Assembly: GCF_025148285.1 (NCBI RefSeq)
Contig: NZ_CP102268.1
Location: 2,273,001 to 2,337,000 of the forward strand
DNA length: 64,000 bases
DNA from: Marvinbryantia formatexigens DSM 14469
GTDB taxonomy: Bacteria; Bacillota; Clostridia; Lachnospirales; Lachnospiraceae
Direction of reading: 5' to 3'
The first letter of the stretch is position 1, and each line of letters opens with the position of its first letter. Below are positions 1 through 64,000 of the stretch, in pieces. The notes under the pieces were generated by a model that searched no databases, had not been told where the DNA came from, and was given only the letters and a program-made list of their open reading frames with translations. The translations under genes were made by a program, and so were the position numbers.

Positions 1-1325
1 CCGGAGATATTGCAGGCAATGTAGTGTATGCGTTTCTGTCGTCGTTTGTGATGATATATCTCACAAATACTGTGGGACTGAACGCCGGTATTGTCGGCAC
101 GCTGATTGCCGTGTCAAAGCTGTTTGACGGCGTGACGGATGTATTTTTCGGCTCGATGATAGATAAGACAAAGAGCAGAATGGGGAAAGCGCGTCCGTGG
201 ATGCTGTACGGCTATATCGGATGCGCGGTGACGCTGGCGGCAATCTTTGCCATCCCGGTGAATATGGGGAAAACCGCGCAGTACGCATGGTTTTTTATCG
301 CTTACACACTGCTGAACGCGGTGTTTTACACAGCAAATAATATCGCATATTCTGCTTTGACGGCGCTGGTGACAAAAAACAGCCGCGAGCGTGTGGAAAT
401 GGGGTCGTACCGCTTTATTTTTGCTTTCTCCACCAGCCTGCTGATTCAGTCAGTTACCATAAAGTTTGTGGCAATGCTGGGCGGCGGCGCAGCCGGATGG
501 AGAACAGCGGCGGTTATTTATGCAATTATCGGTCTGGTTGTAAATACGATTTCCGTGTTATCCGTGAAGGAGCTGCCGGAGGAGGAATTAAATGAAGACC
601 ACGGGGAGACGGATGAAAAGTACAGTCTGCTGACGGCGGCAAAGCTCCTTGTTTCCAACAAATTTTATCTTATAATCTGTGTGACCTATATTCTCCAGCA
701 GATTTATACGGCGATGCTTAATATGGGAATTTACTATATGACTTATGTGCTGTTGAATGAAAACCTGTATCCGCTGTTTTCCTGGGCGATTAATATTCCG
801 CTGATTATTGCACTTATTATTACGCCGGCGCTGGTGGAAAAGTGGAAGGGGATATACCGGCTGAACCTCTGCGGTTATGTGATTGGTACGCTGGGCAGGG
901 CGCTGGTCGTTGTGGCGGCGTATCTGGGCAGCGTCCCGCTGATGCTGGTGTTTACCGGAATCGCTGCTTTCGGGATGGGACCGTGGCAGGGCGACATGAA
1001 CGCCGTGATAGCTAACTGCTCGGAGTATACTTACCTCACAAAGCAGAAACGTGTGGATGGAACCATGTATTCCTGCACGTCCCTGGGGATAAAGCTCGGC
1101 GGCGGTCTGGGAATTGCAATCACCGGCTGGCTCCTGGAATTCAGCGGCTTTGACGGGACTGCGGCGGTGCAGTCCGCCTCCTGCATGAATATGCTTCACA
1201 TAATGTATTTGTGGATTCCGGTAGCAATTTCTCTTATTATTACGTTTCTGATGTCGAAGATGAATGTGGAAAAAGCAAACGCCGGGCTGAGAAATCGTCT
1301 GGAGGAGCATACCGTGCAGAAGTAA
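1..1325 (+). CDS. GPH-family sugar:cation symporter (5'-truncated by window edge)
   Basis: This is a polytopic membrane transporter of the glycoside-pentoside-hexuronide:cation symporter family (MFS fold). The reading frame is open through base 3 with residues GDIAGN before the first possible start at 24. That matches the usual family N-terminus (GD.G.N..Y.FLSSF), so the true start lies upstream of the window. Visible family features are the FLSSF..IYLTN helix 1, the D..T/D..FG..ID motif of loop 2-3, and about 11-12 hydrophobic segments, ending in a charged cytoplasmic tail. The substrate cannot be read from the sequence. Uptake of an oligosaccharide or glycoside coupled to Na+ or H+ is expected of the family. 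Its position upstream of mannan genes is suggestive only, because unrelated genes lie between. Confidence 0.9.
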   Translation, partial: GDIAGNVVYAFLSSFVMIYLTNTVGLNAGIVGTLIAVSKLFDGVTDVFFGSMIDKTKSRMGKARPWMLYGYIGCAVTLAAIFAIPVNMGKTAQYAWFFIAYTLLNAVFYTANNIAYSALTALVTKNSRERVEMGSYRFIFAFSTSLLIQSVTIKFVAMLGGGAAGWRTAAVIYAIIGLVVNTISVLSVKELPEEELNEDHGETDEKYSLLTAAKLLVSNKFYLIICVTYILQQIYTAMLNMGIYYMTYVLLNENLYPLFSWAINIPLIIALIITPALVEKWKGIYRLNLCGYVIGTLGRALVVVAAYLGSVPLMLVFTGIAAFGMGPWQGDMNAVIANCSEYTYLTKQKRVDGTMYSCTSLGIKLGGGLGIAITGWLLEFSGFDGTAAVQSASCMNMLHIMYLWIPVAISLIITFLMSKMNVEKANAGLRNRLEEHTVQK

Positions 1326-1349
1326 ACGCCGCGGACCGGGAACGTCAAA

Positions 1350-1976
1350 TCAGAACGTTTTCAGGATTGCCAGAAGCAGAAAAAGGATACCGCCCGCCCA
1401 GGACAAGTCCTTTGGGAAATGGCTGCTGATTTTATGTCCCATGAAAAGACCGAGATAGCTGAACGCTTCGCCTGTTAAAAAAGCGGCGGACACGGTGAGC
1501 ATTACCGGGATTTTCAGAAAGGCAGCCATTGTCCCGGCAATCAGGCTGTCCGCTGACATGGCAAGGGAGAAAAAGATGATTTCTCTCCAGGAAAGCTGGT
1601 GATTGCGGTCCGAATCCGCCGTCAGCGGGTCACTGTATATATCAATTACGAAATGCAGATGCGAAAGGCAGAAACCAATATTTTTGTGCAGCGGTCTGTG
1701 ACGGCGCAGCCAGCCGCGGATGGAGGAACCGGCAAGCTTAAAAATGCCGAGAAGCATCAGACTGAAGCAACAGATTGTTTTTGTGAACGTCTCCGGAATC
1801 AGACTGTCCAGCGAGGCGCCGAACAGCAGGGAAAAGCCGAGGCAAAGACTGCAGATGGCGTTTACTGTGAGGATTTTACCGTGGGAGACATCTATATTTC
1901 CGGCGCCGTAGGCGGCAAAGGCAGCGAATGTATCCAGACAGAGCGCGGATACCAGCATAAAAATATGAAGCAGCAT
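1350..1976 (-). CDS. YtaF/MntP-like membrane protein
   Basis: This is a 208-residue integral membrane protein with six hydrophobic segments arranged as two related halves. Each half carries an acidic signature: LDTFAAFAAYGAG in helix 1 and AMSADSLIAGT in helix 4. This architecture is that of the DUF204 family, which contains the manganese exporter MntP and the sporulation membrane protein YtaF. The length and the D-T-F/A-D-S motif fit YtaF somewhat better than MntP. A role in Mn2+ efflux or sporulation is family knowledge and is not shown here. The gene is convergent with the GPH symporter and divergent from the ATPase gene at 2140. The start is the ATG nearest the conserved helix 1. Confidence 0.75.
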   Translation of the reverse strand: MLLHIFMLVSALCLDTFAAFAAYGAGNIDVSHGKILTVNAICSLCLGFSLLFGASLDSLIPETFTKTICCFSLMLLGIFKLAGSSIRGWLRRHRPLHKNIGFCLSHLHFVIDIYSDPLTADSDRNHQLSWREIIFFSLAMSADSLIAGTMAAFLKIPVMLTVSAAFLTGEAFSYLGLFMGHKISSHFPKDLSWAGGILFLLLAILKTF

Positions 1977-2037
1977 AGGGATAGATAACCTTTTTCACCA
2001 GTATACGCGGACGGCGGGATTTTGACATAGACAAAGA

Positions 2038-2067
2038 TTGACGGAACCAGTCCATACTGTATATAAT
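2038..2067 (+). promoter_or_regulatory. Sigma-A promoter for the ATPase gene
   Basis: TTGACG (2038-2043) and TATAAT (2062-2067) are separated by 18 bases. The TTG of the -35 box is also the first possible start codon of the downstream reading frame, so that long start is probably false and the ATG at 2140 is preferred. Confidence 0.7.
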
Positions 2068-2139
2068 GAGCCAGAGACAGGAGACTTGAGCTTGCATGAG
2101 CATGCTCATAAATGGGTGAAAGACCCTGGGGAGGCGCGG

Positions 2140-3006
2140 ATGTTATATTTATCGCAATTTTTATTTACAGACATTGACCGGGAGGATACGTTTATCTTTA
2201 ATTTGAAGCGGACTTGTTACGATACGGTTTATCCGTTCCGGATTTTGTCGAAGCATGGTCTTAGAAGGCTGGATTTCGAGCCGGTTACGATTTTATATGG
2301 TGGAAATGGCTGCGGAAAATCAACAGCGCTGAACATCATTGCGGAGAAGCTGCGGCTTCAGCGGGACACGTTGTATAACCGTTCGTCTTTTTTTGAAGAT
2401 TACATAAGAATGTGTGATTTTGAAACCTGTATTCCGGTTCCGGAGGAAAGCAGGATTATCACCAGCGACGATGTGTTTGATTTTATGCTCAATTTAAGAA
2501 GCATTAACGAGGGAATTGATTGCAGGCGCGAGGAGTTGTTTCAGGAGTATCTGGATGCAAAATATTCACATTTTCAGATGAAATCCCTGGATGATTATGA
2601 GCAACTGAAAAAGGTGAATCTGGCGCGGAGCAAAACGCAGTCCCGGTATGTGCGGAAAAATCTGATGGACAATGTGCGCGAGCACTCAAACGGGGAAAGC
2701 GCGTTTCTGTATTTTTCCGAAAAGATAAAAGAAAACGCGCTGTATCTTCTGGATGAGCCGGAGAACAGTCTCTCCCCGGACCGTCAGCAGGAGCTTCTGA
2801 AATTTCTGGAGGATTCAGCGCGGTTTTTCGGATGCCAGTTTATCATATCCACGCACTCGCCGTTCCTCCTTTCCATGCGCGGTGCAAAGATTTATGACCT
2901 TGATGAAAATCCGGTGGATGTAAAGCGGTGGACAGAGCTGCCGAACATCCGGTCCTATTACGAATTTTTCAAACGCCATGAGCAGGAATTTCAGACTATG
3001 GTATAA
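2140..3006 (+). CDS. AAA/ABC-type ATP-binding protein
   Basis: This is a soluble ATPase of about 288 residues with Walker A GGNGCGKST, Walker B LYLLDEPENSLS and a downstream switch motif STHSPFLLS. These are the hallmarks of stand-alone AAA_15/AAA_21 or ABC-like ATPases. A signature-like NGESAFLYFSE segment precedes Walker B. No membrane partner or nuclease gene is adjacent, so the physiological role is unknown. The start at 2140 is chosen because GGGGAGG lies 6 bases upstream, and because the more upstream TTG start coincides with the -35 box of a good promoter. Similar proteins occur both as house-keeping orphans and as parts of OLD-like or retron defence systems. No effector domain is visible here. 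Confidence 0.8.
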   Translation: MLYLSQFLFTDIDREDTFIFNLKRTCYDTVYPFRILSKHGLRRLDFEPVTILYGGNGCGKSTALNIIAEKLRLQRDTLYNRSSFFEDYIRMCDFETCIPVPEESRIITSDDVFDFMLNLRSINEGIDCRREELFQEYLDAKYSHFQMKSLDDYEQLKKVNLARSKTQSRYVRKNLMDNVREHSNGESAFLYFSEKIKENALYLLDEPENSLSPDRQQELLKFLEDSARFFGCQFIISTHSPFLLSMRGAKIYDLDENPVDVKRWTELPNIRSYYEFFKRHEQEFQTMV

Positions 3007-3168
3007 AAAAAGAAACGAGCAGCCCGCCTAAGTAGAAACTGTACGGTGAAAACCCATCTCTTTACTAAGGATTCTACTGGAAACAGAGATTTTTGTCAAT
3101 AGAAAGATGAGAAGAAATTTTGCACCAGGAAGTGTTGTAATAAAAAAGGCAGTTTTTTAAAATAGGTC

Positions 3169-3197
3169 TTGACGCCCGCAGGAAAGTATGATAGATT
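3169..3197 (+). promoter_or_regulatory. Promoter of the DUF2325-DUF3793-flavodoxin operon
   Basis: TTGACG (3169-3174) is followed after 17 bases by TAGATT (3192-3197). The predicted transcription start (about 3204) falls at the edge of the palindrome at 3204-3221, an arrangement typical of repressor control. Confidence 0.6.
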
Positions 3198-3203
3198 ATA
3201 TAC

Positions 3204-3221
3204 AGTTAGCATAAGCTAACT
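3204..3221 (+). promoter_or_regulatory. DtxR/IdeR-like operator 1
   Basis: The site is a perfect palindrome, AGTTAGC-ATAA-GCTAACT. It resembles the DtxR-family metal-repressor box (TTAGG.TAG.CTAACCTAA). It sits at the predicted +1 of the operon, so metal-bound repressor would block transcription. The regulator gene is not in the window. Confidence 0.55.
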
Positions 3222-3235
3222 TAAAAAGTAAAAAG

Positions 3236-3260
3236 TGCAGTCTGACTGGCTGCATTTTTT
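3236..3260 (+). terminator. Intrinsic terminator/attenuator inside the leader
   Basis: A seven-pair stem (TGCAGTC 3236-3242 with GGCTGCA 3248-3254, one G-T pair) with a 5-base loop is followed by TTTTTT (3255-3260). It lies between the promoter and the first gene, so it would end a short leader RNA unless bypassed. A second start downstream is also possible. Confidence 0.6.
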
Positions 3261-3265
3261 GAACA

Positions 3266-3290
3266 CGTTAGGTTAGGAAAAACTAACTTA
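3266..3290 (+). promoter_or_regulatory. DtxR/IdeR-like operator 2
   Basis: CGTTAGGTTAGG is followed by AAAAA and CTAACTTA. The inverted pair GTTAG (3272-3276)/CTAAC (3283-3287) repeats the half-sites of operator 1. The direct TTAGGTTAGG is close to the left half of the classical DtxR box. It lies downstream of the leader terminator and about 45 bases before the first ATG. Confidence 0.45.
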
Positions 3291-3334
3291 TTTTTATCGG
3301 TATTCATACATATTTTCCGGAGAAAGGAGACAAA

Positions 3335-3622
3335 ATGAGCGTAGTAATCATTGGCGGAAACGAGAGAATGGAATGTCAGTATTCGGATATTTGTAAGCAT
3401 TATGGCTGCAAAGCAAAGATTTTTACCAAGGAAAACGGCTCAATTAAGAAAAAACTGGGCTGTCCGGATTTATTGATTTTATTCACCAACACAGTTTCTC
3501 ATAAAATGGTAATCAGTGCGTCGCAGGAGGCAAAGCGCAACAATATCCCGATTGCGCGCACGCATACCAGCAGTGCGACAGCGCTGCATGGTATATTGTC
3601 CGAGCACTTCGGAGCAAGATAA
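3335..3622 (+). CDS. DUF2325 domain protein
   Basis: This is a 95-residue protein with an N-terminal VVIIGG strand-loop, a central LLILFTNTVSH strand and NNIPIARTHTSSATALHGIL near the C-terminus, the pattern of DUF2325. Cysteines lie at CQYSDIC, CKAKIF and LGC. The biochemical function is not established. It is the first gene of a three-gene cluster with a DUF3793 protein and a flavodoxin. The palindromic DtxR-like leader suggests expression when iron (or manganese) is scarce. AAAGGAG lies a few bases before the ATG. Confidence 0.75.
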   Translation: MSVVIIGGNERMECQYSDICKHYGCKAKIFTKENGSIKKKLGCPDLLILFTNTVSHKMVISASQEAKRNNIPIARTHTSSATALHGILSEHFGAR

Positions 3623-3644
3623 ACAGGAGAAGGGATTGGATGGG

Positions 3645-4196
3645 ATGCTGGAAAAATATTTGATAGAACATTGCTCGCCTACTCTGGCGTCGCTGAAAAC
3701 GGCAAATTTGTTTACCTATGCGTACACTTCTGAGCAGGAGCTTTCACAGGACATCTTCCGGTGGAACAACCAGCTCGCGGACAAAGGGATTGAGCTGATT
3801 GTCCTGCGCAGAAAAGAACGCGCGGCGCTGATTTATGTCTGCCGCACTTCATATCTGAAGCGCGATTTAAGTCAGCCCGGAGTTGCTTATTTTCTGCGGA
3901 AGTATGGATACCGCAGCGTCGAACCGGCGTATGCACTGCAGCGGTTAAAACAGAGACTGGCGGAAAGCGGGGAATTTCCGCACGAAATAGGTGTTTTTCT
4001 GGGCTATCCGCTGGGGGATGTAATCGGATTTATCAAAAACGCGGGCAAAAGCAGTAAATGCAGCGGCTGCTGGAAGGTGTACTGCAACGAATGCGAGGCA
4101 ATCAGAACCTTTGCAAAATATAAAAAATGCCGTGAGATTTACGTGCGCCTGTGGAAAGATGGGAGAAGTGTGAGACAGCTGACAGTGGCTGCCTGA
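3645..4196 (+). CDS. DUF3793 family protein
   Basis: This is a 183-residue soluble protein opening with LEKYLIEHCSPTLASLKTANLF, the usual start of DUF3793 proteins. It ends with a cysteine cluster, CSGCWKVYCNEC (C..C.....C..C), followed by a basic helix and KKCREIYVRLW. The HEIGVFLGYPLGDVIGFI segment is also typical. The cysteine cluster could hold a metal or be redox active, but no reaction is known to me. The ATG at 3645 is chosen because AGGAGAAGGG lies about 10 bases upstream and the family N-terminus begins there. The gene follows the DUF2325 gene by 22 bases and precedes the flavodoxin gene in one transcription unit. Confidence 0.75.
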   Translation: MLEKYLIEHCSPTLASLKTANLFTYAYTSEQELSQDIFRWNNQLADKGIELIVLRRKERAALIYVCRTSYLKRDLSQPGVAYFLRKYGYRSVEPAYALQRLKQRLAESGEFPHEIGVFLGYPLGDVIGFIKNAGKSSKCSGCWKVYCNECEAIRTFAKYKKCREIYVRLWKDGRSVRQLTVAA

Positions 4197-4248
4197 CAAT
4201 GATCTATATATCTTTATTACAAAGTATTATAAAGGAGGAGCTTAAACA

Positions 4249-4671
4249 ATGAGCAAAGTAGCAGTGGTTTACTGGAGTGGTACCGGTAACACAGAAATGA
4301 TGGCAAATAAAGTAGGTGAGGGCGCAAAGGCAGCGGGCGCGGAGGCAGAGGTATTCTCCTGCGACCAGTTCTCAGCGGATAAGCTGGGCGATTATGATGC
4401 AGTGGCATTCGGCTGCCCGGCAATGGGTGACGAGGTTCTGGAGGAAACAGAATTTGAGCCGTTCTTTGAAGAGTGCAAATCCCACCTCAGCGGCAAAAAG
4501 ATTGCGCTGTTTGGCTCTTATGGCTGGGGAGACGGCGAATGGATGAGAAACTGGGAGGAAACCTGCAAAGAGGCGGGAGCAAATCTGGCGTGCGAGAGCG
4601 TAATCTGTGCGGATGCTCCGGATGACGATGCGCAGGCAGCCTGCGAGGCGCTCGGAAAAGCGCTTGCCTAG
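4249..4671 (+). CDS. Flavodoxin (short chain)
   Basis: This is a 140-residue electron carrier. The FMN phosphate loop WSGTGNTEMMA is at residues 9-19, with the flavin-stacking loops around FGCPAMGDE and FGSYGWGDGEW. The length matches short-chain flavodoxins of Clostridia. In the cytoplasm it would replace ferredoxin as a low-potential carrier, a switch usually made under iron limitation. This agrees with the DtxR-like boxes at the operon promoter. A strong AAAGGAGGAGC ribosome site precedes the ATG, and an intrinsic terminator follows at 4715. Confidence 0.92.
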   Translation: MSKVAVVYWSGTGNTEMMANKVGEGAKAAGAEAEVFSCDQFSADKLGDYDAVAFGCPAMGDEVLEETEFEPFFEECKSHLSGKKIALFGSYGWGDGEWMRNWEETCKEAGANLACESVICADAPDDDAQAACEALGKALA

Positions 4672-4714
4672 GAAAGGCATTTCTAACGGAAAAATTTATT
4701 TCTTAAATTTTACG

Positions 4715-4740
4715 AAAGGGGGACGGAAATCCCCCTTTTC
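4715..4740 (+). terminator. Intrinsic terminator after flavodoxin
   Basis: AAAGGGGG (4715-4722) pairs with CCCCCTTT (4731-4738) across an 8-base loop, with T residues following. It ends the DUF2325-DUF3793-flavodoxin transcript. Confidence 0.8.
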
Positions 4741-4863
4741 TGTTTGCATTATTTTTCTATTTGTAATATAGTAAAGGAGAGATATTTTCTGTTCGCGCAG
4801 GCCGCTGTGCCTGCCGCGCACAACAGTAATGGTGTCGGGATATATGAAATGAGGGGTTTATAA

Positions 4864-6471
4864 ATGAAACGAAAAATAAGAAAGGCATTTTTGCCGCTGC
4901 TGCTGTTGTTGCTTCTGGTGACTGCCGGGGCAGCCTCTGCGCAGGCTTCCTCCTGGGATTTCTTCGGCGCGCTGCCGAATACGCAGGCAAAAGCGGTAAA
5001 GAAAAATCCGAAGATTCTGTTTGTCGGAAACAGTCATACGTTTGTGAACAATGTTCCGGCTATGGTAAAAAAGCTTTGCAATAAAAACGGGATTTCCCCG
5101 CAGATTACGACAATCACGCACGGCGGATACTCTCTTTACAACTATGCGTATCCGGATAAGAGCGACGCGCAGCAGGTGAAGCTGAGTAAAAAGCTGAAAA
5201 CGCTTCTGAAGAGCGAAAAGTGGGATTATGTAATCCTGCAGGATAATCGTTACAGCGGAACCAGAAAAACCACGCAGACAAAGAAGGCGGTGCAGGCATT
5301 GCAGCCGCTGATAAAAAAAGCGGGCGCACAGATGGTATTTTACATGAGCTGGGCGCCAAAGGCTGGGCATGTTGATTACAAGAGAGGCTGGGTGTCTTCG
5401 CCGACGGATTATATGTCGAAGAAGGCGGACCTCTTCTATGGGCTTGCGGAAAAATACAATGCGGCGCTGGCGCCGAGCGGTATCGCGTTTTTGCGTGCCA
5501 ATACGCTGCTGCCGGATGTGGAGCTGTACAGCTCCGATAAAAACCATGCCAGCACAGCCGGAAGCTATCTCTCCGCGTGCGTGATTTACGCGACGCTGTT
5601 TGGCAAAAGCCCGGAGGGGACAGCGTATTATCCGTCGTTCGACGGGATGTCGCACGCGCAGAGCATCCAGACAGGAAAGAAGCTGCAGGCGCTGGCAGCG
5701 GATGTCACCGTGCGCGGCAGTACGAAGGACAACGCAGAGCTGACGTTTTCTACGCCGCAGGTTTCGATGAAGAGCGGCTCCAAAACACAGCTTTCCTATA
5801 AAATCGTTTCCGGGAAAAAGACCACCCGTGTAGTTTCCTGGAAATCGGGTAATACGAAGGTGGCGTCGGTGGACAGCTCCGGAAAAGTGACTGCATACAT
5901 GGCGGGTACGACGACCATCACGGCAAGACTGAGCAATAATGCCACGGCATCCTGCGTAATTACGGTGACGGGCGGCGGCACAGCGGACGGTCAGCTTACG
6001 CTGGATGCCCGGAAGATGACGATGTACGTCGGAAAGACAAAGCTTCTGACCGCCAATATGAATGCGGGCAGCCTGACATTTTCCTCCAGCAATCCGAAGG
6101 TCGTTTCGGTAAACGCCAGGGGACAGCTTACCGCAAAGTCAGCCGGAAGAGCGCGCATCACTGTTACCACGAAAAAAGGGCAGACGGCGGTCTGCACGGT
6201 TACGTCAATCGTTCCGGTCAAGAAGCTTGCATTCAGCAATGCGAAGTCCGGTATGAAAATAAAGAAAGGACAGACGCAGAAGCTGTCCGTGTCGGTTTCA
6301 CCCTCCAATGCTACGGTAAAAACACTGCAGTGGAGTTCAAGCGATACGGGAGTGCTGCAGGTTTCGCAGACCGGAAAGATAAAAGCGGTTTCCAAAGGAA
6401 CGGCTGTCATCACCGCGGTGACGACGGACGGGACGAACCGCAAAATACAAATAAAAATAAAGGTGGTATAA
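4864..6471 (+). CDS. Secreted SGNH-like (DUF4886) protein with Big2 repeats
   Basis: This is a 535-residue exported protein. Residues 1-27 form a signal peptide (basic start, poly-Leu core, ASAQA cleavage site). Residues 50-285 form a DUF4886/SGNH-like domain with the nucleophile-loop equivalent GNSHTFVNN (Ser57) and a late SSDKNHASTAGSYL motif carrying the Asp/His pair. The rest is three bacterial Ig-like (Big2) repeats with VSWKSGNTKVASVD, TFSSSNPKVVSVN and LQWSSSDTGVLQV. Big2 repeats commonly serve as surface spacers or adhesion modules, and no sortase motif is present. Esterase activity (for example deacetylation of a polysaccharide) is inferred. It lies 6 bases upstream of the GH3 gene and near the mannan genes, so an extracellular deacetylase is possible but unproven. 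Confidence 0.8.
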   Translation: MKRKIRKAFLPLLLLLLLVTAGAASAQASSWDFFGALPNTQAKAVKKNPKILFVGNSHTFVNNVPAMVKKLCNKNGISPQITTITHGGYSLYNYAYPDKSDAQQVKLSKKLKTLLKSEKWDYVILQDNRYSGTRKTTQTKKAVQALQPLIKKAGAQMVFYMSWAPKAGHVDYKRGWVSSPTDYMSKKADLFYGLAEKYNAALAPSGIAFLRANTLLPDVELYSSDKNHASTAGSYLSACVIYATLFGKSPEGTAYYPSFDGMSHAQSIQTGKKLQALAADVTVRGSTKDNAELTFSTPQVSMKSGSKTQLSYKIVSGKKTTRVVSWKSGNTKVASVDSSGKVTAYMAGTTTITARLSNNATASCVITVTGGGTADGQLTLDARKMTMYVGKTKLLTANMNAGSLTFSSSNPKVVSVNARGQLTAKSAGRARITVTTKKGQTAVCTVTSIVPVKKLAFSNAKSGMKIKKGQTQKLSVSVSPSNATVKTLQWSSSDTGVLQVSQTGKIKAVSKGTAVITAVTTDGTNRKIQIKIKVV

Positions 6472-6477
6472 AGTAAG

Positions 6478-8907
6478 ATGAGAAAATGGGCGAGATTTTT
6501 CTATCAGCCGTGCCTCCCGCTCGGAGAAGACGGGCGCCGGGTGACGGGACAGAAAGCGCACATTGCATTGTCGGAAAAAGCTGCAGCGGAAGGTATGGTT
6601 CTGCTGAAAAATGAGGACGGCGTTCTGCCGTTCTCTTTTGGCAAAAAGGTGGCTGTTTTCGGCAAAGCGTGTGCAGATTACGTAAAAGGCGGAGGCGGCA
6701 GCGGCGATGTGACTGTGGAATACACCACAAGTCTGCTGGACGGGCTGCGCGCGAAGGAGCAGGAGGGAAAGGTAAAGCTGCTCGCAGAGCTTGGCGCGTT
6801 TTATGAAGAAAATGTACAGCGGCAGTACGGACAGGGAGTCCAGCCGGGTATGACGGAGGAGCCGGAAATACCGCAGGAGCTGCTGGCGCGCGCCGCAAAC
6901 TTTACAGACACTGCGATCGTGACGATATGCCGTTTCTCCGGAGAGGGCTGGGACCGCACGATTATGGATGAAAACGGGCAGAAGGATAATGGCATGGATA
7001 ATGTGCCGGAGGATTGCGACGAGATACTGCGCCGCTGCCTGCAGGTGTTTGAGCGCGGCGATTTCTATCTTTCCGCCGCGGAGGAGCGGATGATTGAGAC
7101 GGTGCAGGAGCATTTTGCGCACGTAGTTGCCGTTCTGAATGTGGGCGGTATGGTAGATACCGTGTGGATAAAAAACAGCGAGCGTATCCAGGGCGCGCTG
7201 CTGGCATGGCAGGGCGGTATGGAGGGAGGCATGGCTGCGGCGGATATCCTCTGCGGCGATGTAAACCCGTCCGGAAAGCTTGCGGATACATTTGCCGCAA
7301 AGCTGACGGATTACCCGTCGTCAGCCAACTTCCACGAGTCGGAGAGCTATGTGGAATACACGGAAGATATTTATGTGGGCTACCGCTATTTTGAGACGCT
7401 GGCGCAGTCGGCGGTCGTGTACCCGTTTGGTTTCGGACTTTCTTATACGGATTTTGAGATTGCTTTTCAGAAGGCGGACGAATCGGAGACACAGATTACT
7501 GTTGACGCCGTTGTGACGAATACCGGAGCGCGGGCAGGCAAAGAGGTGGTGCAGCTTTATGTGAGAGCGCCGCAGGGCAGGCTTGGAAAACCGGAAAGAG
7601 AGCTGAAGGCGTTTGCAAAGACCAGGCTTCTGCAGCCGGGCGAGATGCAGCTTGTGCGACTGACAGTGAAAAAGGATGCGCTGGCTTCCTACGACGACAG
7701 CGGAAAAGTGGAGAAAAACGCCTGGGTGCTGGAAGCGGGCACGTATTGCTTCCATCTTGGAAATTCTGTGCGCAGCGCTGTAGAGATTCCGTATCAGTAT
7801 GTGTGCGCGGCAGATATTGTGCTGGAGAAGACCGGAAGCAAGTGCGCGCCGGTTCTGCTGCATAAGCGTATGCTGGCGGACGGCAGCATGGAAACCCTGG
7901 AGGTACATCCGGAGCTTCAGCCGGATTTATCCTACGATGCGGAGGCGCTGGGTGCGTTTGCGCCGGGAAGCGTGGCGCAGGAGCCGGAGCTGCTCTGGGG
8001 CGGTCCGAAGAAGGAACCGGTGATTTCGCTGGAGGATGTGTATGAGAAACGCGCGACGGCGGCGGAATTTATGGCGCAGCTTACGGATGAGGAACTGGTG
8101 CGTCTGCTGTGCGGACAGCCGAACACCGGCGTGGCAAACACTTATGGAATGGGAAACCTTCCGAAATACGGTGTGCCGAACGTGATGACGGAGGACGGTC
8201 CGGCGGGCGTGCGCATCAACCGGGAGTGCGGTGTCTGCACGACGGCTTTTCCGTGCGCAACGCTGCTTGCCTGCACCTGGAATGAAGAGCTGGTGGAGCA
8301 GGTCGGCGCTGCGGGAGCGCGCGAGGCGAAGGAGAACAATATCGGCATCTGGCTGACACCGGCGATGAATATCCATCGCAGTCCGCTCTGCGGCAGAAAC
8401 TTTGAATATTATTCAGAGGATCCGCTGATTGCCGGAAAAATGGGAGCGGCGATGGTGCGCGGCATCCAGTCGCAGGGCATCGCGGCATCGGCGAAGCATT
8501 TTGCCTGCAACAATAAGGAGACGAACCGCAAGGACAGCGACTCCCGCGTTTCGGAGCGCGCGCTGCGGGAAATCTACCTGAAGGGATTTGAGATAGTCGT
8601 GAAAGAGGCGGACCCGTGGACGATTATGACCTCGTACAATATCATCAACGGACACCGCGCTTCCGCAAACAAAGAACTGCTGACCGGCATTCTGCGCGGC
8701 GAGTGGGGCTTTAAGGGAATGGTGACGACCGACTGGTGGAATTTTGCGGAGCAGCATGAGGAAATCAAAGCCGGAAACGATGTGAAGATGGGCTGCGGCT
8801 TCCCGGAGCGGACAATGGCGGCGCTGCAGCGCGGCGACCTTGAGCGGAAGGATCTGGAAGCCTGCGTGCAGCGCGTTCTGGAAATGATTATGAAGCTTGA
8901 CGTTTAA
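6478..8907 (+). CDS. GH3 beta-glucosidase-type enzyme with permuted domains
   Basis: This 809-residue cytoplasmic glycosidase has no signal peptide. The domain order is inverted relative to most GH3 enzymes. The GH3 C-terminal alpha/beta sandwich comes first (about residues 30-300, EGMVLLKNEDGVLPF), then a fibronectin-III-like domain (about 330-430, TNTGARAGKEVVQLYV). The TIM-barrel catalytic domain is last (about 510-800), with LTPAMNIHRSPLCGRNFEYYSEDP, KHFACNN and the nucleophile Asp752 in TTDWWN. This permuted order is known from some rumen and gut Clostridia beta-glucosidases. It probably releases terminal glucose from short (gluco)manno-oligosaccharides or cellodextrins. It follows the secreted protein by 6 bases and overlaps the convergent MATE gene by 20 bases. 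Confidence 0.9.
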   Translation: MRKWARFFYQPCLPLGEDGRRVTGQKAHIALSEKAAAEGMVLLKNEDGVLPFSFGKKVAVFGKACADYVKGGGGSGDVTVEYTTSLLDGLRAKEQEGKVKLLAELGAFYEENVQRQYGQGVQPGMTEEPEIPQELLARAANFTDTAIVTICRFSGEGWDRTIMDENGQKDNGMDNVPEDCDEILRRCLQVFERGDFYLSAAEERMIETVQEHFAHVVAVLNVGGMVDTVWIKNSERIQGALLAWQGGMEGGMAAADILCGDVNPSGKLADTFAAKLTDYPSSANFHESESYVEYTEDIYVGYRYFETLAQSAVVYPFGFGLSYTDFEIAFQKADESETQITVDAVVTNTGARAGKEVVQLYVRAPQGRLGKPERELKAFAKTRLLQPGEMQLVRLTVKKDALASYDDSGKVEKNAWVLEAGTYCFHLGNSVRSAVEIPYQYVCAADIVLEKTGSKCAPVLLHKRMLADGSMETLEVHPELQPDLSYDAEALGAFAPGSVAQEPELLWGGPKKEPVISLEDVYEKRATAAEFMAQLTDEELVRLLCGQPNTGVANTYGMGNLPKYGVPNVMTEDGPAGVRINRECGVCTTAFPCATLLACTWNEELVEQVGAAGAREAKENNIGIWLTPAMNIHRSPLCGRNFEYYSEDPLIAGKMGAAMVRGIQSQGIAASAKHFACNNKETNRKDSDSRVSERALREIYLKGFEIVVKEADPWTIMTSYNIINGHRASANKELLTGILRGEWGFKGMVTTDWWNFAEQHEEIKAGNDVKMGCGFPERTMAALQRGDLERKDLEACVQRVLEMIMKLDV

Positions 8908-10216
8908 AGTTTTTCCGGTAAAATGCCAGTGACATCACAGTGGCGATACTCCAGCCGAACGGCCACGCCATCCAGATGCCGGTGGAGCCGAAAATACCGG
9001 AGAACACAAAGGCAAGAACGACGCGGAGTACAAGGTCTGTGAAGGTGGTAATCATAAACTGCTTCATGAGACCGGCTCCGCGCAGGATGCCGTCCGCCAT
9101 CAGCTTTGCCGAGACAACGAAGTAAAACGGCGATACGATTCTAAGGAAGGTCATTCCGCAGGCAAGGGCATTTTCCGAGCTGTGGTCCATGAACAAAAGC
9201 AGTCCGTAGCGTCCCGCAAAGAAGTAAAACAGGAAAAACGGAATGCACAGCAGCCATACCAGTTTCAGACTGGCGTGAAAGCCTTCGTTTATACGGGCGG
9301 GCTTTCCGGCGCCGAGATTCTGCGCGGTATAATTGGAAATGCCGTTTCCGAGCGTGGAGAAGGACGTAATCACCAGATTGTTCAGCTTGATGGAGGCGGA
9401 ATAACCGGCAATAACGCTGGCGCCGAAGCTGTTGATAACGCTCTGTATCATGATATTTCCCACGGAGATAAAACTCTGCTGCAGGATACTGGGGATGGCG
9501 ATAACGGCAATTTTGCCGAGCAGCGTGCGGGAAAACAAGGGAATGCGTCCCTGTGTGGGAATCGCCTGCAGTTTTTTCGGCACCACGACGATTGCCAGAA
9601 TACAGCTTACGCCCTGGCAGAGAAAGGTTGCCCAGGCGACGCCGGCGACGCCCATATCAAAGGCGGTGACGAACAGGATGTCCACCGCGATGTTGGCGGT
9701 GGAGGATACTGCCAGAAACCAGAACGGCGTCCGGGAGTCTCCGAGTGCGGAGAAAATGCCGGTCGCTACATTATAAAAAAATAAAAACGGAAGCCCCGCG
9801 ACATAGATGCGCAGATATAAAAGCGAATCTGCCATCAGCTCCTGCGGGGTTTTTATGATATTTAAAAGCCCCTCGCAGAACAGAAAACCGATTGCCATCA
9901 GAGCAGCGCACAGCACTGCGCTGGAAATCAGCGTCGTATACACGGCGCTTTTCATTTCTTCAAATTTCTTTGCGCCGAATAATTGCGAGACGATCACGGA
10001 GCATCCGATGTTGCATCCAAAAGCAAACGCAATAAAAATCAATGTAATTTCATAGCTGTTGCCCACCGAGGCAAGTGCGTTCTCTCCGATAAATTTACCC
10101 GCCACAAGGCTGTCCGCGATATTGTAAAGCTGCTGGAAAATAATACCTCCGAACAGCGGCAGGCAGAATTTCCAGAGTACGGTGGAAGGATTTCCGATGG
10201 TCAAATCTTTTGTCAT
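8888..10216 (-). CDS. MATE family efflux transporter
   Basis: This membrane protein of about 442 residues has twelve hydrophobic segments in two halves and begins TKDLTIGNPSTVLWKFCLPLF, the typical MATE start. Motifs include QQLYNIADSLVAGKFIGENALASVG in helices 1-2 and the equivalent QQSFISVGNIMIQSVINSFG in the second half. It would export drugs or metabolites using Na+ or H+. The start at 10216 is chosen over an in-frame upstream ATG because GAGGGAG precedes it and the family N-terminus begins there. It is transcribed toward the GH3 gene and overlaps its last 20 bases. It is not obviously part of the mannan pathway. Confidence 0.9.
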   Translation of the reverse strand: MTKDLTIGNPSTVLWKFCLPLFGGIIFQQLYNIADSLVAGKFIGENALASVGNSYEITLIFIAFAFGCNIGCSVIVSQLFGAKKFEEMKSAVYTTLISSAVLCAALMAIGFLFCEGLLNIIKTPQELMADSLLYLRIYVAGLPFLFFYNVATGIFSALGDSRTPFWFLAVSSTANIAVDILFVTAFDMGVAGVAWATFLCQGVSCILAIVVVPKKLQAIPTQGRIPLFSRTLLGKIAVIAIPSILQQSFISVGNIMIQSVINSFGASVIAGYSASIKLNNLVITSFSTLGNGISNYTAQNLGAGKPARINEGFHASLKLVWLLCIPFFLFYFFAGRYGLLLFMDHSSENALACGMTFLRIVSPFYFVVSAKLMADGILRGAGLMKQFMITTFTDLVLRVVLAFVFSGIFGSTGIWMAWPFGWSIATVMSLAFYRKNFKRQAS

Positions 10217-10376
10217 ATGTTTCACTCCCTCTGAAATGTTACTTTTGCTTTTACTCCGCCGCGCGCTCTGGGCGCAGGGGCGGGCGGAAAAAGAATCCTT
10301 TAGCATTATACGCTTATCTTTAAAAAAAGAAAAGTGTTTTCCAAATCTCTGCTTTAATTAATAATAACGAAATAAA

Positions 10377-10394
10377 TTAATTAAATTTAATTAA
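10377..10394 (+). promoter_or_regulatory. AT-only palindromic operator candidate
   Basis: TTAATTAAATTTAATTAA is a perfect 18-base palindrome in the 394-base gap between the MATE and binding-protein genes. Related motifs recur at 10493-10505, 10543-10557, 10566-10580 and 21105-21118. The twin LacI proteins encoded downstream are the likely readers. The rest of this gap is AT-rich with no gene. Confidence 0.45.
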
Positions 10395-10492
10395 AGAACG
10401 ACGTGGGAAACGGACGAAAAAGGAAACAAAAGTTGTGAAAAATAACTAAAAATACATGAGAAAGCAGCCTTTTCAAGAGAAAATAACCTGTA

Positions 10493-10505
10493 ATTTAAGT
10501 TAAAT
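10493..10505 (+). promoter_or_regulatory. AT-only operator-like site
   Basis: ATTTAA-G-TTAAAT is an odd-centred palindrome upstream of the -35 box of the ABC operon. It shares the TTAA.TTAAAT core with the other sites in this gap. Confidence 0.35.
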
Positions 10506-10538
10506 ATACTAAAGTTAAAGGAAACAGCATAAAAATAC

Positions 10539-10580
10539 TTGATTAAATAAACTTAAAATGGTATATTAAATTTAACTAAA
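10539..10580 (+). promoter_or_regulatory. Promoter of the mannan ABC operon with overlapping operator-like sites
   Basis: TTGATT (10539-10544) and TATATT (10562-10567) are separated by 17 bases. TTAAATAAACTTAAA (10543-10557) lies within the spacer and TTAAATTTAACTAAA (10566-10580) covers the -10 and start region. A repressor bound to either site would block polymerase. Confidence 0.55.
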
Positions 10581-10610
10581 AAACACATTAAATAAATGGA
10601 GGTAAGTGTT

Positions 10611-11960
10611 ATGAGTATGAAGAAATTACTTGGTTTCGGATTTGCCGCTTCGATGGTTCTGTCGCTTGGAGTGGCTGCAGGAGCGGAGGATGCCGCGCTT
10701 CCCACGATCGACCAGATTACGGTCGGGGAGGATTACACGGACATTACTGCGTCGATTAAGGTGCTGACAAACCGCACCGATATTGTAGACACTGTCTATA
10801 AGGGATATGCGGAGCAGTTTATGGAGTTGTACCCGAATATCACGGTGGAATACGAGGCAATCACGGACTACGAGGAATCGCTGATTTTGCGGCTGATGAC
10901 CGGCGACTGGGGCGACCTCTGCTTCATTCCGACCAGCGTAAACAGAAACGAGCTGGCAGATTATTTCATACCGCTCGGCGATTTTGACACCCTTGACCCG
11001 GTTTACAATTTCGTGCAGGACAAATCCTACGAGGGCACAGTATACGGCATTGCGAACGGCGGTACCGCAGGTGGCGTTGTTTATAACAAACGCATCTGGG
11101 ATGAGGCGGGCATTACAGAGCTTCCTGCCACGCCGGATGAATTTCTGGAGGATTTGCAGATTATAAAGGATAACACGGATGCGGTCCCGCTGTATACAAA
11201 CTTTGCAGCGGGATGGACGATGGGAGCATGGGACCAGTATATCGGCGTAGCCGCGACAGGAGATGCGGATTTTATGAATTACACCATTGTGCACCAGAAG
11301 GATCCGTTCGCAAAGCGCGATGACATGACCGGACCGTATGCGGTTTATTACACGCTGTATGAGGCGGTTGCGAGAGGGCTTGTGGAAGAGGACCCGGCGT
11401 CATCTGACTGGGAATCCTCCAAGGGCGCAATCAATAAAGGAGAAATTGCAACGATGGTGCTTGGTTCCTGGGCGGTTCAGCAGTGCAAGGATGCCGGAGA
11501 GACACCGGACGATGTAAGGTATATGCCGTTCCCGATTACCGTTGACGGAAAGCGTTATGCGGGTGCAGGCGGAAACTATTCCTTCGGCATTAACAATAAG
11601 GCGGAAACCGATAATCAGATTGCGGCAATGGTTTATCTGAAATGGCTCATCGAAGAATCGACGATCTATCTGGACGAGGGCAGCATTCCGGCGCGTAAGG
11701 ACGGCGAGCTTCCGGATACGCTGGCGGATTTCGAGGGCGTTGAGCTGCTGGCGGATAATCCGGCGCATGAGGGAGAGGAAACTCTGTTTAATGATATCAA
11801 CAACGAGAGCGAGGTCGGCATCAACAACAACGACTATCCGGACTGCGAGATTCTGGAAGCGGCGCTGTATGGCTCCAGTACGCTGGACGAGCTGATGGCG
11901 GACTGGAATGAGAAATGGACGGCGGCACAGGAGCTGTACGAAGTGGAAATCATTGAATAA
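10611..11960 (+). CDS. ABC transporter sugar-binding protein (family 1, manno-oligosaccharide)
   Basis: This is a 449-residue extracellular solute-binding protein. Residues 1-25 form a signal peptide ending AAGA before EDAALPTID. Unlike most Gram-positive binding proteins it has no lipobox cysteine. The mature part has the family-1 sugar-binding fold, with TDIVDTVYKGYAEQFMELYPNITVEYEAI near the start and GSWAVQQCK in the middle. The ATG at 10611 is chosen because GGAGGT at 10598-10603 would be inside the reading frame of the earlier ATG. Together with the next two permeases it forms an oligosaccharide importer. No ATPase gene is nearby, so a shared MsiK-type ATPase elsewhere is expected. Manno-oligosaccharide specificity is inferred from the downstream enzymes. 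Confidence 0.88.
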   Translation: MSMKKLLGFGFAASMVLSLGVAAGAEDAALPTIDQITVGEDYTDITASIKVLTNRTDIVDTVYKGYAEQFMELYPNITVEYEAITDYEESLILRLMTGDWGDLCFIPTSVNRNELADYFIPLGDFDTLDPVYNFVQDKSYEGTVYGIANGGTAGGVVYNKRIWDEAGITELPATPDEFLEDLQIIKDNTDAVPLYTNFAAGWTMGAWDQYIGVAATGDADFMNYTIVHQKDPFAKRDDMTGPYAVYYTLYEAVARGLVEEDPASSDWESSKGAINKGEIATMVLGSWAVQQCKDAGETPDDVRYMPFPITVDGKRYAGAGGNYSFGINNKAETDNQIAAMVYLKWLIEESTIYLDEGSIPARKDGELPDTLADFEGVELLADNPAHEGEETLFNDINNESEVGINNNDYPDCEILEAALYGSSTLDELMADWNEKWTAAQELYEVEIIE

Positions 11961-12048
11961 TTGCAAAAACAGTAATATACCGGGCAGCTGCTGCAGACGG
12001 CGGCTGCCCGCCGCATAAGGGGATTCCGTATTCAGGAAGGAGAAGGTT

Positions 12049-13047
12049 ATGAATAATTCCGTTGCTCCGGCAGCAAAGAAAAGCTTTTCGGAATGGTTTA
12101 AAAGCAGGAAGGTGCAGAAATGGATTGTAATTTTTACGTTTATGTTTCTGCCGCTGCTTCTGCTTATCGTGTTCACCTACGTCCCGTTTGGCAAAATGGT
12201 GGAGTTCAGCTTTTATAATATGAAGTATACCGGCCCGCGCAAATTCGTCGGTCTGAAAAACTATATAGAGGTATTCAGCCGAAGCGAATGCTTTGCATCG
12301 CTGGCGGTCAGCCTTTACTATATGGGAGGCGCCGTAATCCAGCTCGCTCTTGCTCTGTTTTTTGCAACGCTGATGGTGTTTAAGGTAAAGGGCGCGGCAT
12401 TCTTTAAGGGCGCCATGTTCTTTCCGTACCTTATCTGCGGTATCGCAGTCGGTTTTATTTTTAAATTTTTCTATGCAAGAGGCTTTGTGCTCGATTCGCT
12501 TCTGCAGATGCTGGGCATGGATCTGGAGAATATTCCGATGTGGCTGCAGGATAAGCGGATTAATAATATCTCACTGGCGGCAACCTCCGTCTGGAGATAT
12601 ATGGGGCAGAATATGATTCTGTTTCTGGGAGCCATGATGTCTGTGGACACAGACCTTTATGAGGCGGCATACATGGACGGCGCAAACAAATGGCATCAGT
12701 TCGTATACATTATCCTGCCGAGCATCAAATCCATTGTGGTGTTAAACTTGATTCTTTCCATCAGCGGCTCTCTGAGCGCGTTCGAGCCGCCTTACGTTAT
12801 CACAAACGGTACGATGGGAACCGGTACATATTTTGTTATCATGAACCGTCTGGCGCATGAAAATCAGAAGGTCGGACTTGCCTGTGCAATGGCGATTGTG
12901 CTTCTTGGGATTATCATTATCTGCACAGTGGCGCAGAAGCTGTTCTTTAAGTACGCCTTTGACGACGGCACCAGCGATGAATCAAAGGCGGCAGTGAGAA
13001 AGAGAAAGAGGGCTGCAAAGCTGGCGGCGAAGGGAGGCAGAGCGTAA
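12049..13047 (+). CDS. ABC sugar permease, MalF/UgpA-type
   Basis: This is a 332-residue inner-membrane permease with six transmembrane segments. The EAA loop reads EAAYMDGANKWHQFVYIILPSIK, the site that docks the ATPase. The first helix follows a basic cytoplasmic start (WFKSRKVQKW), and the C-terminus is strongly basic (VRKRKRAAKLAAKGGRA). It is the first of two permeases of the importer headed by the binding protein at 10611. AGGAGAAGG precedes the ATG, and its stop codon overlaps the start of the next gene (TAATG). Confidence 0.93.
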   Translation: MNNSVAPAAKKSFSEWFKSRKVQKWIVIFTFMFLPLLLLIVFTYVPFGKMVEFSFYNMKYTGPRKFVGLKNYIEVFSRSECFASLAVSLYYMGGAVIQLALALFFATLMVFKVKGAAFFKGAMFFPYLICGIAVGFIFKFFYARGFVLDSLLQMLGMDLENIPMWLQDKRINNISLAATSVWRYMGQNMILFLGAMMSVDTDLYEAAYMDGANKWHQFVYIILPSIKSIVVLNLILSISGSLSAFEPPYVITNGTMGTGTYFVIMNRLAHENQKVGLACAMAIVLLGIIIICTVAQKLFFKYAFDDGTSDESKAAVRKRKRAAKLAAKGGRA

Positions 13048-13901
13048 TGATAGACGCAAAGGGCGGAAAAGGAATTGTAAACAGACTTTTCAGTATTTTT
13101 AAATATGTAATGCTTTGCATTGCGGCAATCGTCGCGCTGCTGCCGGTGGTGGTCTGCGTTTTTACGGCGTTTAAAACAAACGAGGAATACGCGGCGACTT
13201 CCGTGCTGGATTTACCGGAGACCTTCTTTAATTTTGAAAACTTTAAGGTTGCCTTCACGCAGGCAAATATGCTGAGGTGCTTTATGAATACGGCAATCGT
13301 GCTGGTGGTGGTGCTGTTTTTCTCCATTATGATGGGTTCCATGCTGGCTTATGTGCTGAACCGCTTCAAATTTAAGGGAAACGCGCTGATCCAGAATCTG
13401 TTTATGTTTGCGGCACTGATTCCAGGCATTGCAACGCAGGTGACAGTTTACCAGATCATGTATTCTCTGGGACTGATTAATAAGCTGCACGGGTACATGA
13501 TTGTGCTGATGGGAACCGATATTATCTCGATTTATATTTTTCTGCAGTTTTTCGAGAATCTTCCGGTTTCATTGGATGAATCCGCGATCGTGGACGGCTG
13601 TACTTATTTTGGGGTGTTCTTTAAGATTCTGTTTCCGCTGCTCAAACCGGCAATCATCACTTCGCTGGTGCTCAAAGGGGTAGGCGTGTATAACGAATAT
13701 TACATGTCGAATCTGTATCTGCAGAGCAAAGAACTGAAAACGATTTCTACAGCGCTGTACACCTTCACGGGTCCTTATGGCAACCAGTACAATTATATCT
13801 GCGCCGGTGTTCTTATCACTATCATTCCGATACTGATTCTGTTTCTGATTTTCCAGAAGCAGGTCTACAGCGGCATGGCGGCGGGCGCAGTAAAAGGATA
13901 A
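13047..13901 (+). CDS. ABC sugar permease, MalG/UgpE-type
   Basis: This is a 284-residue partner permease with six transmembrane segments and the EAA loop DESAIVDGCTYFGVFFKILFPLLKPA. The carboxyl end YSGMAAGAVKG is the usual end of carbohydrate-uptake-1 MalG-type permeases, and an almost identical ending is seen in the second importer of this window. The start overlaps the previous stop by one base, so translation is coupled. Imported oligosaccharides would pass to the cytoplasmic enzymes encoded immediately downstream. Confidence 0.93.
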   Translation: MIDAKGGKGIVNRLFSIFKYVMLCIAAIVALLPVVVCVFTAFKTNEEYAATSVLDLPETFFNFENFKVAFTQANMLRCFMNTAIVLVVVLFFSIMMGSMLAYVLNRFKFKGNALIQNLFMFAALIPGIATQVTVYQIMYSLGLINKLHGYMIVLMGTDIISIYIFLQFFENLPVSLDESAIVDGCTYFGVFFKILFPLLKPAIITSLVLKGVGVYNEYYMSNLYLQSKELKTISTALYTFTGPYGNQYNYICAGVLITIIPILILFLIFQKQVYSGMAAGAVKG

Positions 13902-13921
13902 TAAAAACAAGGAGACAGTAT

Positions 13922-14947
13922 ATGAGCAGGAATAAAATCATTGGTCCGGCGGTGCCGGGGATGCCGTGGCAGGAGCCGCCGGCAGAATATACAAACGGGA
14001 TTCCGGTATGGAGATACTCCGGGAATCCCATTATCGGACGCAATCCGGTGGAGGGCGTGGCACGTATTTTTAACAGCGCAGTGATGCCGTATGGGGATGG
14101 ATTTATCGGAGTATTCCGCGGCGAGCAGATAAACGGAGTTCCGTATATTTATCTGGGGCACAGCAGGGATGGAATCCGCTGGGAATTTGAGAAGGAGAAA
14201 ATCTGTTTTGTCAACGAGGCGGGGGAGGAGTTTATGCCGGTTTACGCATACGACCCGCGTCTGGTAAAGATTGAGAATACTTACTATATTATCTGGTGCC
14301 AGGACTGCTACGGAGCGGGAATCGGCATGGCAAAAACAACGGACTTTAAGACCTTTACCAGAATGGAAAATCCGTTTCTTCCGTTCAACCGCAACGCGGT
14401 GCTGTTTCCGCGGAAGATAAATGGAAAGTATATGATGCTCTCCAGACCGAGTGACAGCGGACATACGCCGTTTGGAGATATTTATCTCTCGGAAAGCCCG
14501 GATATGGTTTACTGGGGCAGGCACCGCCATGTGATGGGAAAATCATCCGAATGGTGGGAATCCGTGAAAATTGGCGGTGGCGCGGCTCCGATTGAGACGA
14601 CGGAGGGGTGGCTTTTGTTTTACCACGGCGTTACCGGAACCTGTAACGGGCTGGTGTACAGCATCGGTGGTGCGATTCTGGATATCGACTGTCCGTCGGT
14701 GGTGAAATACCGCTGCGAAAACTTTTTGCTGACGCCGGAAGAATGGTATGAGGAGCGGGGATTTGTGCCGAATGTTACCTTCCCGTGTGCGACGATTCAT
14801 GATAGTGAAACGGGCAGAATCGCTGTTTATTACGGGGCGGCGGACAGCTATGTGGGGCTTGCGTTCACGACAGTGGAGGAAGTAACCGATTATATTAAAG
14901 AGCACAGCGTGGTCCGCGAACCGGATACGGAGACCGGACTTCGGTAG
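13922..14947 (+). CDS. GH130_2-type beta-1,4-manno-oligosaccharide phosphorylase
   Basis: This 341-residue cytoplasmic phosphorylase cleaves the non-reducing mannose of beta-1,4-manno-oligosaccharides with phosphate, giving alpha-mannose 1-phosphate (EC 2.4.1.319 class). Family GH130 marks are GNPIIGRNP, FNSAV, FRGE and the catalytic Asp111 in AYDPRLVKI. Further marks are PFNRNAVLFPRKINGKYMMLSRPSD (phosphate and substrate site), YHGVTG and YYGAADSYVGLA. The length of about 340 residues and the lack of the longer N-terminal helix point to subfamily 2 rather than subfamily 1. It follows the permease by 20 bases with GGAGACAG before the ATG. The pairing with a second GH130 and a 2-epimerase is the standard gut mannan set. 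Confidence 0.9.
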   Translation: MSRNKIIGPAVPGMPWQEPPAEYTNGIPVWRYSGNPIIGRNPVEGVARIFNSAVMPYGDGFIGVFRGEQINGVPYIYLGHSRDGIRWEFEKEKICFVNEAGEEFMPVYAYDPRLVKIENTYYIIWCQDCYGAGIGMAKTTDFKTFTRMENPFLPFNRNAVLFPRKINGKYMMLSRPSDSGHTPFGDIYLSESPDMVYWGRHRHVMGKSSEWWESVKIGGGAAPIETTEGWLLFYHGVTGTCNGLVYSIGGAILDIDCPSVVKYRCENFLLTPEEWYEERGFVPNVTFPCATIHDSETGRIAVYYGAADSYVGLAFTTVEEVTDYIKEHSVVREPDTETGLR

Positions 14948-14961
14948 CAGGAGGACGATTT

Positions 14962-16137
14962 ATGCTGGAGAAAGAAATCCGGGAGCACCTGACGGAAAAA
15001 CTGATCCCATTCTGGAGGGGGCTTCGCGATGAGGAGTACGGGGGCTATTACGGCTGGCTCGGCTATGATTTGAAGCTGGACAAAAAGGCGGTAAAGGGCT
15101 GTATTTTAAACAGCCGGATTCTGTGGTTTTTCTCCGCAGCCAGCCGTCTTCTGCAGGATACGTCCCTGCTTGCCGATGCAGACCATGCTTATGAATTTCT
15201 GCGGAAATACTGCCTGGATGGGAAAAACGGCGGTGTTTACTGGTCTGTGACCTATAAAGGCGAAGTGGCGGAGGGGCTGAAGCATACCTATAACCAGGCG
15301 TTTGCCATTTATGCGCTTTCAGCGTATTACCGCGTGAGTAAAAAGGAAGAGGCGCTGCAGACGGCGCGGGAGCTGTTTACGCTGATAGAAGAAAAATGTT
15401 GTGACGGACAGGGATATCTGGAGGCTTTTACGGAGGATTTTTCTCCGGCGGACAATGAGAAGCTTTCCGAAAACGGCGTGATGGCGGAAAGGACGATGAA
15501 TACGCTGCTGCATGTGATGGAGGCGTATACGGAGCTGTACGATGTCACGCAGGAGGAAAAGGTGGCGGAGCGTCTGAAATGGATGCTGGATATTTTCCGG
15601 GAGAAGGTCTATAGCCCTGGAAGACGGCGCCTGGAGGTGTTTTTTGACAGAGACTGGAATTCGCTGATTGACCTGCATTCCTTCGGGCACGATATCGAGG
15701 CGGCGTGGCTGATTGACCGCTGCTGCGAGGTGCTTGGCGATGAGGAATATACAAAAAAGATGCGCGCCATTACGAAGGAGCTGGAGAGCTGCGTATATGA
15801 AAGGGCATACTGGAAGCATTCGCTTGCTAACGAGGCAGAAAATGGCGTGACAGATACGACGCGTGTCTGGTGGGTGCAGGCGGAAGCGGTGACCGGCTTT
15901 CTGAATGCCTGGCAGAAGGCACCGGAGCACGGGGAATACAGGAAGGCTGCCGGACAGATATGGGAGTACATAAAGAAGTACCTTGTGGATGTACGTCCGC
16001 AATCGGAGTGGTTCTGGTGTGTGCACGAGGATGGAAGTCCGGTGGAGGGCAGGCCGGTCGTGGAGCCGTGGAAGTGCCCGTATCACAATGGGCGTATGTG
16101 CATTGAGGTGATAAGGAGGTTGTCAGATGCTTCATAG
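14962..16137 (+). CDS. Cellobiose 2-epimerase (AGE family)
   Basis: This 391-residue (alpha/alpha)6-barrel isomerase epimerises the reducing-end glucose or mannose at C2. In mannan use it converts beta-1,4-mannobiose to mannosyl-glucose (EC 5.1.3.11). Recognisable elements are [36 protein letters not shown], the catalytic-histidine motif [16 protein letters not shown] and the closing [16 protein letters not shown]. The product is the substrate of the GH130_1 enzyme encoded next, whose start lies 11 bases inside this gene, implying coupled translation. Similarity to N-acylglucosamine 2-epimerases is possible, but context and the motifs favour cellobiose 2-epimerase. Confidence 0.9.
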
Positions 16138-17305
16138 ACAGTATTATGTGGAAAAGGAGAAGCAGGAGCGGCTTCTTGCACGCAAAAATGAAAAGAGCGC
16201 TTATTATAATGGCATTCTGCAGAAATATCAGTATCCGGTGCTGACGAGAGAGCATATTCCGCTGCACTGGAGATATGACCTGAATACGGAGACAAACCCG
16301 TATTTTATGGAGCGCCTGGGCGTGAATGCGGTGATGAATTCCGGCGCGATTGAACTGGATGGGAAATTTTATCTGGTAGCGCGTATTGAGGGAAACGACC
16401 GCAAATCCTTCTTTGGTGTGGCAGAGAGCGACAGCGCTATAGACGGGTTTCGCTTCCGGGATTATCCGGTGGTGCTGCCGGATACCTGCCCGGAGGAGAC
16501 GAATGTGTATGACATGCGTCTGACAAAACATGAGGACGGCTGGATTTACGGGGTGTTCTGTTCGGAGAGCAAAGATACTTCGTCGGACGACCTTTCGGCG
16601 GCTGTGGCGGCCGCCGGAATTGTGCGCACCAAGGATCTTAAGACCTGGGAGCGTCTGGACAATTTAAAAACGCTGAGGTCTCCGCAGCAGCGCAATGTTG
16701 TCCTGCATCCGGAATTTGTAAACGGGAAATATGCTTTTTACACCCGCCCGATGGATGATTTTATCGACACCGGCAGCGGCGGCGGTATCGGTTTTGGATT
16801 GTGTGATGATATCCGGCATGCCGTCATTGATGAGGAAATTATTACAAGCAGACGCCGGTATCACACGATAACGGAAGCGAAAAATGGTGCCGGGGCGGTT
16901 CCGGTTAAAACGGAAAAGGGCTGGATTCACATTGCGCATGGTGTGCGCAACACAGCGGCAGGACTGCGATATGTATTATATGCTTTTGCGACGGCGCTCG
17001 ACGACCCGTCGCGCGTCATCGCGGAGCCGTCCGGAATGCTGCTCGGACCGCACGGCTGGGAGCGTGTGGGAGACGTTTCCAATGTGGTTTTCACAAACGG
17101 GGCGATTGCAAGGGAAAACGGAGACATTTATCTGTACTATGCGGCTTCCGACACCAGAATGTATGTCGCGTCTACGACCGTCGACCGCCTTGTGGATTTT
17201 GTGTTCGGTACGCCGCAGGACCCGCTGCGCTCAGCGGACTGCGTGCGGCAGCGGTGCGCTCTGATTAAGAAAAATCTGGAATTTCTGGAAGTACAGGGGG
17301 AATAA
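16127..17305 (+). CDS. GH130_1-type mannosylglucose phosphorylase
   Basis: This 392-residue enzyme should phosphorolyse 4-O-beta-mannosyl-glucose to alpha-mannose 1-phosphate and glucose (EC 2.4.1.281). Subfamily 1 is indicated by the N-terminal helix ([16 protein letters not shown]), the length and [25 protein letters not shown] split over two strands. Also present are [17 protein letters not shown], the catalytic Asp129 in VYDMRL, and [10 protein letters not shown]. It is preceded by AAGGAGG and overlaps the epimerase gene. Together the two enzymes remove mannobiose units without ATP. Confidence 0.92.
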
Positions 17306-17309
17306 AGGG

Positions 17310-18341
17310 ATGCTGGTTTCACCGGAACATAAATATCTGCAGTACAGCGGGAGGATAGAGGACAGCAATCCACAGGCTCCGGTGTTCATTTTTCCGGCAA
17401 GCTCTGTGACCATCCGCTTCTGCGGGAGAGGAATCGCTGTGCGTCTGCAAAACCGCCGGGCATACTGGAATAATTATATGGGGGTTATTCTGGATGGCGC
17501 GCAGAGCCGCATCTGTCTGACGGAGAAACCGGACAGGGAGCGGTTTGTGCTTGCGGAGAACCTTCCGGATACGGAGCATACGCTGATGCTTTTTAAGCGG
17601 CAGGACGCCTGCCACGAGGTAACCTTTCTGGGATTTGAGCTGCCGGAGGATGCCGGAATTCTTCCGCCGCCTGCAAAGCCGGAGCGGAGAATGGAGGTAT
17701 ACGGGGATTCTGTATCCGCCGGGGAAGTGGCGGAGGCGGTGGAATATACCGGGAAACCGGACCCGGAGCATAACGGGGAATATTCAAATGCCTGGTTTTC
17801 CTACGCCTGGATGACGGCGCGGAAGCTGAAGGCGGAGCTGCACGATATTGCCCAGGGCGGTATTGCACTGATGGACAAAGAGGGATATTTTCATGCACCG
17901 GACTATATCGGAATGGAACATGTCTGGGATAAGGTGCGGTATCAGCCGGAAGCCGGTACTGTCAGAAAATGGGATTTTGCGCGATATACGCCGCATGTGG
18001 TAGTGGCGGCGGTTGGTCAGAATGACAGGCATCCGGTGGATTATATGAAAGAAGACCCGGCAGGGAAACGGGCGGAAATCTGGAAGGAGCATTATAAAAG
18101 CTGGATAACCGCTCTGCGGGGAAAATATCCGCAGGCGCTGATTGTTCTGGCGACGACCATTCTGGAGCATGACCATTCCTGGGATGACGCGATTGGGCAG
18201 GTCTGCCGGGAACTGGACGATAAAAGAATTGTTCATTTTCTTTACCGGAGAAACGGCTGCGGGACGCCGGGGCATATCCGCATTGGCGAGGCGGAGGAAA
18301 TGGCACGGGAGCTGGCGGCATTTATCGGCAGCCGGTGGTAA
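17310..18341 (+). CDS. CE2-like acetyl esterase (jelly-roll plus SGNH)
   Basis: This 343-residue cytoplasmic esterase has an N-terminal jelly-roll of about 110 residues (YSGRIEDSN...VTFLGFELPE). A SGNH hydrolase domain follows, with the nucleophile Ser134 in VYGDSVSAGE, the block III GQND and the probable catalytic His322 near the C-terminus (TPGHIRIGEAEEMA). The architecture is that of carbohydrate esterase family 2, where a Ser-His dyad without a conserved Asp is known. The lack of a signal peptide and the operon position suggest removal of acetyl groups from imported manno-oligosaccharides. That step is needed before the GH130 phosphorylases can act. It starts 4 bases after the GH130_1 gene. 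Confidence 0.82.
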   Translation: MLVSPEHKYLQYSGRIEDSNPQAPVFIFPASSVTIRFCGRGIAVRLQNRRAYWNNYMGVILDGAQSRICLTEKPDRERFVLAENLPDTEHTLMLFKRQDACHEVTFLGFELPEDAGILPPPAKPERRMEVYGDSVSAGEVAEAVEYTGKPDPEHNGEYSNAWFSYAWMTARKLKAELHDIAQGGIALMDKEGYFHAPDYIGMEHVWDKVRYQPEAGTVRKWDFARYTPHVVVAAVGQNDRHPVDYMKEDPAGKRAEIWKEHYKSWITALRGKYPQALIVLATTILEHDHSWDDAIGQVCRELDDKRIVHFLYRRNGCGTPGHIRIGEAEEMARELAAFIGSRW

Positions 18342-18384
18342 GACCTGCTGGATACCGGGGAGAAAGCGTGGAAGGAGAGCAGAA

Positions 18385-20112
18385 ATGAATACAATAGAAA
18401 GATACCTGTCATGGCTGGAAAATCCGTACTTTGACGAAGCGACAAAGGAGGAACTCCGCGCGATTGCGGATAATGAAAAGGAAATCACGGACCGGTTTTA
18501 CAAAGAACTTGCCTTTGGCACCGGCGGGCTGCGCGGGATAATCGGAGCGGGAAGTAACCGCATGAATATCTATACGGTGCGAAAAGCGACGCAGGGGCTT
18601 GCTGACTTTATAATAGAAGAAAAGGGGCAGGAAAAGGGCGTGGCGCTCGCCTTTGATTCCCGCCGGATGTCGCCGGAATTTGCGATGGAGGCGGCGCGGG
18701 TGCTGTGCGCGAACGGCATAAGGACATACCTGTTTGAGACGCTGCGTCCGACGCCGGAGCTTTCTTTTGCACTGCGCACGCTTGGCTGTATTGCCGGAAT
18801 TGTGGTGACGGCGAGCCACAACCCGCCGGAATACAACGGTTACAAGGTATACTGGGAGGATGGCGCGCAGATTACGTATCCGAAGGATGCGCAGATTATT
18901 GACCGTGTAAACCGCATCACAGATTATGCGGCTGTGAAAACGATGGACGAAGATGCGGCAAAACGAAGCGGGCTGCTGACCTTTATCGGGGAAGAGACAG
19001 ATGCGGCTTATATGAGAGCGCTGAAGAAGCTGGTGCTGAATCCGGAGATTATCCGGCAGCAGGCCGAAGACATCCGGATTGTTTATACGCCGCTTCATGG
19101 AACCGGCAATCTGCCGGTGCGCCGCATACTGGCGGAGCTGGGATTTACGAAGGTTTATGTGGTGCCGGAACAGGAAAAGCCCGATGGCGGCTTCCCGACC
19201 GTCAGCTATCCCAATCCGGAGGATCCCGAAGCCTTTACGCTTGCGCTGGAGCTTGCAAAGAAGGTAGATGCCGATCTTGTGCTTGCTACGGATCCGGATG
19301 CAGACCGGCTCGGTGTGTATGCGAAGGATAGCAGAACCGGCGGGTATATGGCATTTACCGGCAATATGTCCGGTATGCTTATCTGCGAATATGAGCTGAG
19401 CCAGAGAAAGGAAAAGGGTCTTCTGCCGGATAACGGCGCGATTGTCACCACGATTGTCTCCGGAAATATGGCACGGGCAGCGGCAGAGGAATACGGGGTC
19501 GCTCTGATAGAGACGCTGACAGGCTTTAAATATATTGGCGAACAGATAAAACTATTTGAACAGAAGCAGAAGGACAACACCTTTCTCTTTGGATTTGAGG
19601 AAAGCTACGGCTGTCTGGTTGGTACACACGCGCGGGATAAGGACGCGGTCGTTGCGGTGATGGCGCTCTGCGAGGCGGCGGCTTACTATAAAAGCCGGGG
19701 GCTGACGCTCTGGGACCAGATGCAGGCATTGTTTGAAAAGTACGGCTACTATAAAGAAGGGCTGTATACGCTTACCTTGAAAGGGGCGGAGGGTGCGCAG
19801 AAAATACGGGATATCTTAAAGAGCTTCCGCGGCAATCCGCCGGAGAGAATCGGAGCGTGGAAGGTGGAAGCATTCCGCGATTATCTGGAAAACCGCGTGG
19901 TGGATTACCGGACGGGAGAGGAAAAGCTGACCGGGCTGCCCGAATCGGACGTTTTATATTTTGAACTGGAAAATGACGCCTGGTGTTGTGTGCGCCCGTC
20001 CGGCACGGAGCCAAAGGTGAAATTTTACATGGGTGTAAAGGGGAACAGTATGCGGGATGCAAAGGAAAAACTGGCGGACCTTACGCAGGCAATGACGGCA
20101 CTGATTCCGTAA
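18385..20112 (+). CDS. Phosphohexomutase (phosphomannomutase/phosphoglucomutase)
   Basis: This 575-residue four-domain alpha-D-phosphohexomutase interconverts mannose 1-P with mannose 6-P (or glucose 1-P with glucose 6-P). All four active-site loops are present: the phosphoserine loop TASHNPPEYNG (Ser144), the metal loop DPDADRLGVY, the sugar-binding loop GFEESYG and the phosphate-binding loop RPSGTEPKVKFY. GTGGLRGIIGAGSNRMN near the N-terminus is characteristic of the long PgcA-type enzymes. The ATG at 18385 follows GGAGAGC. The frame is open further upstream, but there it lies inside the esterase gene. In this operon it turns the Man-1-P made by both GH130 enzymes into Man-6-P. Confidence 0.93.
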   Translation: MNTIERYLSWLENPYFDEATKEELRAIADNEKEITDRFYKELAFGTGGLRGIIGAGSNRMNIYTVRKATQGLADFIIEEKGQEKGVALAFDSRRMSPEFAMEAARVLCANGIRTYLFETLRPTPELSFALRTLGCIAGIVVTASHNPPEYNGYKVYWEDGAQITYPKDAQIIDRVNRITDYAAVKTMDEDAAKRSGLLTFIGEETDAAYMRALKKLVLNPEIIRQQAEDIRIVYTPLHGTGNLPVRRILAELGFTKVYVVPEQEKPDGGFPTVSYPNPEDPEAFTLALELAKKVDADLVLATDPDADRLGVYAKDSRTGGYMAFTGNMSGMLICEYELSQRKEKGLLPDNGAIVTTIVSGNMARAAAEEYGVALIETLTGFKYIGEQIKLFEQKQKDNTFLFGFEESYGCLVGTHARDKDAVVAVMALCEAAAYYKSRGLTLWDQMQALFEKYGYYKEGLYTLTLKGAEGAQKIRDILKSFRGNPPERIGAWKVEAFRDYLENRVVDYRTGEEKLTGLPESDVLYFELENDAWCCVRPSGTEPKVKFYMGVKGNSMRDAKEKLADLTQAMTALIP

Positions 20113-20125
20113 GAGAGGGGCAAAA

Positions 20126-21070
20126 ATGGCGTTACTGAAATTAAAACCGAGCTTTAAGGATTATATCTGGGGAGGACACCGTCTGGTGGAGGAGTATAAT
20201 AAAGAGTACGAAGGGGAGGTTCTGGCGGAATCCTGGGAGCTTTCCTGCCATCCGGACGGTCCCTCGACGGTGATAAACGGGCGCGATGCGGGTCTGTCCC
20301 TGCAGGCGTATATTGACAAATACGGAAAGGAAGTGCTGGGAAGCAACTGCAGTCACTTTGAGAATTTTCCGATTTTAATTAAGTTTATCGATGCAAAAGA
20401 TAATCTCTCCATCCAGGTTCATCCCGACAACAGCTATGCGCTGAAAAATGAAGGGCAGTATGGCAAGACGGAAATGTGGTACATATGCGACTGCCGGGAA
20501 GGGGCTTATCTGTATTATGGATTTGCGAAGGAAATCGATAAGGCGGAATTTGAGCAGCGCATCAGAGATAATACGCTGACGGAGGTGCTGAATGCGGTGC
20601 CGGTGCAGAAGGGGGACGTTCTGTTTATCGAGGCGGGTACCATCCACGCTATCGGGAAGGATATCGTGATTGCGGAGATTCAGCAGAACTCGAATATTAC
20701 TTATCGTGTTTACGATTACGGACGCGTGGGAAAAGACGGAAAACAGCGCGATTTACATATAGAAAAAGCGTTGGCGGTGACAAAGCGCGTGCCGCTCTTG
20801 CGCAGCAAATCCTTCCAGCCGCATGTGGCAGCCTGCGATTATTTTACGGTTGACCAGATTTATCTGGACGGAAAGGTGCGCAGTGAAATTGACGGCTTTG
20901 TGGATGAAACGTCGTTTGTGAGCGTACTGATTCTTGAGGGAGAGGGAACCATCCAGAGCGGCGGCTGCGGATTGTCCTTTAAAAAGGGAGACAGCCTGTT
21001 TCTGACGGCGAGCAGCGGCAAATACGAAATGAAGGGGAAATGCCAGGCGCTGATGACATACATCAGTTAA
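20126..21070 (+). CDS. manA: Mannose-6-phosphate isomerase, class I
   Basis: This 314-residue Zn-dependent cupin isomerase converts mannose 6-P to fructose 6-P (EC 5.3.1.8). Metal ligands are visible: QVHPD (His99), KTEMWYI (Glu116) and EAGTIHAIG (His174). The short length is the Bacillus-type class. It completes the pathway by feeding mannose into glycolysis. It follows the phosphohexomutase by 13 bases with GAGAGGGG before the ATG and is the last enzyme before the LacI genes. Confidence 0.93.
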   Translation: MALLKLKPSFKDYIWGGHRLVEEYNKEYEGEVLAESWELSCHPDGPSTVINGRDAGLSLQAYIDKYGKEVLGSNCSHFENFPILIKFIDAKDNLSIQVHPDNSYALKNEGQYGKTEMWYICDCREGAYLYYGFAKEIDKAEFEQRIRDNTLTEVLNAVPVQKGDVLFIEAGTIHAIGKDIVIAEIQQNSNITYRVYDYGRVGKDGKQRDLHIEKALAVTKRVPLLRSKSFQPHVAACDYFTVDQIYLDGKVRSEIDGFVDETSFVSVLILEGEGTIQSGGCGLSFKKGDSLFLTASSGKYEMKGKCQALMTYIS

Positions 21071-21104
21071 TTAAAAACAGCTTTCGGCGACGATTAAAAA
21101 GGAA

Positions 21105-21154
21105 TTAAATTTACTTAAAAATAAATTGACATTCCAGGGAGAAAGGGATATGAT
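21105..21154 (+). promoter_or_regulatory. LacI gene promoter with AT-only operator
   Basis: TTGACA (21126-21131) and TATGAT (21149-21154) are 17 bases apart. The motif TTAAATTTACTTAA (21105-21118), shared with the ABC operon promoter region, lies just upstream. This gives the regulators their own promoter and suggests autoregulation. The -35 TTG is also the earliest possible start of the LacI frame, so that start is rejected. Confidence 0.6.
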
Positions 21155-21179
21155 ACTGGCAGAAGAACCGGAGGCTGCC

Positions 21180-22226
21180 ATGACAGGAAAAATGAAGGAA
21201 AAGACCGTCACACAGACGGATATTGCGAGGGAACTGAATATCAGTGTTGTCAGCGTGTCAAATGCGCTGAACGGAAGACCGGGTGTAAGCAACGAGCTGC
21301 GGCAGAAAATCATGGACACGGCACAGGAGATGGGTTACCGGAGCAGCGGTGTGCAGCCGCTGCCAGGGAGCGGAACAGATGCCTGTATCGGGGTGCTGAT
21401 TTCCAAGCGCTATCTCCTTTACACCCCTTCTTTTTATATGAAAGTATACCAGGAGATTGTTCTTGCAGCGGCGGAAAGAAACTGCGTGACCTTTCTGGAA
21501 GTGCTGGACGCGCAGGATGAGGACGAACTGAAAATTCCGGAGCTGCTTGGGGATGAGAAGGTGGACGGCATACTGGTGGTTGGAGAGCTGAAGCATCCGT
21601 TTACCAGACACATAAGGGAAGCAAGCAGTGTTCCGGTGGTTTTTGTCGACTACTATGAAGACCTTCCGGATACAGACTTTATTATCAGCGATGGCTATAC
21701 CGGAACCTGTTATCTTACGCGGAGAATGCTGGAGGCGGGCTACCGCGATATCGCTTTTGTGGGCACGATCAGCGCCACTTCCAGCATTATGGACCGCTAT
21801 CTGGGGTACCGAAAGGCGCTGATGGAGCAGTCTCTGGAAATCCGTCCGGAGTGGATTATCCCGGACAGAGAAAAAGATGGAGACCGTCTGTTTGTGAAGC
21901 TGCCGGAAAATATGCCGCAGGCATTTGTCTGTAACTGCGATAAGACGGCGGGCATTCTGATTGCCAGGCTGCGGGATGCGGGGTACCGCGTGCCAGAGGA
22001 CATCGGCGTTGCCGGATTTGATAATTTTCTGATGGAAGAGATAGAAGGAATCAGTCTGACGACATATGATGTGGATATGGGGGCGATGGCGCGTGTCAGT
22101 GTGAATACCCTGCTGAACAAAATCAGACATCCGTACTTTACATCGCGTCTGCGGGTGATTTCCGGAAGAATGGTCTGCGGTAACAGCTTTTCGCATCCAG
22201 GGAGAGAATGCTTATGGAAAAAGTAG
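21180..22226 (+). CDS. LacI-family transcriptional regulator (first of a pair)
   Basis: This 348-residue repressor has an N-terminal helix-turn-helix (VTQTDIARELNISVVSVSNALNGRPGVSNELR), a hinge helix and a periplasmic-binding-protein-like sensor domain (GVLISKRYL...GVAGFDNFLMEE). The recognition helix carries V-V and N where classical LacI has Y-Q and R, an unusual combination shared with its neighbour. The ATG at 21180 is preferred: GGAGG is 5 bases upstream, and the two earlier in-frame starts lie inside the promoter. It probably senses a manno-oligosaccharide or its breakdown product and controls the operon starting at 10611 and itself. Confidence 0.9.
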   Translation: MTGKMKEKTVTQTDIARELNISVVSVSNALNGRPGVSNELRQKIMDTAQEMGYRSSGVQPLPGSGTDACIGVLISKRYLLYTPSFYMKVYQEIVLAAAERNCVTFLEVLDAQDEDELKIPELLGDEKVDGILVVGELKHPFTRHIREASSVPVVFVDYYEDLPDTDFIISDGYTGTCYLTRRMLEAGYRDIAFVGTISATSSIMDRYLGYRKALMEQSLEIRPEWIIPDREKDGDRLFVKLPENMPQAFVCNCDKTAGILIARLRDAGYRVPEDIGVAGFDNFLMEEIEGISLTTYDVDMGAMARVSVNTLLNKIRHPYFTSRLRVISGRMVCGNSFSHPGRECLWKK

Positions 22227-23248
22227 TGAAACTCAAAGACATAGCGGACAGGCTGCAGGTGAGTGTGGTGACGGTATCGAATGCGCTGGCGGGGCGCAGC
22301 GGCGTCAGCGAAGAGCTGCGCAGCAGAATTGAGCAGACAGCGCAGGAGCTGGGTTACCAGAAAAAGCCGCGCAGAGAAAAAAAGCAGGCAAAGCAGCGGA
22401 CGCTGCGTCCGGGACTGCGCATTGGTGTGGTGATTCCGAAGGAGTATGTGACGAAATATGCGTCGTTCTACTGGGAGCTTTACCAGCGTGTGGCGATGGA
22501 GGCTTCGCGGATGGGATGCTTTGTACTGCTGGAGATTGTGGAACGGGGAGAAAACGGGAGCAGCAGGCTGCCGCTGCTTTTGCAGGGAGACCAGATTGAC
22601 GGGCTGATTGCGCTCGGCATCCAGGAGCGTTTTTATCTGGCGGAGCTTTACCGGAAGGCAGCCTGTCCGATGCTGATGCTGGACAGCAATTTTGATGAGA
22701 TTCCCTGTGACGCGGTGATTTCCAACAGCTTTTACGGGATGTACCAGGTGACAAATTATCTTATCCGGCAGGGGCATACGCGGCTGGCGTTTGTGGGAGA
22801 GCGTCTCGCCACCGGCAGCATTATGGACCGCTACCAGGGCTATTCCAAGGCGCTGCTGGAGCATGGTATCCGGGAGAGGGCGGACTGGATTATTGCGGAC
22901 CGCGACAGCGTAACGCGGGATACGATTCTGCAGCTTCCGCAGGAGCTGCCGACTGCATTCGTCTGCAATTCGGATTATACGGCGGAGCTTCTGGCGCACC
23001 TGCTTGTGAAGGAAAATTTACGCATCCCGGAGGACATTTCGCTTGCGGGGTACGATGATTTTCTGGCGGGAGGTATTCTGCAGGGGCGGCTGACGACCTA
23101 CGCGGTCGACATGGACGCGATGGCCCACGAGAGCTTGAAGCTTCTGATGAAGCGCATGAAAGAGCGCGGACGGGAAAAGATGGTCAGAACCGTGGACGGG
23201 AAGCTGATTATCAGGGAAAGCGTGCAAAACGTGAAGGGAGAAAGATGA
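22214..23248 (+). CDS. LacI-family transcriptional regulator (second of a pair)
   Basis: This 344-residue repressor is related to the preceding gene. Its helix-turn-helix is VKLKDIADRLQVSVVTVSNALAGRSGVSEELR, followed by a sensor domain (IGVVIPKEYVTKYASFYWELY...AGYDDFLAGG). It overlaps the end of the first LacI gene. The ATG at 22214 has better spacing from GGAGAG than the ATG at 22208. The two proteins share the same recognition residues and many sensor-domain blocks (TGSIMDRY, QLPQELPTAFVCN), which points to tandem duplication. They may form heteromers or read the same operators with different inducers. Confidence 0.9.
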   Translation: MEKVVKLKDIADRLQVSVVTVSNALAGRSGVSEELRSRIEQTAQELGYQKKPRREKKQAKQRTLRPGLRIGVVIPKEYVTKYASFYWELYQRVAMEASRMGCFVLLEIVERGENGSSRLPLLLQGDQIDGLIALGIQERFYLAELYRKAACPMLMLDSNFDEIPCDAVISNSFYGMYQVTNYLIRQGHTRLAFVGERLATGSIMDRYQGYSKALLEHGIRERADWIIADRDSVTRDTILQLPQELPTAFVCNSDYTAELLAHLLVKENLRIPEDISLAGYDDFLAGGILQGRLTTYAVDMDAMAHESLKLLMKRMKERGREKMVRTVDGKLIIRESVQNVKGER

Positions 23249-23874
23249 TGGACAGAGATAACAAAATTCTGAAGATTGATAAAATGACGGACAATCCGTT
23301 TCTGAACATGTACGATGTGACGGCGCGCAACTGTGCGGGCGGGATTTTCCATTATTACTTTGCGTCGCGCGGCGAGGGAGAAAATCTCAAATGTCTGACG
23401 CGCGAGAATACGCCGGAGGGCATTATGATTTATGCAATTCTGAAGGAGGACCCGTCCAAAGTCGTTCTGGTGAAGCAGTACCGCTATCCCATCAATGATT
23501 TTGTCTATGAGATGCCCGCCGGGCTGGCGGATGCGGGCGAGCGCATGGAGACAACCGCCGTGCGCGAATTTCACGAGGAAACCGGCATGACGCTGGAGTT
23601 ATACGAGGGCGGCGACCCGGCGCTGCGGAATGCTTTTTATACCACGGTCGGGCTGACGGATGAATCGGTCAGCGTGCTGTACGGCTTTGCCGCCGGAAAC
23701 CCGAACGGGGATTCACGGGAGGCGACGGAGGATATCGAGGTGGTGATTGCCGACCGCGAAGAGGCGAAACGCATCCTGCGGGAGGAAAAAGTGGCAATGA
23801 AGTGCGCGCAGTCGCTGATTCATTTCCTTCATGCCGACCCGGAAAAGCCGTTTGCGTTTCTGGATATGGATTAA
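23245..23874 (+). CDS. Nudix hydrolase (ADP-ribose pyrophosphatase-like)
   Basis: This 209-residue Nudix protein has a complete box, GLADAGE.......REFHEETGM, preceded by VVLVKQYRYPINDFVYEMPAG, the context typical of ADP-ribose and nucleotide-sugar pyrophosphatases. Its ATG overlaps the stop of the second LacI gene (ATGATG), so it is co-translated with the regulators. A role in clearing nucleotide sugars during mannose metabolism is possible. Family membership alone cannot decide the substrate. Confidence 0.85.
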   Translation: MMDRDNKILKIDKMTDNPFLNMYDVTARNCAGGIFHYYFASRGEGENLKCLTRENTPEGIMIYAILKEDPSKVVLVKQYRYPINDFVYEMPAGLADAGERMETTAVREFHEETGMTLELYEGGDPALRNAFYTTVGLTDESVSVLYGFAAGNPNGDSREATEDIEVVIADREEAKRILREEKVAMKCAQSLIHFLHADPEKPFAFLDMD

Positions 23875-23895
23875 GATGACCAGGAGGAAAGTGCT

Positions 23896-26088
23896 ATGGC
23901 GATTATTTTTGACGAAGAGAAGCGCGTATTTGCGCTTCATACGAAAAACACGACTTACATGATCGGACTTTCCAGCGAGCCGGGCTATGTGGGGCACATT
24001 TATTATGGAAGAAAGCTGGAGGATGCCGGCGCTTCGTACCTGCTGCGCACCGGGGAGCCGCCGTTTACGCCGTCGGTCCATGCGCGTGAAAAAGGTACGT
24101 TTATGGACGTCTATCCGTTTGAATATCCGGCGGAGGGAACCGGGGATTACCGGGAACCCTGCTTGACGGTGCGGACGGAGGCGGGACACCGTGTCTGCGA
24201 GCTGCATTATAGGCGGCACGAGATTTATGACGGAAAACCGGGACTTTTGGGGCTTCCGGCAACCTTTGGAAGGGACGGCGGGTGTCAGACGCTGGACATT
24301 TACTGCGAGGATGAGGTGATTGGTCTGGAGGTGCAGCTGCGCTACAGCATATTTGACGACAGCGACGCCATCATGCGGAGCGTCTGCGTGCGCAACGTAT
24401 CGGATAAAAAGGTTTATCTGGAGCGCGTGCTGAGCGCCTGCCTGGATATGGATAATGAGCAGTTTGAGCAGATCGCGCTGGCGGGTTCCTGGGCACGGGA
24501 GCGTCACATCGGGCGCAGACCGCTGACCTGCGGGCAGCAGGGCGTCTCATCGGTGCGTGGTGAGTCCAGTCATCAGATGAATCCGTTCCTTGCACTGGCA
24601 ACGCCGGAGACGACGCAGGATACCGGGGAGGTGTACGCCATGAATTTTGTCTACTCCGGCAATTTCCTGGCGCAGACGGAGCTGACGCAGCACGATACGG
24701 TGCGCATGGTGATGGGGATTCATCCGCGGGGCTTCTGCTGGCGGCTGCTGCCGGGGGAGAGCTTCCAGGCGCCGGAGGCGGTGCTGGTGTATTCGGACGC
24801 CGGGCTTGGGAAAATGACGAAGACCTTCCACGATTTGTATCGCAATCACCTGATACGCAGCAGATATCTGCACGAGGAGCGCCCGGTGCTGATTAATAAC
24901 TGGGAGGCGACGTATTTTGATTTCGATTCGGACAAGCTGCTGGCAATCGCCCGCGAGGCGAAGAAATCCGGCATTGAAATGCTGGTGATGGACGACGGCT
25001 GGTTTGGACGGCGGAATGCGGACGACAGCTCGCTGGGAGACTGGTATGTAAATGAGGAGAAGCTGAAGGGCGGGCTGAAAAAGCTGGTGGATGAGGTGAA
25101 GGCACTCGGCATGAAATTTGGCATCTGGTTTGAGCCGGAAATGATCTCACCGGATTCCGACCTTTACCGGGAGCATCCGGACTGGGCTATCCAGGTGCCG
25201 GGAAGGGAGCCGGTGATGAGCCGCCAGCAGTATGTGCTTGATTTGTCGCGCCCGGAGGTGGCGGATTACGCCTATGAGTGCGTGGCGTCCATTCTGCGTC
25301 AGACAGATATTGACTATGTAAAATGGGATATGAACCGTCAGCTCACGGATATCGGCAGTGCGCATCTGGAGGCGGACTGCCAGGGAGAGCTGCTGCACCG
25401 CTATGTGCTGGGACTTTATCGTATGCAGGAGCGTCTGGTGACGGAATTTCCGGATCTGCTGCTGGAAAACTGCTCCGGCGGCGGGGCGCGCTTTGATGCG
25501 GGGATGCTGTATTACAGCCCGCAGATCTGGTGCTCAGATGATACGGACGCTGCAGAGCGTCTGGCGATTCAGGAGGGAACGGCGCTTGTCTATCCGCTCT
25601 CCACGATGGGCGCGCATATCAGCGATTGCCCGAATCACATTGTCGGACGGCAGACGCCGTTTGAGACGCGCGGTTATGTCGCTCTGGCTGGGACGTTCGG
25701 CTATGAGCTTGATATTACAAAAATACCGGAAGCGGAGCGCGCGCAGATTGGGCAGCAGGTGGATATGTATCACAAATATAATGAGCTTGTGCGCGAGGGC
25801 GACTACGACCGTATCGCGTCCTTCCGGGAAAATCATCTGTACGACTGCTGGCAGGTGACGGCGAAGGATGCGAGCGAAGCGCTTGTCACCTATATCCAGG
25901 TGCTTGCGGAGCCGAATCACCGCAGCCGCCGTGTGCGCCTCAAAAATCTGCAGCCGGATGCGCGTTACTGGCTGGAGGATACCGGGGATACGTACAGCGG
26001 AGCCCTGCTTATGAACGCCGGAATCCTCGTCCCGTCGATGAAGGGAGATTACGCCGGAAAGCTGTATCACTTTGTGAAGGTGGAGTAA
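23896..26088 (+). CDS. GH36 alpha-galactosidase
   Basis: This 730-residue cytoplasmic alpha-galactosidase (EC 3.2.1.22) has an N-terminal beta-supersandwich (about 1-330) and a TIM-barrel with LVMDDGWFGRRNADDSSLGDW. The nucleophile is Asp478 in VKWDMNRQ, the acid/base is Asp548 in CSDDTDA, and ENCSGGGARFD lies between them. A C-terminal beta-domain follows. The two catalytic positions have the same numbering I recall for Geobacillus-type enzymes. It removes alpha-1,6-galactose from imported galactomanno-oligosaccharides, so the GH130 enzymes can process the backbone. The gene is the last of the mannan run, and a strong terminator follows at 26189. Confidence 0.95.
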   Translation: MAIIFDEEKRVFALHTKNTTYMIGLSSEPGYVGHIYYGRKLEDAGASYLLRTGEPPFTPSVHAREKGTFMDVYPFEYPAEGTGDYREPCLTVRTEAGHRVCELHYRRHEIYDGKPGLLGLPATFGRDGGCQTLDIYCEDEVIGLEVQLRYSIFDDSDAIMRSVCVRNVSDKKVYLERVLSACLDMDNEQFEQIALAGSWARERHIGRRPLTCGQQGVSSVRGESSHQMNPFLALATPETTQDTGEVYAMNFVYSGNFLAQTELTQHDTVRMVMGIHPRGFCWRLLPGESFQAPEAVLVYSDAGLGKMTKTFHDLYRNHLIRSRYLHEERPVLINNWEATYFDFDSDKLLAIAREAKKSGIEMLVMDDGWFGRRNADDSSLGDWYVNEEKLKGGLKKLVDEVKALGMKFGIWFEPEMISPDSDLYREHPDWAIQVPGREPVMSRQQYVLDLSRPEVADYAYECVASILRQTDIDYVKWDMNRQLTDIGSAHLEADCQGELLHRYVLGLYRMQERLVTEFPDLLLENCSGGGARFDAGMLYYSPQIWCSDDTDAAERLAIQEGTALVYPLSTMGAHISDCPNHIVGRQTPFETRGYVALAGTFGYELDITKIPEAERAQIGQQVDMYHKYNELVREGDYDRIASFRENHLYDCWQVTAKDASEALVTYIQVLAEPNHRSRRVRLKNLQPDARYWLEDTGDTYSGALLMNAGILVPSMKGDYAGKLYHFVKVE

Positions 26089-26188
26089 ACCGTTGCGGTC
26101 GGGCTGCCGGTGAAGGATGCGGATGGAATAGCAGCCGGACCGCCGTCCGGGGACGCGGATATGGAAAATAGAATAAAACGTATGAGAA

Positions 26189-26230
26189 ATGCCTGCCGGA
26201 GGGAAATGCGCTCCGGCGGGCATTATTTTT
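26189..26230 (+). terminator. Intrinsic terminator after the mannan gene run
   Basis: A 13-pair stem (26189-26201 with 26211-26223, GC-rich with GCCGGAG/CTCCGGC) is followed by TATTTTT. A second copy of CGCTCCGGCGGG lies 30 bases downstream. The remaining bases up to 26381 show no gene. Confidence 0.85.
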
Positions 26231-26381
26231 GCCGTTTTGCGGCGGCGCGCTCCGGCGGGTGCAAAAGTTTCACAAACTACATATTTTTTTAATATCATCC
26301 CAACAAAATCCCGCTCCCGTTCATCTAATAGGTGTAATATAAAAAAGAGAGCCGGACCTCTGAGAAAGAAGGGAAATTACG

Positions 26382-26945
26382 ATGAACCTGCTGATAAGAA
26401 AAGCAAAAAAGCATGACAGGGCTGCGTTCCAGGAGCTGATGGAGCAGCAGGGCAAGGCAATGTATAAGGTAGCGAAAGCGATTCTGAAAAATGATGAAGA
26501 TGCTGCCGATGCGATGCAGGAGACTGCGCTTGTGTGCTGGGAAAAAATAGATACGCTGAAGAAGGATAAATATTTTCAGACATGGCTGATGCGTATTCTG
26601 ATTAACAACTGTAACGCGATCTGGCGCCAGCGCGCGCGGATGATTGCCGGCGGGGAGGTGCCGGAGGCGGCATTTTCCGAGGAGGGCTACGCGAACGCGG
26701 AATGGGAGCAGTTTTTGAACTGTCTGGATGAAAAATACCGCACTGTTATTGTGCTGTATTATGTGCAGGGATTTAAAACCAGAGAAATTGCCGAAATCCT
26801 GGAGATAAATGAAAATACCGTGAGGGGCAGACTGGTGACAGCGCGGAAAAAGCTGGAGGTTCAGTACCGGAGCGCGGATAATATCATAAGACAGGCGGAA
26901 TTTACGGAAAAAAGATTGTTTTGCATGGCTGAGAGGAGAATTTAA
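26382..26945 (+). CDS. ECF-type RNA polymerase sigma factor
   Basis: This 187-residue sigma-70-family factor has region 2 (AILKNDEDAADAMQETALVCWEKI...YFQTWLMRILINN) and region 4 (LDEKYRTVIVLYYVQGFKTREIAEILEINENTVRGRL). It has no other domains, so it belongs to the extracytoplasmic-function class. It is followed after one base by a membrane-anchored DUF4179 protein, the usual anti-sigma partner in Clostridia. Cell-envelope stress sensing is inferred from this pairing. GAAGGGAAA precedes the ATG. Confidence 0.9.
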   Translation: MNLLIRKAKKHDRAAFQELMEQQGKAMYKVAKAILKNDEDAADAMQETALVCWEKIDTLKKDKYFQTWLMRILINNCNAIWRQRARMIAGGEVPEAAFSEEGYANAEWEQFLNCLDEKYRTVIVLYYVQGFKTREIAEILEINENTVRGRLVTARKKLEVQYRSADNIIRQAEFTEKRLFCMAERRI

Positions 26946-26946
26946 T

Positions 26947-28110
26947 ATGGGCAGATTTGATAATATGATTCATGGATTGCAGGAGGATATGGAGGTTCCG
27001 GAGAAGGTCTGGGAAAAATATACCTATACGCTCTCACAGCTTCCGGATAAGAAGGGGACATCGGTGCGCAGAAGAAAGAAATATGTCTGGGTTGCTGCGG
27101 CTGCGGTGCTTGCAAGCGGAGCAGTCAGTGTCGGCGCCGCGGCATATATCAGGTGGAGCCAGTCGCTGGAGAATGAGCTGCACATAACGCCAGAGCAGCG
27201 GGAGGAGCTTGTGGATAATAAGATGATGACATCCTATTCCGGTTCTGGAAAGTCTGTCACGCAGGGAGATGTCACGGTGACACTGCAGGACTGCGTTGTC
27301 GGCAACTATGCCGCGGTCATTTCCTTTAAGGTGGAAGGCTATCAGCCGCCGGAGGGGATGCAGCCGCAATTTGCCTACGCCCATGCGGAGGTGGACGATG
27401 GCGGGGACAGCATGTATGGTGGCAGCGAATCTTACGACTTCTATGATGGTCTGGTTTCGGATGGAAACGGCGGGACGGTTCATGCGGACGGCACACCGGT
27501 GGAAGAGGGAGAGCAGAGCAGCTATGTGCTGGAGGACGGGAGCATGGAATACCAGATATGGCTGAACCGGGATAAAAGCGATTACTATATCGGAAGACCT
27601 ATCCATGTGGAGCTGCAGGATCTTGGCTATTACACCGGAAAGGTAAGCGATGTGGAGGTCGAGGCAGAGGGAACCTGGAGCTTTGACTGGACGCTGCCGG
27701 GAAAGGATATGACAGAAACGTATACGCTGGATGCAGAACTGGGAGAGAGCGGCGCGGTAGTGCAGCAGGCGGAGCTTTCGCCGCTGTCCGCGGTAATTCT
27801 GTATGACTTCCCGAAACAGGAGATGACCGAGACTGGAATCGGCGCGGACGGAGAAGAGACCGTGCATACAACCTATGTGGAACCGCCCATCTTTGCCGGA
27901 GTGCGCATGAAGGACGGAACGATCTCGCTTCTCTATGGCGGAGGCAGTCTGGGATACACGGAGGAAAATCCCGATATCTTCAAATATATGACCACCTTCC
28001 AGCAGGTGATAGATGTGGAGCAGGTGGCGGACCTTTTGTTTTGGAAGTCCTATTCGGAAACGGACACGGTGCCAGCAGAAGAGAAATTCTATATTGTGCC
28101 GCTGGGGTAG
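26947..28110 (+). CDS. DUF4179 anti-sigma factor
   Basis: This 387-residue protein has a short cytoplasmic N-terminus (residues 1-45, ending in RRRKK) and one transmembrane segment (about 46-66, VWVAAAAVLASGAVSVGAAAY). A large extracytoplasmic part contains the DUF4179 domain (LENELHITPEQREELVDNKMM...SVTQGDVTVTLQD) and a beta-rich C-terminal half. The layout is that of single-pass anti-sigma factors that hold an ECF sigma factor at the membrane until a signal arrives. It starts one base after the sigma gene. The released signal and the regulon are unknown. Confidence 0.85.
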   Translation: MGRFDNMIHGLQEDMEVPEKVWEKYTYTLSQLPDKKGTSVRRRKKYVWVAAAAVLASGAVSVGAAAYIRWSQSLENELHITPEQREELVDNKMMTSYSGSGKSVTQGDVTVTLQDCVVGNYAAVISFKVEGYQPPEGMQPQFAYAHAEVDDGGDSMYGGSESYDFYDGLVSDGNGGTVHADGTPVEEGEQSSYVLEDGSMEYQIWLNRDKSDYYIGRPIHVELQDLGYYTGKVSDVEVEAEGTWSFDWTLPGKDMTETYTLDAELGESGAVVQQAELSPLSAVILYDFPKQEMTETGIGADGEETVHTTYVEPPIFAGVRMKDGTISLLYGGGSLGYTEENPDIFKYMTTFQQVIDVEQVADLLFWKSYSETDTVPAEEKFYIVPLG

Positions 28111-28154
28111 AAAGAGGGGGGTTAATCAAATACCCCGCCGCAGGCACGGCACTT

Positions 28155-28288
28155 GTTACTGTTCACGTCGTTCACAGTAACCTTCGCAAATCCATTTAAA
28201 ATTCGCTCCGCGAATGGGATTTGCTCACACCAGAATCACTTTCTTACGGACTTTGCAGTGAATGCAAAGTCCTAACATGAACAGTAAC
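28155..28288. repeat. Structured intergenic element bounded by GTTACTGTTCA/TGAACAGTAAC
   Basis: A 134-base element with perfect 11-base terminal inverted repeats (28155-28165 and 28278-28288). It contains GCAAATCC/GGATTTGC (28186-28193, 28217-28224) enclosing ATTCGC/GCGAAT, and a perfect 10-pair hairpin GGACTTTGCA (28248-28257)/TGCAAAGTCC (28263-28272). A further ACAGTAAC at 28174-28181 can pair with the left end. Shorter members of the family occur at 48339 and 53620. No open reading frame or transposase is present, so a MITE- or REP-like element is likely. Confidence 0.55.
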
Positions 28289-28328
28289 CGACATTTGGTT
28301 CAGTGCCCGCGGGAATAAAGCTGACATC

Positions 28329-28397
28329 TTGACAAATTGAGAAAAGCACATCATAATTAACTTGAAAGTTATTTACTTAAAAGTTAATTATGATGTG
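28329..28397 (+). promoter_or_regulatory. Orphan promoter overlapping a 17-base inverted repeat
   Basis: TTGACA (28329-28334) and CATAAT (28352-28357) are 17 bases apart. A perfect 17-base inverted repeat (28347-28363 with 28381-28397, starting CACATCATAATTAA) covers the -10. No gene follows on this strand. On the minus strand the same hairpin lies just after the GNAT stop and is followed by CTTTTCTC, so it may instead be that gene's terminator. Confidence 0.45.
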
Positions 28398-28402
28398 TAC
28401 AT

Positions 28403-29002
28403 TTAAAACAGAGATTTTATATCCAAATCGGGGAAAGCAATGACCGGCGCGGGAACAGCCGGATGCTCCCCGATTATTTTTTCCATCCAGACCATGTTGT
28501 ACCACGTCCCGAATTTGTAGCCGCATTTGTAAAATTCCCCGACCAGACGGAATCCGAGATGGGCGTGGAACTGCATACTGTTTCTGTCCAGATGAGCATC
28601 AGCCGCATCGTTTTCCGGGCAGCCGATGCAGGCGTTCAGACTGAGAATATTCTGTGCTCTGGAAATTTCTTCAATCTTTGCGTAAAGCATCTTCCCTATC
28701 CCCATTTTGCGGCAGTCTTCCCGCAGATAAATGCTGGTCTCCACCGCCCAGTCATAGGCGGCTCTGCCGACAAAAGGACTGGTGTAAGCATATCCAAGCA
28801 GCTCTCCGTTTCTCTCCGCGGCGATATAAGGATAGCGCTGCAGGGTCTTCCGGATGCGCTTCTCAAAAGCTTCCGGTGACGGCACGTCATATTCAAAGGA
28901 AATTGCTGTTTTTTCCACGTAGGGTGCGTAAATATCTAATAACTGCCGGGCATCTGCCGGTGTGACAGGTCTGATGCGGATATCCTCTGTTTTCATAATC
29001 AT
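28403..29002 (-). CDS. GNAT acetyltransferase, phosphinothricin-acetyltransferase-like
   Basis: This is a 199-residue GNAT-fold enzyme. The N-terminal IRIRPVTPADARQLLDIYAPYVEKTAISFEYDVPS is the hallmark of the Pat/Bar/YncA subgroup. The acetyl-CoA-binding motif A is YLREDCRKMGIGKMLYAKIEE, and the C-terminal part HAHLGFRLVGEFYKCGYKFGTWYNMVWMEK is also diagnostic. It would N-acetylate an amino acid analogue or similar small amine. The ATG at 29002 is chosen because AGAAGGG precedes it. The longer upstream extension has no ribosome site. Confidence 0.87.
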   Translation of the reverse strand: MIMKTEDIRIRPVTPADARQLLDIYAPYVEKTAISFEYDVPSPEAFEKRIRKTLQRYPYIAAERNGELLGYAYTSPFVGRAAYDWAVETSIYLREDCRKMGIGKMLYAKIEEISRAQNILSLNACIGCPENDAADAHLDRNSMQFHAHLGFRLVGEFYKCGYKFGTWYNMVWMEKIIGEHPAVPAPVIAFPDLDIKSLF

Positions 29003-29070
29003 GAAATCCCTTCTGTATAAAATAATATAAAAACGAATATATTGTAGCAGCAAACCGGGCTATAATGCAA

Positions 29071-29736
29071 TCAAAAATCGGAAAAAGACATAATGTTTAA
29101 TTTGCCGATAAAATAAAAGCCGTTTGATGTATGACCGTTCATGGTGGAAAATGTCAGATGGTTGTATTCTAATTCCGAAAATCTGCTCAGAAGCTGTTTT
29201 ATCCATATTTCGTCGTGATGTCGGCAGACTGCGCCTTCCGGTAACTCAAATACACCGTAAATCTCATAAATTTCTTTGAATTTTTCGTATCGTATGAGAT
29301 TCCGTTCGTCTGTATTTAGTAAAAAATCATTTACGTACAGAATGCCCTGCGGTTTTAATACCCTTTCAATTTCATTTAATAGATGTTCCTGTTCCTCATT
29401 GGACTGTATGCAGGTTAATACTGCAAAAAGAATAACAGCGTCAACGCTATTGTCCGGAAGAGTAATAGCATCGTTTCTCATTACCTGCAAATCGAGATAC
29501 GGAAATTGCTGCTTTCCGCGCTCTATCATAGCGGCTGAAAAATCAAGCCCTGTCAGATTCCGGTAACCGTTGCAGTATAATTCGTTAAGCGTGCGTCCAT
29601 ATCCGCAGCCCACATCAAGAATGTGACTATCTTTTTTTACGAATTTAGCAAAAGCTTTTGCCTGGAATGGGGTGGTAAATTCCTTATCTTTTGCTACACT
29701 GTTCCAGTATTCTTCCTGTTTCATTTTTGGTTTCAT
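29071..29736 (-). CDS. Class I SAM-dependent methyltransferase
   Basis: This is a 221-residue Rossmann-fold methyltransferase with motif I ILDVGCGYGRTLNEL, the acidic loop LTGLDFSAAMIERG, motif NDAITLPDNSVDAVILFAVL and the post-motif LKPQGILYVNDF. The substrate cannot be read. The start at 29736 follows AGGAGGTC. The upstream in-frame extension would run across the promoter region shared with the divergent regulator gene at 29825, so it is rejected. A regulatory link to that divergent gene is plausible. Confidence 0.85.
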   Translation of the reverse strand: MKPKMKQEEYWNSVAKDKEFTTPFQAKAFAKFVKKDSHILDVGCGYGRTLNELYCNGYRNLTGLDFSAAMIERGKQQFPYLDLQVMRNDAITLPDNSVDAVILFAVLTCIQSNEEQEHLLNEIERVLKPQGILYVNDFLLNTDERNLIRYEKFKEIYEIYGVFELPEGAVCRHHDEIWIKQLLSRFSELEYNHLTFSTMNGHTSNGFYFIGKLNIMSFSDF

Positions 29737-29787
29737 TGATGTTTGACCTCCTTTTCTTGAATTATAGCGGAATTTATGATAGTCTGA

Positions 29788-29803
29788 TATGAGAAATCTC
29801 ATA
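29788..29803. promoter_or_regulatory. Palindrome between divergent methyltransferase and YeiL-like genes
   Basis: TATGAG-AAAT-CTCATA is a perfect inverted repeat in the 88-base divergent gap. Its two-fold symmetry suits a Crp/Fnr-family dimer, so the adjacent regulator may bind it. Confidence 0.4.
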
Positions 29804-29824
29804 CTGTTTAATAGGAGTTGCGTT

Positions 29825-30514
29825 ATGATAATAAAAGATGGCAACGGAGCAAAGAAAAATGACAATTATTATTTCCCTCTATCAGATTTTTTTAGCTTTG
29901 ATATCCGTCCTTATACTTCAATTATACGATTTGACAGTGAAGAAAATCTTTTGCAGGAAGGGGAAACGCCGCGTTTTTTATATTATCTGACAGAGGGAAG
30001 GGCGAAATTATTTCTTTCACATGGAAATGGACGCATTTCGCTCATTAATTTTCTGGACGCGCCATGCTTTATCGGAGAAATGGAATTGTTTGGCGCACAG
30101 AAAACTGCAAATGGCGTGACCGCAATTACACCATGTATCTGTTATGCAATCCGGATAAGAGATTGCAAAGAGAGAATATTGAGTGACACAAAATTTTTGC
30201 GATGTCTTTGCATGTTATTGAGCCGGAAGGCGGTTGGAAATACCTGTAATTATTCCAAAAATCAATCTTACTCACTGGAAGTCCGGCTGGCAGATTTTAT
30301 TCTTTTAACATCGTGCAACCGGATGTATCGTGAGAAGCATACGGAAGTGTCTGAATTCCTGGGGGTGACATATCGCCATTTGCTGTATGTATTAGCAGAT
30401 TTTGTAAAACGGGGATATCTGAAAAAAACAGACAGGGGTTATTTGATTCAGGATATGGATGCGCTCCGGAAGTTAGCGGAAAATATAACGGGCGGGAATA
30501 CCTGCCGGAAATGA
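29825..30514 (+). CDS. Crp/Fnr-family regulator, YeiL-like
   Basis: This is a 229-residue regulator with an N-terminal cyclic-nucleotide-binding-like beta-barrel (LLQEGETPRFLYYLTEGRAKLF...FIGEMELFGAQ) and a C-terminal winged helix (EVRLADFILLTSC...SEFLGVTYRHLLYVLADFVKRGYLKK). The order and spacing match YeiL-type regulators rather than FNR, since no N-terminal cysteine cluster is present. The effector is unknown. The ATG at 29825 follows AGGAG. It is divergent from the methyltransferase and followed after 7 bases by a Nudix gene. Confidence 0.82.
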   Translation: MIIKDGNGAKKNDNYYFPLSDFFSFDIRPYTSIIRFDSEENLLQEGETPRFLYYLTEGRAKLFLSHGNGRISLINFLDAPCFIGEMELFGAQKTANGVTAITPCICYAIRIRDCKERILSDTKFLRCLCMLLSRKAVGNTCNYSKNQSYSLEVRLADFILLTSCNRMYREKHTEVSEFLGVTYRHLLYVLADFVKRGYLKKTDRGYLIQDMDALRKLAENITGGNTCRK

Positions 30515-30521
30515 GGAAAAT

Positions 30522-31142
30522 ATGGAGAAAAACGAAAAATGGCTGGAATGGGCGGTGGAGCTGCAGAGCATAGCGCAGGCAGGTCTGTTTTATGGAAAAG
30601 ATGTTTTTGATAAGGAGAGATATGAGCGCATCCGGGAAATCTCCGTGGAAATGCTCAGTTATAAAACGGAAATCCCGCCGGAAAAGGTAAAGGAGCTGTT
30701 CTGCTGCGAGACGGGCTATCAGACGCCCAAGCTCGATACGCGCGCGGCGATTTTTGAGGATGATAAAATTCTGCTGGTGAAGGAGAAAAACGGAAAATGG
30801 TCGCTGCCAGGCGGCTGGGTGGACGTGAATGTATCCGTGAAGGAAAATATTATAAAGGAAGCAAAGGAAGAGGCGGGGCTGGATGTCTCTGTTGATACCG
30901 TGATTGCAGTGCAGGACCGCGAAAAGCATAATCTTCCGGTATACGCTTATAAAATCTGCAAGGTATTTGCGCTCTGCTCCGCCAGAGGCGGTCATTTCCA
31001 GGCAAACTCAGAAACCGTGGAGAGCCGTTATTTTGGCAGGGATGAGCTGCCGCCGCTGGCAGAGGACAAAAATAATGAGGAGCAGATACAGATGTGCTTT
31101 GAAGCATATCACGCGGAAAACTGGAAAACACAGATAGACTGA
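30522..31142 (+). CDS. Nudix hydrolase with N-terminal helical domain
   Basis: This is a 206-residue protein with an N-terminal helical Nudix-associated domain (WLEWAVELQSIAQAGLFYGKDVFDKERYERI) followed by a Nudix domain (about 70-190, LLVKEKNGKWSLPGGWVDVN). In the box the metal-binding core is KEAKEEAG. The first glutamate of the consensus is replaced (VNVSVKEN), as in many YjhB-type members. Hydrolysis of ADP-ribose or a related nucleotide is expected. It lies 7 bases after the YeiL-like gene and 12 bases before a flavin-binding protein, so the three are likely co-transcribed. Confidence 0.85.
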   Translation: MEKNEKWLEWAVELQSIAQAGLFYGKDVFDKERYERIREISVEMLSYKTEIPPEKVKELFCCETGYQTPKLDTRAAIFEDDKILLVKEKNGKWSLPGGWVDVNVSVKENIIKEAKEEAGLDVSVDTVIAVQDREKHNLPVYAYKICKVFALCSARGGHFQANSETVESRYFGRDELPPLAEDKNNEEQIQMCFEAYHAENWKTQID

Positions 31143-31154
31143 GAGGGAGAATAA

Positions 31155-31625
31155 ATGAGACGCAAAGACAGAGAAGTGACGGATTTTGAGGAAATTATAG
31201 CGATTATAAAAAAGTGCGATGTGTGCCGCATCGCGCTGAACAACGGCGGTTATCCGTACATTTTGCCGCTCAATTTCGGGCTGGCGGTGCAAGGCGGCAG
31301 AGTGGAGCTGTATTTTCATGGCGCGGCGGAGGGCACGAAATATGAGCTGATACAAAAAGACAACCGGGCGGGCTTCGAGATGGACTGCGGGCATGTTCTG
31401 CACCTGGGCGAAAATAACTGCAGCTGTACAATGGATTACGAAAGCGTAGTTGGATATGGACATATCGAAATGATTCCGGAGGAAGAAAAATACGACGCGC
31501 TGCGGATTCTGATGCAGCATTACCGCGAGGGGGATTTTCCGTTTCAGCCGGCGGTTGTAGCGAAAACAAAAGTGTTTCGGCTGGTCGTTGAGCAGATGAC
31601 CGGAAAAATCAGAGATAAAAAATGA
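31155..31625 (+). CDS. Pyridoxamine 5'-phosphate oxidase-like flavin-binding protein
   Basis: This is a 156-residue split-barrel protein of the NimA/PNPOx-like group. It begins MRRKDREVTDFEEIIAIIKKCDVCRIALN, followed by PYILPLNFGLAV and LYFHGAAEGTKYELIQKDNRAGFEMDCG. These are typical of small FMN-binding reductases annotated as 5-nitroimidazole-resistance-like proteins. The physiological substrate is unknown. It is the last gene of a short operon and is followed by a hairpin terminator at 31637. Confidence 0.88.
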   Translation: MRRKDREVTDFEEIIAIIKKCDVCRIALNNGGYPYILPLNFGLAVQGGRVELYFHGAAEGTKYELIQKDNRAGFEMDCGHVLHLGENNCSCTMDYESVVGYGHIEMIPEEEKYDALRILMQHYREGDFPFQPAVVAKTKVFRLVVEQMTGKIRDKK

Positions 31626-31636
31626 ACTGTAAGGAC

Positions 31637-31662
31637 AAAAATCTCAACACGTTGAGATTTTT
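31637..31662. terminator. Hairpin terminator after the PNPOx-like gene
   Basis: AAAAATCTCAA (31637-31647) pairs with TTGAGATTTTT (31652-31662) across a four-base loop. The A/T flanks make it potentially active on both strands. Between here and 31750 I see no gene. Confidence 0.7.
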
Positions 31663-31752
31663 GAAAATGCCCGGAATGGAAAAATCAATGGAGACTCTAC
31701 CCCCTGTCATATTGTTGTTCTGTTACTGGCGGGGAATATGTAAAGCAGAGCT

Positions 31753-31850
31753 TATAGGGAACTTTTTGCGAAAATATAACAGAAAAAGTTCCCTATATAA
31801 AATTGACAATTAGGGAACTTTTTTATAAAATAGAGATGAAAAAATTCCCT
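31753..31850. repeat. Cluster of AGGGAACTTTTT repeats upstream of fic-like gene
   Basis: TATAGGGAACTTTTT (31753-31767) and its exact complement (31783-31797) form a 15-base inverted repeat. A third direct copy, AGGGAACTTTTT (31812-31823), lies between the -35 and -10 boxes of the Fic gene promoter. A fourth, degenerate inverted copy (AAAAAATTCCCT, 31839-31850) abuts the ribosome site. The placement is that of multiple operators for a tightly autoregulated gene. Confidence 0.6.
31803..31831 (+). promoter_or_regulatory. Promoter of the Fic-fold gene
   Basis: TTGACA (31803-31808) and TAAAAT (31826-31831) are 17 bases apart, with an AGGGAACTTTTT operator-like repeat filling the spacer. Confidence 0.65.
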
Positions 31851-31863
31851 GAGAGGTGAGAAC

Positions 31864-32802
31864 ATGGCGGAAACGTTTGAGGAAATACAAAACTTATTAC
31901 AGGAGAAGGCAGATTATCAGGCGCGCCTGAATCTTCTGGCATACGATGGGACACCAGAAGTAAAGGAAACGGCTGGCAAGAAGTATTTATATGTAAGAAA
32001 ACGTGTGGGAAGTCGTCTTACATCAACTTATGTGGATGTTTATTCCGAAGAGTTATATCAGATGTTACTGAGAAATGCAAGGGAAGCCCGTGAACTGCGA
32101 AAAAAAATCCGACAGATTGATAAGCAGTTAGCAAAAATGGGCTATGAGGAAAACGAATTGCCGCCGCGTGTGATAGAAAATCTTGATTTTGCCAGGGCAA
32201 ATATGAAGGAGAATATCTACAACCAGGCAATTCTGGAGGGCGTGGCTACTTCGTTCCCGCAAACGGAAGAGATTCTGGAAAATGGCAAAGTGTATGGAAT
32301 GACAGCAACGGATGTACAGAAAATTCTCAATCTGAAACATGCATGGGAATTTATTCTTGATAAAGATGTGATTCAGAGTGAGAGTGATTATTATATTCTC
32401 TGCCATATTGCAAAGCTTGTAAATGAAGGCTTTTTTTTGAATGGAGGAAGAATCCGCGGAATTCCGGTAACGATTGGGGGATGTTCATATATACCGCCTG
32501 TTCCGATAGAGTCTGTTGTGAAAGAGCGTATTAAAGAAATACTGGCATCCGGTCAGAGCGATATTGATAAGGCGATTGCATTGTGTATGTATTCCATGAA
32601 AACACAGATTTTTATAGATGGGAATAAAAGAGCATCTGTGATATACGCCAATCATTATCTGATTGCTCACGGGCAGGGCTTTCTGGTCATTCCGGAGAAG
32701 GAAGTGCCGGAGTTTAAAAAGCTGCTGGTTGCTTATTATGAGGGGGAGGATATCTCTGTTATCAGCCGGTTTCTGAAAGAAAAGTGCTGGAAAACATTTT
32801 GA
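31864..32802 (+). CDS. Fic-fold protein with degenerate active-site motif
   Basis: This is a 312-residue cytoplasmic protein. An N-terminal coiled-coil-like helical region (residues 1-105) is followed by a Fic domain. The core is KTQIFIDGNKRASVIYANHYL, where the usual H-P-F-x-D-G-N-G-R has Gln248 in place of the catalytic histidine but keeps Phe250, Asp252, Gly253, Asn254 and Arg256. An inhibitory-helix-like segment NQAILEGVATS lies before the core and retains the E-G pair. Fic enzymes transfer AMP or related groups to proteins. Loss of the histidine suggests a different reaction (such as phosphotransfer or deAMPylation) or a non-catalytic role. GAGGTGAG precedes the ATG. Confidence 0.83.
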   Translation: MAETFEEIQNLLQEKADYQARLNLLAYDGTPEVKETAGKKYLYVRKRVGSRLTSTYVDVYSEELYQMLLRNAREARELRKKIRQIDKQLAKMGYEENELPPRVIENLDFARANMKENIYNQAILEGVATSFPQTEEILENGKVYGMTATDVQKILNLKHAWEFILDKDVIQSESDYYILCHIAKLVNEGFFLNGGRIRGIPVTIGGCSYIPPVPIESVVKERIKEILASGQSDIDKAIALCMYSMKTQIFIDGNKRASVIYANHYLIAHGQGFLVIPEKEVPEFKKLLVAYYEGEDISVISRFLKEKCWKTF

Positions 32803-32858
32803 ATTTAAAAGCAGCAGGAGAGAATATGAACGGGCGGCATGAATGCCGCCCATAATTT

Positions 32859-33767
32859 TTACTCCGGCATTGCTGACGGATTTACATGTACCATAATGTG
32901 CTTGATTTTCGGAAAATTCTGTTCGATATCGTCGTGCACCGCCTCGGCTATTTTGTGCGCCTTCCAGAGCGGATAGGAGCCGTCCACGAGAATTTCAATA
33001 TCCACGTATATCTTATTGCCGAAAATACGTGTCTGCAGCAAATCCAGTCCCAGCACATTCGGATTTCTCATTACGCAGTCGTGAATCTGCTTTTCTGTCT
33101 CATCGTCGCAGGAATGGTCGACCATTTTATCAATCGCGTCTTTGAAAATATCGCAGGCGGCTTTGATGATAAATACAAAGATTACAAGACTGGCGACAGG
33201 GTCCATGATGGGGAAGCCAAGTCTTGCCCCGGCGATACCGATGAGCGCTCCGACTGAAGAAAAAGCGTCGGAACGATGATGCCAGGCGTCCGCCATCAGG
33301 GCGCTGGAATCAATTTTTTTTGCGTAAAACCGGGTATACCAGAACATCACTTCTTTTACCGCAATGGAAACAACGGCGGCAATCAGCGCCAGAAGACCGG
33401 GCGCCTCCAGATTGCTGTAATCACCGCGCAGGATGTCCTGCAGCGCGTTGACACCAATGCCAAGTCCGGTAACGAACAGCACCATAGCAAGAATAATGGC
33501 GGCGACGCACTCCATCCGTTCGTGTCCGTAGGGATGCTCCTTGTCGGATTCCTTTGACGCAAGCTTTATGCCGATGATGACAATGACTGTGCTGAATACG
33601 TCGGATGCGGAATGAACGGCGTCGCTTATCATAGCGCTGGAATGCGCAAAAATTCCGGCAAACAGCTTAAAAACCGAAAGCAGCGCATTTCCGGCAATCG
33701 TCACGGCGGACACCTTGTTGGCAGTTCTCTGAAACTCATTTTCCTGTGTTATTTGATTTTTCTCCAT
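32859..33767 (-). CDS. Cation diffusion facilitator (metal exporter)
   Basis: This is a 302-residue CDF transporter with six transmembrane segments and the metal sites ISDAVHSASDVFS (helix 2, D-H-D type) and ADAWHHRSDAFSS (helix 5). HPYGHERME lies after helix 2, and a cytoplasmic C-terminal domain ends in MVHVNPSA. Family members export Zn2+, Co2+, Ni2+, Fe2+ or Mn2+. The NiCo riboswitch in its leader points to Co2+ and Ni2+ export. GGAGGTAAC precedes the ATG. Confidence 0.93.
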   Translation of the reverse strand: MEKNQITQENEFQRTANKVSAVTIAGNALLSVFKLFAGIFAHSSAMISDAVHSASDVFSTVIVIIGIKLASKESDKEHPYGHERMECVAAIILAMVLFVTGLGIGVNALQDILRGDYSNLEAPGLLALIAAVVSIAVKEVMFWYTRFYAKKIDSSALMADAWHHRSDAFSSVGALIGIAGARLGFPIMDPVASLVIFVFIIKAACDIFKDAIDKMVDHSCDDETEKQIHDCVMRNPNVLGLDLLQTRIFGNKIYVDIEILVDGSYPLWKAHKIAEAVHDDIEQNFPKIKHIMVHVNPSAMPE

Positions 33768-33843
33768 ATCAGTTACCTCCTGAAATAAGATAGCTCTATG
33801 GCACTAAATATATGTGGGAGTTTTAAAGAATTGCTTCTGAATA

Positions 33844-33889
33844 CAAAAACACCCACGAATCAGTAGTTAGCAACAACTGTCCCGTGGAT
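33844..33889 (-). terminator. Riboswitch-controlled terminator of the CDF leader
   Basis: On the minus strand CCACG pairs with CGTGG and the inner CAGT with ACTG, followed by GTGTTTTTG. The CAGT strand is the 3' half of aptamer helix P1, so aptamer folding and this terminator exclude each other. Confidence 0.7.
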
Positions 33890-33953
33890 GAACATTTCCA
33901 CTGTCACGCATGTGACCCGACTCCATAACGGACTGTTACGGTCTGCTCAGTTT
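33874..33953 (-). ncRNA. NiCo riboswitch (czcD RNA motif)
   Basis: On the minus strand, ACTGAGCAG (33943-33951) opens the aptamer and GGGACAGT (33876-33883) closes it. Between them lie the hairpins CCGTAAC..GTTATGG, GTCAC..GTGAC and GTGGAAATGTTCATCCAC, joined by GAGTCGGG and similar junction bases. This is the conserved layout I know for NiCo riboswitches, which bind Co2+ and Ni2+ cooperatively and turn on metal efflux genes. It precedes a CDF exporter gene. Confidence 0.82.
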
Positions 33954-33990
33954 GTACTGTAGATTTATATGCAGTGCAAAGAGTTATGAT

Positions 33991-34019
33991 AGAATAGCAT
34001 ACATATATGCGATTGTCAA
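33991..34019 (-). promoter_or_regulatory. Promoter of the NiCo riboswitch/CDF transcript
   Basis: On the minus strand TTGACA (34014-34019) and TATTCT (33991-33996) are 17 bases apart. Transcription would start near 33984, about 32 bases before the aptamer. Confidence 0.65.
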
Positions 34020-34119
34020 TATATTTATGGAATTTTTATACTTTCTTAACAGAATGTACTATTATTAATAAATTAATGAAAATTATGATTCTGATTTTGG
34101 TAATTTTGCATAAATGCGG

Positions 34120-34148
34120 TTGACATTGACGAAGTAAAATAATATAAT
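34120..34148 (+). promoter_or_regulatory. Consensus promoter of the cobalamin-riboswitch/eut transcript
   Basis: TTGACA (34120-34125) and TATAAT (34143-34148) with an exact 17-base spacer match the sigma-A consensus. The riboswitch starts about 15 bases after the predicted +1. Confidence 0.8.
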
Positions 34149-34167
34149 TGCAGCATAAGTAGATAGT

Positions 34168-34338
34168 TCCAGGTATACAGGTGCCTGCCACAGAAGGCAG
34201 GTGAAAAGGGAAACGGGTGAGAATCCCGTACAAAGCCGTTGCTGTATTGGCGTAGTGACTGCAAAAAATATCATTGAGGCAAAAACTTGAGAAGATAAGC
34301 AGTCATGAGGATGCCTGAGTCAGAAGACCTGCCTGTAT
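34168..34338 (+). ncRNA. Cobalamin riboswitch
   Basis: Conserved elements occur in order: GGTGCCTGCCACAGAAGGCAGGTG, AAAAGGGAAACGGGTGAGAATCCCGTACAAAGCC, CAGTCATGAGGATGCC, and the B12 box GAGTCAGAAGACCTGCCTG. These mark the AdoCbl-type aptamer. It lies upstream of DUF2284 and the ethanolamine operon, whose lyase EutBC needs adenosylcobalamin. No terminator follows immediately. The nearest is at 34628, about 290 bases downstream. Confidence 0.93.
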
Positions 34339-34340
34339 AT

Positions 34341-34627
34341 AACACACGTGACAGCTCCCCGGACCTGGGAGTGTGTATGACCTGTATGCTTCGCAGACAG
34401 CGGAGTGAGCATGCTCTGCGTGCTCAGCTGCTTGCGGCGTATGCATGATTTGTATGCTTCGCAGATTGCGGAGTGTGCTTAATTTGTATGTGTGCTCACG
34501 AGCATGTTTACTTATGCGAGTAATTCATCACCTCTTTCGCACGGTGCGCACATGTCAGAACCTGCCAGTTCTTTATCTGAGAGCGGCCGTGGAGAGAAAT
34601 CTGACATGACGAGTGGATTGCCAGAGG
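34341..34627 (+). ncRNA. Long structured leader RNA between riboswitch and terminator
   Basis: About 290 bases with no convincing gene but many hairpins. ACACAC/GTGTGT encloses CTCCC/GGGAG. Two near-identical hairpins start at 34383 and 34451 (TGTATGCTTCGCAGA..GCGGAGTG, loops AGACA and AGATT). TGAGCA/TGCTCA lies between them, and CATGTCAGA (34551-34559) pairs with TCTGACATG (34600-34608). Together with the riboswitch and the terminator at 34628 it could be released as a B12-controlled small RNA. I found no clear EutV-type hairpin pair. Confidence 0.5.
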
Positions 34628-34662
34628 AAGTACCTGATTGTGACACAGTCGGGTACTTTTTT
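34628..34662 (+). terminator. Intrinsic terminator upstream of the first eut-region gene
   Basis: AAGTACCTGA (34628-34637) pairs with TCGGGTACTT (34649-34658), with TTTT after. It separates the riboswitch leader from the DUF2284 gene at 34761, so downstream genes need read-through, antitermination or another promoter. Confidence 0.8.
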
Positions 34663-34760
34663 GTTTTTATCCGCGGGAACGCGCACGCAGATGCAGAAGA
34701 AATATACCGCTTATGCAGGAAACTCTGCAGAGCGGGGCTCTTTCAGGAAGGAGGATTTTT

Positions 34761-35312
34761 ATGTATCGGACGCAGATTTGCGTAAAGACGCTGAAGGTTA
34801 CGGAATGGATCGCAGAATACTGTCAGCCGGAAACCTTCGTTCCTCTCTGCAGGGAGTGTCCGGAATATCAGAAAAACTGGTCCTGTCCGCCCGGAGTGCC
34901 TCCGGTGAAAGAGATTGCGGGAAAGTACCGGTATGTACAGGCGATAGGCCTGAAGGTGATTTATGAGGAACGGGTCAGAAAAGAGGCGCTGACCGCACCT
35001 GGGCGTGCGGAGGAGCTGCGTGAGCAGAGCTACGGCGCAGCAAAAAAGAAAATGCTGCAGGCGCTTCTGGCGCTGGAGAAGGTGATTACGCCTTCGCAGA
35101 CGATTATGGCGGGCTGCTGCGTACTTTGCGGACGCTGTGCCAGAATCGACGGGAAGCCGTGCAGACATCCGGAGGAGATGCGCTATTCCTTTTCCGGGCT
35201 GGGGTTTGATCTGGGCAGGATTTCCGGAGAGCTTCTGGAGATGCCGCTTCTGTGGCAGAAGGAGGGACTTCCGGAATATAACGTGGCAATAGCCGCCTTC
35301 CTGCATAACTAA
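34761..35312 (+). CDS. DUF2284 predicted metal-binding protein
   Basis: This is a 183-residue soluble protein rich in cysteine, with C..C.........C in RECPEYQKNWSCPPG near the N-terminus. A central motif, GCCVLCGRCARIDGKPCRHP, resembles half of a ferredoxin iron-sulfur site. This is the DUF2284 signature. Members are found near corrinoid and methyltransferase genes, but no reaction is established. It is the first gene after the cobalamin riboswitch and precedes eutG, so a link to B12 handling is likely but inferred. GGAAGGAGG precedes the ATG at 34761. Confidence 0.8.
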   Translation: MYRTQICVKTLKVTEWIAEYCQPETFVPLCRECPEYQKNWSCPPGVPPVKEIAGKYRYVQAIGLKVIYEERVRKEALTAPGRAEELREQSYGAAKKKMLQALLALEKVITPSQTIMAGCCVLCGRCARIDGKPCRHPEEMRYSFSGLGFDLGRISGELLEMPLLWQKEGLPEYNVAIAAFLHN

Positions 35313-35378
35313 GCTATTTTTCATTCCGGCTTATTGACGGATGTGAAGATAGAAAAAAATACAAAGAAAGGAGCAGTT

Positions 35379-36515
35379 ATGGAACAATTTGGAGTCAGAA
35401 CCAGGATTGTTATGGGCGACGGTCTGGACGCCATGATTGGCAGAATGAAGCGCGTATTCGTCGTAACGGACAGCTTTATGGCAAGCAGCGGCAAGGCGGA
35501 TTATGTGACAGCCAGACTGGACAAAGCCAGGGTGGAGTACACCGTTTTTTCTGATATTTCCGGAGAACCGGATATCGGGATGGTGACGGCGGGTACCAGC
35601 CGGATGCTGGAGTTTGAACCGGATACCGTAATCTGCATGGGCGGAGGCGCAGCCATCGATGCCGCAAAGGCAATCGTATTTGTGGCGCGCAAGGCCGGGG
35701 ACAGCAAGGCTGTGGAATTTATCGCGATTCCCACGACCAGCGGCACCGGCTCCGAGGTAAGCCGTTTTGCGGTGATTACGGATAAAGACAAGGGCGTCAA
35801 GTATCCGCTGGTGGATGACAGTCTTCTTCCCGATGTGGCGCTGCTGGATGCCCGGCTGGTGGAGAGTGCGCCGCCCTCTGTGACGGCGGATACCGGAATC
35901 GATGTGTTTACACACGCTGTGGAGGCTTTCGTATCCACAGGAAGAAATGATTTCACGGACGCCTGCGCGGAGAAAGCAATCAAGCTGGTAAACCACTATC
36001 TGATGACCGCCTATAAGAATCCGGGAGATTTAAAGGCGCGCCAGGGAATGCACAATGCGTCCTGTCTGGCGGGCATTGCGTTTTCCAACGCAGGACTGGG
36101 ACTGAATCACGGCATGGCTCACGCGATGGGGGCGCGTTTTCATATTCCCCACGGCAGAGCCAACGGTATTCTGCTTCCCTACGTTATGAGCTTCAATGCG
36201 GGCTGCGCCGCGGAAAAGCTGACGCCGACGGCGAAACGGTACGCGCAGATTTCGCGGCTGCTTCGTCTTGATACAAGCAATGTGCGCCAGAGCGCGCTGA
36301 ATATGATACGCACCGCGCGCAGCTTCATTAAACGGATGAACATGCCGTCTACCATTGAAGCGGCGGGCGTGACAAAGGAGCAGTTTGAGGCCGAGCTGGA
36401 CGCTATGGCGGCGGCAGCCCTGGCAGACAGCTGTACGGCGTCAAATCCGCAGCCGGTGACGCTGGAGGATATCAAAGCAGTTTACCGGAAAGCCTTTACC
36501 GGAAAGCTCCCTTAA
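35379..36515 (+). CDS. eutG: Iron-containing alcohol dehydrogenase (EutG/PduQ-like)
   Basis: This is a 378-residue group III alcohol dehydrogenase. It has the nucleotide motif [12 protein letters not shown] and [12 protein letters not shown]. The iron-binding region contains [16 protein letters not shown] and [21 protein letters not shown] with the conserved His residues. It reduces acetaldehyde to ethanol with NADH, recycling NAD+ inside the microcompartment for EutE. The ATG at 35379 follows AAAGGAGC. The upstream in-frame start lacks a ribosome site. Confidence 0.9.
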
Positions 36516-36531
36516 AGAAAGGCGGTACAGT

Positions 36532-36882
36532 ATGTCAGAACTACAGGGTAAAGAGCGTATTATACAGGAATTTGTGCCTGGCAAGCAGGTGACGCTGGCG
36601 CATGTGATCGCCAATCCGGATAAGGGACTGTATGCAAAGCTTGGACTGATAGACGCGGAGGGAGCCATCGGCATTATGACGATTACACCCAGCGAGGCAG
36701 CCATGATTGCGGCGGATGTGGCGACAAAGTCCGCCGATGTAAAAATCGGTTTTGTGGACCGTTTTAACGGCTCTCTGGTGATAACCGGGGATGTGGCGGC
36801 GGTGGAGGTGGCGCTGCGGGACGTGATGGATGTCCTCTGCGGCATGATGGGCTTTGCACAGACTACCGTTACCAAGACCTGA
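36532..36882 (+). CDS. eutS: Microcompartment shell protein EutS
   Basis: This 116-residue BMC-H shell protein has the circularly permuted fold of EutS/PduU. It opens [21 protein letters not shown], which forms the small beta-barrel cap over the hexamer pore, followed by [35 protein letters not shown]. Length and motif order fit the family exactly. It forms part of the flat facets of the ethanolamine compartment. It follows eutG by 16 bases. Confidence 0.95.
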
Positions 36883-36960
36883 CGCGGGAGAAAAACCGGC
36901 CGGCGCGGTGGATAAAAAGACCGGCAGCCGGGGCAGAAAAAGAACAGGAAACAGACAGAA

Positions 36961-37434
36961 ATGACAGAAGAAATGAAGAAAACAGAGGAGCTGGACCGGA
37001 AAAAAAGGGTCATCCTGATTGGACGGTCGACCGCAGGAAAAACAACGCTCTGCCAGAAAATCAATAACGAGGAGCTGAGGTATCACAAAACCCAGACGGT
37101 GCAGATTATCAATAAAAATATGATTGATACGCCGGGAGAGTACCTGGAGCGGACCAGCTACCGGGGCGCCCTGGTGGTGACCTCCACGGAAGCGGATGTG
37201 ATTCTTCTGGTGCAGGACGCCACAGAGGAAGGAACCATGTTCCCTCCCATGTTTAACAGTATGTTTGCCAAACCCTGCGTGGGTGTGGTGACAAAGGCGG
37301 ACCTGGCGGATGAGGCACAGGTGGAGCGGGCAAAAAAATATTTGAAAAATGCGGGAGCCGGGGAGCTCTATGTCACCAGCGCCGTCACAGGCGAGGGTGT
37401 GAAGGAGCTGGTGGATACGCTGCATCTTCTGTAG
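36961..37434 (+). CDS. eutP: EutP/PduV-type small GTPase-like protein
   Basis: This is a 157-residue P-loop protein with Walker [21 protein letters not shown] (switch II/DxxG equivalent), a VVTKADLAD nucleotide-specificity loop and [12 protein letters not shown]. It belongs to the EutP/PduV family, for which acetate-kinase-like activity or compartment positioning has been proposed. It lies between eutS and eutA, as in other clostridial eut operons. The first ATG is used. An internal ATG at residue 5 is possible. Confidence 0.92.
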
Positions 37435-37504
37435 CTTATGGCAGCAGATAATCATAAGTTTCGTCCGGACATACCGGACGGCACCCGGTATCAGGAGGCT
37501 TGGT

Positions 37505-38935
37505 ATGCAGGAAACAATTAAAAGTATAGGCATTGATATCGGTACATCTACCACACAGCTTGTATTCAGCCGGCTGGTGGTGGAAAACGTGGCGGGAAGC
37601 TATACGGTGCCCAGGGTGAGCATCGTGGAAAAGGAAGTGTTCTACCGCAGCAGGATTTATTTTACGCCCCTGTGCTCCGCGACGGAAATCGATGCGGAGG
37701 CGGTAAAAAAGATTGTCAGCCAGGAATATGAAGCGGCTGGTATGAAGCCGGAGGACCTCTCCACGGGCGCGGTGATTATCACCGGCGAGACGGCAAGAAA
37801 AAAGAATGCCAACGAGGTGCTGGCGGCGCTCTCTGATTTTGCGGGAGATTTTGTGGTGGCTACGGCGGGACCGGACCTGGAATCCGTGCTGGCTGCCAGA
37901 GGAGCCGGAGCGGATGTGCTCTCGGAGGAGCACCGCACGGTAGTGGCGAACCTGGATATCGGAGGCGGAACCACAAACATTGCGCTTTATGAAAAGGGCG
38001 TTCTGCGGGGCACCTGCTGTCTGGATATCGGAGGACGTCTGATAAAGCTCCAGGAGGGGAAAATTTCCTACATTTTTCCCAAAATCGCGGAGCTGGCGAA
38101 GCTTCACGGAATCTCCATTGCGGTGGGGGAGCGGGCGGATGAGGAAAAGCTGTACCGGATATGCCGCCTGATGGCGGACGAGCTGGCGAAATCCCTCTAT
38201 CTGCTTCCGGCGGACGGAGCGCATAAGGGAATGTACACGAACGACGGCTCCATGCTCCCGGAAAAGCCGCGGGCAGCGGCACTGACGTATTCCGGCGGTG
38301 TGGCGGACTGTATTTATCACACAGATGATACAGACCCCTTCCGGTACGGCGATATCGGCGTACTTCTGGGAAGGGCGGTGCGGGAAAATGAAAAGCTCTC
38401 CGCGCTGGTCCGTTACCAGGCAAAGGAAACCATCCGGGCAACGGTGGTCGGGGCCGGTACCCATGCGACGGACGTCAGCGGCAGCACGATCCGCTACGAT
38501 AAAAAATATTTACCGATTAAGAATATTCCGGTTCTCAAGGTTTCTGCTGAGGATGAGGAAAATCTTGATACATTTGCAGAGACGATAAGAACGCAGCTTC
38601 CCATGTTCCGCAGCGAAGGCGTGCTGGAGTATGTGGCGATTGCGTTTCTGGGTAAGAAGCGTACCGGCTTCCGGGAAATCCAGGAGCTGGCAGACGCGCT
38701 GATCAAAGGAGCACAGGAGGTGATAAAGAGCGAATACCCGCTGATCGTGGTGGTGGAAAACGATATCGGCAAGGTTCTTGGAAATGCGCTGGACGTAAAA
38801 CTCAGGCATGAAAAGCCGGTCATCTGCATCGACCGCATCCACACATCCGGCGGAGATTATATTGACATCGGAGAACCCCTTGTCGGGGGACAGGTACTTC
38901 CGGTAGTCAACAAGACACTGGTGTTTAATACTTAG
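37505..38935 (+). CDS. eutA: Ethanolamine ammonia-lyase reactivating factor EutA
   Basis: This 476-residue ASKHA-fold ATPase exchanges damaged cobalamin on EutBC for fresh adenosylcobalamin. The N-terminal phosphate loop is [16 protein letters not shown], and the second phosphate motif is [28 protein letters not shown]-like residues follow ([13 protein letters not shown]). Length is that of the family. It lies directly upstream of eutB with 16 bases between, the classical order. Confidence 0.95.
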
Positions 38936-38951
38936 AAAGAGGTGATGGAGA

Positions 38952-40319
38952 GTGATTTTAAAGACAAAGCTGTTTGGTCATGTCTACGAGTTTAAATCTG
39001 TAAGAGAAGTCATGGCAAAGGCAAACGAAGAAAAATCCGGCGATAAACTGGCAGGTATCGCTGCAGAGACCGCAGAGGAGAGAGTTGCGGCAAAATTCGT
39101 TCTTTCAAATCTGACGCTGAATGATTTAAGAAACAATCCGGCGGTTCCCTACGAGGAGGACGAGGTTACAAGAATCATCCAGGACGATGTGAACGAGCAG
39201 ATTTTCAATACCATGAAGAACTGGACCATAGCGGAATTCCGTGAGTGGCTGCTGGATGTAAACACCACGCCGGAAATGATACGCAGAGCGTCCAGAGGAC
39301 TGACCTCCGAAATCGTGGCGGGCGTTTGCAAGCTGATGAGCAATCTGGACCTGATTTACGCGGCAAAGAAGATGCGCGTATCCGCTCACTGCAATACGAC
39401 CATCGGTCTGCCGGGAACCTTTTCTTCCCGTCTGCAGCCAAACCACACGACCGACGACCCGAAGGGCATCATTGCTTCCGTTATGGAAGGACTTTCCCTC
39501 GGCTGCGGCGATGCGGTTATCGGACTGAATCCGGTGGACGATTCCGTGGAGAGCGTTGCCCGTATTCTGAAGATGTTTGACGAGTTTAAAAATAAATGGG
39601 AAGTGCCCACCCAGATCTGTGTACTGGCGCACGTTACCACACAGACAGAAGCGGCACAGCGTTTCGGCGCTCCGCTGGATCTGATGTTCCAGTCAATCGC
39701 CGGTTCCCAGAAGGGAAATGAAGCCTTCGGTCTGACAGCGGCAATGCTGGAGGAAGGACGCCAGACGATGCTGACGAATTCCACCGCGACCGGTCCGAAC
39801 GTTATGTATTTCGAGACAGGACAGGGCTCCGAGCTTTCTTCTGAAGCGCACAACGGATGGGACCAGGTGACGATGGAGGCGCGCTGCTACGGCTTTGCGA
39901 AGCGGTTCCAGCCGTTCCTGGTAAATACGGTAGTAGGATTTATCGGACCGGAGTATCTGTATGATTCCAAGCAGGTAACCCGTGCCGGTCTGGAGGACCA
40001 CTTTATGGGCAAGCTCACCGGTATTCCTATGGGCTGCGACGCCTGCTACACGAACCACATGAAGGCAGACCAGAATGATATCGAAAATCTTGCCACGCTT
40101 CTGGTTGCGGCGGGCTGCAACTATATCATGGGCGTGCCGCAGGGCGACGACTGTATGCTGATGTATCAGTGCACCGGTTATCATGAGGCGGCGGCTCTGC
40201 GTGAGGTATTCGGTCTTCGTCCGATTAAGGAATTTGACCAGTGGCTGGAGAAGATGGGCTTCTCGGAGAACGGTAAACTGACAAAACTGGCAGGCGACGC
40301 GTCTGTATTCATGAAATAA
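38952..40319 (+). CDS. eutB: Ethanolamine ammonia-lyase large subunit
   Basis: This 455-residue TIM-barrel catalytic subunit of the AdoCbl-dependent lyase (EC 4.3.1.7) converts ethanolamine to acetaldehyde and ammonia. Typical stretches are SANTTIGLPGTFSSRLQPN-like (CNTTIGLPGTFSSRLQPNH), NPVDDSVESV, QSIAGSQKGNEAFG, YFETGQGSELSSEAH and the substrate-side GIPMGCDACYTNHMKAD. It starts at a GTG preceded by GAGGTGATGG. The E. coli protein is nearly the same length. It pairs with EutC encoded 19 bases downstream. Confidence 0.97.
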   Translation: MILKTKLFGHVYEFKSVREVMAKANEEKSGDKLAGIAAETAEERVAAKFVLSNLTLNDLRNNPAVPYEEDEVTRIIQDDVNEQIFNTMKNWTIAEFREWLLDVNTTPEMIRRASRGLTSEIVAGVCKLMSNLDLIYAAKKMRVSAHCNTTIGLPGTFSSRLQPNHTTDDPKGIIASVMEGLSLGCGDAVIGLNPVDDSVESVARILKMFDEFKNKWEVPTQICVLAHVTTQTEAAQRFGAPLDLMFQSIAGSQKGNEAFGLTAAMLEEGRQTMLTNSTATGPNVMYFETGQGSELSSEAHNGWDQVTMEARCYGFAKRFQPFLVNTVVGFIGPEYLYDSKQVTRAGLEDHFMGKLTGIPMGCDACYTNHMKADQNDIENLATLLVAAGCNYIMGVPQGDDCMLMYQCTGYHEAAALREVFGLRPIKEFDQWLEKMGFSENGKLTKLAGDASVFMK

Positions 40320-40338
40320 GGAAGGAGGGGACAATTCA

Positions 40339-41286
40339 ATGGAAGCAAAGGATTTAAGAGCGATTATCGAACAGGTATTACAGGAGATGAATGTCTCCCC
40401 CGCAGATATGAAGGAAGATGCGCCAGCAGCGGAGGCTGCAGCTTCTGCGCCGGCACCGGCGGCAGAGGGCGGTCTTAAGATTCCGAAAAAAGGGGTAGCG
40501 CTGGAGCCCTCCGTTATTGAGGACGGCTGCCTGGAGGATATCACAGAGATTGATATCCGTACCCAGTATCTGGTAGAAAATCCGCAGAATAAGGAAGCTT
40601 ACGCGGAGCAGAAGTATGCGGCTCCCTGCCGTCTGGGTATCGGAAAAGCAGGAGCAAGATACAGAACACTGCCGCAGCTTGAATTCCGGGCGGCGCATTC
40701 CGCGGCGCAGGATGCGGTATTCAACGATGTGGATGAGGACTTTGTAAAGGACCAGGGGCTGTTTATCGTACAGACACAGTGCGACAGCAAGGATACGTAC
40801 CTGACGCGTCCGGACCTTGGAAGAAAGCTCTCTGCGGAAGCAGTGGAGACCATTAAGGAAAAATGCAAAAAGAATCCGACCGTCCAGATTTATGTATCCG
40901 ACGGACTTTCCTCGGCGGCGGTGGCAGCCAATATCGGTGATTTGCTTCCCGCTATTATGCAGGGTCTGGAGAGCTACCGGATCGATGTGGGAACGCCCTT
41001 CTTTGTAAAATATGGCCGTGTGGGCGTGGAGGATGAAATCAGCGAGCTGCTTGGCGCGGATGTGGTCTGCGTACTGATCGGCGAGAGACCGGGTCTGATC
41101 ACAGCGACGTCGATGTCCGCCTATATCGCATACAAGGCTACGGTCGGTATGCCGGAGGCAAGACGTACCGTGGTTTCCAATATTCACAGCGCAGGTACCA
41201 TCCCGGCGGAGGCAGGCGCGCATATCGCCGAGATTATCAAAATTATGCTCGAACGCAAGGTCAGCGGAACAGAGCTGAAACTTTAA
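40339..41286 (+). CDS. eutC: Ethanolamine ammonia-lyase small subunit
   Basis: This 315-residue cobalamin-binding small subunit has core stretches [32 protein letters not shown]-like and [34 protein letters not shown] and [18 protein letters not shown] follow. Compared with the enteric protein it has an N-terminal extension: an amphipathic helix [14 protein letters not shown], then an Ala/Pro-rich linker to about residue 48. This is the usual form of a signal that targets enzymes into microcompartments. It follows eutB with AAGGAGGGG before the ATG. Confidence 0.96.
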   Translation: [315 protein letters not shown]

Positions 41287-41336
41287 GGATTGTTCCGGAA
41301 GGAACACAGATTTTAAAATATACGGAGGTATTTATC

Positions 41337-41987
41337 ATGAAAAGAGACCCATTGCCAGCAAAGGTGCTTGCAACCAGACTGATTCCCAATGTTTCCGCAG
41401 ACCTGGCAAAACAGCTGCAGTTAAGACCGGACCAGAAATCTCTGGCTTTGATCACCGCAGACAGCGATGACGTTACCTATACCGCTCTCGATGAAGCGAC
41501 AAAGAAAGCGGACTGCGAAGTAGTTTACGCAAAGAGCTTTTACGCAGGCGCGGCGAATGCCAACACAGCGCTTGCCGGTGAGATCATCGGTATTCTGGCG
41601 GCGCCGAATCCGGCGGAGGCAAAGGCGGGACTGGAAGCCGCAGTTGATATGATTGAAAATGTGTGCCACTTTGTGTCTGCAAATGACGACGACACCATCT
41701 GCTACTATGCACACTGCATTTCCAGAACAGGTTCTTATCTGTCCGCGGGCTGCGGTATTCCGGAAGGAGAGGCAATCGCGTATCTGATCGCACCGCCGCT
41801 TGAAGCAATGTATGGAGTAGATGCCGCGCTGAAGGCGGCTGACGTAAAGTGCTGCGTTCTGTATGCGCCGCCTTCTGAGACAAACTTTGGCGGTGCGCTG
41901 CTGACCGGAAGCCAGTCTGCGTGCAAGTCTGCCTGCGATGCATTTGCCGCGGCAGTAGAGTCTGTTGCTGACCGTCCGATCGAGTAG
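41337..41987 (+). CDS. eutL: Trimeric shell protein EutL (BMC-T)
   Basis: This 216-residue tandem-domain shell protein opens LPAKVLATRLIPNVSADLAKQL, the EutL signature. It also has DDVTYTALDEATKKADCEVVYAKSFYAGA and SYLSAGCGIPEGEAIAYLIAPPLEAMYGVDAALKAADV. EutL trimers have a gated central pore thought to pass larger cofactors. It follows eutC by 50 bases in the usual position. Confidence 0.96.
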   Translation: MKRDPLPAKVLATRLIPNVSADLAKQLQLRPDQKSLALITADSDDVTYTALDEATKKADCEVVYAKSFYAGAANANTALAGEIIGILAAPNPAEAKAGLEAAVDMIENVCHFVSANDDDTICYYAHCISRTGSYLSAGCGIPEGEAIAYLIAPPLEAMYGVDAALKAADVKCCVLYAPPSETNFGGALLTGSQSACKSACDAFAAAVESVADRPIE

Positions 41988-42013
41988 CTTCCGGATAGAC
42001 GGAGGACTGATAT

Positions 42014-42628
42014 ATGAAAGCTTTGGGCATGATTGAAACACGGGGGCTGGTAGCCGCCGTCGAGGCGGCGGATGCCATGCTGAAGGCTGCAAATGTGACC
42101 CTCACCTGCAAGGAGCAGGTCGGCGGAGGACTGGTGACAGTGATGGTCCGCGGAGATGTGGGCGCTGTAAAAGCAGCGACAGATGCCGGAGCAGCAGCGG
42201 CGGAGCGGGTGGGCGAGCTTATCAGCGTCCATGTGATCGCAAGGCCTCATGAAGAGCTGGAGCCTGTGCTGAAAATGCCGGACGGCGAAGGACCGGAACC
42301 TGTGCCGGAAGCACTGGAAGCGGAGAAGCCGGAGCCGGAATCCGGAAAGCAAGAGACCGGAACGGTGAAGCCGGAAGCAGAAATCCGGACGGAGGACGCA
42401 ACGCAGGAGGAGCCTTCTGAGGAGGAGATATCTGCGGAGGATGCTCCTGTGGAATATACGGAAGCCGCCCTCTCGCGGATGCCTGTGGTGAAGCTGCGGG
42501 ATATTGCCAGAAAGCTGCAGATAGATAATATGACCAGAAAGGAAATCCGGTATGCGAAGAAGCAGGAGCTGATGGAGAAAATTCTGCAGTTTCTGGAGGA
42601 AGCAGAAAAAAAGCAGCCAGAGCAGTAG
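42014..42628 (+). CDS. BMC-H shell protein with acidic linker and Rho-N/SAP-like tail
   Basis: This is a 204-residue protein with three parts. Residues 1-90 are a full BMC-H domain ([25 protein letters not shown]...[17 protein letters not shown]), close to the two EutM proteins encoded nearby. Residues 91-150 are an acidic Glu/Pro-rich linker. Residues 151-200 are a helical module, [17 protein letters not shown] followed by [19 protein letters not shown]. This resembles the Rho N-terminal/SAP-type fold used to bind nucleic acids. It recalls EutK, a BMC protein with a C-terminal helix-turn-helix, but the tail here is different. Function of the tail is unknown. Confidence 0.82.
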
Positions 42629-42686
42629 AGAACAGGGAGTAACAGGGCAGCCTGGCTGAACTGTTACAGTAAGGAGACAGGACATT

Positions 42687-44168
42687 ATGAAATTGATTGA
42701 CAAAGACCTGATGTCTGTACAGGAAGTCCGTGAGCTGGTGGAAGCAGCAAAGGAGGCGCAGCGGGAGCTGACCCGCATGAATCAGGAGCAGGTTGACCGG
42801 ATCGTCAGGTCAATCGCGGACGCGGGCGTGCGCAACGCAAAACGGCTGGCGCAGATGGCCTGGGAGGACACCGGCTTCGGCGTCGTGGAAGATAAGGTCG
42901 TAAAAAATGTATTTGGCAGCCGCGGCGTGTACGAGCATATTAAAGACATGAAAACCATTGGCGAGCTGAGCAGAGACGAGGAAAAGGGACTGCGGGTGAT
43001 CGCGGTTCCGGTGGGTGTGATCGCGGGACTGATTCCCTCCACAAACCCCACCTCCACGGCGCTTTATAAAGCGGAGATTGCTATTAAAGCCGGAAATGCA
43101 ATCGTATTTTCGCCGCATCCGACAGCGCTGCGCAGCATTATGGAGACCGTGAAGGTAATCCGGCAGGCTATCGCGGAAGCGGGAGCCAATGAAAATCTGG
43201 TTTCCTGCATCAGCATCCCCACGATGGAGGCTACAAATTCGCTGATGCATCACCGGGATATCTCATTGATTTTAGCAACCGGCGGCTCCGCTATGGTGAA
43301 AGCGGCATATTCTTCAGGAACGCCCGCTATCGGCGTAGGTCCCGGAAACGGACCGGCGTATCTGGAGAAAACATGTGATCTGCCGCTGGCGGTAAAGAGA
43401 ATCATGGATTCTGAAACCTTTGACAATGGAACCATCTGCGCATCCGAGCAGTCTGTCATCTGTGATGAGGACATGGCGGAAGCGGTGCAGGCGGAAATGG
43501 AGCGCCAGGGGGCTTATTTCCTGGATGAGCAGGAGCGGGAGCAGCTTGGACGCTTTATCCTGAGAGCCAACGGTACCATGAATCCGGAAATCGTAGGAAA
43601 GAGCGTAAAGACCATCGCGTCTCTGGCGCATCTGGATAAGGTGCCGGCGGATGCGAGAGTGCTGGTGGCAAGAGAGACCGGCGTGGGCAGGGGACATCCC
43701 TACTCCAACGAAAAGCTTGGTCCGATTATGGCGTTTTATACCGGCTCCGATTACGTGGATGTGTGCGAAAAGGTCTGCACCATTCTTCAGTACGAAGGCG
43801 CGGGACATACCTTCTCCATGCACACAAATGACGAGAAAATGGTGGACTATTTTGCGAAGAGAGTACCGGCATCCAGAATCATGGTGAATACGCCCAGCGC
43901 GCTGGGCGGCATCGGAGCGACCACATCCCTGCAGCCGGCGCTGACACTGGGATGCGGGGCTATCGGCGGAAGCGCCACCTCGGAGAACGTGGGGCCCATG
44001 CAGCTTCTGAACCTGCGCTACGTGGCGTACGGGCAGAAGGAGCTGGATGATATCCGCGCGGAGATTCCGGACTGCGAAGACGGCATCTGCCGTGAAGCGG
44101 TAGACCTGAGCAAGATTGACATTGATGAGATTGTGAGAAATGTGATTGCCAAAATGAAGGGCTTCTGA
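42687..44168 (+). CDS. eutE: CoA-acylating acetaldehyde dehydrogenase
   Basis: This 493-residue aldehyde dehydrogenase oxidises acetaldehyde to acetyl-CoA with NAD+ and CoA. The catalytic Cys251 is in FDNGTICASEQSVI. IPSTNPTSTALYKAEIAIKAGNAIVFSPHPTA forms the cofactor site, and LATGGSAMVKAAYSSGTPAIGVGPGN follows. The carboxyl end after about residue 470 is a linker plus an amphipathic helix (IDIDEIVRNVIAKMKGF) that looks like a compartment-targeting peptide. It works with EutG and the PduL-type acyltransferase of this operon. AAGGAGACAGG precedes the ATG. Confidence 0.95.
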   Translation: MKLIDKDLMSVQEVRELVEAAKEAQRELTRMNQEQVDRIVRSIADAGVRNAKRLAQMAWEDTGFGVVEDKVVKNVFGSRGVYEHIKDMKTIGELSRDEEKGLRVIAVPVGVIAGLIPSTNPTSTALYKAEIAIKAGNAIVFSPHPTALRSIMETVKVIRQAIAEAGANENLVSCISIPTMEATNSLMHHRDISLILATGGSAMVKAAYSSGTPAIGVGPGNGPAYLEKTCDLPLAVKRIMDSETFDNGTICASEQSVICDEDMAEAVQAEMERQGAYFLDEQEREQLGRFILRANGTMNPEIVGKSVKTIASLAHLDKVPADARVLVARETGVGRGHPYSNEKLGPIMAFYTGSDYVDVCEKVCTILQYEGAGHTFSMHTNDEKMVDYFAKRVPASRIMVNTPSALGGIGATTSLQPALTLGCGAIGGSATSENVGPMQLLNLRYVAYGQKELDDIRAEIPDCEDGICREAVDLSKIDIDEIVRNVIAKMKGF

Positions 44169-44241
44169 CCCCGGCATCACAGGATAATAGAAATCACAGG
44201 GACAGAGCCGGGAGAGCGCCCGGCTTGGAAAGGAGTATATC

Positions 44242-44523
44242 ATGGCTGTTACACAGGCATTGGGAATGATTGAAACAAAGGGTCTGGTTGCGTCCATCGA
44301 GGCGGCGGATGCAATGGTTAAGGCGGCAAACGTAACGCTTATCGGCAAAGTACACGTAGGCGGCGGACTTGTAACCGTAATGGTGCGCGGCGATGTGGGA
44401 GCTGTAAAAGCGGCGACCGACGCAGGCGCAGCGGCGGCGGAGCGCGTAGGCGAGCTGATTTCCGTACACGTAATTCCGAGACCGCATGAGGAAGTGGAGT
44501 TTATCCTCCCGACATTGAAGTAG
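44242..44523 (+). CDS. eutM: Major hexameric shell protein EutM (copy 1)
   Basis: This 93-residue BMC-H protein is made essentially of the single domain ([67 protein letters not shown]). It forms the hexagonal tiles of the shell. It is almost identical to the next gene, from which it differs by a few residues such as Val38 for Glu and the C-terminal end. A strong GGAAAGGAG precedes the ATG, fitting a highly made structural protein. Confidence 0.96.
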
Positions 44524-44592
44524 ACAGAGATGCCCGCTGATGCGGGCGCAGGCATACAAAAAAGCGCTCCGGGCGCGGAAATGAGGTAGAAA

Positions 44593-44877
44593 ATGGCTAT
44601 TACACAGGCACTGGGAATGATTGAAACAAAAGGACTGGTAGCTTCCATTGAGGCAGCGGATGCGATGGTCAAGGCGGCAAACGTAACGCTTATCGGCAAG
44701 GAGCACGTGGGCGGCGGACTTGTAACCGTAATGGTGCGCGGCGATGTGGGAGCTGTAAAGGCAGCTACGGACGCAGGCGCGGCGGCGGCAGAGCGTGTAG
44801 GAGAGCTGATTTCCGTACACGTAATTCCGAGACCGCACGAGGAAGTAGAATTTATCCTTCCGTCTCTGGAGAAATAA
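44593..44877 (+). CDS. eutM: Major hexameric shell protein EutM (copy 2)
   Basis: This 94-residue BMC-H protein is a tandem duplicate of the preceding gene, with long identical stretches also at the DNA level. It keeps the same pore and hexamer-edge residues, so mixed hexamers are likely. The duplication doubles the dose of the main shell tile. The ribosome site (ATGAGGTAGAAA) is weaker than that of copy 1. Confidence 0.96.
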
Positions 44878-44996
44878 GGCTGCCGTGGCCGCAGAGCCAT
44901 GCGGTCTGAGACAGGCAAAGAAAAAGGCGCAGCCTCCGCGCATTGCGGATAAGATGGCGGAGAGCGGCGCCGGAAACCAGGGAAGGGGGATACAGC

Positions 44997-45839
44997 GTGA
45001 AAGCAATCACGGAAGAAATCCTTCGCTATGAACTTCGAAACAGCCAGCCGGAAGTATATATTATTCCCAAGGGAAAGATACTGACACCGGCGGCGAGAGA
45101 ATATCTTCAGCAGCGCAAAATCCGCTTTGAAAAAGAAGGCGGAGATACCGGCAGATACCAGATGAAGACTCCGGTGAAGAAGGAAGAGGCGCCGTCCGCG
45201 GATAAGCCGAGGGTGGTGGCGACAGAGGTGCCGCCGCCTAAAAAGGTGGAGGTCCCCGGACAGGAGAACGGGCAGCCCAGACCGAAATATGTGGATTATG
45301 AGACGGGAGCATTTTATTATGACAAGCCGGAGCATATGACGCAGCTTTCCGGAAATATGCTGGTCTGCAAGGACCATCCGCGGATTCTGTTCCGCGGAAA
45401 GCTGGATTCCCTGCAGGCGTCGGTGGTGCTGGCGCAGGCGATGATAAAGGCGGGCGGCGGCAGCCAGGCGCTGCTTGAGGATCTGGGAGATATACTGAAG
45501 GACCTCAGGGAAATGATGCGGTGCGATGTACTGGATGAAAAGATGAGGACAGAAACCATCATCGGACTCACCCATAAGGAGCTTCGCGAGCATTCACACA
45601 ATCCCATGAAATATTACAGTATTAAACAGATGATTCTTCCGGACTACACAATGGGCACAGAGTACGCCATACTGAATAAGCTGCGCACGGCGGTCCGTGA
45701 GACGGAAGTGGCGGCGTGCACCGCTTTTCATGTGGACAAGAAATATATCAGAAACGACATCATAGAGGAGCTGAACCGCCTGTCGAGCGCGCTGCATATC
45801 ATGATGTGCAAATATCTGGCAGGACAGTACGGCGCATAG
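44997..45839 (+). CDS. eutT: Corrinoid adenosyltransferase EutT
   Basis: This 280-residue enzyme should make adenosylcobalamin from ATP and reduced cobalamin for EutBC. The N-terminus has the small module ITEEILRYELRN..VYIIPKGKILTPAAREYLQQRKIRF. It is followed after a charged linker by the EutT core, YVDYETGAFYYDKPEHMTQLSGNMLVCKDHPRILFRGKLDSLQASVVLAQ. The GTG at 44997 is preferred: AAGGGGG precedes it, and the upstream frame has no ribosome site and an atypical sequence. The motif HMTQLSGNMLVC has one cysteine instead of the Cys-Cys pair of enteric EutT. Confidence 0.9.
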   Translation: MKAITEEILRYELRNSQPEVYIIPKGKILTPAAREYLQQRKIRFEKEGGDTGRYQMKTPVKKEEAPSADKPRVVATEVPPPKKVEVPGQENGQPRPKYVDYETGAFYYDKPEHMTQLSGNMLVCKDHPRILFRGKLDSLQASVVLAQAMIKAGGGSQALLEDLGDILKDLREMMRCDVLDEKMRTETIIGLTHKELREHSHNPMKYYSIKQMILPDYTMGTEYAILNKLRTAVRETEVAACTAFHVDKKYIRNDIIEELNRLSSALHIMMCKYLAGQYGA

Positions 45840-45891
45840 AGGGCAACAGGGAAGCCGGGCTGAACTGCTGCCATAGAAGCGGAGGAAACGG

Positions 45892-46539
45892 ATGAAAGAT
45901 ATTGTGACGGCGGTGGTGGATGCCATCCATATGGCAGGATTTGTGGAAATCGAGGTGTCCGCGAAACACGTACATCTGACGGAACAGGATGTGGAGGTGC
46001 TCTTCGGCAGGGGGGCTTCTCTTGAGCCGGTACGTCCGCTGTCCCAGCCGGGACAGTTCCTTTCCGGCCAGCGCGTGAAGCTGATCGGACCGAAGGGAAC
46101 GATGGAGCGCGTGGCGGTCCTGGGTCCGGCGCGCAGCGCTACGCAGGTGGAGCTTTCCAAAAGCGACTGTGTGGCACTGGGCGTGAAGGCTCCCAAGCGG
46201 GAGTCGGGAGACCTGGCGGGCTCCGGTTCTGTTACGATTGAGGGACCCTGCGGAACGCTGGAGGTAAAGGAGGGCGTGATTATCGCCCACAACCACATCC
46301 ATGTGACGGAGGCGGATTCCAGGAGACTGAAGCTGAAGGATAAGGAACGGGTTTCTGTGGAGGTTTACAGCGAACGTCCGGTGATTTTTAACGACGTGAT
46401 TATCCGCGTCAGCAAAAATTTTTCCTGCAGGATGCATATCGACTTTGACGAGGCGAATGCAGCCGGTGTGCAGGGCTTTACACTGGGACGCATTGTGCGG
46501 AAGGTGGAAGCGGAAGGAATCGGACGAAGCATTTTATAG
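45892..46539 (+). CDS. eutD: Phosphotransacylase, PduL-type (EutD)
   Basis: This is a 215-residue PduL-family phosphate acyltransferase converting acetyl-CoA to acetyl phosphate and recycling CoA in the compartment. The two half-barrels carry the Zn motifs VSAKHVHLTEQDVEVLFG and IAHNHIHVTEADSRRLKLKD, with RPLSQPGQFLSGQRVKLIGPKG between. It is unrelated to the enteric EutD (Pta type) although it fills the same step. The N-terminal helix DIVTAVVDAIHMAGF may be a targeting peptide. GGAGGAAAC precedes the ATG. Confidence 0.93.
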   Translation: MKDIVTAVVDAIHMAGFVEIEVSAKHVHLTEQDVEVLFGRGASLEPVRPLSQPGQFLSGQRVKLIGPKGTMERVAVLGPARSATQVELSKSDCVALGVKAPKRESGDLAGSGSVTIEGPCGTLEVKEGVIIAHNHIHVTEADSRRLKLKDKERVSVEVYSERPVIFNDVIIRVSKNFSCRMHIDFDEANAAGVQGFTLGRIVRKVEAEGIGRSIL

Positions 46540-46584
46540 AAAATGATTGCGAGAGTACGAAGTACGGAGCAATCCGGTATCACA

Positions 46585-46608
46585 GGGGTCAAAATACCTT
46601 TTGACCCC
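46585..46608. repeat. Intercistronic hairpin GGGGTCAAAA/TTTTGACCCC
   Basis: A perfect 10-pair stem with a TACC loop lies in the 99-base gap between the pduL-type gene and eutJ. No T-tract follows, so it is more likely an RNA processing or stabilising hairpin than a terminator. Confidence 0.6.
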
Positions 46609-46638
46609 ATCATCAGAAAATAAAAGGAGCAAGAATAT

Positions 46639-47460
46639 ATGATGGACCTGCAGCGTGTCAACGAGTATATGAGCAGAGTGGAGGAATCTGAGAAAAAGGT
46701 TCTGCCCCATGCCGGGCGTCTGAAAACCGGGCTGGACCTTGGAACGGCATACATCGTACTGGTGGTGCTGGACGAGGAAAATCAGCCGGTGGCGTGCGAG
46801 AAGAAGGCGGCGGATGTTCTGCGGGACGGCGTAGTGGTAGATTACAGCGGCGCCTGCCGGATAGTAAAGGAGCTGAAGGACCGGCTTGAGGAGCGGCTGG
46901 GAGAGGAACTGACGGACTGTGCGATCGCCATGCCCGCCGGTACGGAATCCAGCGTGCAGACACACCGCTACGTGGCGGAGTCGGCAGGCTTTGAGGTTAC
47001 GAATGTGCTGGATGAGCCGACGGCTGCCAATGCTGTTTATCAGATATCCGACGGCGTAGTGGTGGATATCGGCGGAGGAACCACGGGACTGGCGATGTTC
47101 CATGACGGAAAGGTCGTGCAGATTGAGGATGAACCGACCGGAGGTACACATCTTTCGCTGGTACTGGCGGGGAATTATCATATATCCTTTGCGGAAGCAG
47201 AGACGATTAAGCAGGATTATGCCAGACATAAGGAGATTTTGCCGGTGGTGCGGCCAGTGATTGAAAAGATGGCGACGATTGTGAAAAAATACATTGACCC
47301 GTCCCGGACGGATACCATCTATCTGTGCGGCGGAACCACCTGCCTGACAGGAATCGAGACGGTTTTTGAGAAGGTGACGGGCATCCGCACTGTCAAGCCG
47401 GACAATCCTTTCCTGGTAACGCCTGCGGGAATCGCGATGAATTGTATCCTTTCTGAATAA
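46639..47460 (+). CDS. eutJ: EutJ chaperone-like protein
   Basis: This 273-residue protein has an Hsp70/actin-like ATPase fold but no substrate-binding domain. The phosphate-1 loop is LKTGLDLGTAYIVLVVLDE, phosphate-2 VVVDIGGGTTGLAMF, and the adenosine motif LCGGTTCLTG. VLDEPTAANAVYQI is also typical of EutJ. It is assumed to assist folding or assembly of eut proteins. AAAAGGAGC precedes the ATG. Confidence 0.94.
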   Translation: MMDLQRVNEYMSRVEESEKKVLPHAGRLKTGLDLGTAYIVLVVLDEENQPVACEKKAADVLRDGVVVDYSGACRIVKELKDRLEERLGEELTDCAIAMPAGTESSVQTHRYVAESAGFEVTNVLDEPTAANAVYQISDGVVVDIGGGTTGLAMFHDGKVVQIEDEPTGGTHLSLVLAGNYHISFAEAETIKQDYARHKEILPVVRPVIEKMATIVKKYIDPSRTDTIYLCGGTTCLTGIETVFEKVTGIRTVKPDNPFLVTPAGIAMNCILSE

Positions 47461-47531
47461 GCTGGGCTGTTATAGACAAAGAAACCGGGAACAGAGCCGG
47501 AGGCGGTTTACTTCAGGAGAAAGGAGATAAC

Positions 47532-48326
47532 GTGGAAAAGAAAGAAATGATCGCGCAGATTGTTGCCCGTGTGGCGGACAGGCTGGCGCAGGCGGGAGAG
47601 AGCGTGACGGCGGAGCAGATAGCGGAGGCGCTGGCGGAAATAGATAAGCTGCCGGGGCTGCTGATACTGACGCAGGAGCACGGCTGCGACTGCCATAAGC
47701 TGCTGGAGAGCAGCCGGATAAAAGAAAAATACCGGACCAGCTGCGCTTTGCTGCAGGAGTATCAGGTGGATATGGACAGCATCGATACGGTGGTTCTGTT
47801 TAACCTGACGACGGAAGCGATGTGCAAAATTGCGTCCGGAATTACGGATACGCCCTACACAAAGCTGGCGGCGGAGGCGCTGCTGTCGGGGAAAAAGCTT
47901 TATGCCGCACAGGAGGAAGTGGAGCTTTGCCGGTATCCGGCGGGCGCCCCTGGCTCTTACCGGTGCATGATGCAGACAAAGCTGGATAAGCTGGTGTCCT
48001 GGGGACTGAAAATCTGTCCTGCAGGGAAGCTTGAGGACTGCATTCTGGGAGAAAGCGCTTTGGCGGCGGAGGCTCTGAAGGAGAACATCCCGGCAGAAAA
48101 AGCTCCTGAGGGGGCTCCTGCTGCGGAGAATCCGAAAGAAAGTGCTCCGGCAGAGGGCGGGGCGGAAAAAGAAATTACCTTCTGTAAAAGAGTGATTACC
48201 GAGCGGGATGTCATTGAGGCGAACCGGAACAATGTGAAGGTGATCCGCGTCACGGAAAGGAATATCGTGACGGCGCTGGCGCGGGATGCCGCGGCGGCAG
48301 GAAATATCCGTCTGGTAAAAGAGTAA
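47532..48326 (+). CDS. Conserved eut-operon protein of unknown function
   Basis: This 264-residue protein is found in clostridial and Listeria-type eut operons (I believe the TIGR02536-type family). It begins with an amphipathic helix (MIAQIVARVADRLAQ) that could target it to the compartment. A core to about residue 175 has cysteines at CDCHK and CSLL-like CALL positions, followed by an Ala/Glu/Pro-rich linker (about 178-212). The C-terminal 50 residues (CKRVITERDVIEANRNN.KVIRVTERNIVTALARDAA...IRLV) match the N-terminal module of EutT in this operon. No catalytic motif is recognisable. It starts at a GTG preceded by AAAGGAG. Confidence 0.8.
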   Translation: MEKKEMIAQIVARVADRLAQAGESVTAEQIAEALAEIDKLPGLLILTQEHGCDCHKLLESSRIKEKYRTSCALLQEYQVDMDSIDTVVLFNLTTEAMCKIASGITDTPYTKLAAEALLSGKKLYAAQEEVELCRYPAGAPGSYRCMMQTKLDKLVSWGLKICPAGKLEDCILGESALAAEALKENIPAEKAPEGAPAAENPKESAPAEGGAEKEITFCKRVITERDVIEANRNNVKVIRVTERNIVTALARDAAAAGNIRLVKE

Positions 48327-48338
48327 AATGTGAAAAAA

Positions 48339-48364
48339 GTTACTGTCCGGTGCAGAACAGTAAC
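48339..48364. repeat. GTTACTGT/ACAGTAAC inverted repeat
   Basis: GTTACTGT (48339-48346) and ACAGTAAC (48357-48364) are separated by 10 bases in the gap before eutN. The terminal motif is shared with the elements at 28155 and 53620. Confidence 0.6.
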
Positions 48365-48379
48365 CAGAGGAGAGATAGT

Positions 48380-48667
48380 ATGCAGGTCGCAAAGGTAATA
48401 GGAAATATCTGGGCAACCAGAAAGGAAGAAAAGCTGTCGGGTCTGAAGCTGCTCCTGGTAAAGCCCATCGATGTTCTGGACGGGACGGCGGACAAGTCGC
48501 CTCTGGTTGCCGCTGACACCATCGGGGCAGGCGTGGGGGAGACCGTGATTCTTGTGGGCGGCAGCTCTGCGAGAAACGCTGCGGGAGATACCTCCATTCC
48601 GGTGGACGCTACGGTGGTTGGAATTGTGGACGATTTGGAAATTGACCGGTCTGTCCTGGAACAGTAA
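48380..48667 (+). CDS. eutN: Pentameric vertex protein EutN (BMC-P)
   Basis: This 95-residue protein of the EutN/CcmL family starts MQVAKVIGNIWATRKEEKLSGLKLLLV, with GAGVGETVILVGGSSAR in the middle and DATVVGIVDDLEI at the end, all family marks. Five copies cap each vertex of the shell. The ATG at 48380 follows GAGGAGAG. A longer in-frame start would lie inside the inverted repeat. Confidence 0.96.
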   Translation: MQVAKVIGNIWATRKEEKLSGLKLLLVKPIDVLDGTADKSPLVAADTIGAGVGETVILVGGSSARNAAGDTSIPVDATVVGIVDDLEIDRSVLEQ

Positions 48668-48683
48668 AGAAAAGAGGCTGCTT

Positions 48684-50033
48684 ATGAACCTGATAGAGAC
48701 TGTTAAGGCGGCAGGGGTCGTGGGTGCCGGGGGCGCCGGCTTCCCGACCCATGTGAAGCTGAATACAAAGGTGGAATATTTTATTGTAAACGCCGCGGAA
48801 TGCGAGCCGCTGATTGAAACGGACAAATATCTGTGCCGTACCTGGGCAGAGCGGATTGTCCGGACGATTCCGGTGATCGCAGACTTTCTGGGAGCCTCTA
48901 AAAAAGTAATTGCCCTGAAGGCAAAATATGAGAGGGAAATCGCCGCATTGAAGCAGGCTGTGGAAACGTGCGGAAGCGATGTGGAGATTTTCGGGCTGGG
49001 GTATTTTTACCCGGCGGGAGACGAACAGACGCTGATACAGCAGGTAACGGGAAGAAGCGTGCCGGAGAGAGGGCTTCCTTCCGACGTGGGCTGTGTGGTA
49101 GATAATGTGGGCACGGTGCTGAACATCGCCGATGCCCTGGAGGGAAAGCCTGTCACGGAGAAATACCTGTCCGTGGTGGGAGAGGTGCGCCAGACGCTGC
49201 TTCTGCGTGTGCCGGTGGGGACGCCGGTGCTGGAATGCGTGAAGGAGGCACAGCCTCTGATCTCCGATTATGCTCTGATCATGGGCGGGCCCATGATGGG
49301 AAAACAGCTGACGGAGCGGACGGCTATGGAAGCGGCGGTGGTGACGAAGACAACCGGAAATATTATGGTCCTGCCAAAGGAGCACTATCTGTTTAAAAGA
49401 GCGGCGCTTCCGATGGAGACCATAAAGCGGCAGACGAGGAGCGCCTGTATCCAGTGCCGGATGTGTACGGACCTGTGTCCGAGATATCTGATAGGGCATC
49501 AGATGAGACCGAATCTGGTGATGCGGAATCTGTGGCGCGAGGAGACGGCGAAGGACGATGAGGAATTTCTGAAGATGTTCGGCGACGCTGCAAACTGCTG
49601 CAGCTGCGGTGTGTGCGAAATGTTCGCCTGCCCGATGGGGCTCTCCCCGCGCAAGGTGAACGAGTACATGAAGGGCGAGCTGCGGAAACGGGGGATCCAG
49701 GTGCCGAAGAATCCGGAGGCACATGCGCGGGAATTTGTGGATGAGCGCAAGACGCCCACAAACCGTCTGGTGGCGAGGCTGGATCTGAGTAAATATTATG
49801 GAAAGCATCCGCAGGAGTGCCGGGAACTTTATCCGGAGACGGTGTTCATTCCCTTCTCCCAGCATATCGGGAAACCGGCGGAAACGGTGAAAAAGGCGGG
49901 AGATACGGTAGCCAGGGGCGAACTGCTGGCGGCTGCCGCGGAGGGACTCTCCGCCAACATTCACTCCAGCGTGGACGGAGTGGTGGAAGAAATAACAGAA
50001 AAAGGCGCGCGTATCCGCTGCGGAAAGGAGTGA
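48684..50033 (+). CDS. PduS-like cobalamin reductase/RnfC-like electron-transfer protein
   Basis: This is a 449-residue flavo-iron-sulfur protein. The N-terminal GAGGAGFPTHVKL and NAAECEPLIETDKYL form the NADH/FMN-binding RnfC/Nqo1-like domain. Two [4Fe-4S] motifs follow: C255..C..C...C (CIQCRMCTDLC) and a second C..C..C....CP motif (CSCGVCEMFACP). The C-terminus has a biotinyl-like sandwich (GDTVARGELLAAAAEGLSANIHSSVDGVVEEI). This is the architecture of PduS, which reduces cob(III)alamin for the adenosyltransferase. It starts 16 bases after eutN and is followed by its likely shell partner. An in-frame extension upstream overlaps eutN and is rejected. Confidence 0.9.
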   Translation: MNLIETVKAAGVVGAGGAGFPTHVKLNTKVEYFIVNAAECEPLIETDKYLCRTWAERIVRTIPVIADFLGASKKVIALKAKYEREIAALKQAVETCGSDVEIFGLGYFYPAGDEQTLIQQVTGRSVPERGLPSDVGCVVDNVGTVLNIADALEGKPVTEKYLSVVGEVRQTLLLRVPVGTPVLECVKEAQPLISDYALIMGGPMMGKQLTERTAMEAAVVTKTTGNIMVLPKEHYLFKRAALPMETIKRQTRSACIQCRMCTDLCPRYLIGHQMRPNLVMRNLWREETAKDDEEFLKMFGDAANCCSCGVCEMFACPMGLSPRKVNEYMKGELRKRGIQVPKNPEAHAREFVDERKTPTNRLVARLDLSKYYGKHPQECRELYPETVFIPFSQHIGKPAETVKKAGDTVARGELLAAAAEGLSANIHSSVDGVVEEITEKGARIRCGKE

Positions 50034-50037
50034 AAAC

Positions 50038-50577
50038 ATGAGTCTGGCGATTGGCATGGTTGAATTAAACAGTATTGCAAGGGGCATTGAGACCTGTGAT
50101 TATATGGTCAAGGCGGCGCAGATTGAGTTACTCCGTTCCTCTACCGTGTGTCCGGGGAAATTTATGATTTTAATCGGGGGCGATACCGGCGATGTGCGTG
50201 CATCCATGAAGGAGGGCATATCAAGGGGCGGCGAGTGCGTAGTGGATACCCTGCTTTTGCCGAATGTCCATCCCACCCTGATTCCGGCGATGACGGGGAC
50301 AACGCAGGTGCCGGATTACGGCGCGGTGGGCGTGCTGGAGTTTTATTCCGTAGCCGCGGCGATTACCGCTGCGGACAAGGCGGCGAAGGCGGCGAATGTC
50401 ACGCTGATGGAGGTCCATATCGGATTTGCCATCGGCGGAAAGGGGTACGTAACCCTCACCGGCGACGTGGGAGCTGTGAGAGCCGCGGTTGAGGCCGCGT
50501 CCAGGGGAAGCGAGCTGCTGGTTGGAACCACGGTGATTCCGCGTCCCGACAGGAAGCTGTTCAATTCCCTTCTGTAA
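50038..50577 (+). CDS. PduT-like tandem-BMC shell protein with pore cysteine
   Basis: This is a 179-residue protein with two BMC domains (AIGMVELNSIARGIETCDYMVKAAQIEL and AVGVLEFYSVAAAITAADKAAKAANVTLMEV). Cys38 in SSTVCPGKFMI stands at the position where PduT binds a [4Fe-4S] cluster at the three-fold pore. It would form trimers able to pass electrons through the shell. It follows the PduS-like gene by 4 bases, as pduT and pduS are also neighbours, supporting a redox pair. Confidence 0.9.
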   Translation: MSLAIGMVELNSIARGIETCDYMVKAAQIELLRSSTVCPGKFMILIGGDTGDVRASMKEGISRGGECVVDTLLLPNVHPTLIPAMTGTTQVPDYGAVGVLEFYSVAAAITAADKAAKAANVTLMEVHIGFAIGGKGYVTLTGDVGAVRAAVEAASRGSELLVGTTVIPRPDRKLFNSLL

Positions 50578-50720
50578 GAGAGGCAAGCAGGAGGAAAAAA
50601 ATTAAGGAAAGCCTGAGAGAAACCTGCCGGAAAGGAATGACAGGCGGTTGTTTACATAAAGCCGGAGACGGGGTACCGTAAGCAGCGGCGGGGGTGCGGG
50701 GCTCAGGGAAAGGAGAAAAT

Positions 50721-51914
50721 ATGAGCGTATTTACAGAGAGTGTTTCAGCATGGGTACAAAACATATCAATTAACTCCGTAATTATGATGATCATGATGAT
50801 TTTTATGCTGGTGGGAGCCATCGATAAAATCCGCGGCAATAAAAAAGGGTACGGTGAAAAGTTTGAAGAGGGCTTCAACGCGATTGGACCGCTTGCTCTT
50901 TCTATGGCGGGCGTAGTGGCGGCGGCTCCGGTACTGGCCGAGATTCTCGGACCGATTATCACACCGATCTACACCTTCTTCGGTGCAGACCCTTCCATGT
51001 TCGCCACCACGCTGCTGGCGTGCGATATGGGCGGATATCCGCTGGCGATGGAGCTGGCGTCCGATGAAGCGATCGGTAACTTTGCAGGACTGATTCTGGG
51101 AACCATGATGGGTCCGACCATCGTATTCACGATTCCGGTAGCGCTGGGCATTATCTCCAAGGACGACAGGTCTTACCTGGGAGCCGGTGTTCTGGCAGGT
51201 ATGATTACCATCCCAATCGGCTGTATCGTCGGCGGTCTGGCTATGAGCGCCATGACTTCCTACAGTCTGAGCATCGGAAGAATTCTGCAGAACCTGATTC
51301 CGGTTATCATTATCGCTGCTCTGATTGTTATCGGACTGTGGTTTGCTCCGGCAAAGATGATAAAAGGCTTTAATGTATTCGGCACAGGCGTTACGATTGT
51401 AATTACTGCTTTTACTGCTATCGCAGTATTCGAGCAGATTACCGGTATCATGTTCCCGCTGTTTGACGTAATGGCGACCAAGGATGCAGTGACCGGATTA
51501 AGTCCTCTGGACAGCGGTCTTCTGACCTGCGGACAGATTGGTATCGTGCTTATCGGCGCTTTCCCGATGGTGGAGTGGATTACCCGTACCTTCGGCGGCG
51601 TGCTGAAGAAGCTGGGCGGCGTACTTGGTATCAATGAGCAGGCGTCCGCCGGTATGGTAGCGAATCTGGCAAACAACATTGCCATGTTTAATATCATGGG
51701 CGAGATGGATCCCAAAGGCAAGCTGCTGAACGTGGCGTTCGCGGTTTCCGCAGCCTTCGTATTCGGCGACCACCTCGGATTTACCGCAGGCGTAAACCAG
51801 GAAATGGTTACTCCGGTTATTATCGGTAAGCTGGTGGCAGGTATCACCGCTCTGATTGTGGCGAATATTCTGTCTCCGAAGCTGCTTGCGAAGATTAAAT
51901 CGACAGAGAAATAA
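50721..51914 (+). CDS. eutH: Ethanolamine permease EutH
   Basis: This 397-residue membrane transporter has about ten transmembrane segments. Diagnostic stretches include INSVIMMIMMIFMLVGAIDKIRGNKKGYGEKFEEGFNAIGPLALSM, LACDMGGYPLAMELA and NNIAMFNIMGEMDPKGKLLNVAFAVSAAFVFGDHLGFTAG. It brings ethanolamine (or aids its diffusion at low pH) into the cell. The ATG at 50721 follows AAAGGAG. The further upstream start lacks a ribosome site. Its gene follows the shell genes after 143 bases. Confidence 0.95.
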   Translation: MSVFTESVSAWVQNISINSVIMMIMMIFMLVGAIDKIRGNKKGYGEKFEEGFNAIGPLALSMAGVVAAAPVLAEILGPIITPIYTFFGADPSMFATTLLACDMGGYPLAMELASDEAIGNFAGLILGTMMGPTIVFTIPVALGIISKDDRSYLGAGVLAGMITIPIGCIVGGLAMSAMTSYSLSIGRILQNLIPVIIIAALIVIGLWFAPAKMIKGFNVFGTGVTIVITAFTAIAVFEQITGIMFPLFDVMATKDAVTGLSPLDSGLLTCGQIGIVLIGAFPMVEWITRTFGGVLKKLGGVLGINEQASAGMVANLANNIAMFNIMGEMDPKGKLLNVAFAVSAAFVFGDHLGFTAGVNQEMVTPVIIGKLVAGITALIVANILSPKLLAKIKSTEK

Positions 51915-51978
51915 AACGTTTCATGGAAAACCGCGTCCGGCGGAAACGGCGGGCGCGGCCAACTGAAAGGACGACGGT

Positions 51979-52425
51979 ATGAATATTAGCGAAGAATTGA
52001 TTCGGGAGATTATAACAAAAGTATTGGAAACTGCCACGCAGGAGCAGAAAACGGCGGACTGCGGGTTTGAAAAAATCGTGGATCCCAGCGGTATCATCGG
52101 GATCAAAACCTCCACGGTAAAGTGTGAACCGTTCCAGCAGGAGGGCGTGGCGCTGAAGGATGTGGTGACGCTGGAGGAAGCGCCGCGCATGGGCTGCGGC
52201 ATTATGGAGCTCGACCACACCAGCTTTGAGTGGACACTGACCTACGACGAGTACGATATGGTTATCGAGGGAACGCTGGAAATCGAGATTGACGGAAGAG
52301 TGATATCTGCGGGACCTGGTGATATTATCTATATTCCAAAGAACAGCCATATTCATTTCCAGACGCAGGATAAAACGCGTTATGCATACTTTGTGTATCC
52401 CGCCAACTGGTCGGAGCTGGGCTGA
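51979..52425 (+). CDS. eutQ: EutQ-type cupin
   Basis: This 148-residue protein has a short N-terminal amphipathic helix (ISEELIREIITKVLETA), probably a compartment-targeting peptide. A cupin follows with the conserved core MGCGIMELDHTSFEWTLTYDEYDMVIEGTLEIEIDGRVISAGPGDIIYIPKNSHIHFQT. EutQ has acetate-kinase activity in enteric bacteria and is needed for anaerobic ethanolamine use. In this operon it would take acetyl phosphate from the PduL-type enzyme to ATP. The family match is to the cupin core only. The enteric N-terminal module is absent. Confidence 0.85.
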   Translation: MNISEELIREIITKVLETATQEQKTADCGFEKIVDPSGIIGIKTSTVKCEPFQQEGVALKDVVTLEEAPRMGCGIMELDHTSFEWTLTYDEYDMVIEGTLEIEIDGRVISAGPGDIIYIPKNSHIHFQTQDKTRYAYFVYPANWSELG

Positions 52426-52521
52426 CGGAACGCTGCCGGGCAGAGACAGAACTGAGACGGGCTGACGGAAAGATGCCGGGCAGGATAAATTCCCCGGACC
52501 GGGGAGAGAAGGAGAGCTGCG

Positions 52522-52998
52522 ATGGAGCTGCATTTAAAACAGGGCTATTATAAGGACATCCGGGCGTGCGACGAGATTGCCAGAGGCTCCGTTTTGCACG
52601 AACGGTACTTTTCCGGTTCCTACCGGACAGAGGATTATATCCGGTCCTATTTTCCGGACGACGGAAGAGGACGGCTTTACTTTGCCATGACCCCGCGGGA
52701 TGAGAAGGCGGGGCTGATGGTAATCAGCCGGAACGGATTCACCAACGAATTTCACTATCTGGCTCTTCTGTGCGTAAAGAATGAATTTCGCGGACAGGGT
52801 GTGGGAGCCTGGATGCTGAAGCAATTCGAGCAGATGGGACGCGAGGACGGAAAGCGGAAGGCTTCCCTGACAGTCAGCGATTTCAATGTCCGTGCTTTCG
52901 AGTTTTACAAAAAGAACGGATACTACGAGGTGGGGATGATACCGGACGCGCTGGTTGACGGAATCGGAGAGCATCTGATGCTGAAGGATTTAACGTAG
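52522..52998 (+). CDS. GNAT acetyltransferase at the end of the eut run
   Basis: This is a 158-residue GNAT enzyme with acetyl-CoA motif A LLCVKNEFRGQGVGAWMLKQFEQM, motif B SDFNVRAFEFYKKNGYYEVG and an N-terminal region of the RimI type. It carries no targeting peptide. Substrate is unknown. It follows the cupin gene by 96 bases with GGAGAGAAGGAG before the ATG and is closed by a terminator at 53031. Being last in the transcript it may acetylate amines derived from ethanolamine, but this is only inferred from position. Confidence 0.85.
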   Translation: MELHLKQGYYKDIRACDEIARGSVLHERYFSGSYRTEDYIRSYFPDDGRGRLYFAMTPRDEKAGLMVISRNGFTNEFHYLALLCVKNEFRGQGVGAWMLKQFEQMGREDGKRKASLTVSDFNVRAFEFYKKNGYYEVGMIPDALVDGIGEHLMLKDLT

Positions 52999-53030
52999 AA
53001 AATATAATCTGAAAAAAGAAACAAATGCGG

Positions 53031-53055
53031 GAGCCGGCCAAAAACCGGCTCTTTT
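53031..53055 (+). terminator. Intrinsic terminator closing the eut operon
   Basis: GAGCCGG (53031-53037) pairs with CCGGCTC (53045-53051) followed by TTTT. The stretch to 53229 has no gene. Confidence 0.9.
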
Positions 53056-53229
53056 AATGCTTGCTATCGGACAGGGCAAATGTCATAATAGCAGAAAAGG
53101 AAGCGTCTGTGATGCCAAAAGCGGCGTGTGCAAGCCAGGTCTGCATCCGGTTCAGAAGATGTAGTAACTGAATAAAGGCATGGTTTGCGACGGAGAAAAA
53201 GCAGCCGCGGCACCGGGAAGGAGAACGAA

Positions 53230-53502
53230 ATGAGCGAAGGACTGCGCGTCTGCCGGAAATGCCTGCTCAGAGAGCAGACGGAGGCGGAATATTTTAAGAA
53301 TCTTGAAAGCTATATTGCCGGATTACCGGAGGAAGTGCGTGTAAGCCAGCAGATATACGAGGAACGGCTGGCGTGCTGCAGCCATTGTGAAAATCAGATG
53401 CAGGGGATGTGCCGTCTCTGCGGCTGCTTTGTGGAGCTGCGCGCCGCCATGAAGGTGCGGAAATGCCCGGCGCTGCCGTGCAGATGGAATGCCGTGCCAT
53501 AA
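53230..53502 (+). CDS. Small cysteine-rich protein (DUF6171-like)
   Basis: This is a 90-residue cytoplasmic protein with cysteine pairs CRKCLL near the N-terminus, CCSHCENQMQGMCRLCGCF in the middle and KVRKCPALPCRW near the end, likely a structural zinc protein. A helix with EYFKNLESYIAGL separates the first two groups. Function is unknown. The ATG at 53230 is preferred because AAGGAGAACG precedes it. The upstream 15 residues are basic and lack a ribosome site. The gene is monocistronic. Confidence 0.75.
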   Translation: MSEGLRVCRKCLLREQTEAEYFKNLESYIAGLPEEVRVSQQIYEERLACCSHCENQMQGMCRLCGCFVELRAAMKVRKCPALPCRWNAVP

Positions 53503-53619
53503 TAAAGAGACTATCGGGTCCGGAAAACCAGACTGCGCGTTACAATTCACGGAATGTTTTTTGGGACAGCCCGCGCGTCACAACAGGGCATTTTAAGAAC
53601 AGATTGTTAGCTGCAAAAA

Positions 53620-53646
53620 GTTACTGTGAATGAAATGAACAGTAAC
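53620..53646. repeat. GTTACTGT/ACAGTAAC inverted repeat
   Basis: GTTACTGT (53620-53627) and ACAGTAAC (53639-53646) have an 11-base loop. TGAACAGTAAC matches the right end of the element at 28278-28288. It lies in the gap before the Tad operon promoter. Confidence 0.6.
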
Positions 53647-53682
53647 ATAATAGTTTTCACATAAAATTCACATCACAATATA

Positions 53683-53711
53683 TTGACACATAACAACATA
53701 TCATATATAAT
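53683..53711 (+). promoter_or_regulatory. Consensus promoter of the Tad operon
   Basis: TTGACA (53683-53688) and TATAAT (53706-53711) with a 17-base spacer match the sigma-A consensus exactly. The start would be near 53718, about 20 bases before the first ATG. No operator is evident, so expression should be strong or constitutive. Confidence 0.8.
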
Positions 53712-53737
53712 CAGATTCATAAGAAAGGAGGAGAGAT

Positions 53738-54241
53738 ATGGAGGCGATATATTTATTACCGTTTCAGGCGGCTGCGGTTCTCTGCGATGTATATCAGAGA
53801 AAAATACCCAATACCCTGATTACCGCCGGGATGATTACAGGCGCGGCGTATCAGTGGAGCGCCAAGGGTCCGCCGGGGCTGCTTGCATTTGCAGAGGGAG
53901 CGCTGCTTCCGCTGCTGGTTCTTGGCATCCTGCACTATTTCCGGATGCTTGGGGCGGGGGATATAAAACTTCTTATGATGTCGGGCGGATTTTTCGGCGC
54001 GGCAGGAAGTCTGAAATGTATCTGTTTATCTTTTCTGGCTGCCGGGGCTCTATCTCTGGCGGTACTTGTCAAGCACCGCGTTCTCATGCGGCGTCTGCAC
54101 TACTTTGTCCAATATATCATAAATTACCGGCAGACCGGGAAATGGACTCCCTATATCCGGGAACGGGAGAATCCGGCATATCTTTATTTTTCCATTCCGG
54201 TGCTCCTTGGAAGTCTGCCGCTTATAGGAGGTTTTTTGTGA
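53738..54241 (+). CDS. Type IV prepilin peptidase, TadV/CpaA-type
   Basis: This 167-residue membrane aspartyl protease (A24) has about five hydrophobic segments. The two catalytic Asp residues are in CDVYQRKIPN (helix 1 loop) and LGAGDIKLLMM. It has no N-terminal methylase domain, so it is the short CpaA/TadV form. It would process Flp-type prepilins, but no pilin gene is present in the window. GAGGAGAGAT precedes the ATG. Confidence 0.85.
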   Translation: MEAIYLLPFQAAAVLCDVYQRKIPNTLITAGMITGAAYQWSAKGPPGLLAFAEGALLPLLVLGILHYFRMLGAGDIKLLMMSGGFFGAAGSLKCICLSFLAAGALSLAVLVKHRVLMRRLHYFVQYIINYRQTGKWTPYIRERENPAYLYFSIPVLLGSLPLIGGFL

Positions 54242-55287
54242 AAAAACAGAAGTTTGCAATTTTAGATATGGAAGAAACATATGCTTACAATCTGATGGAA
54301 TACCTGTCGGAGCGGCAGAGCGTGCCCTTTGAAACAATGGTGTTCGGCAGCGTGGAGAGCCTGCGGGCATATACGCAGCAGAGCACGCTGGATTTGCTGC
54401 TCGTTTCAGAAAAAATGATGTGCGCGGATATCCGGCAGATGAATATCCGCAGAATTATGGTGCTCTCTGAGGGAGAAGCGCTGAGAGAATATGGAGACTG
54501 CCCGGCGGTCTATAAGTATCAGTCCTCGGAAAGTCTGGTTGCAGAGGTGATGAGCTGTTATGCGCGCCAGGAAATTATGCCGCAGCCGGAAATTGCGCTG
54601 AAGCGGCGGGTGCAGATATGCGGGGTGTATTCTCCGGTCAGCCGCTGCGGAAAAACCTGCTTTGCACTGACGCTCGGTCAGATACTGGCGCAGCGCCAGC
54701 CGGTGCTCTACCTTAATCTGGAGGATTATTCCGGCTTTGCAACGCTGCTGGAGCGGCAGACGGTTTCGGATATTTCCGACGTCATGTATTTCCTGCGCCA
54801 GAATCGTGGAAATGTGGTGCTGAAGCTGAATTCTGCCATGCAGAAGCTGGGCGGCATGGATTATCTGCCTCCGGCGCCATGCTCACAGGATTTGCGGGAA
54901 ATCAATCTGGCGGAATGGATACAGCTTCTAAACGAGCTGGTTTCCTTCAGCAGCTATGAAACGATCATTCTTGATATCGGTCAGCCTGTCGGCGAAGTTT
55001 TTTCACTGCTCTCACAGTGCAGTGTAATCTATATGCCGGTGTGTGATGACATCGTATCCAGGGCGAAGACAGATCAGTACGAGAATCTGCTCAGGGAAAT
55101 GGATTACGGGGAAATTCTGGAAAAGTCACATAAAATGGTGCTGCCGTTCTGTACGCCGATGATGCAGGGGGAATATTTTCTGGAGCAGCTTGTGGACGGA
55201 CCAATGGGAGAATTTGTGCGGACGCTGCTGAAGCAGGAGCAGTCCGGATGGGAGGATGGATATGGAACGGGAGCAGGAGGAATTTAA
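54238..55287 (+). CDS. TadZ/CpaE-like ATPase of the Tad system
   Basis: This is a 349-residue MinD/ParA-superfamily protein. An N-terminal receiver-like domain (KKQKFAILDMEETYAYNLMEYLSER) precedes an ATPase domain starting CGVYSPVSRCGKTCFALTLGQILA. Here the usual KGGxGKT is SRCGKT, a deviant Walker A as in many TadZ proteins. LNLEDYSGFATLLERQTVSDISDVMYFLRQ and LDIGQPVGEVFSLL follow. TadZ marks the assembly site of the Tad apparatus. A GTG start follows AGGAGG and overlaps the peptidase stop. The same frame is open further upstream, but it lies within the peptidase gene. Confidence 0.82.
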   Translation: MKKQKFAILDMEETYAYNLMEYLSERQSVPFETMVFGSVESLRAYTQQSTLDLLLVSEKMMCADIRQMNIRRIMVLSEGEALREYGDCPAVYKYQSSESLVAEVMSCYARQEIMPQPEIALKRRVQICGVYSPVSRCGKTCFALTLGQILAQRQPVLYLNLEDYSGFATLLERQTVSDISDVMYFLRQNRGNVVLKLNSAMQKLGGMDYLPPAPCSQDLREINLAEWIQLLNELVSFSSYETIILDIGQPVGEVFSLLSQCSVIYMPVCDDIVSRAKTDQYENLLREMDYGEILEKSHKMVLPFCTPMMQGEYFLEQLVDGPMGEFVRTLLKQEQSGWEDGYGTGAGGI

Positions 55288-56485
55288 GGAGCTGCACGGC
55301 AGACTGATGGAGCTTCTGGATACCGGGCGAGACATCACCGATGAGGAGATTTATGAGCAGATTGACAGGCTGCTGCTGAAAAAGAGCGACAGTCCGTACA
55401 GAAGTCTGCGCAGAAGAGATGCTCTCCGCAGAGAGCTGTTTAATTCTGTGCGCAAGCTGGATATTCTGCAGGAGCTTGTAGATAACGACCGGGTAACGGA
55501 GGTCATGGTGAACGGGCTCGACGGCATTTTTATCGAGCAGTCTGGCAGGGTGGAACGGTGGGATAAAACCTTTTCTTCGCAGGAAAAGGTGGAGGACCTC
55601 GTGCAGATGATTGCGGGCAGGAGCAACCGGATCGTAAATGCGACGGTGCCGATCGTGGATGCCAGGCTGGAAAATGGCGCGCGGGTAAACATGGTGCTCC
55701 CGCCGGTGGCGCTGAATGGTCCGATTATCACCATACGCCAGTTCCCAAAGCACCCGATTACCATGCAGCAGCTTATTGCGTGGGGAGCTGTCACAGAGGA
55801 AGCCGTCTGCTTTTTGCGCAGGCTGGTGATAGCAGGCTACAATATTTTTATAAGCGGCGGAACCGGCTCCGGGAAGACGACATTTTTAAACGCACTGTCT
55901 GATTTCATTCCGAAGGATGAGCGCATTATCACCATAGAGGACAATGCGGAGCTGCAGATACAGGGCGTTTCCAATCTTGTACGGCTGGAGGCGCGCAAAG
56001 AAAATACCCAGGGAGAGCACGCGATTACCATCCGCGACCTTATCCGTGCAAGTCTCAGAATGCGGCCGGACCGTGTGATTGTCGGAGAGGTGCGCGGCGA
56101 GGAAACCATTGATATGATACAGGCAATGAACAATGGTCATGACGGCAGTCTCTCCACCGGTCACGGAAACAGTCCGCGCGATATGCTTGCGCGCCTGGAG
56201 ACGATGGTGCTGATGGGTATCGAACTGCCCGTCTCCGCCGTCCGGCGGCAGATTGCTTCCGGGCTGGACATTATGGTGCACCTGGGGCGGATGCGGGACA
56301 AAAGCAGAAAGGTGCTGGAAATTATCGAAATTACGGGATACCGCTACGAGACGGAGGAAATCCTGACGCATACGCTGTTTGAGTTTGAGGAGGGCAGAAA
56401 AGCGGGCGACAAGCTGGAGGGAAGCCTTGTAAAAAAGGGCGAGCTTCAGCAGAGAAAAAAGCTGGAAAGGGCGGGACTTGGCTGA
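55262..56485 (+). CDS. TadA/CpaF secretion ATPase
   Basis: This is a 407-residue type II/IV secretion ATPase. The N-terminal domain contains VTEVMVNGLDGIFIEQSGRVERW, Walker A is ISGGTGSGKTTFLNAL, and the Asp box is ERIITIEDNAELQI. Walker B is RPDRVIVGEVRGEE, with the His-box HDGSLSTGHGNS. It powers assembly or export by the TadBC membrane platform. The ATG at 55262 is spaced 6 bases from GGGAGG, better than the ATG at 55256, and it lies within the end of the tadZ-like gene. Confidence 0.95.
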   Translation: MEREQEEFKELHGRLMELLDTGRDITDEEIYEQIDRLLLKKSDSPYRSLRRRDALRRELFNSVRKLDILQELVDNDRVTEVMVNGLDGIFIEQSGRVERWDKTFSSQEKVEDLVQMIAGRSNRIVNATVPIVDARLENGARVNMVLPPVALNGPIITIRQFPKHPITMQQLIAWGAVTEEAVCFLRRLVIAGYNIFISGGTGSGKTTFLNALSDFIPKDERIITIEDNAELQIQGVSNLVRLEARKENTQGEHAITIRDLIRASLRMRPDRVIVGEVRGEETIDMIQAMNNGHDGSLSTGHGNSPRDMLARLETMVLMGIELPVSAVRRQIASGLDIMVHLGRMRDKSRKVLEIIEITGYRYETEEILTHTLFEFEEGRKAGDKLEGSLVKKGELQQRKKLERAGLG

Positions 56486-57223
56486 ATGGATTACCGGAAA
56501 TATAAATTTTCACGAAAAGAGCTTGCCGGGAATCTGGGGCTGTTTCTGCTGCTTGCGGCGGCATTCAGTTATCTGTTTTACCGTTCGCTGATTGCATTTA
56601 TCCTCTGTCTGCCGCTGTTTAAGATGTTTTTGAAAATCCGCCGGGAAAGCTGCATGAAAAAGCGGCAGAGAGAGCTTTCCGCACAGTTTCTGGCAGGGAT
56701 GCAGTCGGTCTCCGTGGCGCTCTCGGCGGGATGCTCCGTGGAAAATGCTTTCGGGGAAGCGCTTCGAGAGCTCAGACAGCTATATGAAGAGGATGCCATG
56801 ATTGTGCGGGAATTCCGCTATATTGTTGTCCAGCTTGGCATGAACCGCAGTCTGGAGCAGCTGCTGACCGGTCTGGCGGTGCGCAGCGGCATAGAGGATA
56901 TCCGGAATTTTGCGGATATTTTTTCAGCGGCAAAAAGAACCGGCGGCAATCTGATTGCCATTATCCGCAACACCGTCCAGTGTATTTCCCAGAAGGAGGA
57001 AACGCGGCGCGAAATCAATACCTGCCTTTCGGCAAAGCGGCTGGAGCAGAATATCATGAGCATCGTACCCTGTATGATCCTGGTCTATGTGCAGATGGTT
57101 TCTCCGGGCTTTCTGGACGTCATGTATCACAATCCGGCGGGGATTCTTATCATGAGCATCTGCCTGCTGGTTTATTTCCTGGCATGGCTCTGGGGCAGGA
57201 AAATTGTGAGCATAGAGGTATAA
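56486..57223 (+). CDS. TadB-type inner-membrane platform protein
   Basis: This is a 245-residue T2SS-F-domain protein. Two N-terminal hydrophobic segments (residues about 12-50) precede a cytoplasmic helical F domain (SVALSAGCSVENAFGEALRELRQLYEEDAMIVREF). Two C-terminal transmembrane segments follow (NIMSIVPCMILVYVQMVSPGFLDVMYHNPAGILIMSICLLVYFLAWLWG). It follows the ATPase stop without a gap. It forms the TadBC platform together with the next gene. Confidence 0.9.
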   Translation: MDYRKYKFSRKELAGNLGLFLLLAAAFSYLFYRSLIAFILCLPLFKMFLKIRRESCMKKRQRELSAQFLAGMQSVSVALSAGCSVENAFGEALRELRQLYEEDAMIVREFRYIVVQLGMNRSLEQLLTGLAVRSGIEDIRNFADIFSAAKRTGGNLIAIIRNTVQCISQKEETRREINTCLSAKRLEQNIMSIVPCMILVYVQMVSPGFLDVMYHNPAGILIMSICLLVYFLAWLWGRKIVSIEV

Positions 57224-57246
57224 GAACTAAGGAAAGGAAGGGTGCT

Positions 57247-58656
57247 ATGATACTGTGTTTTATAATATTAATCGGGATGACAGCGCTTCTGTGCCTTTCC
57301 GCAGGCATCAGCCTGCCGGAGGAGATTACGCCGGCAAAGGGACAGAGCGCTTTCTATAAAGCGGCATACTACCTGTTGAAGCTGGCGGGGAGACGGGGCG
57401 GACGGGGAAAAGGGTGTGAGGCGTCCGGAGCACGCGCATCTGCCTTTGAGACGGAGCGGCTTGCGCGCGTGCTCCTGGTGTTTTTTCTGGGAAGCGGAAC
57501 CGGCATTCTTCTTCAGGCGGCGCTGGCAGGGCAGTCAGCTCTGCAGGATGGCTATGAGCTGACAAGACCGACAGACGGGCAGGATGCCAAAGTCTGGGAG
57601 CTGCAGGCGCAGATTGGGGAAGATGCCCAGACAGAGCAGCTGGAGGTCGTGGTAAGCAAACGCCGCTATACGGAGGAAGAAAAGCAGGAGCTTCTGGAGC
57701 AGGCAATCCAGGAGATTGACCAGGTTATCCTGGGGGATAATACATCGGCTGATGAGGTGCGCGGGCGCGTGGTTCTGCCTGCCTCGGCAGCGGACGGGCA
57801 GGTAAGTGTCCAGTGGCTGCAGGAGCCGCTGGATTTACTGGATGCCGACGGCAATATAACAGAAGAACTGCCGGAAGAGGGAGCGCTTCTGCAACTGAAG
57901 GCGCTTCTTGACTGCGACGGCAGAGCGGCGGTCTACGAATGTGCCCTGCAGCTTTATCCTCCGCTGTACAGTGAGGAAGAAAAGCTGCGTCATACTCTCC
58001 AGAGCGAGGTGAAAAAGGCGGATGAGCAGAGCGCGGAGGAAGCGACACTGCGCCTGCCGTCAGAGCTGGACGGAGAAAAGGTTATCTGGGAAGAGAAGGG
58101 GACGGATATCGCCGCCACCTGTCTGGGAATTACGGTTCTGGCGGCGGTCTGCGTATGGATCGCCCGGAACCAGGAACGGCAGCAGGCGCAGGAGCACCGC
58201 CGTCGTCAGATGCTGATGGATTACCCGGATCTGCTTTTTAAGCTGAGCATGCTTCTGAATGCCGGACTGACCATGCAGAACGCCTTTTTTAAAATAGCGC
58301 TCGAATACCGTGACCGGGAAACGCCGGAGGTGCGCTTTGCCTATGAAGAAATGCTTACGTCTTACTATGAAATGCAGAGCGGCGTACCGGAGGCGCGTTC
58401 TTATGAAAATTTCGGCAGACGCTGCGGTGTCGGCAGCTATAACAAGCTGGGCACGATGCTTTCCGCCAACCTGCAGAAGGGCTCCCAGGGGCTTGCGAAA
58501 CTTCTGCAGGAGGAAGCGGCGTTTTCAATGGAAGAACGCAGCCAGATGGCGCGTAAGCTTGGCGAGGAAGCAGGTACAAAGCTGGTACTGCCGATGATGC
58601 TGATGCTGCTTGTAGTGCTGGTAATACTGATGGCGCCGGCGGTGATGTCATTTTAA
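57247..58656 (+). CDS. TadC-type platform protein with a long middle insertion
   Basis: This 469-residue protein is longer than usual TadC. The N-terminal hydrophobic segment (ILCFIILIGMTALLCLSAGISLP) is followed by a second (about 75-95, VLLVFFLGSGTGILLQAAL). A large charged non-membrane domain of about 180 residues lies between them and the T2SS-F domain (LLFKLSMLLNAGLTMQNAFFKIALEYRD...EERSQMARKLGEEAGTKLVLPMMLMLLVVLVILMAPA). The middle domain contains EEQ/K-rich helices and beta segments with no recognised family. GGAAGGG precedes the ATG at 57247. No further Tad gene follows. Confidence 0.85.
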   Translation: MILCFIILIGMTALLCLSAGISLPEEITPAKGQSAFYKAAYYLLKLAGRRGGRGKGCEASGARASAFETERLARVLLVFFLGSGTGILLQAALAGQSALQDGYELTRPTDGQDAKVWELQAQIGEDAQTEQLEVVVSKRRYTEEEKQELLEQAIQEIDQVILGDNTSADEVRGRVVLPASAADGQVSVQWLQEPLDLLDADGNITEELPEEGALLQLKALLDCDGRAAVYECALQLYPPLYSEEEKLRHTLQSEVKKADEQSAEEATLRLPSELDGEKVIWEEKGTDIAATCLGITVLAAVCVWIARNQERQQAQEHRRRQMLMDYPDLLFKLSMLLNAGLTMQNAFFKIALEYRDRETPEVRFAYEEMLTSYYEMQSGVPEARSYENFGRRCGVGSYNKLGTMLSANLQKGSQGLAKLLQEEAAFSMEERSQMARKLGEEAGTKLVLPMMLMLLVVLVILMAPAVMSF

Positions 58657-58766
58657 CCGTTACATTGTTTTTTATGGTTTTTGCAGCGGGCACAAAACCT
58701 GTCCGGGCGGTTACTTTAAACCCGCCGCGCCCTGGCTGGATTTCCAGAAGAAAATGATGGCGCGCG

Positions 58767-59792
58767 TCAGCTTTTGGAAGCCCTCGGCTTTGTACTGCTG
58801 CGGACAATCAGATGAGGCTCAAAGGTGATGGTGCGCTTTTCGATATCCGGATGCTCAATTTCCAGAAGCGCCTGCCGGGCAGCCTCCTGCCCGATTTCGT
58901 AAGCGGGCTGGTTTACCGTAGTCAGGGGCACCGCAAGCATACCGGAAAAGTCGATATTATCGAAGCCGACGATGGACATATCATCGGGGATGGAGACGGC
59001 ATGTTCCTTTAACGTCTGGCAGGCGCCCAGAGCCATGACGTCGTTAAATGCAAAAATGGCGGTTGCTTTTGTAGAGCGGAGGATTTCTTCCGCGGCTCTG
59101 GCGCCGCCCTCCTGACGGTAATTGCCGCAGAACATATATTTTTCGGGAAGAGAGAGTCCGGCCTCCTTCATGGCAAGCCGGTAGCCTTCCAGACGTTCCA
59201 GCGTTACCGTAGAGTGCCTTGGTCCCGTGATGCAGGCGATGTCGGTATGCCCGTAATTAATTAAGTGCTTTACGGCGATATAAGCTCCCTTCCGGTTGTT
59301 GAGCTGTACGGCGCTGCAGTGCAGCTCCGGATAATAATGGTCAACGGTCACAACCGGTACCCTGACATTGCTGAGCAAATCAGAGTAAAGGGACAGATTT
59401 TTCGGACTCAGAGAGGCGGCGGTAAGAATAATGGCGTCGACACCTCTGGATTTTAAAACATTGATGCCGCGCACCAGCTTCTCAGCGTCAAAGTCGGTGT
59501 TCAGAAGAATAATATTCTTATTATGGTTGTTCATTTCTGCGTCGATACCGAGCGCCAGATTGGAATAAAAATGGTTGCTGATATCCGGGATGATAAGCCC
59601 GATGGTGTTGCTCTGCTGTTTTACAAGCCCGACAGCAAGCTGATTTGGGTAGTAATTCATCTCCTCAGCCGTTTTCAGGATCAGCTCACGGGTGGCGTCG
59701 GATACGCGGCATGGCTTTTTATTTAGTACAAGCGAAACTGTGGTGACAGAGAGATTCGTCTCTCTGGCAATATCTTTTAAGGTTGCGGACAT
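58767..59792 (-). CDS. LacI-family regulator of the second mannoside locus
   Basis: This is a 341-residue repressor with a classical helix-turn-helix (TLKDIARETNLSVTTVSLVLNKKPCRVSD), hinge and sugar-sensing domain (TIGLIIPDISNHFYSNLALGID...MSIVGFDNIDFSGML). It is divergent from the ABC importer genes starting at 60075. The intergenic region holds CG-centred palindromes suited to this class. The start at 59792 follows GGGAGG. The upstream in-frame extension lacks a ribosome site. Confidence 0.92.
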   Translation of the reverse strand: MSATLKDIARETNLSVTTVSLVLNKKPCRVSDATRELILKTAEEMNYYPNQLAVGLVKQQSNTIGLIIPDISNHFYSNLALGIDAEMNNHNKNIILLNTDFDAEKLVRGINVLKSRGVDAIILTAASLSPKNLSLYSDLLSNVRVPVVTVDHYYPELHCSAVQLNNRKGAYIAVKHLINYGHTDIACITGPRHSTVTLERLEGYRLAMKEAGLSLPEKYMFCGNYRQEGGARAAEEILRSTKATAIFAFNDVMALGACQTLKEHAVSIPDDMSIVGFDNIDFSGMLAVPLTTVNQPAYEIGQEAARQALLEIEHPDIEKRTITFEPHLIVRSSTKPRASKS

Positions 59793-59888
59793 GGCGAAAA
59801 CCTCCCACGGATAAGTTTTTATAGGATGCCGGAAAGTAAAATATCCCATCCTATAAGATATTTTATCATCCGTGCAATAAAATATCAA

Positions 59889-59905
59889 GATAAAACGTTA
59901 AATCC
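59889..59905. promoter_or_regulatory. Imperfect CG-centred LacI operator
   Basis: GATAAAACGTTAAATC has the same left half as the perfect site at 60041 and lies near the likely start region of the divergent regulator gene, consistent with autoregulation. Confidence 0.5.
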
Positions 59906-59997
59906 GATAATGGGTAATATGACACAAAAATGGATGCCGGATTTTGTGAAGTATTAACAAAAAGCTTATAAAATGGTGAAAATATCAAAAAAAGTTG

Positions 59998-60026
59998 TTG
60001 ACAATAAACAATGATGAGAATATAAT
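59998..60026 (+). promoter_or_regulatory. Consensus promoter of the second ABC operon
   Basis: TTGACA (59998-60003) and TATAAT (60021-60026), with 17 bases between, match the sigma-A consensus. The start is near 60033. Confidence 0.85.
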
Positions 60027-60040
60027 CTAGGTATCAAACA

Positions 60041-60058
60041 TGATAAAACGTTTTATCA
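60041..60058 (+). promoter_or_regulatory. Perfect CG-centred LacI operator
   Basis: TGATAAAACGTTTTATCA is an 18-base perfect palindrome just downstream of the predicted transcription start of the ABC operon, a repressor roadblock position. The divergent LacI protein (58767-59792) is the probable reader. AAGGAGGAC of the next gene lies immediately after. Confidence 0.75.
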
Positions 60059-60074
60059 AAAAGGAGGACGAAAG

Positions 60075-61388
60075 ATGAACAAGAAAATGGTTTCAATGGT
60101 ACTGGCGGCAGCGTTGACAGGTGTATCCATATTCCCGGCAGCAGTGCAGGCGGAGGATTCCGGAAAGGTAATGATTTCCATCCTGTGCGATCTGGAAAGA
60201 GCAAATGTTGGCATTGGAGGTCTTGATACGGGCTTTTATGCAGCACTTGATGAGTGGGCAGAGGCACATCCGGATGTGGAGATCAGTCTGGAGAGTATGA
60301 ACCAGACGGATTATCAGACAAAGATTACGTCTCTTGGCGCGGCGGGCGATATGCCGGATATGTTTATGCTGAAGGGTTCCTGGACAAAAAATTTTGCAGA
60401 GAATGGCTGGGTAAAAGACATTACAGATGTTCTGGATGCAGACCCGGAGTGGAAGGACGGATACATCGAAGGCGGATTTGATGCGGCAACTTATGATGGA
60501 AAGATTTACGGCGTACCGCGTGAAAGCCTTGCAACCGGACTGGTTTTCTACAATTCTGATTTATGGGCAGAGATCGGTTATGAAGAATTCCCGTCTACCT
60601 GGACAGAGCTTCTGGACGCGGTAGAGAAGTTTAAGGAAGCCGGTATTACCCCGTTTGTCATGGGAAATAAGGCAAACTGGCCGGCAGAGTCCAACTGGCT
60701 GAGCACGCTGGGCGACCGTTTTACCGGAACGGAATGGACGAATTCGATTATAAACGGAGAGGGCGCCGCTTTCACGGATGAGGAATTTGTAGCTGCGCTT
60801 ACCTGTTTCCAGGAGCTGGCGCAGGCGGGCGCATTTAATGAAGATATCAATTCTCTGGACGATGTAGAGGAAGATACCGTGTACTTTAATAAGAAAGCGG
60901 CAACGATTGTTACAGGTACCTGGTTCTTTGCAACGGTGGATTCTTCGGCTCCGGACGATGTAAAGGCAGCGACAAAGCTTGCGCTTCTTCCTTCTGTAGA
61001 AGGCGGCAAGGGAGACGCTAACACAGTATCCGGCGGACCGGCATGGTTCTTCTCTGTGAGCAGCAACGAAATGGATGAAACAAAGACAGAGCTTATTATG
61101 GACCTCTTAAAATATGTCAGTGACGAGCATCAGGCAGATGTTTCCGCTTCAGCAGGTATTATTACCGCATGGGCGAATCCGACCTATGATGCTTCCGGTG
61201 TACCGGCGCTCTTTAACGACTACAACGAGCTGATGAAAACAACGACTGTGGTTCCGATTTATGATGCGATGATGGATGCGGCATTAATTGAAACCATGAA
61301 TACCGGTCTGCAGTCTCTCCTGATTGGAGAAATGACACCGGAGGAGCTTGCGGAGAACATTCAGTTTGAGTACGAAATGGCGCAGTAA
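60075..61388 (+). CDS. ABC transporter sugar-binding protein (second locus)
   Basis: This is a 437-residue exported binding protein. Residues 1-26 form a signal peptide ending VQAEDSG and, as in the first importer, there is no lipobox cysteine. Family-1 marks are TGFYAALDEWAEAHPDVEISLESMN, LGAAGDMPDMFMLKGSW, KKAATIVTGTWFFATVD and VSGGPAWFFSVSS. With the next two permeases it forms a second CUT1-type oligosaccharide importer. The substrate is probably a beta-mannoside because a GH2 beta-mannosidase-like gene follows. The LacI-type control supports an inducible sugar system. Confidence 0.9.
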   Translation: MNKKMVSMVLAAALTGVSIFPAAVQAEDSGKVMISILCDLERANVGIGGLDTGFYAALDEWAEAHPDVEISLESMNQTDYQTKITSLGAAGDMPDMFMLKGSWTKNFAENGWVKDITDVLDADPEWKDGYIEGGFDAATYDGKIYGVPRESLATGLVFYNSDLWAEIGYEEFPSTWTELLDAVEKFKEAGITPFVMGNKANWPAESNWLSTLGDRFTGTEWTNSIINGEGAAFTDEEFVAALTCFQELAQAGAFNEDINSLDDVEEDTVYFNKKAATIVTGTWFFATVDSSAPDDVKAATKLALLPSVEGGKGDANTVSGGPAWFFSVSSNEMDETKTELIMDLLKYVSDEHQADVSASAGIITAWANPTYDASGVPALFNDYNELMKTTTVVPIYDAMMDAALIETMNTGLQSLLIGEMTPEELAENIQFEYEMAQ

Positions 61389-61504
61389 GGGATAAAAACA
61401 GTGCTTTGACAGTTTCAGATATCCGGAGCAATCCGCCATATCGGGGACGGAATGAACAGAAGGAATGGCAGGCAGCCTGCCATTCCCTGTATGGAGGTGT
61501 AGAT

Positions 61505-62407
61505 GTGAAAAAAATCGCAGATAAACGCGGAACCAGACTGGCAATCTTTTTGTGTCTGCTTCCGGCACTCGCCATATATACCTATGTGGTGGTTGTTCCG
61601 ATTATTGACGCAGTCCGCTACAGCTTTTTTAACTGGTCCGGCGGACCGAATATGAAATATATCGGGCTGAAAAATTATCAGATGCTCCTGAAGGACAAAA
61701 ACTTCTGGGCGGCATTTCTGAACAACATAAAGATTACGGTAATCTGTGTAATTGGGCAGATTGGCATCGCCTTTATTTTCTCCGCGATGCTCTCCTCCCG
61801 CTTTATTAAGCTGAAAAAGTTGCACAGGGTAGTAGCCTATTTCCCGTCGACGCTGTCCGCGGTAGTGGTAGGCTTTACATGGTCCTTTATTTTTAACTAT
61901 GATTACGGTCTTATCAATGTCATACTTCGCGCTTTGGGAATGGATAACTGGGCGCAGGCGTGGCTTAACAATCCGGACACCATCATCGGTGTAGTATGTA
62001 TCCCGCTGATCTGGCAGTATATCGGATACTACATGGTTATCATCATGGCGGCAATGAGCTCGATTGACCCATCCATCTATGAAATGGCGGAGCTTGACGG
62101 CGCGGGCGGCGTGCAGAGAGCACTGAAAATCACGCTGCCGATTATCAAAAATTCCATTGGCGTGGCGGTCATGCTGTGTATTGCCGGAAACATGAAGATT
62201 TTCGACCATATTTATGTAATGACAAACGGCGGACCGGGAACAAGCTCTATGGTAATGGCACTGCAGGTGTATAAGACCACCTTTGTGAAGAATCAGTTTG
62301 GTTATGCCAGCGCAATGTCAATCGCTATTCTGATTCTGAGCCTTGCGATTACAGGCGGCAGCCGCCTTCTGATTAACCGTCCGTGGAGAAAGGAGAAGGA
62401 TTTCTGA
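61505..62407 (+). CDS. ABC sugar permease, MalF-type (second locus)
   Basis: This is a 300-residue permease with six transmembrane segments and the EAA loop YEMAELDGAGGVQRALKITLPIIKNS. A GTG start at 61505 is preceded by GGAGGTG. A longer upstream frame contains no ribosome site and an unusual sequence. It lies 116 bases after the binding-protein gene and its stop overlaps the next gene (TGATG). Confidence 0.92.
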   Translation: MKKIADKRGTRLAIFLCLLPALAIYTYVVVVPIIDAVRYSFFNWSGGPNMKYIGLKNYQMLLKDKNFWAAFLNNIKITVICVIGQIGIAFIFSAMLSSRFIKLKKLHRVVAYFPSTLSAVVVGFTWSFIFNYDYGLINVILRALGMDNWAQAWLNNPDTIIGVVCIPLIWQYIGYYMVIIMAAMSSIDPSIYEMAELDGAGGVQRALKITLPIIKNSIGVAVMLCIAGNMKIFDHIYVMTNGGPGTSSMVMALQVYKTTFVKNQFGYASAMSIAILILSLAITGGSRLLINRPWRKEKDF

Positions 62408-63234
62408 TGATAGGGAAAAAAATAGGGCGAGTGCTCTGCAATCTGATTTTTATTATTTTTTCGTTTACCTGTGTGTTTCCGATTATCTGGATTTTCTATT
62501 CTTCTTTTAAAACCCAGGCGGAGTTTATGCAGAGCTCTGTTGCACTGCCGGAAGCGCTCAATCTTACAAACTATATCAGCGTATTTACTTCCACATCCAT
62601 GCTGAAGTATATGCTGAACAGTGCAAGAAATACCCTGCTGGCAGTGGCTGTTATCATTATTATTGCATTTCTTGCAGGCTATGTGCTGTCACGGTACAAG
62701 TTCCGCGGCAGAGGAGCGATTTATAACTATTTTATCATGGGTATGCTGATTCCCATACACGCGCTGCTGGTACCGATGTATATCCAGTTAAACGGAGTGG
62801 GACTGACCAACCACTGGTATACTCTGCTGATTCCGTATATCGGATTCGGACTGCCGATTTCGATTATGCTGATTGAAAGCTATATTTCTTCTATTCCGGG
62901 TGAGCTGGAGGAGGCGGCAGCCATTGACGGATGCAGCTTTACCAGAACGCTGTTCCAGATTGTATTTCCACTTGCCTCCCCGATACTGGCAACGGTTGCA
63001 ATCATCCAGTTTTTCGCGGTGTGGAATGAGTTTACTTTTGCACTGATACTTGTAAATGACGACAGCCTCCGCACGGTGCCGGTAGGTCTGACGATGTTTA
63101 AGGGAGCCTACACCGTCGATTATCCGAGAATGATGGCGGGAATTATGGTGACGATGCTTCCGGTTATGATTTTGTACTTTATCTTCAGCAAACGTATTAT
63201 TGAAGGTATGGTAGCCGGTGCGGTAAAGGGCTAA
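62407..63234 (+). CDS. ABC sugar permease, MalG-type (second locus)
   Basis: This is a 275-residue permease with six transmembrane segments. The EAA loop is LEEAAAIDGCSFTRTLFQIVFPLASPI and the ending is IIEGMVAGAVKG. Start codon and previous stop overlap by one base. AGAAGGAGAAGG lies upstream. It completes the importer of the second locus. Confidence 0.93.
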   Translation: MIGKKIGRVLCNLIFIIFSFTCVFPIIWIFYSSFKTQAEFMQSSVALPEALNLTNYISVFTSTSMLKYMLNSARNTLLAVAVIIIIAFLAGYVLSRYKFRGRGAIYNYFIMGMLIPIHALLVPMYIQLNGVGLTNHWYTLLIPYIGFGLPISIMLIESYISSIPGELEEAAAIDGCSFTRTLFQIVFPLASPILATVAIIQFFAVWNEFTFALILVNDDSLRTVPVGLTMFKGAYTVDYPRMMAGIMVTMLPVMILYFIFSKRIIEGMVAGAVKG

Positions 63235-63246
63235 AGAAGAAAATGA

Positions 63247-63375
63247 CTGCCGGCGTTGCACAAAAATTCGGGACATAAGTATCTGCCGGCATTGCACTAA
63301 AGATGGGAACAAAAATATCTGCTGGCATTACGCAGAAAATATGGGACATAATTATCTGCCGGCGTTGTGCGGTGC
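63247..63375. repeat. 36-37 base tandem repeat before the GH2 gene
   Basis: Units starting at 63247, 63283, 63319 and 63356 (last partial) share CTGCCGGCATTGCAC....ATATGGGACATAA.TAT, with the self-complementary TGCCGGCA at each start. No coding function is evident on the plus strand. The last unit ends 18 bases before the GH2 start. Confidence 0.7.
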
Positions 63376-63393
63376 CGGAGAATGGAGGAAACG

Positions 63394-64000
63394 ATGGTAA
63401 ACTTAAATAGTGGATGGCAGCTTCATGAAAGCCGCCTGGATGTGGACAAAAATCAGTGGGCTTCGGTGCTTGCACAGAAAGAGGACTGGTATGACTGCAG
63501 CCTTCCGGCGGATGTCAGAATGCCGCTGCTGGAGAACGGGGTAATCAGGGAACCGTTGAAAGCCGATTACTGCTTTGAATCCGAATGGATTGAAAAAAGA
63601 GCATGGTGGTTTAAAAAAGAATTTGACAGTGCAGAAGTGGACTTTGATGATGACATTATCCAGCTTATCCTGGAAGGACTGGATTCCAGAGCCGATATTT
63701 TTGTAAACGGAAATTACATTGGGACACATGTCAGCGTACATTATCCGTTTGTGTATGACATCAAAGGTCTGCTGGTGGAAGGAACCAATACCATTCTTGT
63801 CCGTGTGACGACCGGATTGGAAGAAGTGACGGATAAAGACCTTGCGGAGCTGAATTATGCTGTGTGCACAGAATATGACAACGGAGGCAAATACCGCAGC
63901 GATAAGAGACGTGCGTTTGTCAGAAGACCGCAGTATACGGTAGGCTGGGACTGGGGACCAAAGGTTGTGAGCTGCGGGATTACCGGCGGCGCCAGACTGG
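63394..64000 (+). CDS. GH2 beta-mannosidase-like enzyme (3'-truncated by window edge)
   Basis: The frame is open from the ATG at 63394 to the end of the window (about 202 residues). The N-terminal sugar-binding domain begins NLNSGWQLHESRLD. LEGLDSRADIFVNGNYIGTHVSVHYPFVYDI follows, then RRPQYTVGWDWGPKV, the characteristic GH2 beta-mannosidase signature (R.PQY..GWDWGP). There is no signal peptide, so it acts in the cytoplasm, removing single mannose residues from the non-reducing end of imported manno-oligosaccharides. The catalytic Glu residues lie beyond the window. GGAGGAAACG precedes the ATG. Confidence 0.85.
   Translation, partial: MVNLNSGWQLHESRLDVDKNQWASVLAQKEDWYDCSLPADVRMPLLENGVIREPLKADYCFESEWIEKRAWWFKKEFDSAEVDFDDDIIQLILEGLDSRADIFVNGNYIGTHVSVHYPFVYDIKGLLVEGTNTILVRVTTGLEEVTDKDLAELNYAVCTEYDNGGKYRSDKRRAFVRRPQYTVGWDWGPKVVSCGITGGARL

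Follow-up and report, generated by a model that had tools for sequence, protein, structure and literature searches.

A putative orphaned EutX-type leader with a cobalamin riboswitch upstream of the eut operon of Marvinbryantia formatexigens

EutX and Rli55 are the textbook case of a riboswitch that governs a protein-capturing RNA. A leader of similar layout stands ahead of the eut operon of Marvinbryantia formatexigens DSM 14469, where the captured protein has been lost and the sensor is apparently intact. The locus is in effect a natural experiment, and it raises the question of whether such a riboswitch has been rewired or is decaying. We address this question with 64,000 nt of the chromosome (the window; GCF_025148285.1, NZ_CP102268.1, positions 2,273,001–2,337,000 of the forward strand), in whose coordinates features are given unless stated otherwise, and with the genome as a whole (4.58 Mb in one contig, 99.6% complete).

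The leader and the operon behind it

The ORF listing of the window contains a eut microcompartment operon that encodes a DUF2284 protein, an alcohol dehydrogenase, EutS, EutP, EutA, EutB, EutC, EutL and shell proteins, and further EutE, EutT, PduL-like, RnfC-like, EutH and EutQ proteins; a subset of the genes was named by family profile tests and the remainder by sequence resemblance. On the + strand, the first gene (34761–35312; PF10050, 79.6 bits) encodes the DUF2284 predicted metal-binding protein, and is followed by genes for an iron-containing, EutG/PduQ-like alcohol dehydrogenase (35379–36515; matched at the family level, with no equivalog cut-off exceeded), EutS (36532–36882; NCBIfam, above cut-off), EutP/PduV (36961–37434; TIGR02528, above cut-off), the reactivating factor EutA (37505–38935; NF007992, above cut-off) and EutB, the large subunit of AdoCbl-dependent ethanolamine ammonia-lyase (38952–40319; NF011649, above cut-off). 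An EutT-type cobalamin adenosyltransferase is encoded at 44943–45839 (+ strand; PF01923).

The leader is preceded by a sigma-70 promoter that matches the consensus at 12 of 12 positions (TTGACA-17-TATAAT, 34120–34148, + strand), and transcription presumably starts near 34155. The aptamer (34162–34350, + strand), of the AdoCbl class, matches the full cobalamin riboswitch model RF00174 (positions 1–189 of 189) with 104 bits (E 5.7e-25), compared with a gathering score of 31.5 bits; the leader matched no other known RNA family. Eight cobalamin riboswitches are present in the genome, this one included. Promoter and aptamer had both been proposed in an initial annotation of this DNA and are confirmed here, as is the strong intrinsic terminator that it placed before the first gene, which has a stem of 18 bp followed by a T-run (34624–34662, + strand; folding z −5.45 relative to shuffles). 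The window shares with EutX and Rli55 an AdoCbl riboswitch within a eut locus under a promoter that, judged by sequence alone, is of the constitutive type.

P13 is the hairpin CUCCC-CGGACCU-GGGAG (34355–34371, + strand), whose alignment with those of two relatives, L027 and L031, exceeded all 300 shuffles. The CGG of its loop, L13, is complementary to UCCCG in L5, so that a kissing loop is possible and the leader has, as far as its letters can tell, both the kissing loop and the P13 that characterize RF00174. A CCG/CGG kissing loop matching the window L5/L13 has been mapped in P. megaterium metE (PMC10653944), and because this complementarity is kept, AdoCbl sensing by the window aptamer is plausible. 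P13 is followed by UGUGUAUGAC, with no U-run, and so would not be an intrinsic terminator by itself.

Two further elements share the intergenic region. On the minus strand, a NiCo riboswitch (RF02683, 70.4 bits, 33875–33960) lies upstream of a cation-efflux gene (32859–33767, PF01545), back-to-back with the cobalamin riboswitch, so that a cobalt and a cobalamin sensor diverge from one region. Between the terminator and the first operon gene, an element of the form GCACGCARATGCAGAAGAAA...CTTATGC (34681–34717) is part of a hairpin-forming intergenic sequence; it has one other copy in the genome (L023, G000:C1:2516051) and also occurs in a genome of the same genus (L011, G002).

EutV, its target hairpins and the relatives

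By analogy with EutX and Rli55, the window RNA had been proposed to act through EutV. The layout on which the analogy was built stands, and is found also in L027 and L031, whereas EutV, EutW and the target hairpins are missing. The complete genome encodes a single ANTAR-domain protein, directly after the glutamine synthetase gene (glnA), and because of this neighbour it is more likely to be a nitrogen-type ANTAR regulator than EutV. Against NCBIfam models the protein gave no receiver match. When the genome was queried with the EutW of L031, only a weak kinase-domain match was returned.

In known EutV targets the first loop position is A and the fourth is G (PMC3369931), and this canonical A1/G4 form is seen in L029. 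The loops of other EutV-type hairpins in Lachnospiraceae (L027, L031, L044, L046–L049) begin with G, not the published A. Upstream of the first eut gene in L044 and L046–L049 are paired hairpins with G..G.A hexaloops, followed by a terminator; their place and form suggest that such pairs are EutV targets. A covariance model built from seven hairpin pairs of this type, R1, matched the sites that precede the alcohol dehydrogenase gene in L027 (22.3 bits) and L031 (20.5 bits); the hairpin after P13 in L027 was a weak match (16.3 bits). The reach of the model is limited: of the loci with eutVW that had not been used for training, it was convincing in L027 and L031 only, and missed L028, L029, L030 and L058. 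The loci lacking eutVW gave no convincing R1 site, the best scoring 14.1 bits (L050).

Downstream of the window aptamer there is no hairpin with an A1/G4 or a G1/G4/A6 hexaloop. With filters off, the best R1 match in the window operon (9.2 bits) is at chance level and lies inside a gene, and R1 found no site above chance across the whole genome, in a search that had no positive control. These hexaloop and covariance-model scans of leader and operon bear out the earlier remark that a clear EutV hairpin pair is missing. Because EutV, EutW and the RNA hairpins that are bound have been lost, the window RNA cannot work by sequestering EutV.

L027 and L031 have a promoter (TTGACA-17-TAAACT) in the same place as that of the window, aptamers of 102–103 bits and the same P13 (CTCCTCGGATCTGGGAG). 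Twelve nucleotides after P13 comes a hexaloop hairpin (GCAGC-GACGCA-GCTGC or GCAGC-GGTGCA-GCTGC), and then a terminator-like hairpin, a second EutV-type hairpin, a terminator and the alcohol dehydrogenase gene; in their own coordinates, the EutV-type hairpins are at 3486–3501 and 3789–3806 in L027 and at 3043–3058 and 3343–3360 in L031. With the EutX/Rli55 order and eutVW both present, these loci look like candidate EutX-type systems in Lachnospiraceae. We found no description of such leaders in the literature consulted, and a 2018 review reports no obvious riboswitch in the Clostridium eut loci that have EutV (PMC5821096). The aptamer and P13 of the window align with those of L027 and L031 far above shuffles; downstream of P13, the alignment is at shuffle level. 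An octamer common to the three leaders, TCACCTCT, was considered as a conserved anti-P13 or anti-Shine-Dalgarno loop and rejected: leaders of this length would be expected to share about one octamer, the surrounding alignment is that of shuffles, and the octamer is predicted to pair with P13 weakly or not at all.

In L026, L027, L028 and L031, the four loci closest to the window in EutA, eutV and eutW (∼2 kb) lie between EutP and EutA, or directly before EutA; the corresponding junction in the window is 70 nt long in the ORF table (37435–37504, + strand). A tree of the first 160–185 residues of EutA places the window within the clade of these four loci, all of them eutVW-bearing (support 99/97). 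Given this nesting, loss of eutVW in the window lineage, from an EutX-like ancestor, appears the simplest reading, and an EutX-like origin of the window leader is likely, the ancestral state being drawn from few sequences (only two relatives with the riboswitch were identified). Other Lachnospiraceae eut loci (L045, L050–L057) also lack eutVW in the stretch fetched, the EutP–EutA junction included.

Spacer, terminator and rival readings

The initial annotation described some 290 bases of hairpin-rich RNA after the aptamer, with two near-identical hairpins. Segments 34384–34410 and 34452–34478 are truly near-identical, with no such match expected by chance. They belong, however, as its first and third copies, to a 34-nt tandem repeat that has diverged (34368–34490, + strand; 3.6 copies, 69% matches), and a simple 12-bp hairpin is predicted only at the second, the first being contained in a larger predicted hairpin (34383–34445). 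The richness in hairpins was overstated: the leader overall is more stable than its shuffles (z −4.8), and the excess after the aptamer is restricted to the repeat block (34377–34500, z −2.8) and the terminator, the spacer at 34495–34618 (+ strand) folding at shuffle level (z −0.8). The duplicated hairpins carry no ANTAR-like hexaloop, and they are absent from L027 and L031, a loss that the annotation itself had named as evidence against its proposal. A dispersed genomic element was ruled out, the repeat being unique to the eut leader in the 4.58-Mb genome. It matched no phage or plasmid, and two exact matches to its pattern in viral contigs were isolated, in unrelated GC-rich sequence, and were judged to be chance. 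At 34431, CTTGCGGCGTA has 11 nt identical to an EutV-type hairpin of L046, and might be a decayed EutV hairpin with a 7-nt loop and a 3-bp stem, although this post hoc observation is suggestive only.

The gap between P13 and the terminator is 252 nt, whereas a study of 38 corrinoid riboswitches gives a range of 0–82 nt (PMC10653944). The P13 3′ strand pairs with the terminator 5′ arm at −7.0 kcal/mol, no better than shuffles (mean −7.5), and pairing of leader segments with either arm of the terminator did not exceed chance, so that antitermination by P13 or the aptamer was rejected. A pairing of the leader 5′ end with 34499–34516 was likewise rejected, being equalled in 18 of 500 shuffles and absent in L027 and L031. 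With such a gap, and with antiterminator pairing at chance, the leader departs from the conventional platform in which the terminator is coupled to P13, an arrangement that is usual but not obligatory for RF00174 membership.

In the three other riboswitches of this genome for which the scan placed a terminator (L071, L072 and L074), 48, 49 and 178 nt separate the aptamer from the start of the terminator; the distance in the eut leader is the longest of the four. The cobalamin riboswitch L074 (G000:C1:4142508-4142702), whose terminator is likewise distant (178–202 nt), precedes a NuoE/HndA-like ORF by ∼400 nt. Another cobalamin riboswitch, L076 (G000:C1:4108198-4108393), has an unusual target, a lactate/malate-dehydrogenase-like ORF that begins ∼90 nt downstream.

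Because of the 252-nt gap, the lack of an antiterminator beyond shuffles and the lack of a U-run after P13, we favour, with moderate confidence, the reading of the window leader as an orphaned EutX-type leader. Its constitutive promoter would give an RNA of ∼505 nt with an AdoCbl riboswitch, a kissing-loop-competent P13 and a strong terminator. The ancestral transcript, comparable to those of L027 and L031, presumably bore EutV-type hairpins and acted with EutV and EutW; eutVW and all recognisable EutV hairpins would then have been lost in the window lineage, in an order that we infer, and the tandem repeat would now fill the position downstream of P13. Most transcripts of this terminator-guarded leader would end near 34660, and the operon would presumably be supplied by readthrough, which may keep eut expression, in cis, at a basal level or at one tuned weakly by B12. 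Either AdoCbl may adjust, in cis, how much is read through, or the switch may now be a relic; the high-scoring, seemingly intact aptamer and the conserved kissing loop speak for ongoing selection rather than a relic.

Retention of the high-scoring aptamer also keeps alive the possibility, which we consider doubtful, of a rewired B12-gated eut RNA, either a protein-free long-range cis switch through which AdoCbl would turn eut on, or a trans RNA with a new partner. In the cis form, itself a tentative proposal, ligand-stabilised P13 would refold the long leader and alter termination at 34624–34662, giving a B12 response without EutV. The promoter scan found no promoter-like site between the terminator and the DUF2284 gene, and the sole convincing promoter lies upstream of the aptamer, so that readthrough must feed the operon, barring an undetected promoter. 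The L5/L13 complementarity is intact and an activating corrinoid riboswitch exists, that of A. halodurans cobT (PMC10653944), but neither the P13 3′ strand nor the leader segments pair with the terminator better than chance, and the gap is well beyond the studied range.

We consider it improbable that the leader is a B12-gated small RNA that acts in trans on a target other than EutV, whether another RNA-binding protein or a base-paired mRNA. It has a strong promoter and a strong terminator of its own and, as noted, an overall fold more stable than shuffles, and CCUCUUUC, near 34531–34538, could form an 8-bp pairing with the first gene's ribosome-binding site. However, 13 of 200 shuffles paired as well, and chance alone often yields octamers that resemble an anti-Shine-Dalgarno sequence; moreover, none of the sequence after P13 is conserved in relatives, and Cobalamin is the only RNA family that the leader matches.

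Translational control of a leader peptide is still less probable. Here P13 would hide a GGGAG Shine-Dalgarno sequence 5 nt upstream of an ATG at 34377 (∼23 codons, ending at 34448), a spacing and sequestration that match the classic translational corrinoid platform; but L027 and L031 have no equivalent start codon at such a spacing, the frame crosses 34-nt repeats that do not preserve it, and coupling to a terminator ∼176 nt downstream is not evident. A canonical EutX/Rli55 decoy for EutV with divergent hairpins shares the order of promoter, riboswitch, noncoding region and terminator, but is already contradicted, and can be practically dismissed, in a complete genome without EutV or EutW and a leader without a hexaloop pair of either type.

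Comparison with known systems

The window leader, read as an orphaned EutX-type RNA, has in common with EutX of Enterococcus faecalis and Rli55 of Listeria monocytogenes a constitutive promoter, an AdoCbl riboswitch, a terminated noncoding RNA and a eut locus; it differs in that its genome lacks EutV and EutW and the leader lacks the EutV-binding dual hairpin. A B12-induced short form of EutX, with its end at the last, terminator-like hairpin of the aptamer, has been described (PMC5821096), and the window P13, having no U-run to produce it, argues against an equivalent form here. EutV/ANTAR dual-hairpin attenuators, which also place a terminator ahead of eut genes, are carried by L027, L031, L044 and L046–L049, in contrast to the window, where none is found in leader or operon. 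The transcriptional corrinoid riboswitches of P. megaterium metE and A. halodurans cobT share with the window leader the aptamer, P13, L5–L13 complementarity and a downstream intrinsic terminator. They differ from it in the distance from P13 to the terminator, 252 nt in the window as against 0–82 nt, in the antiterminator pairing, which was undetected in the window, and in the genes that follow: the window operon uses AdoCbl, and does not make or import it.
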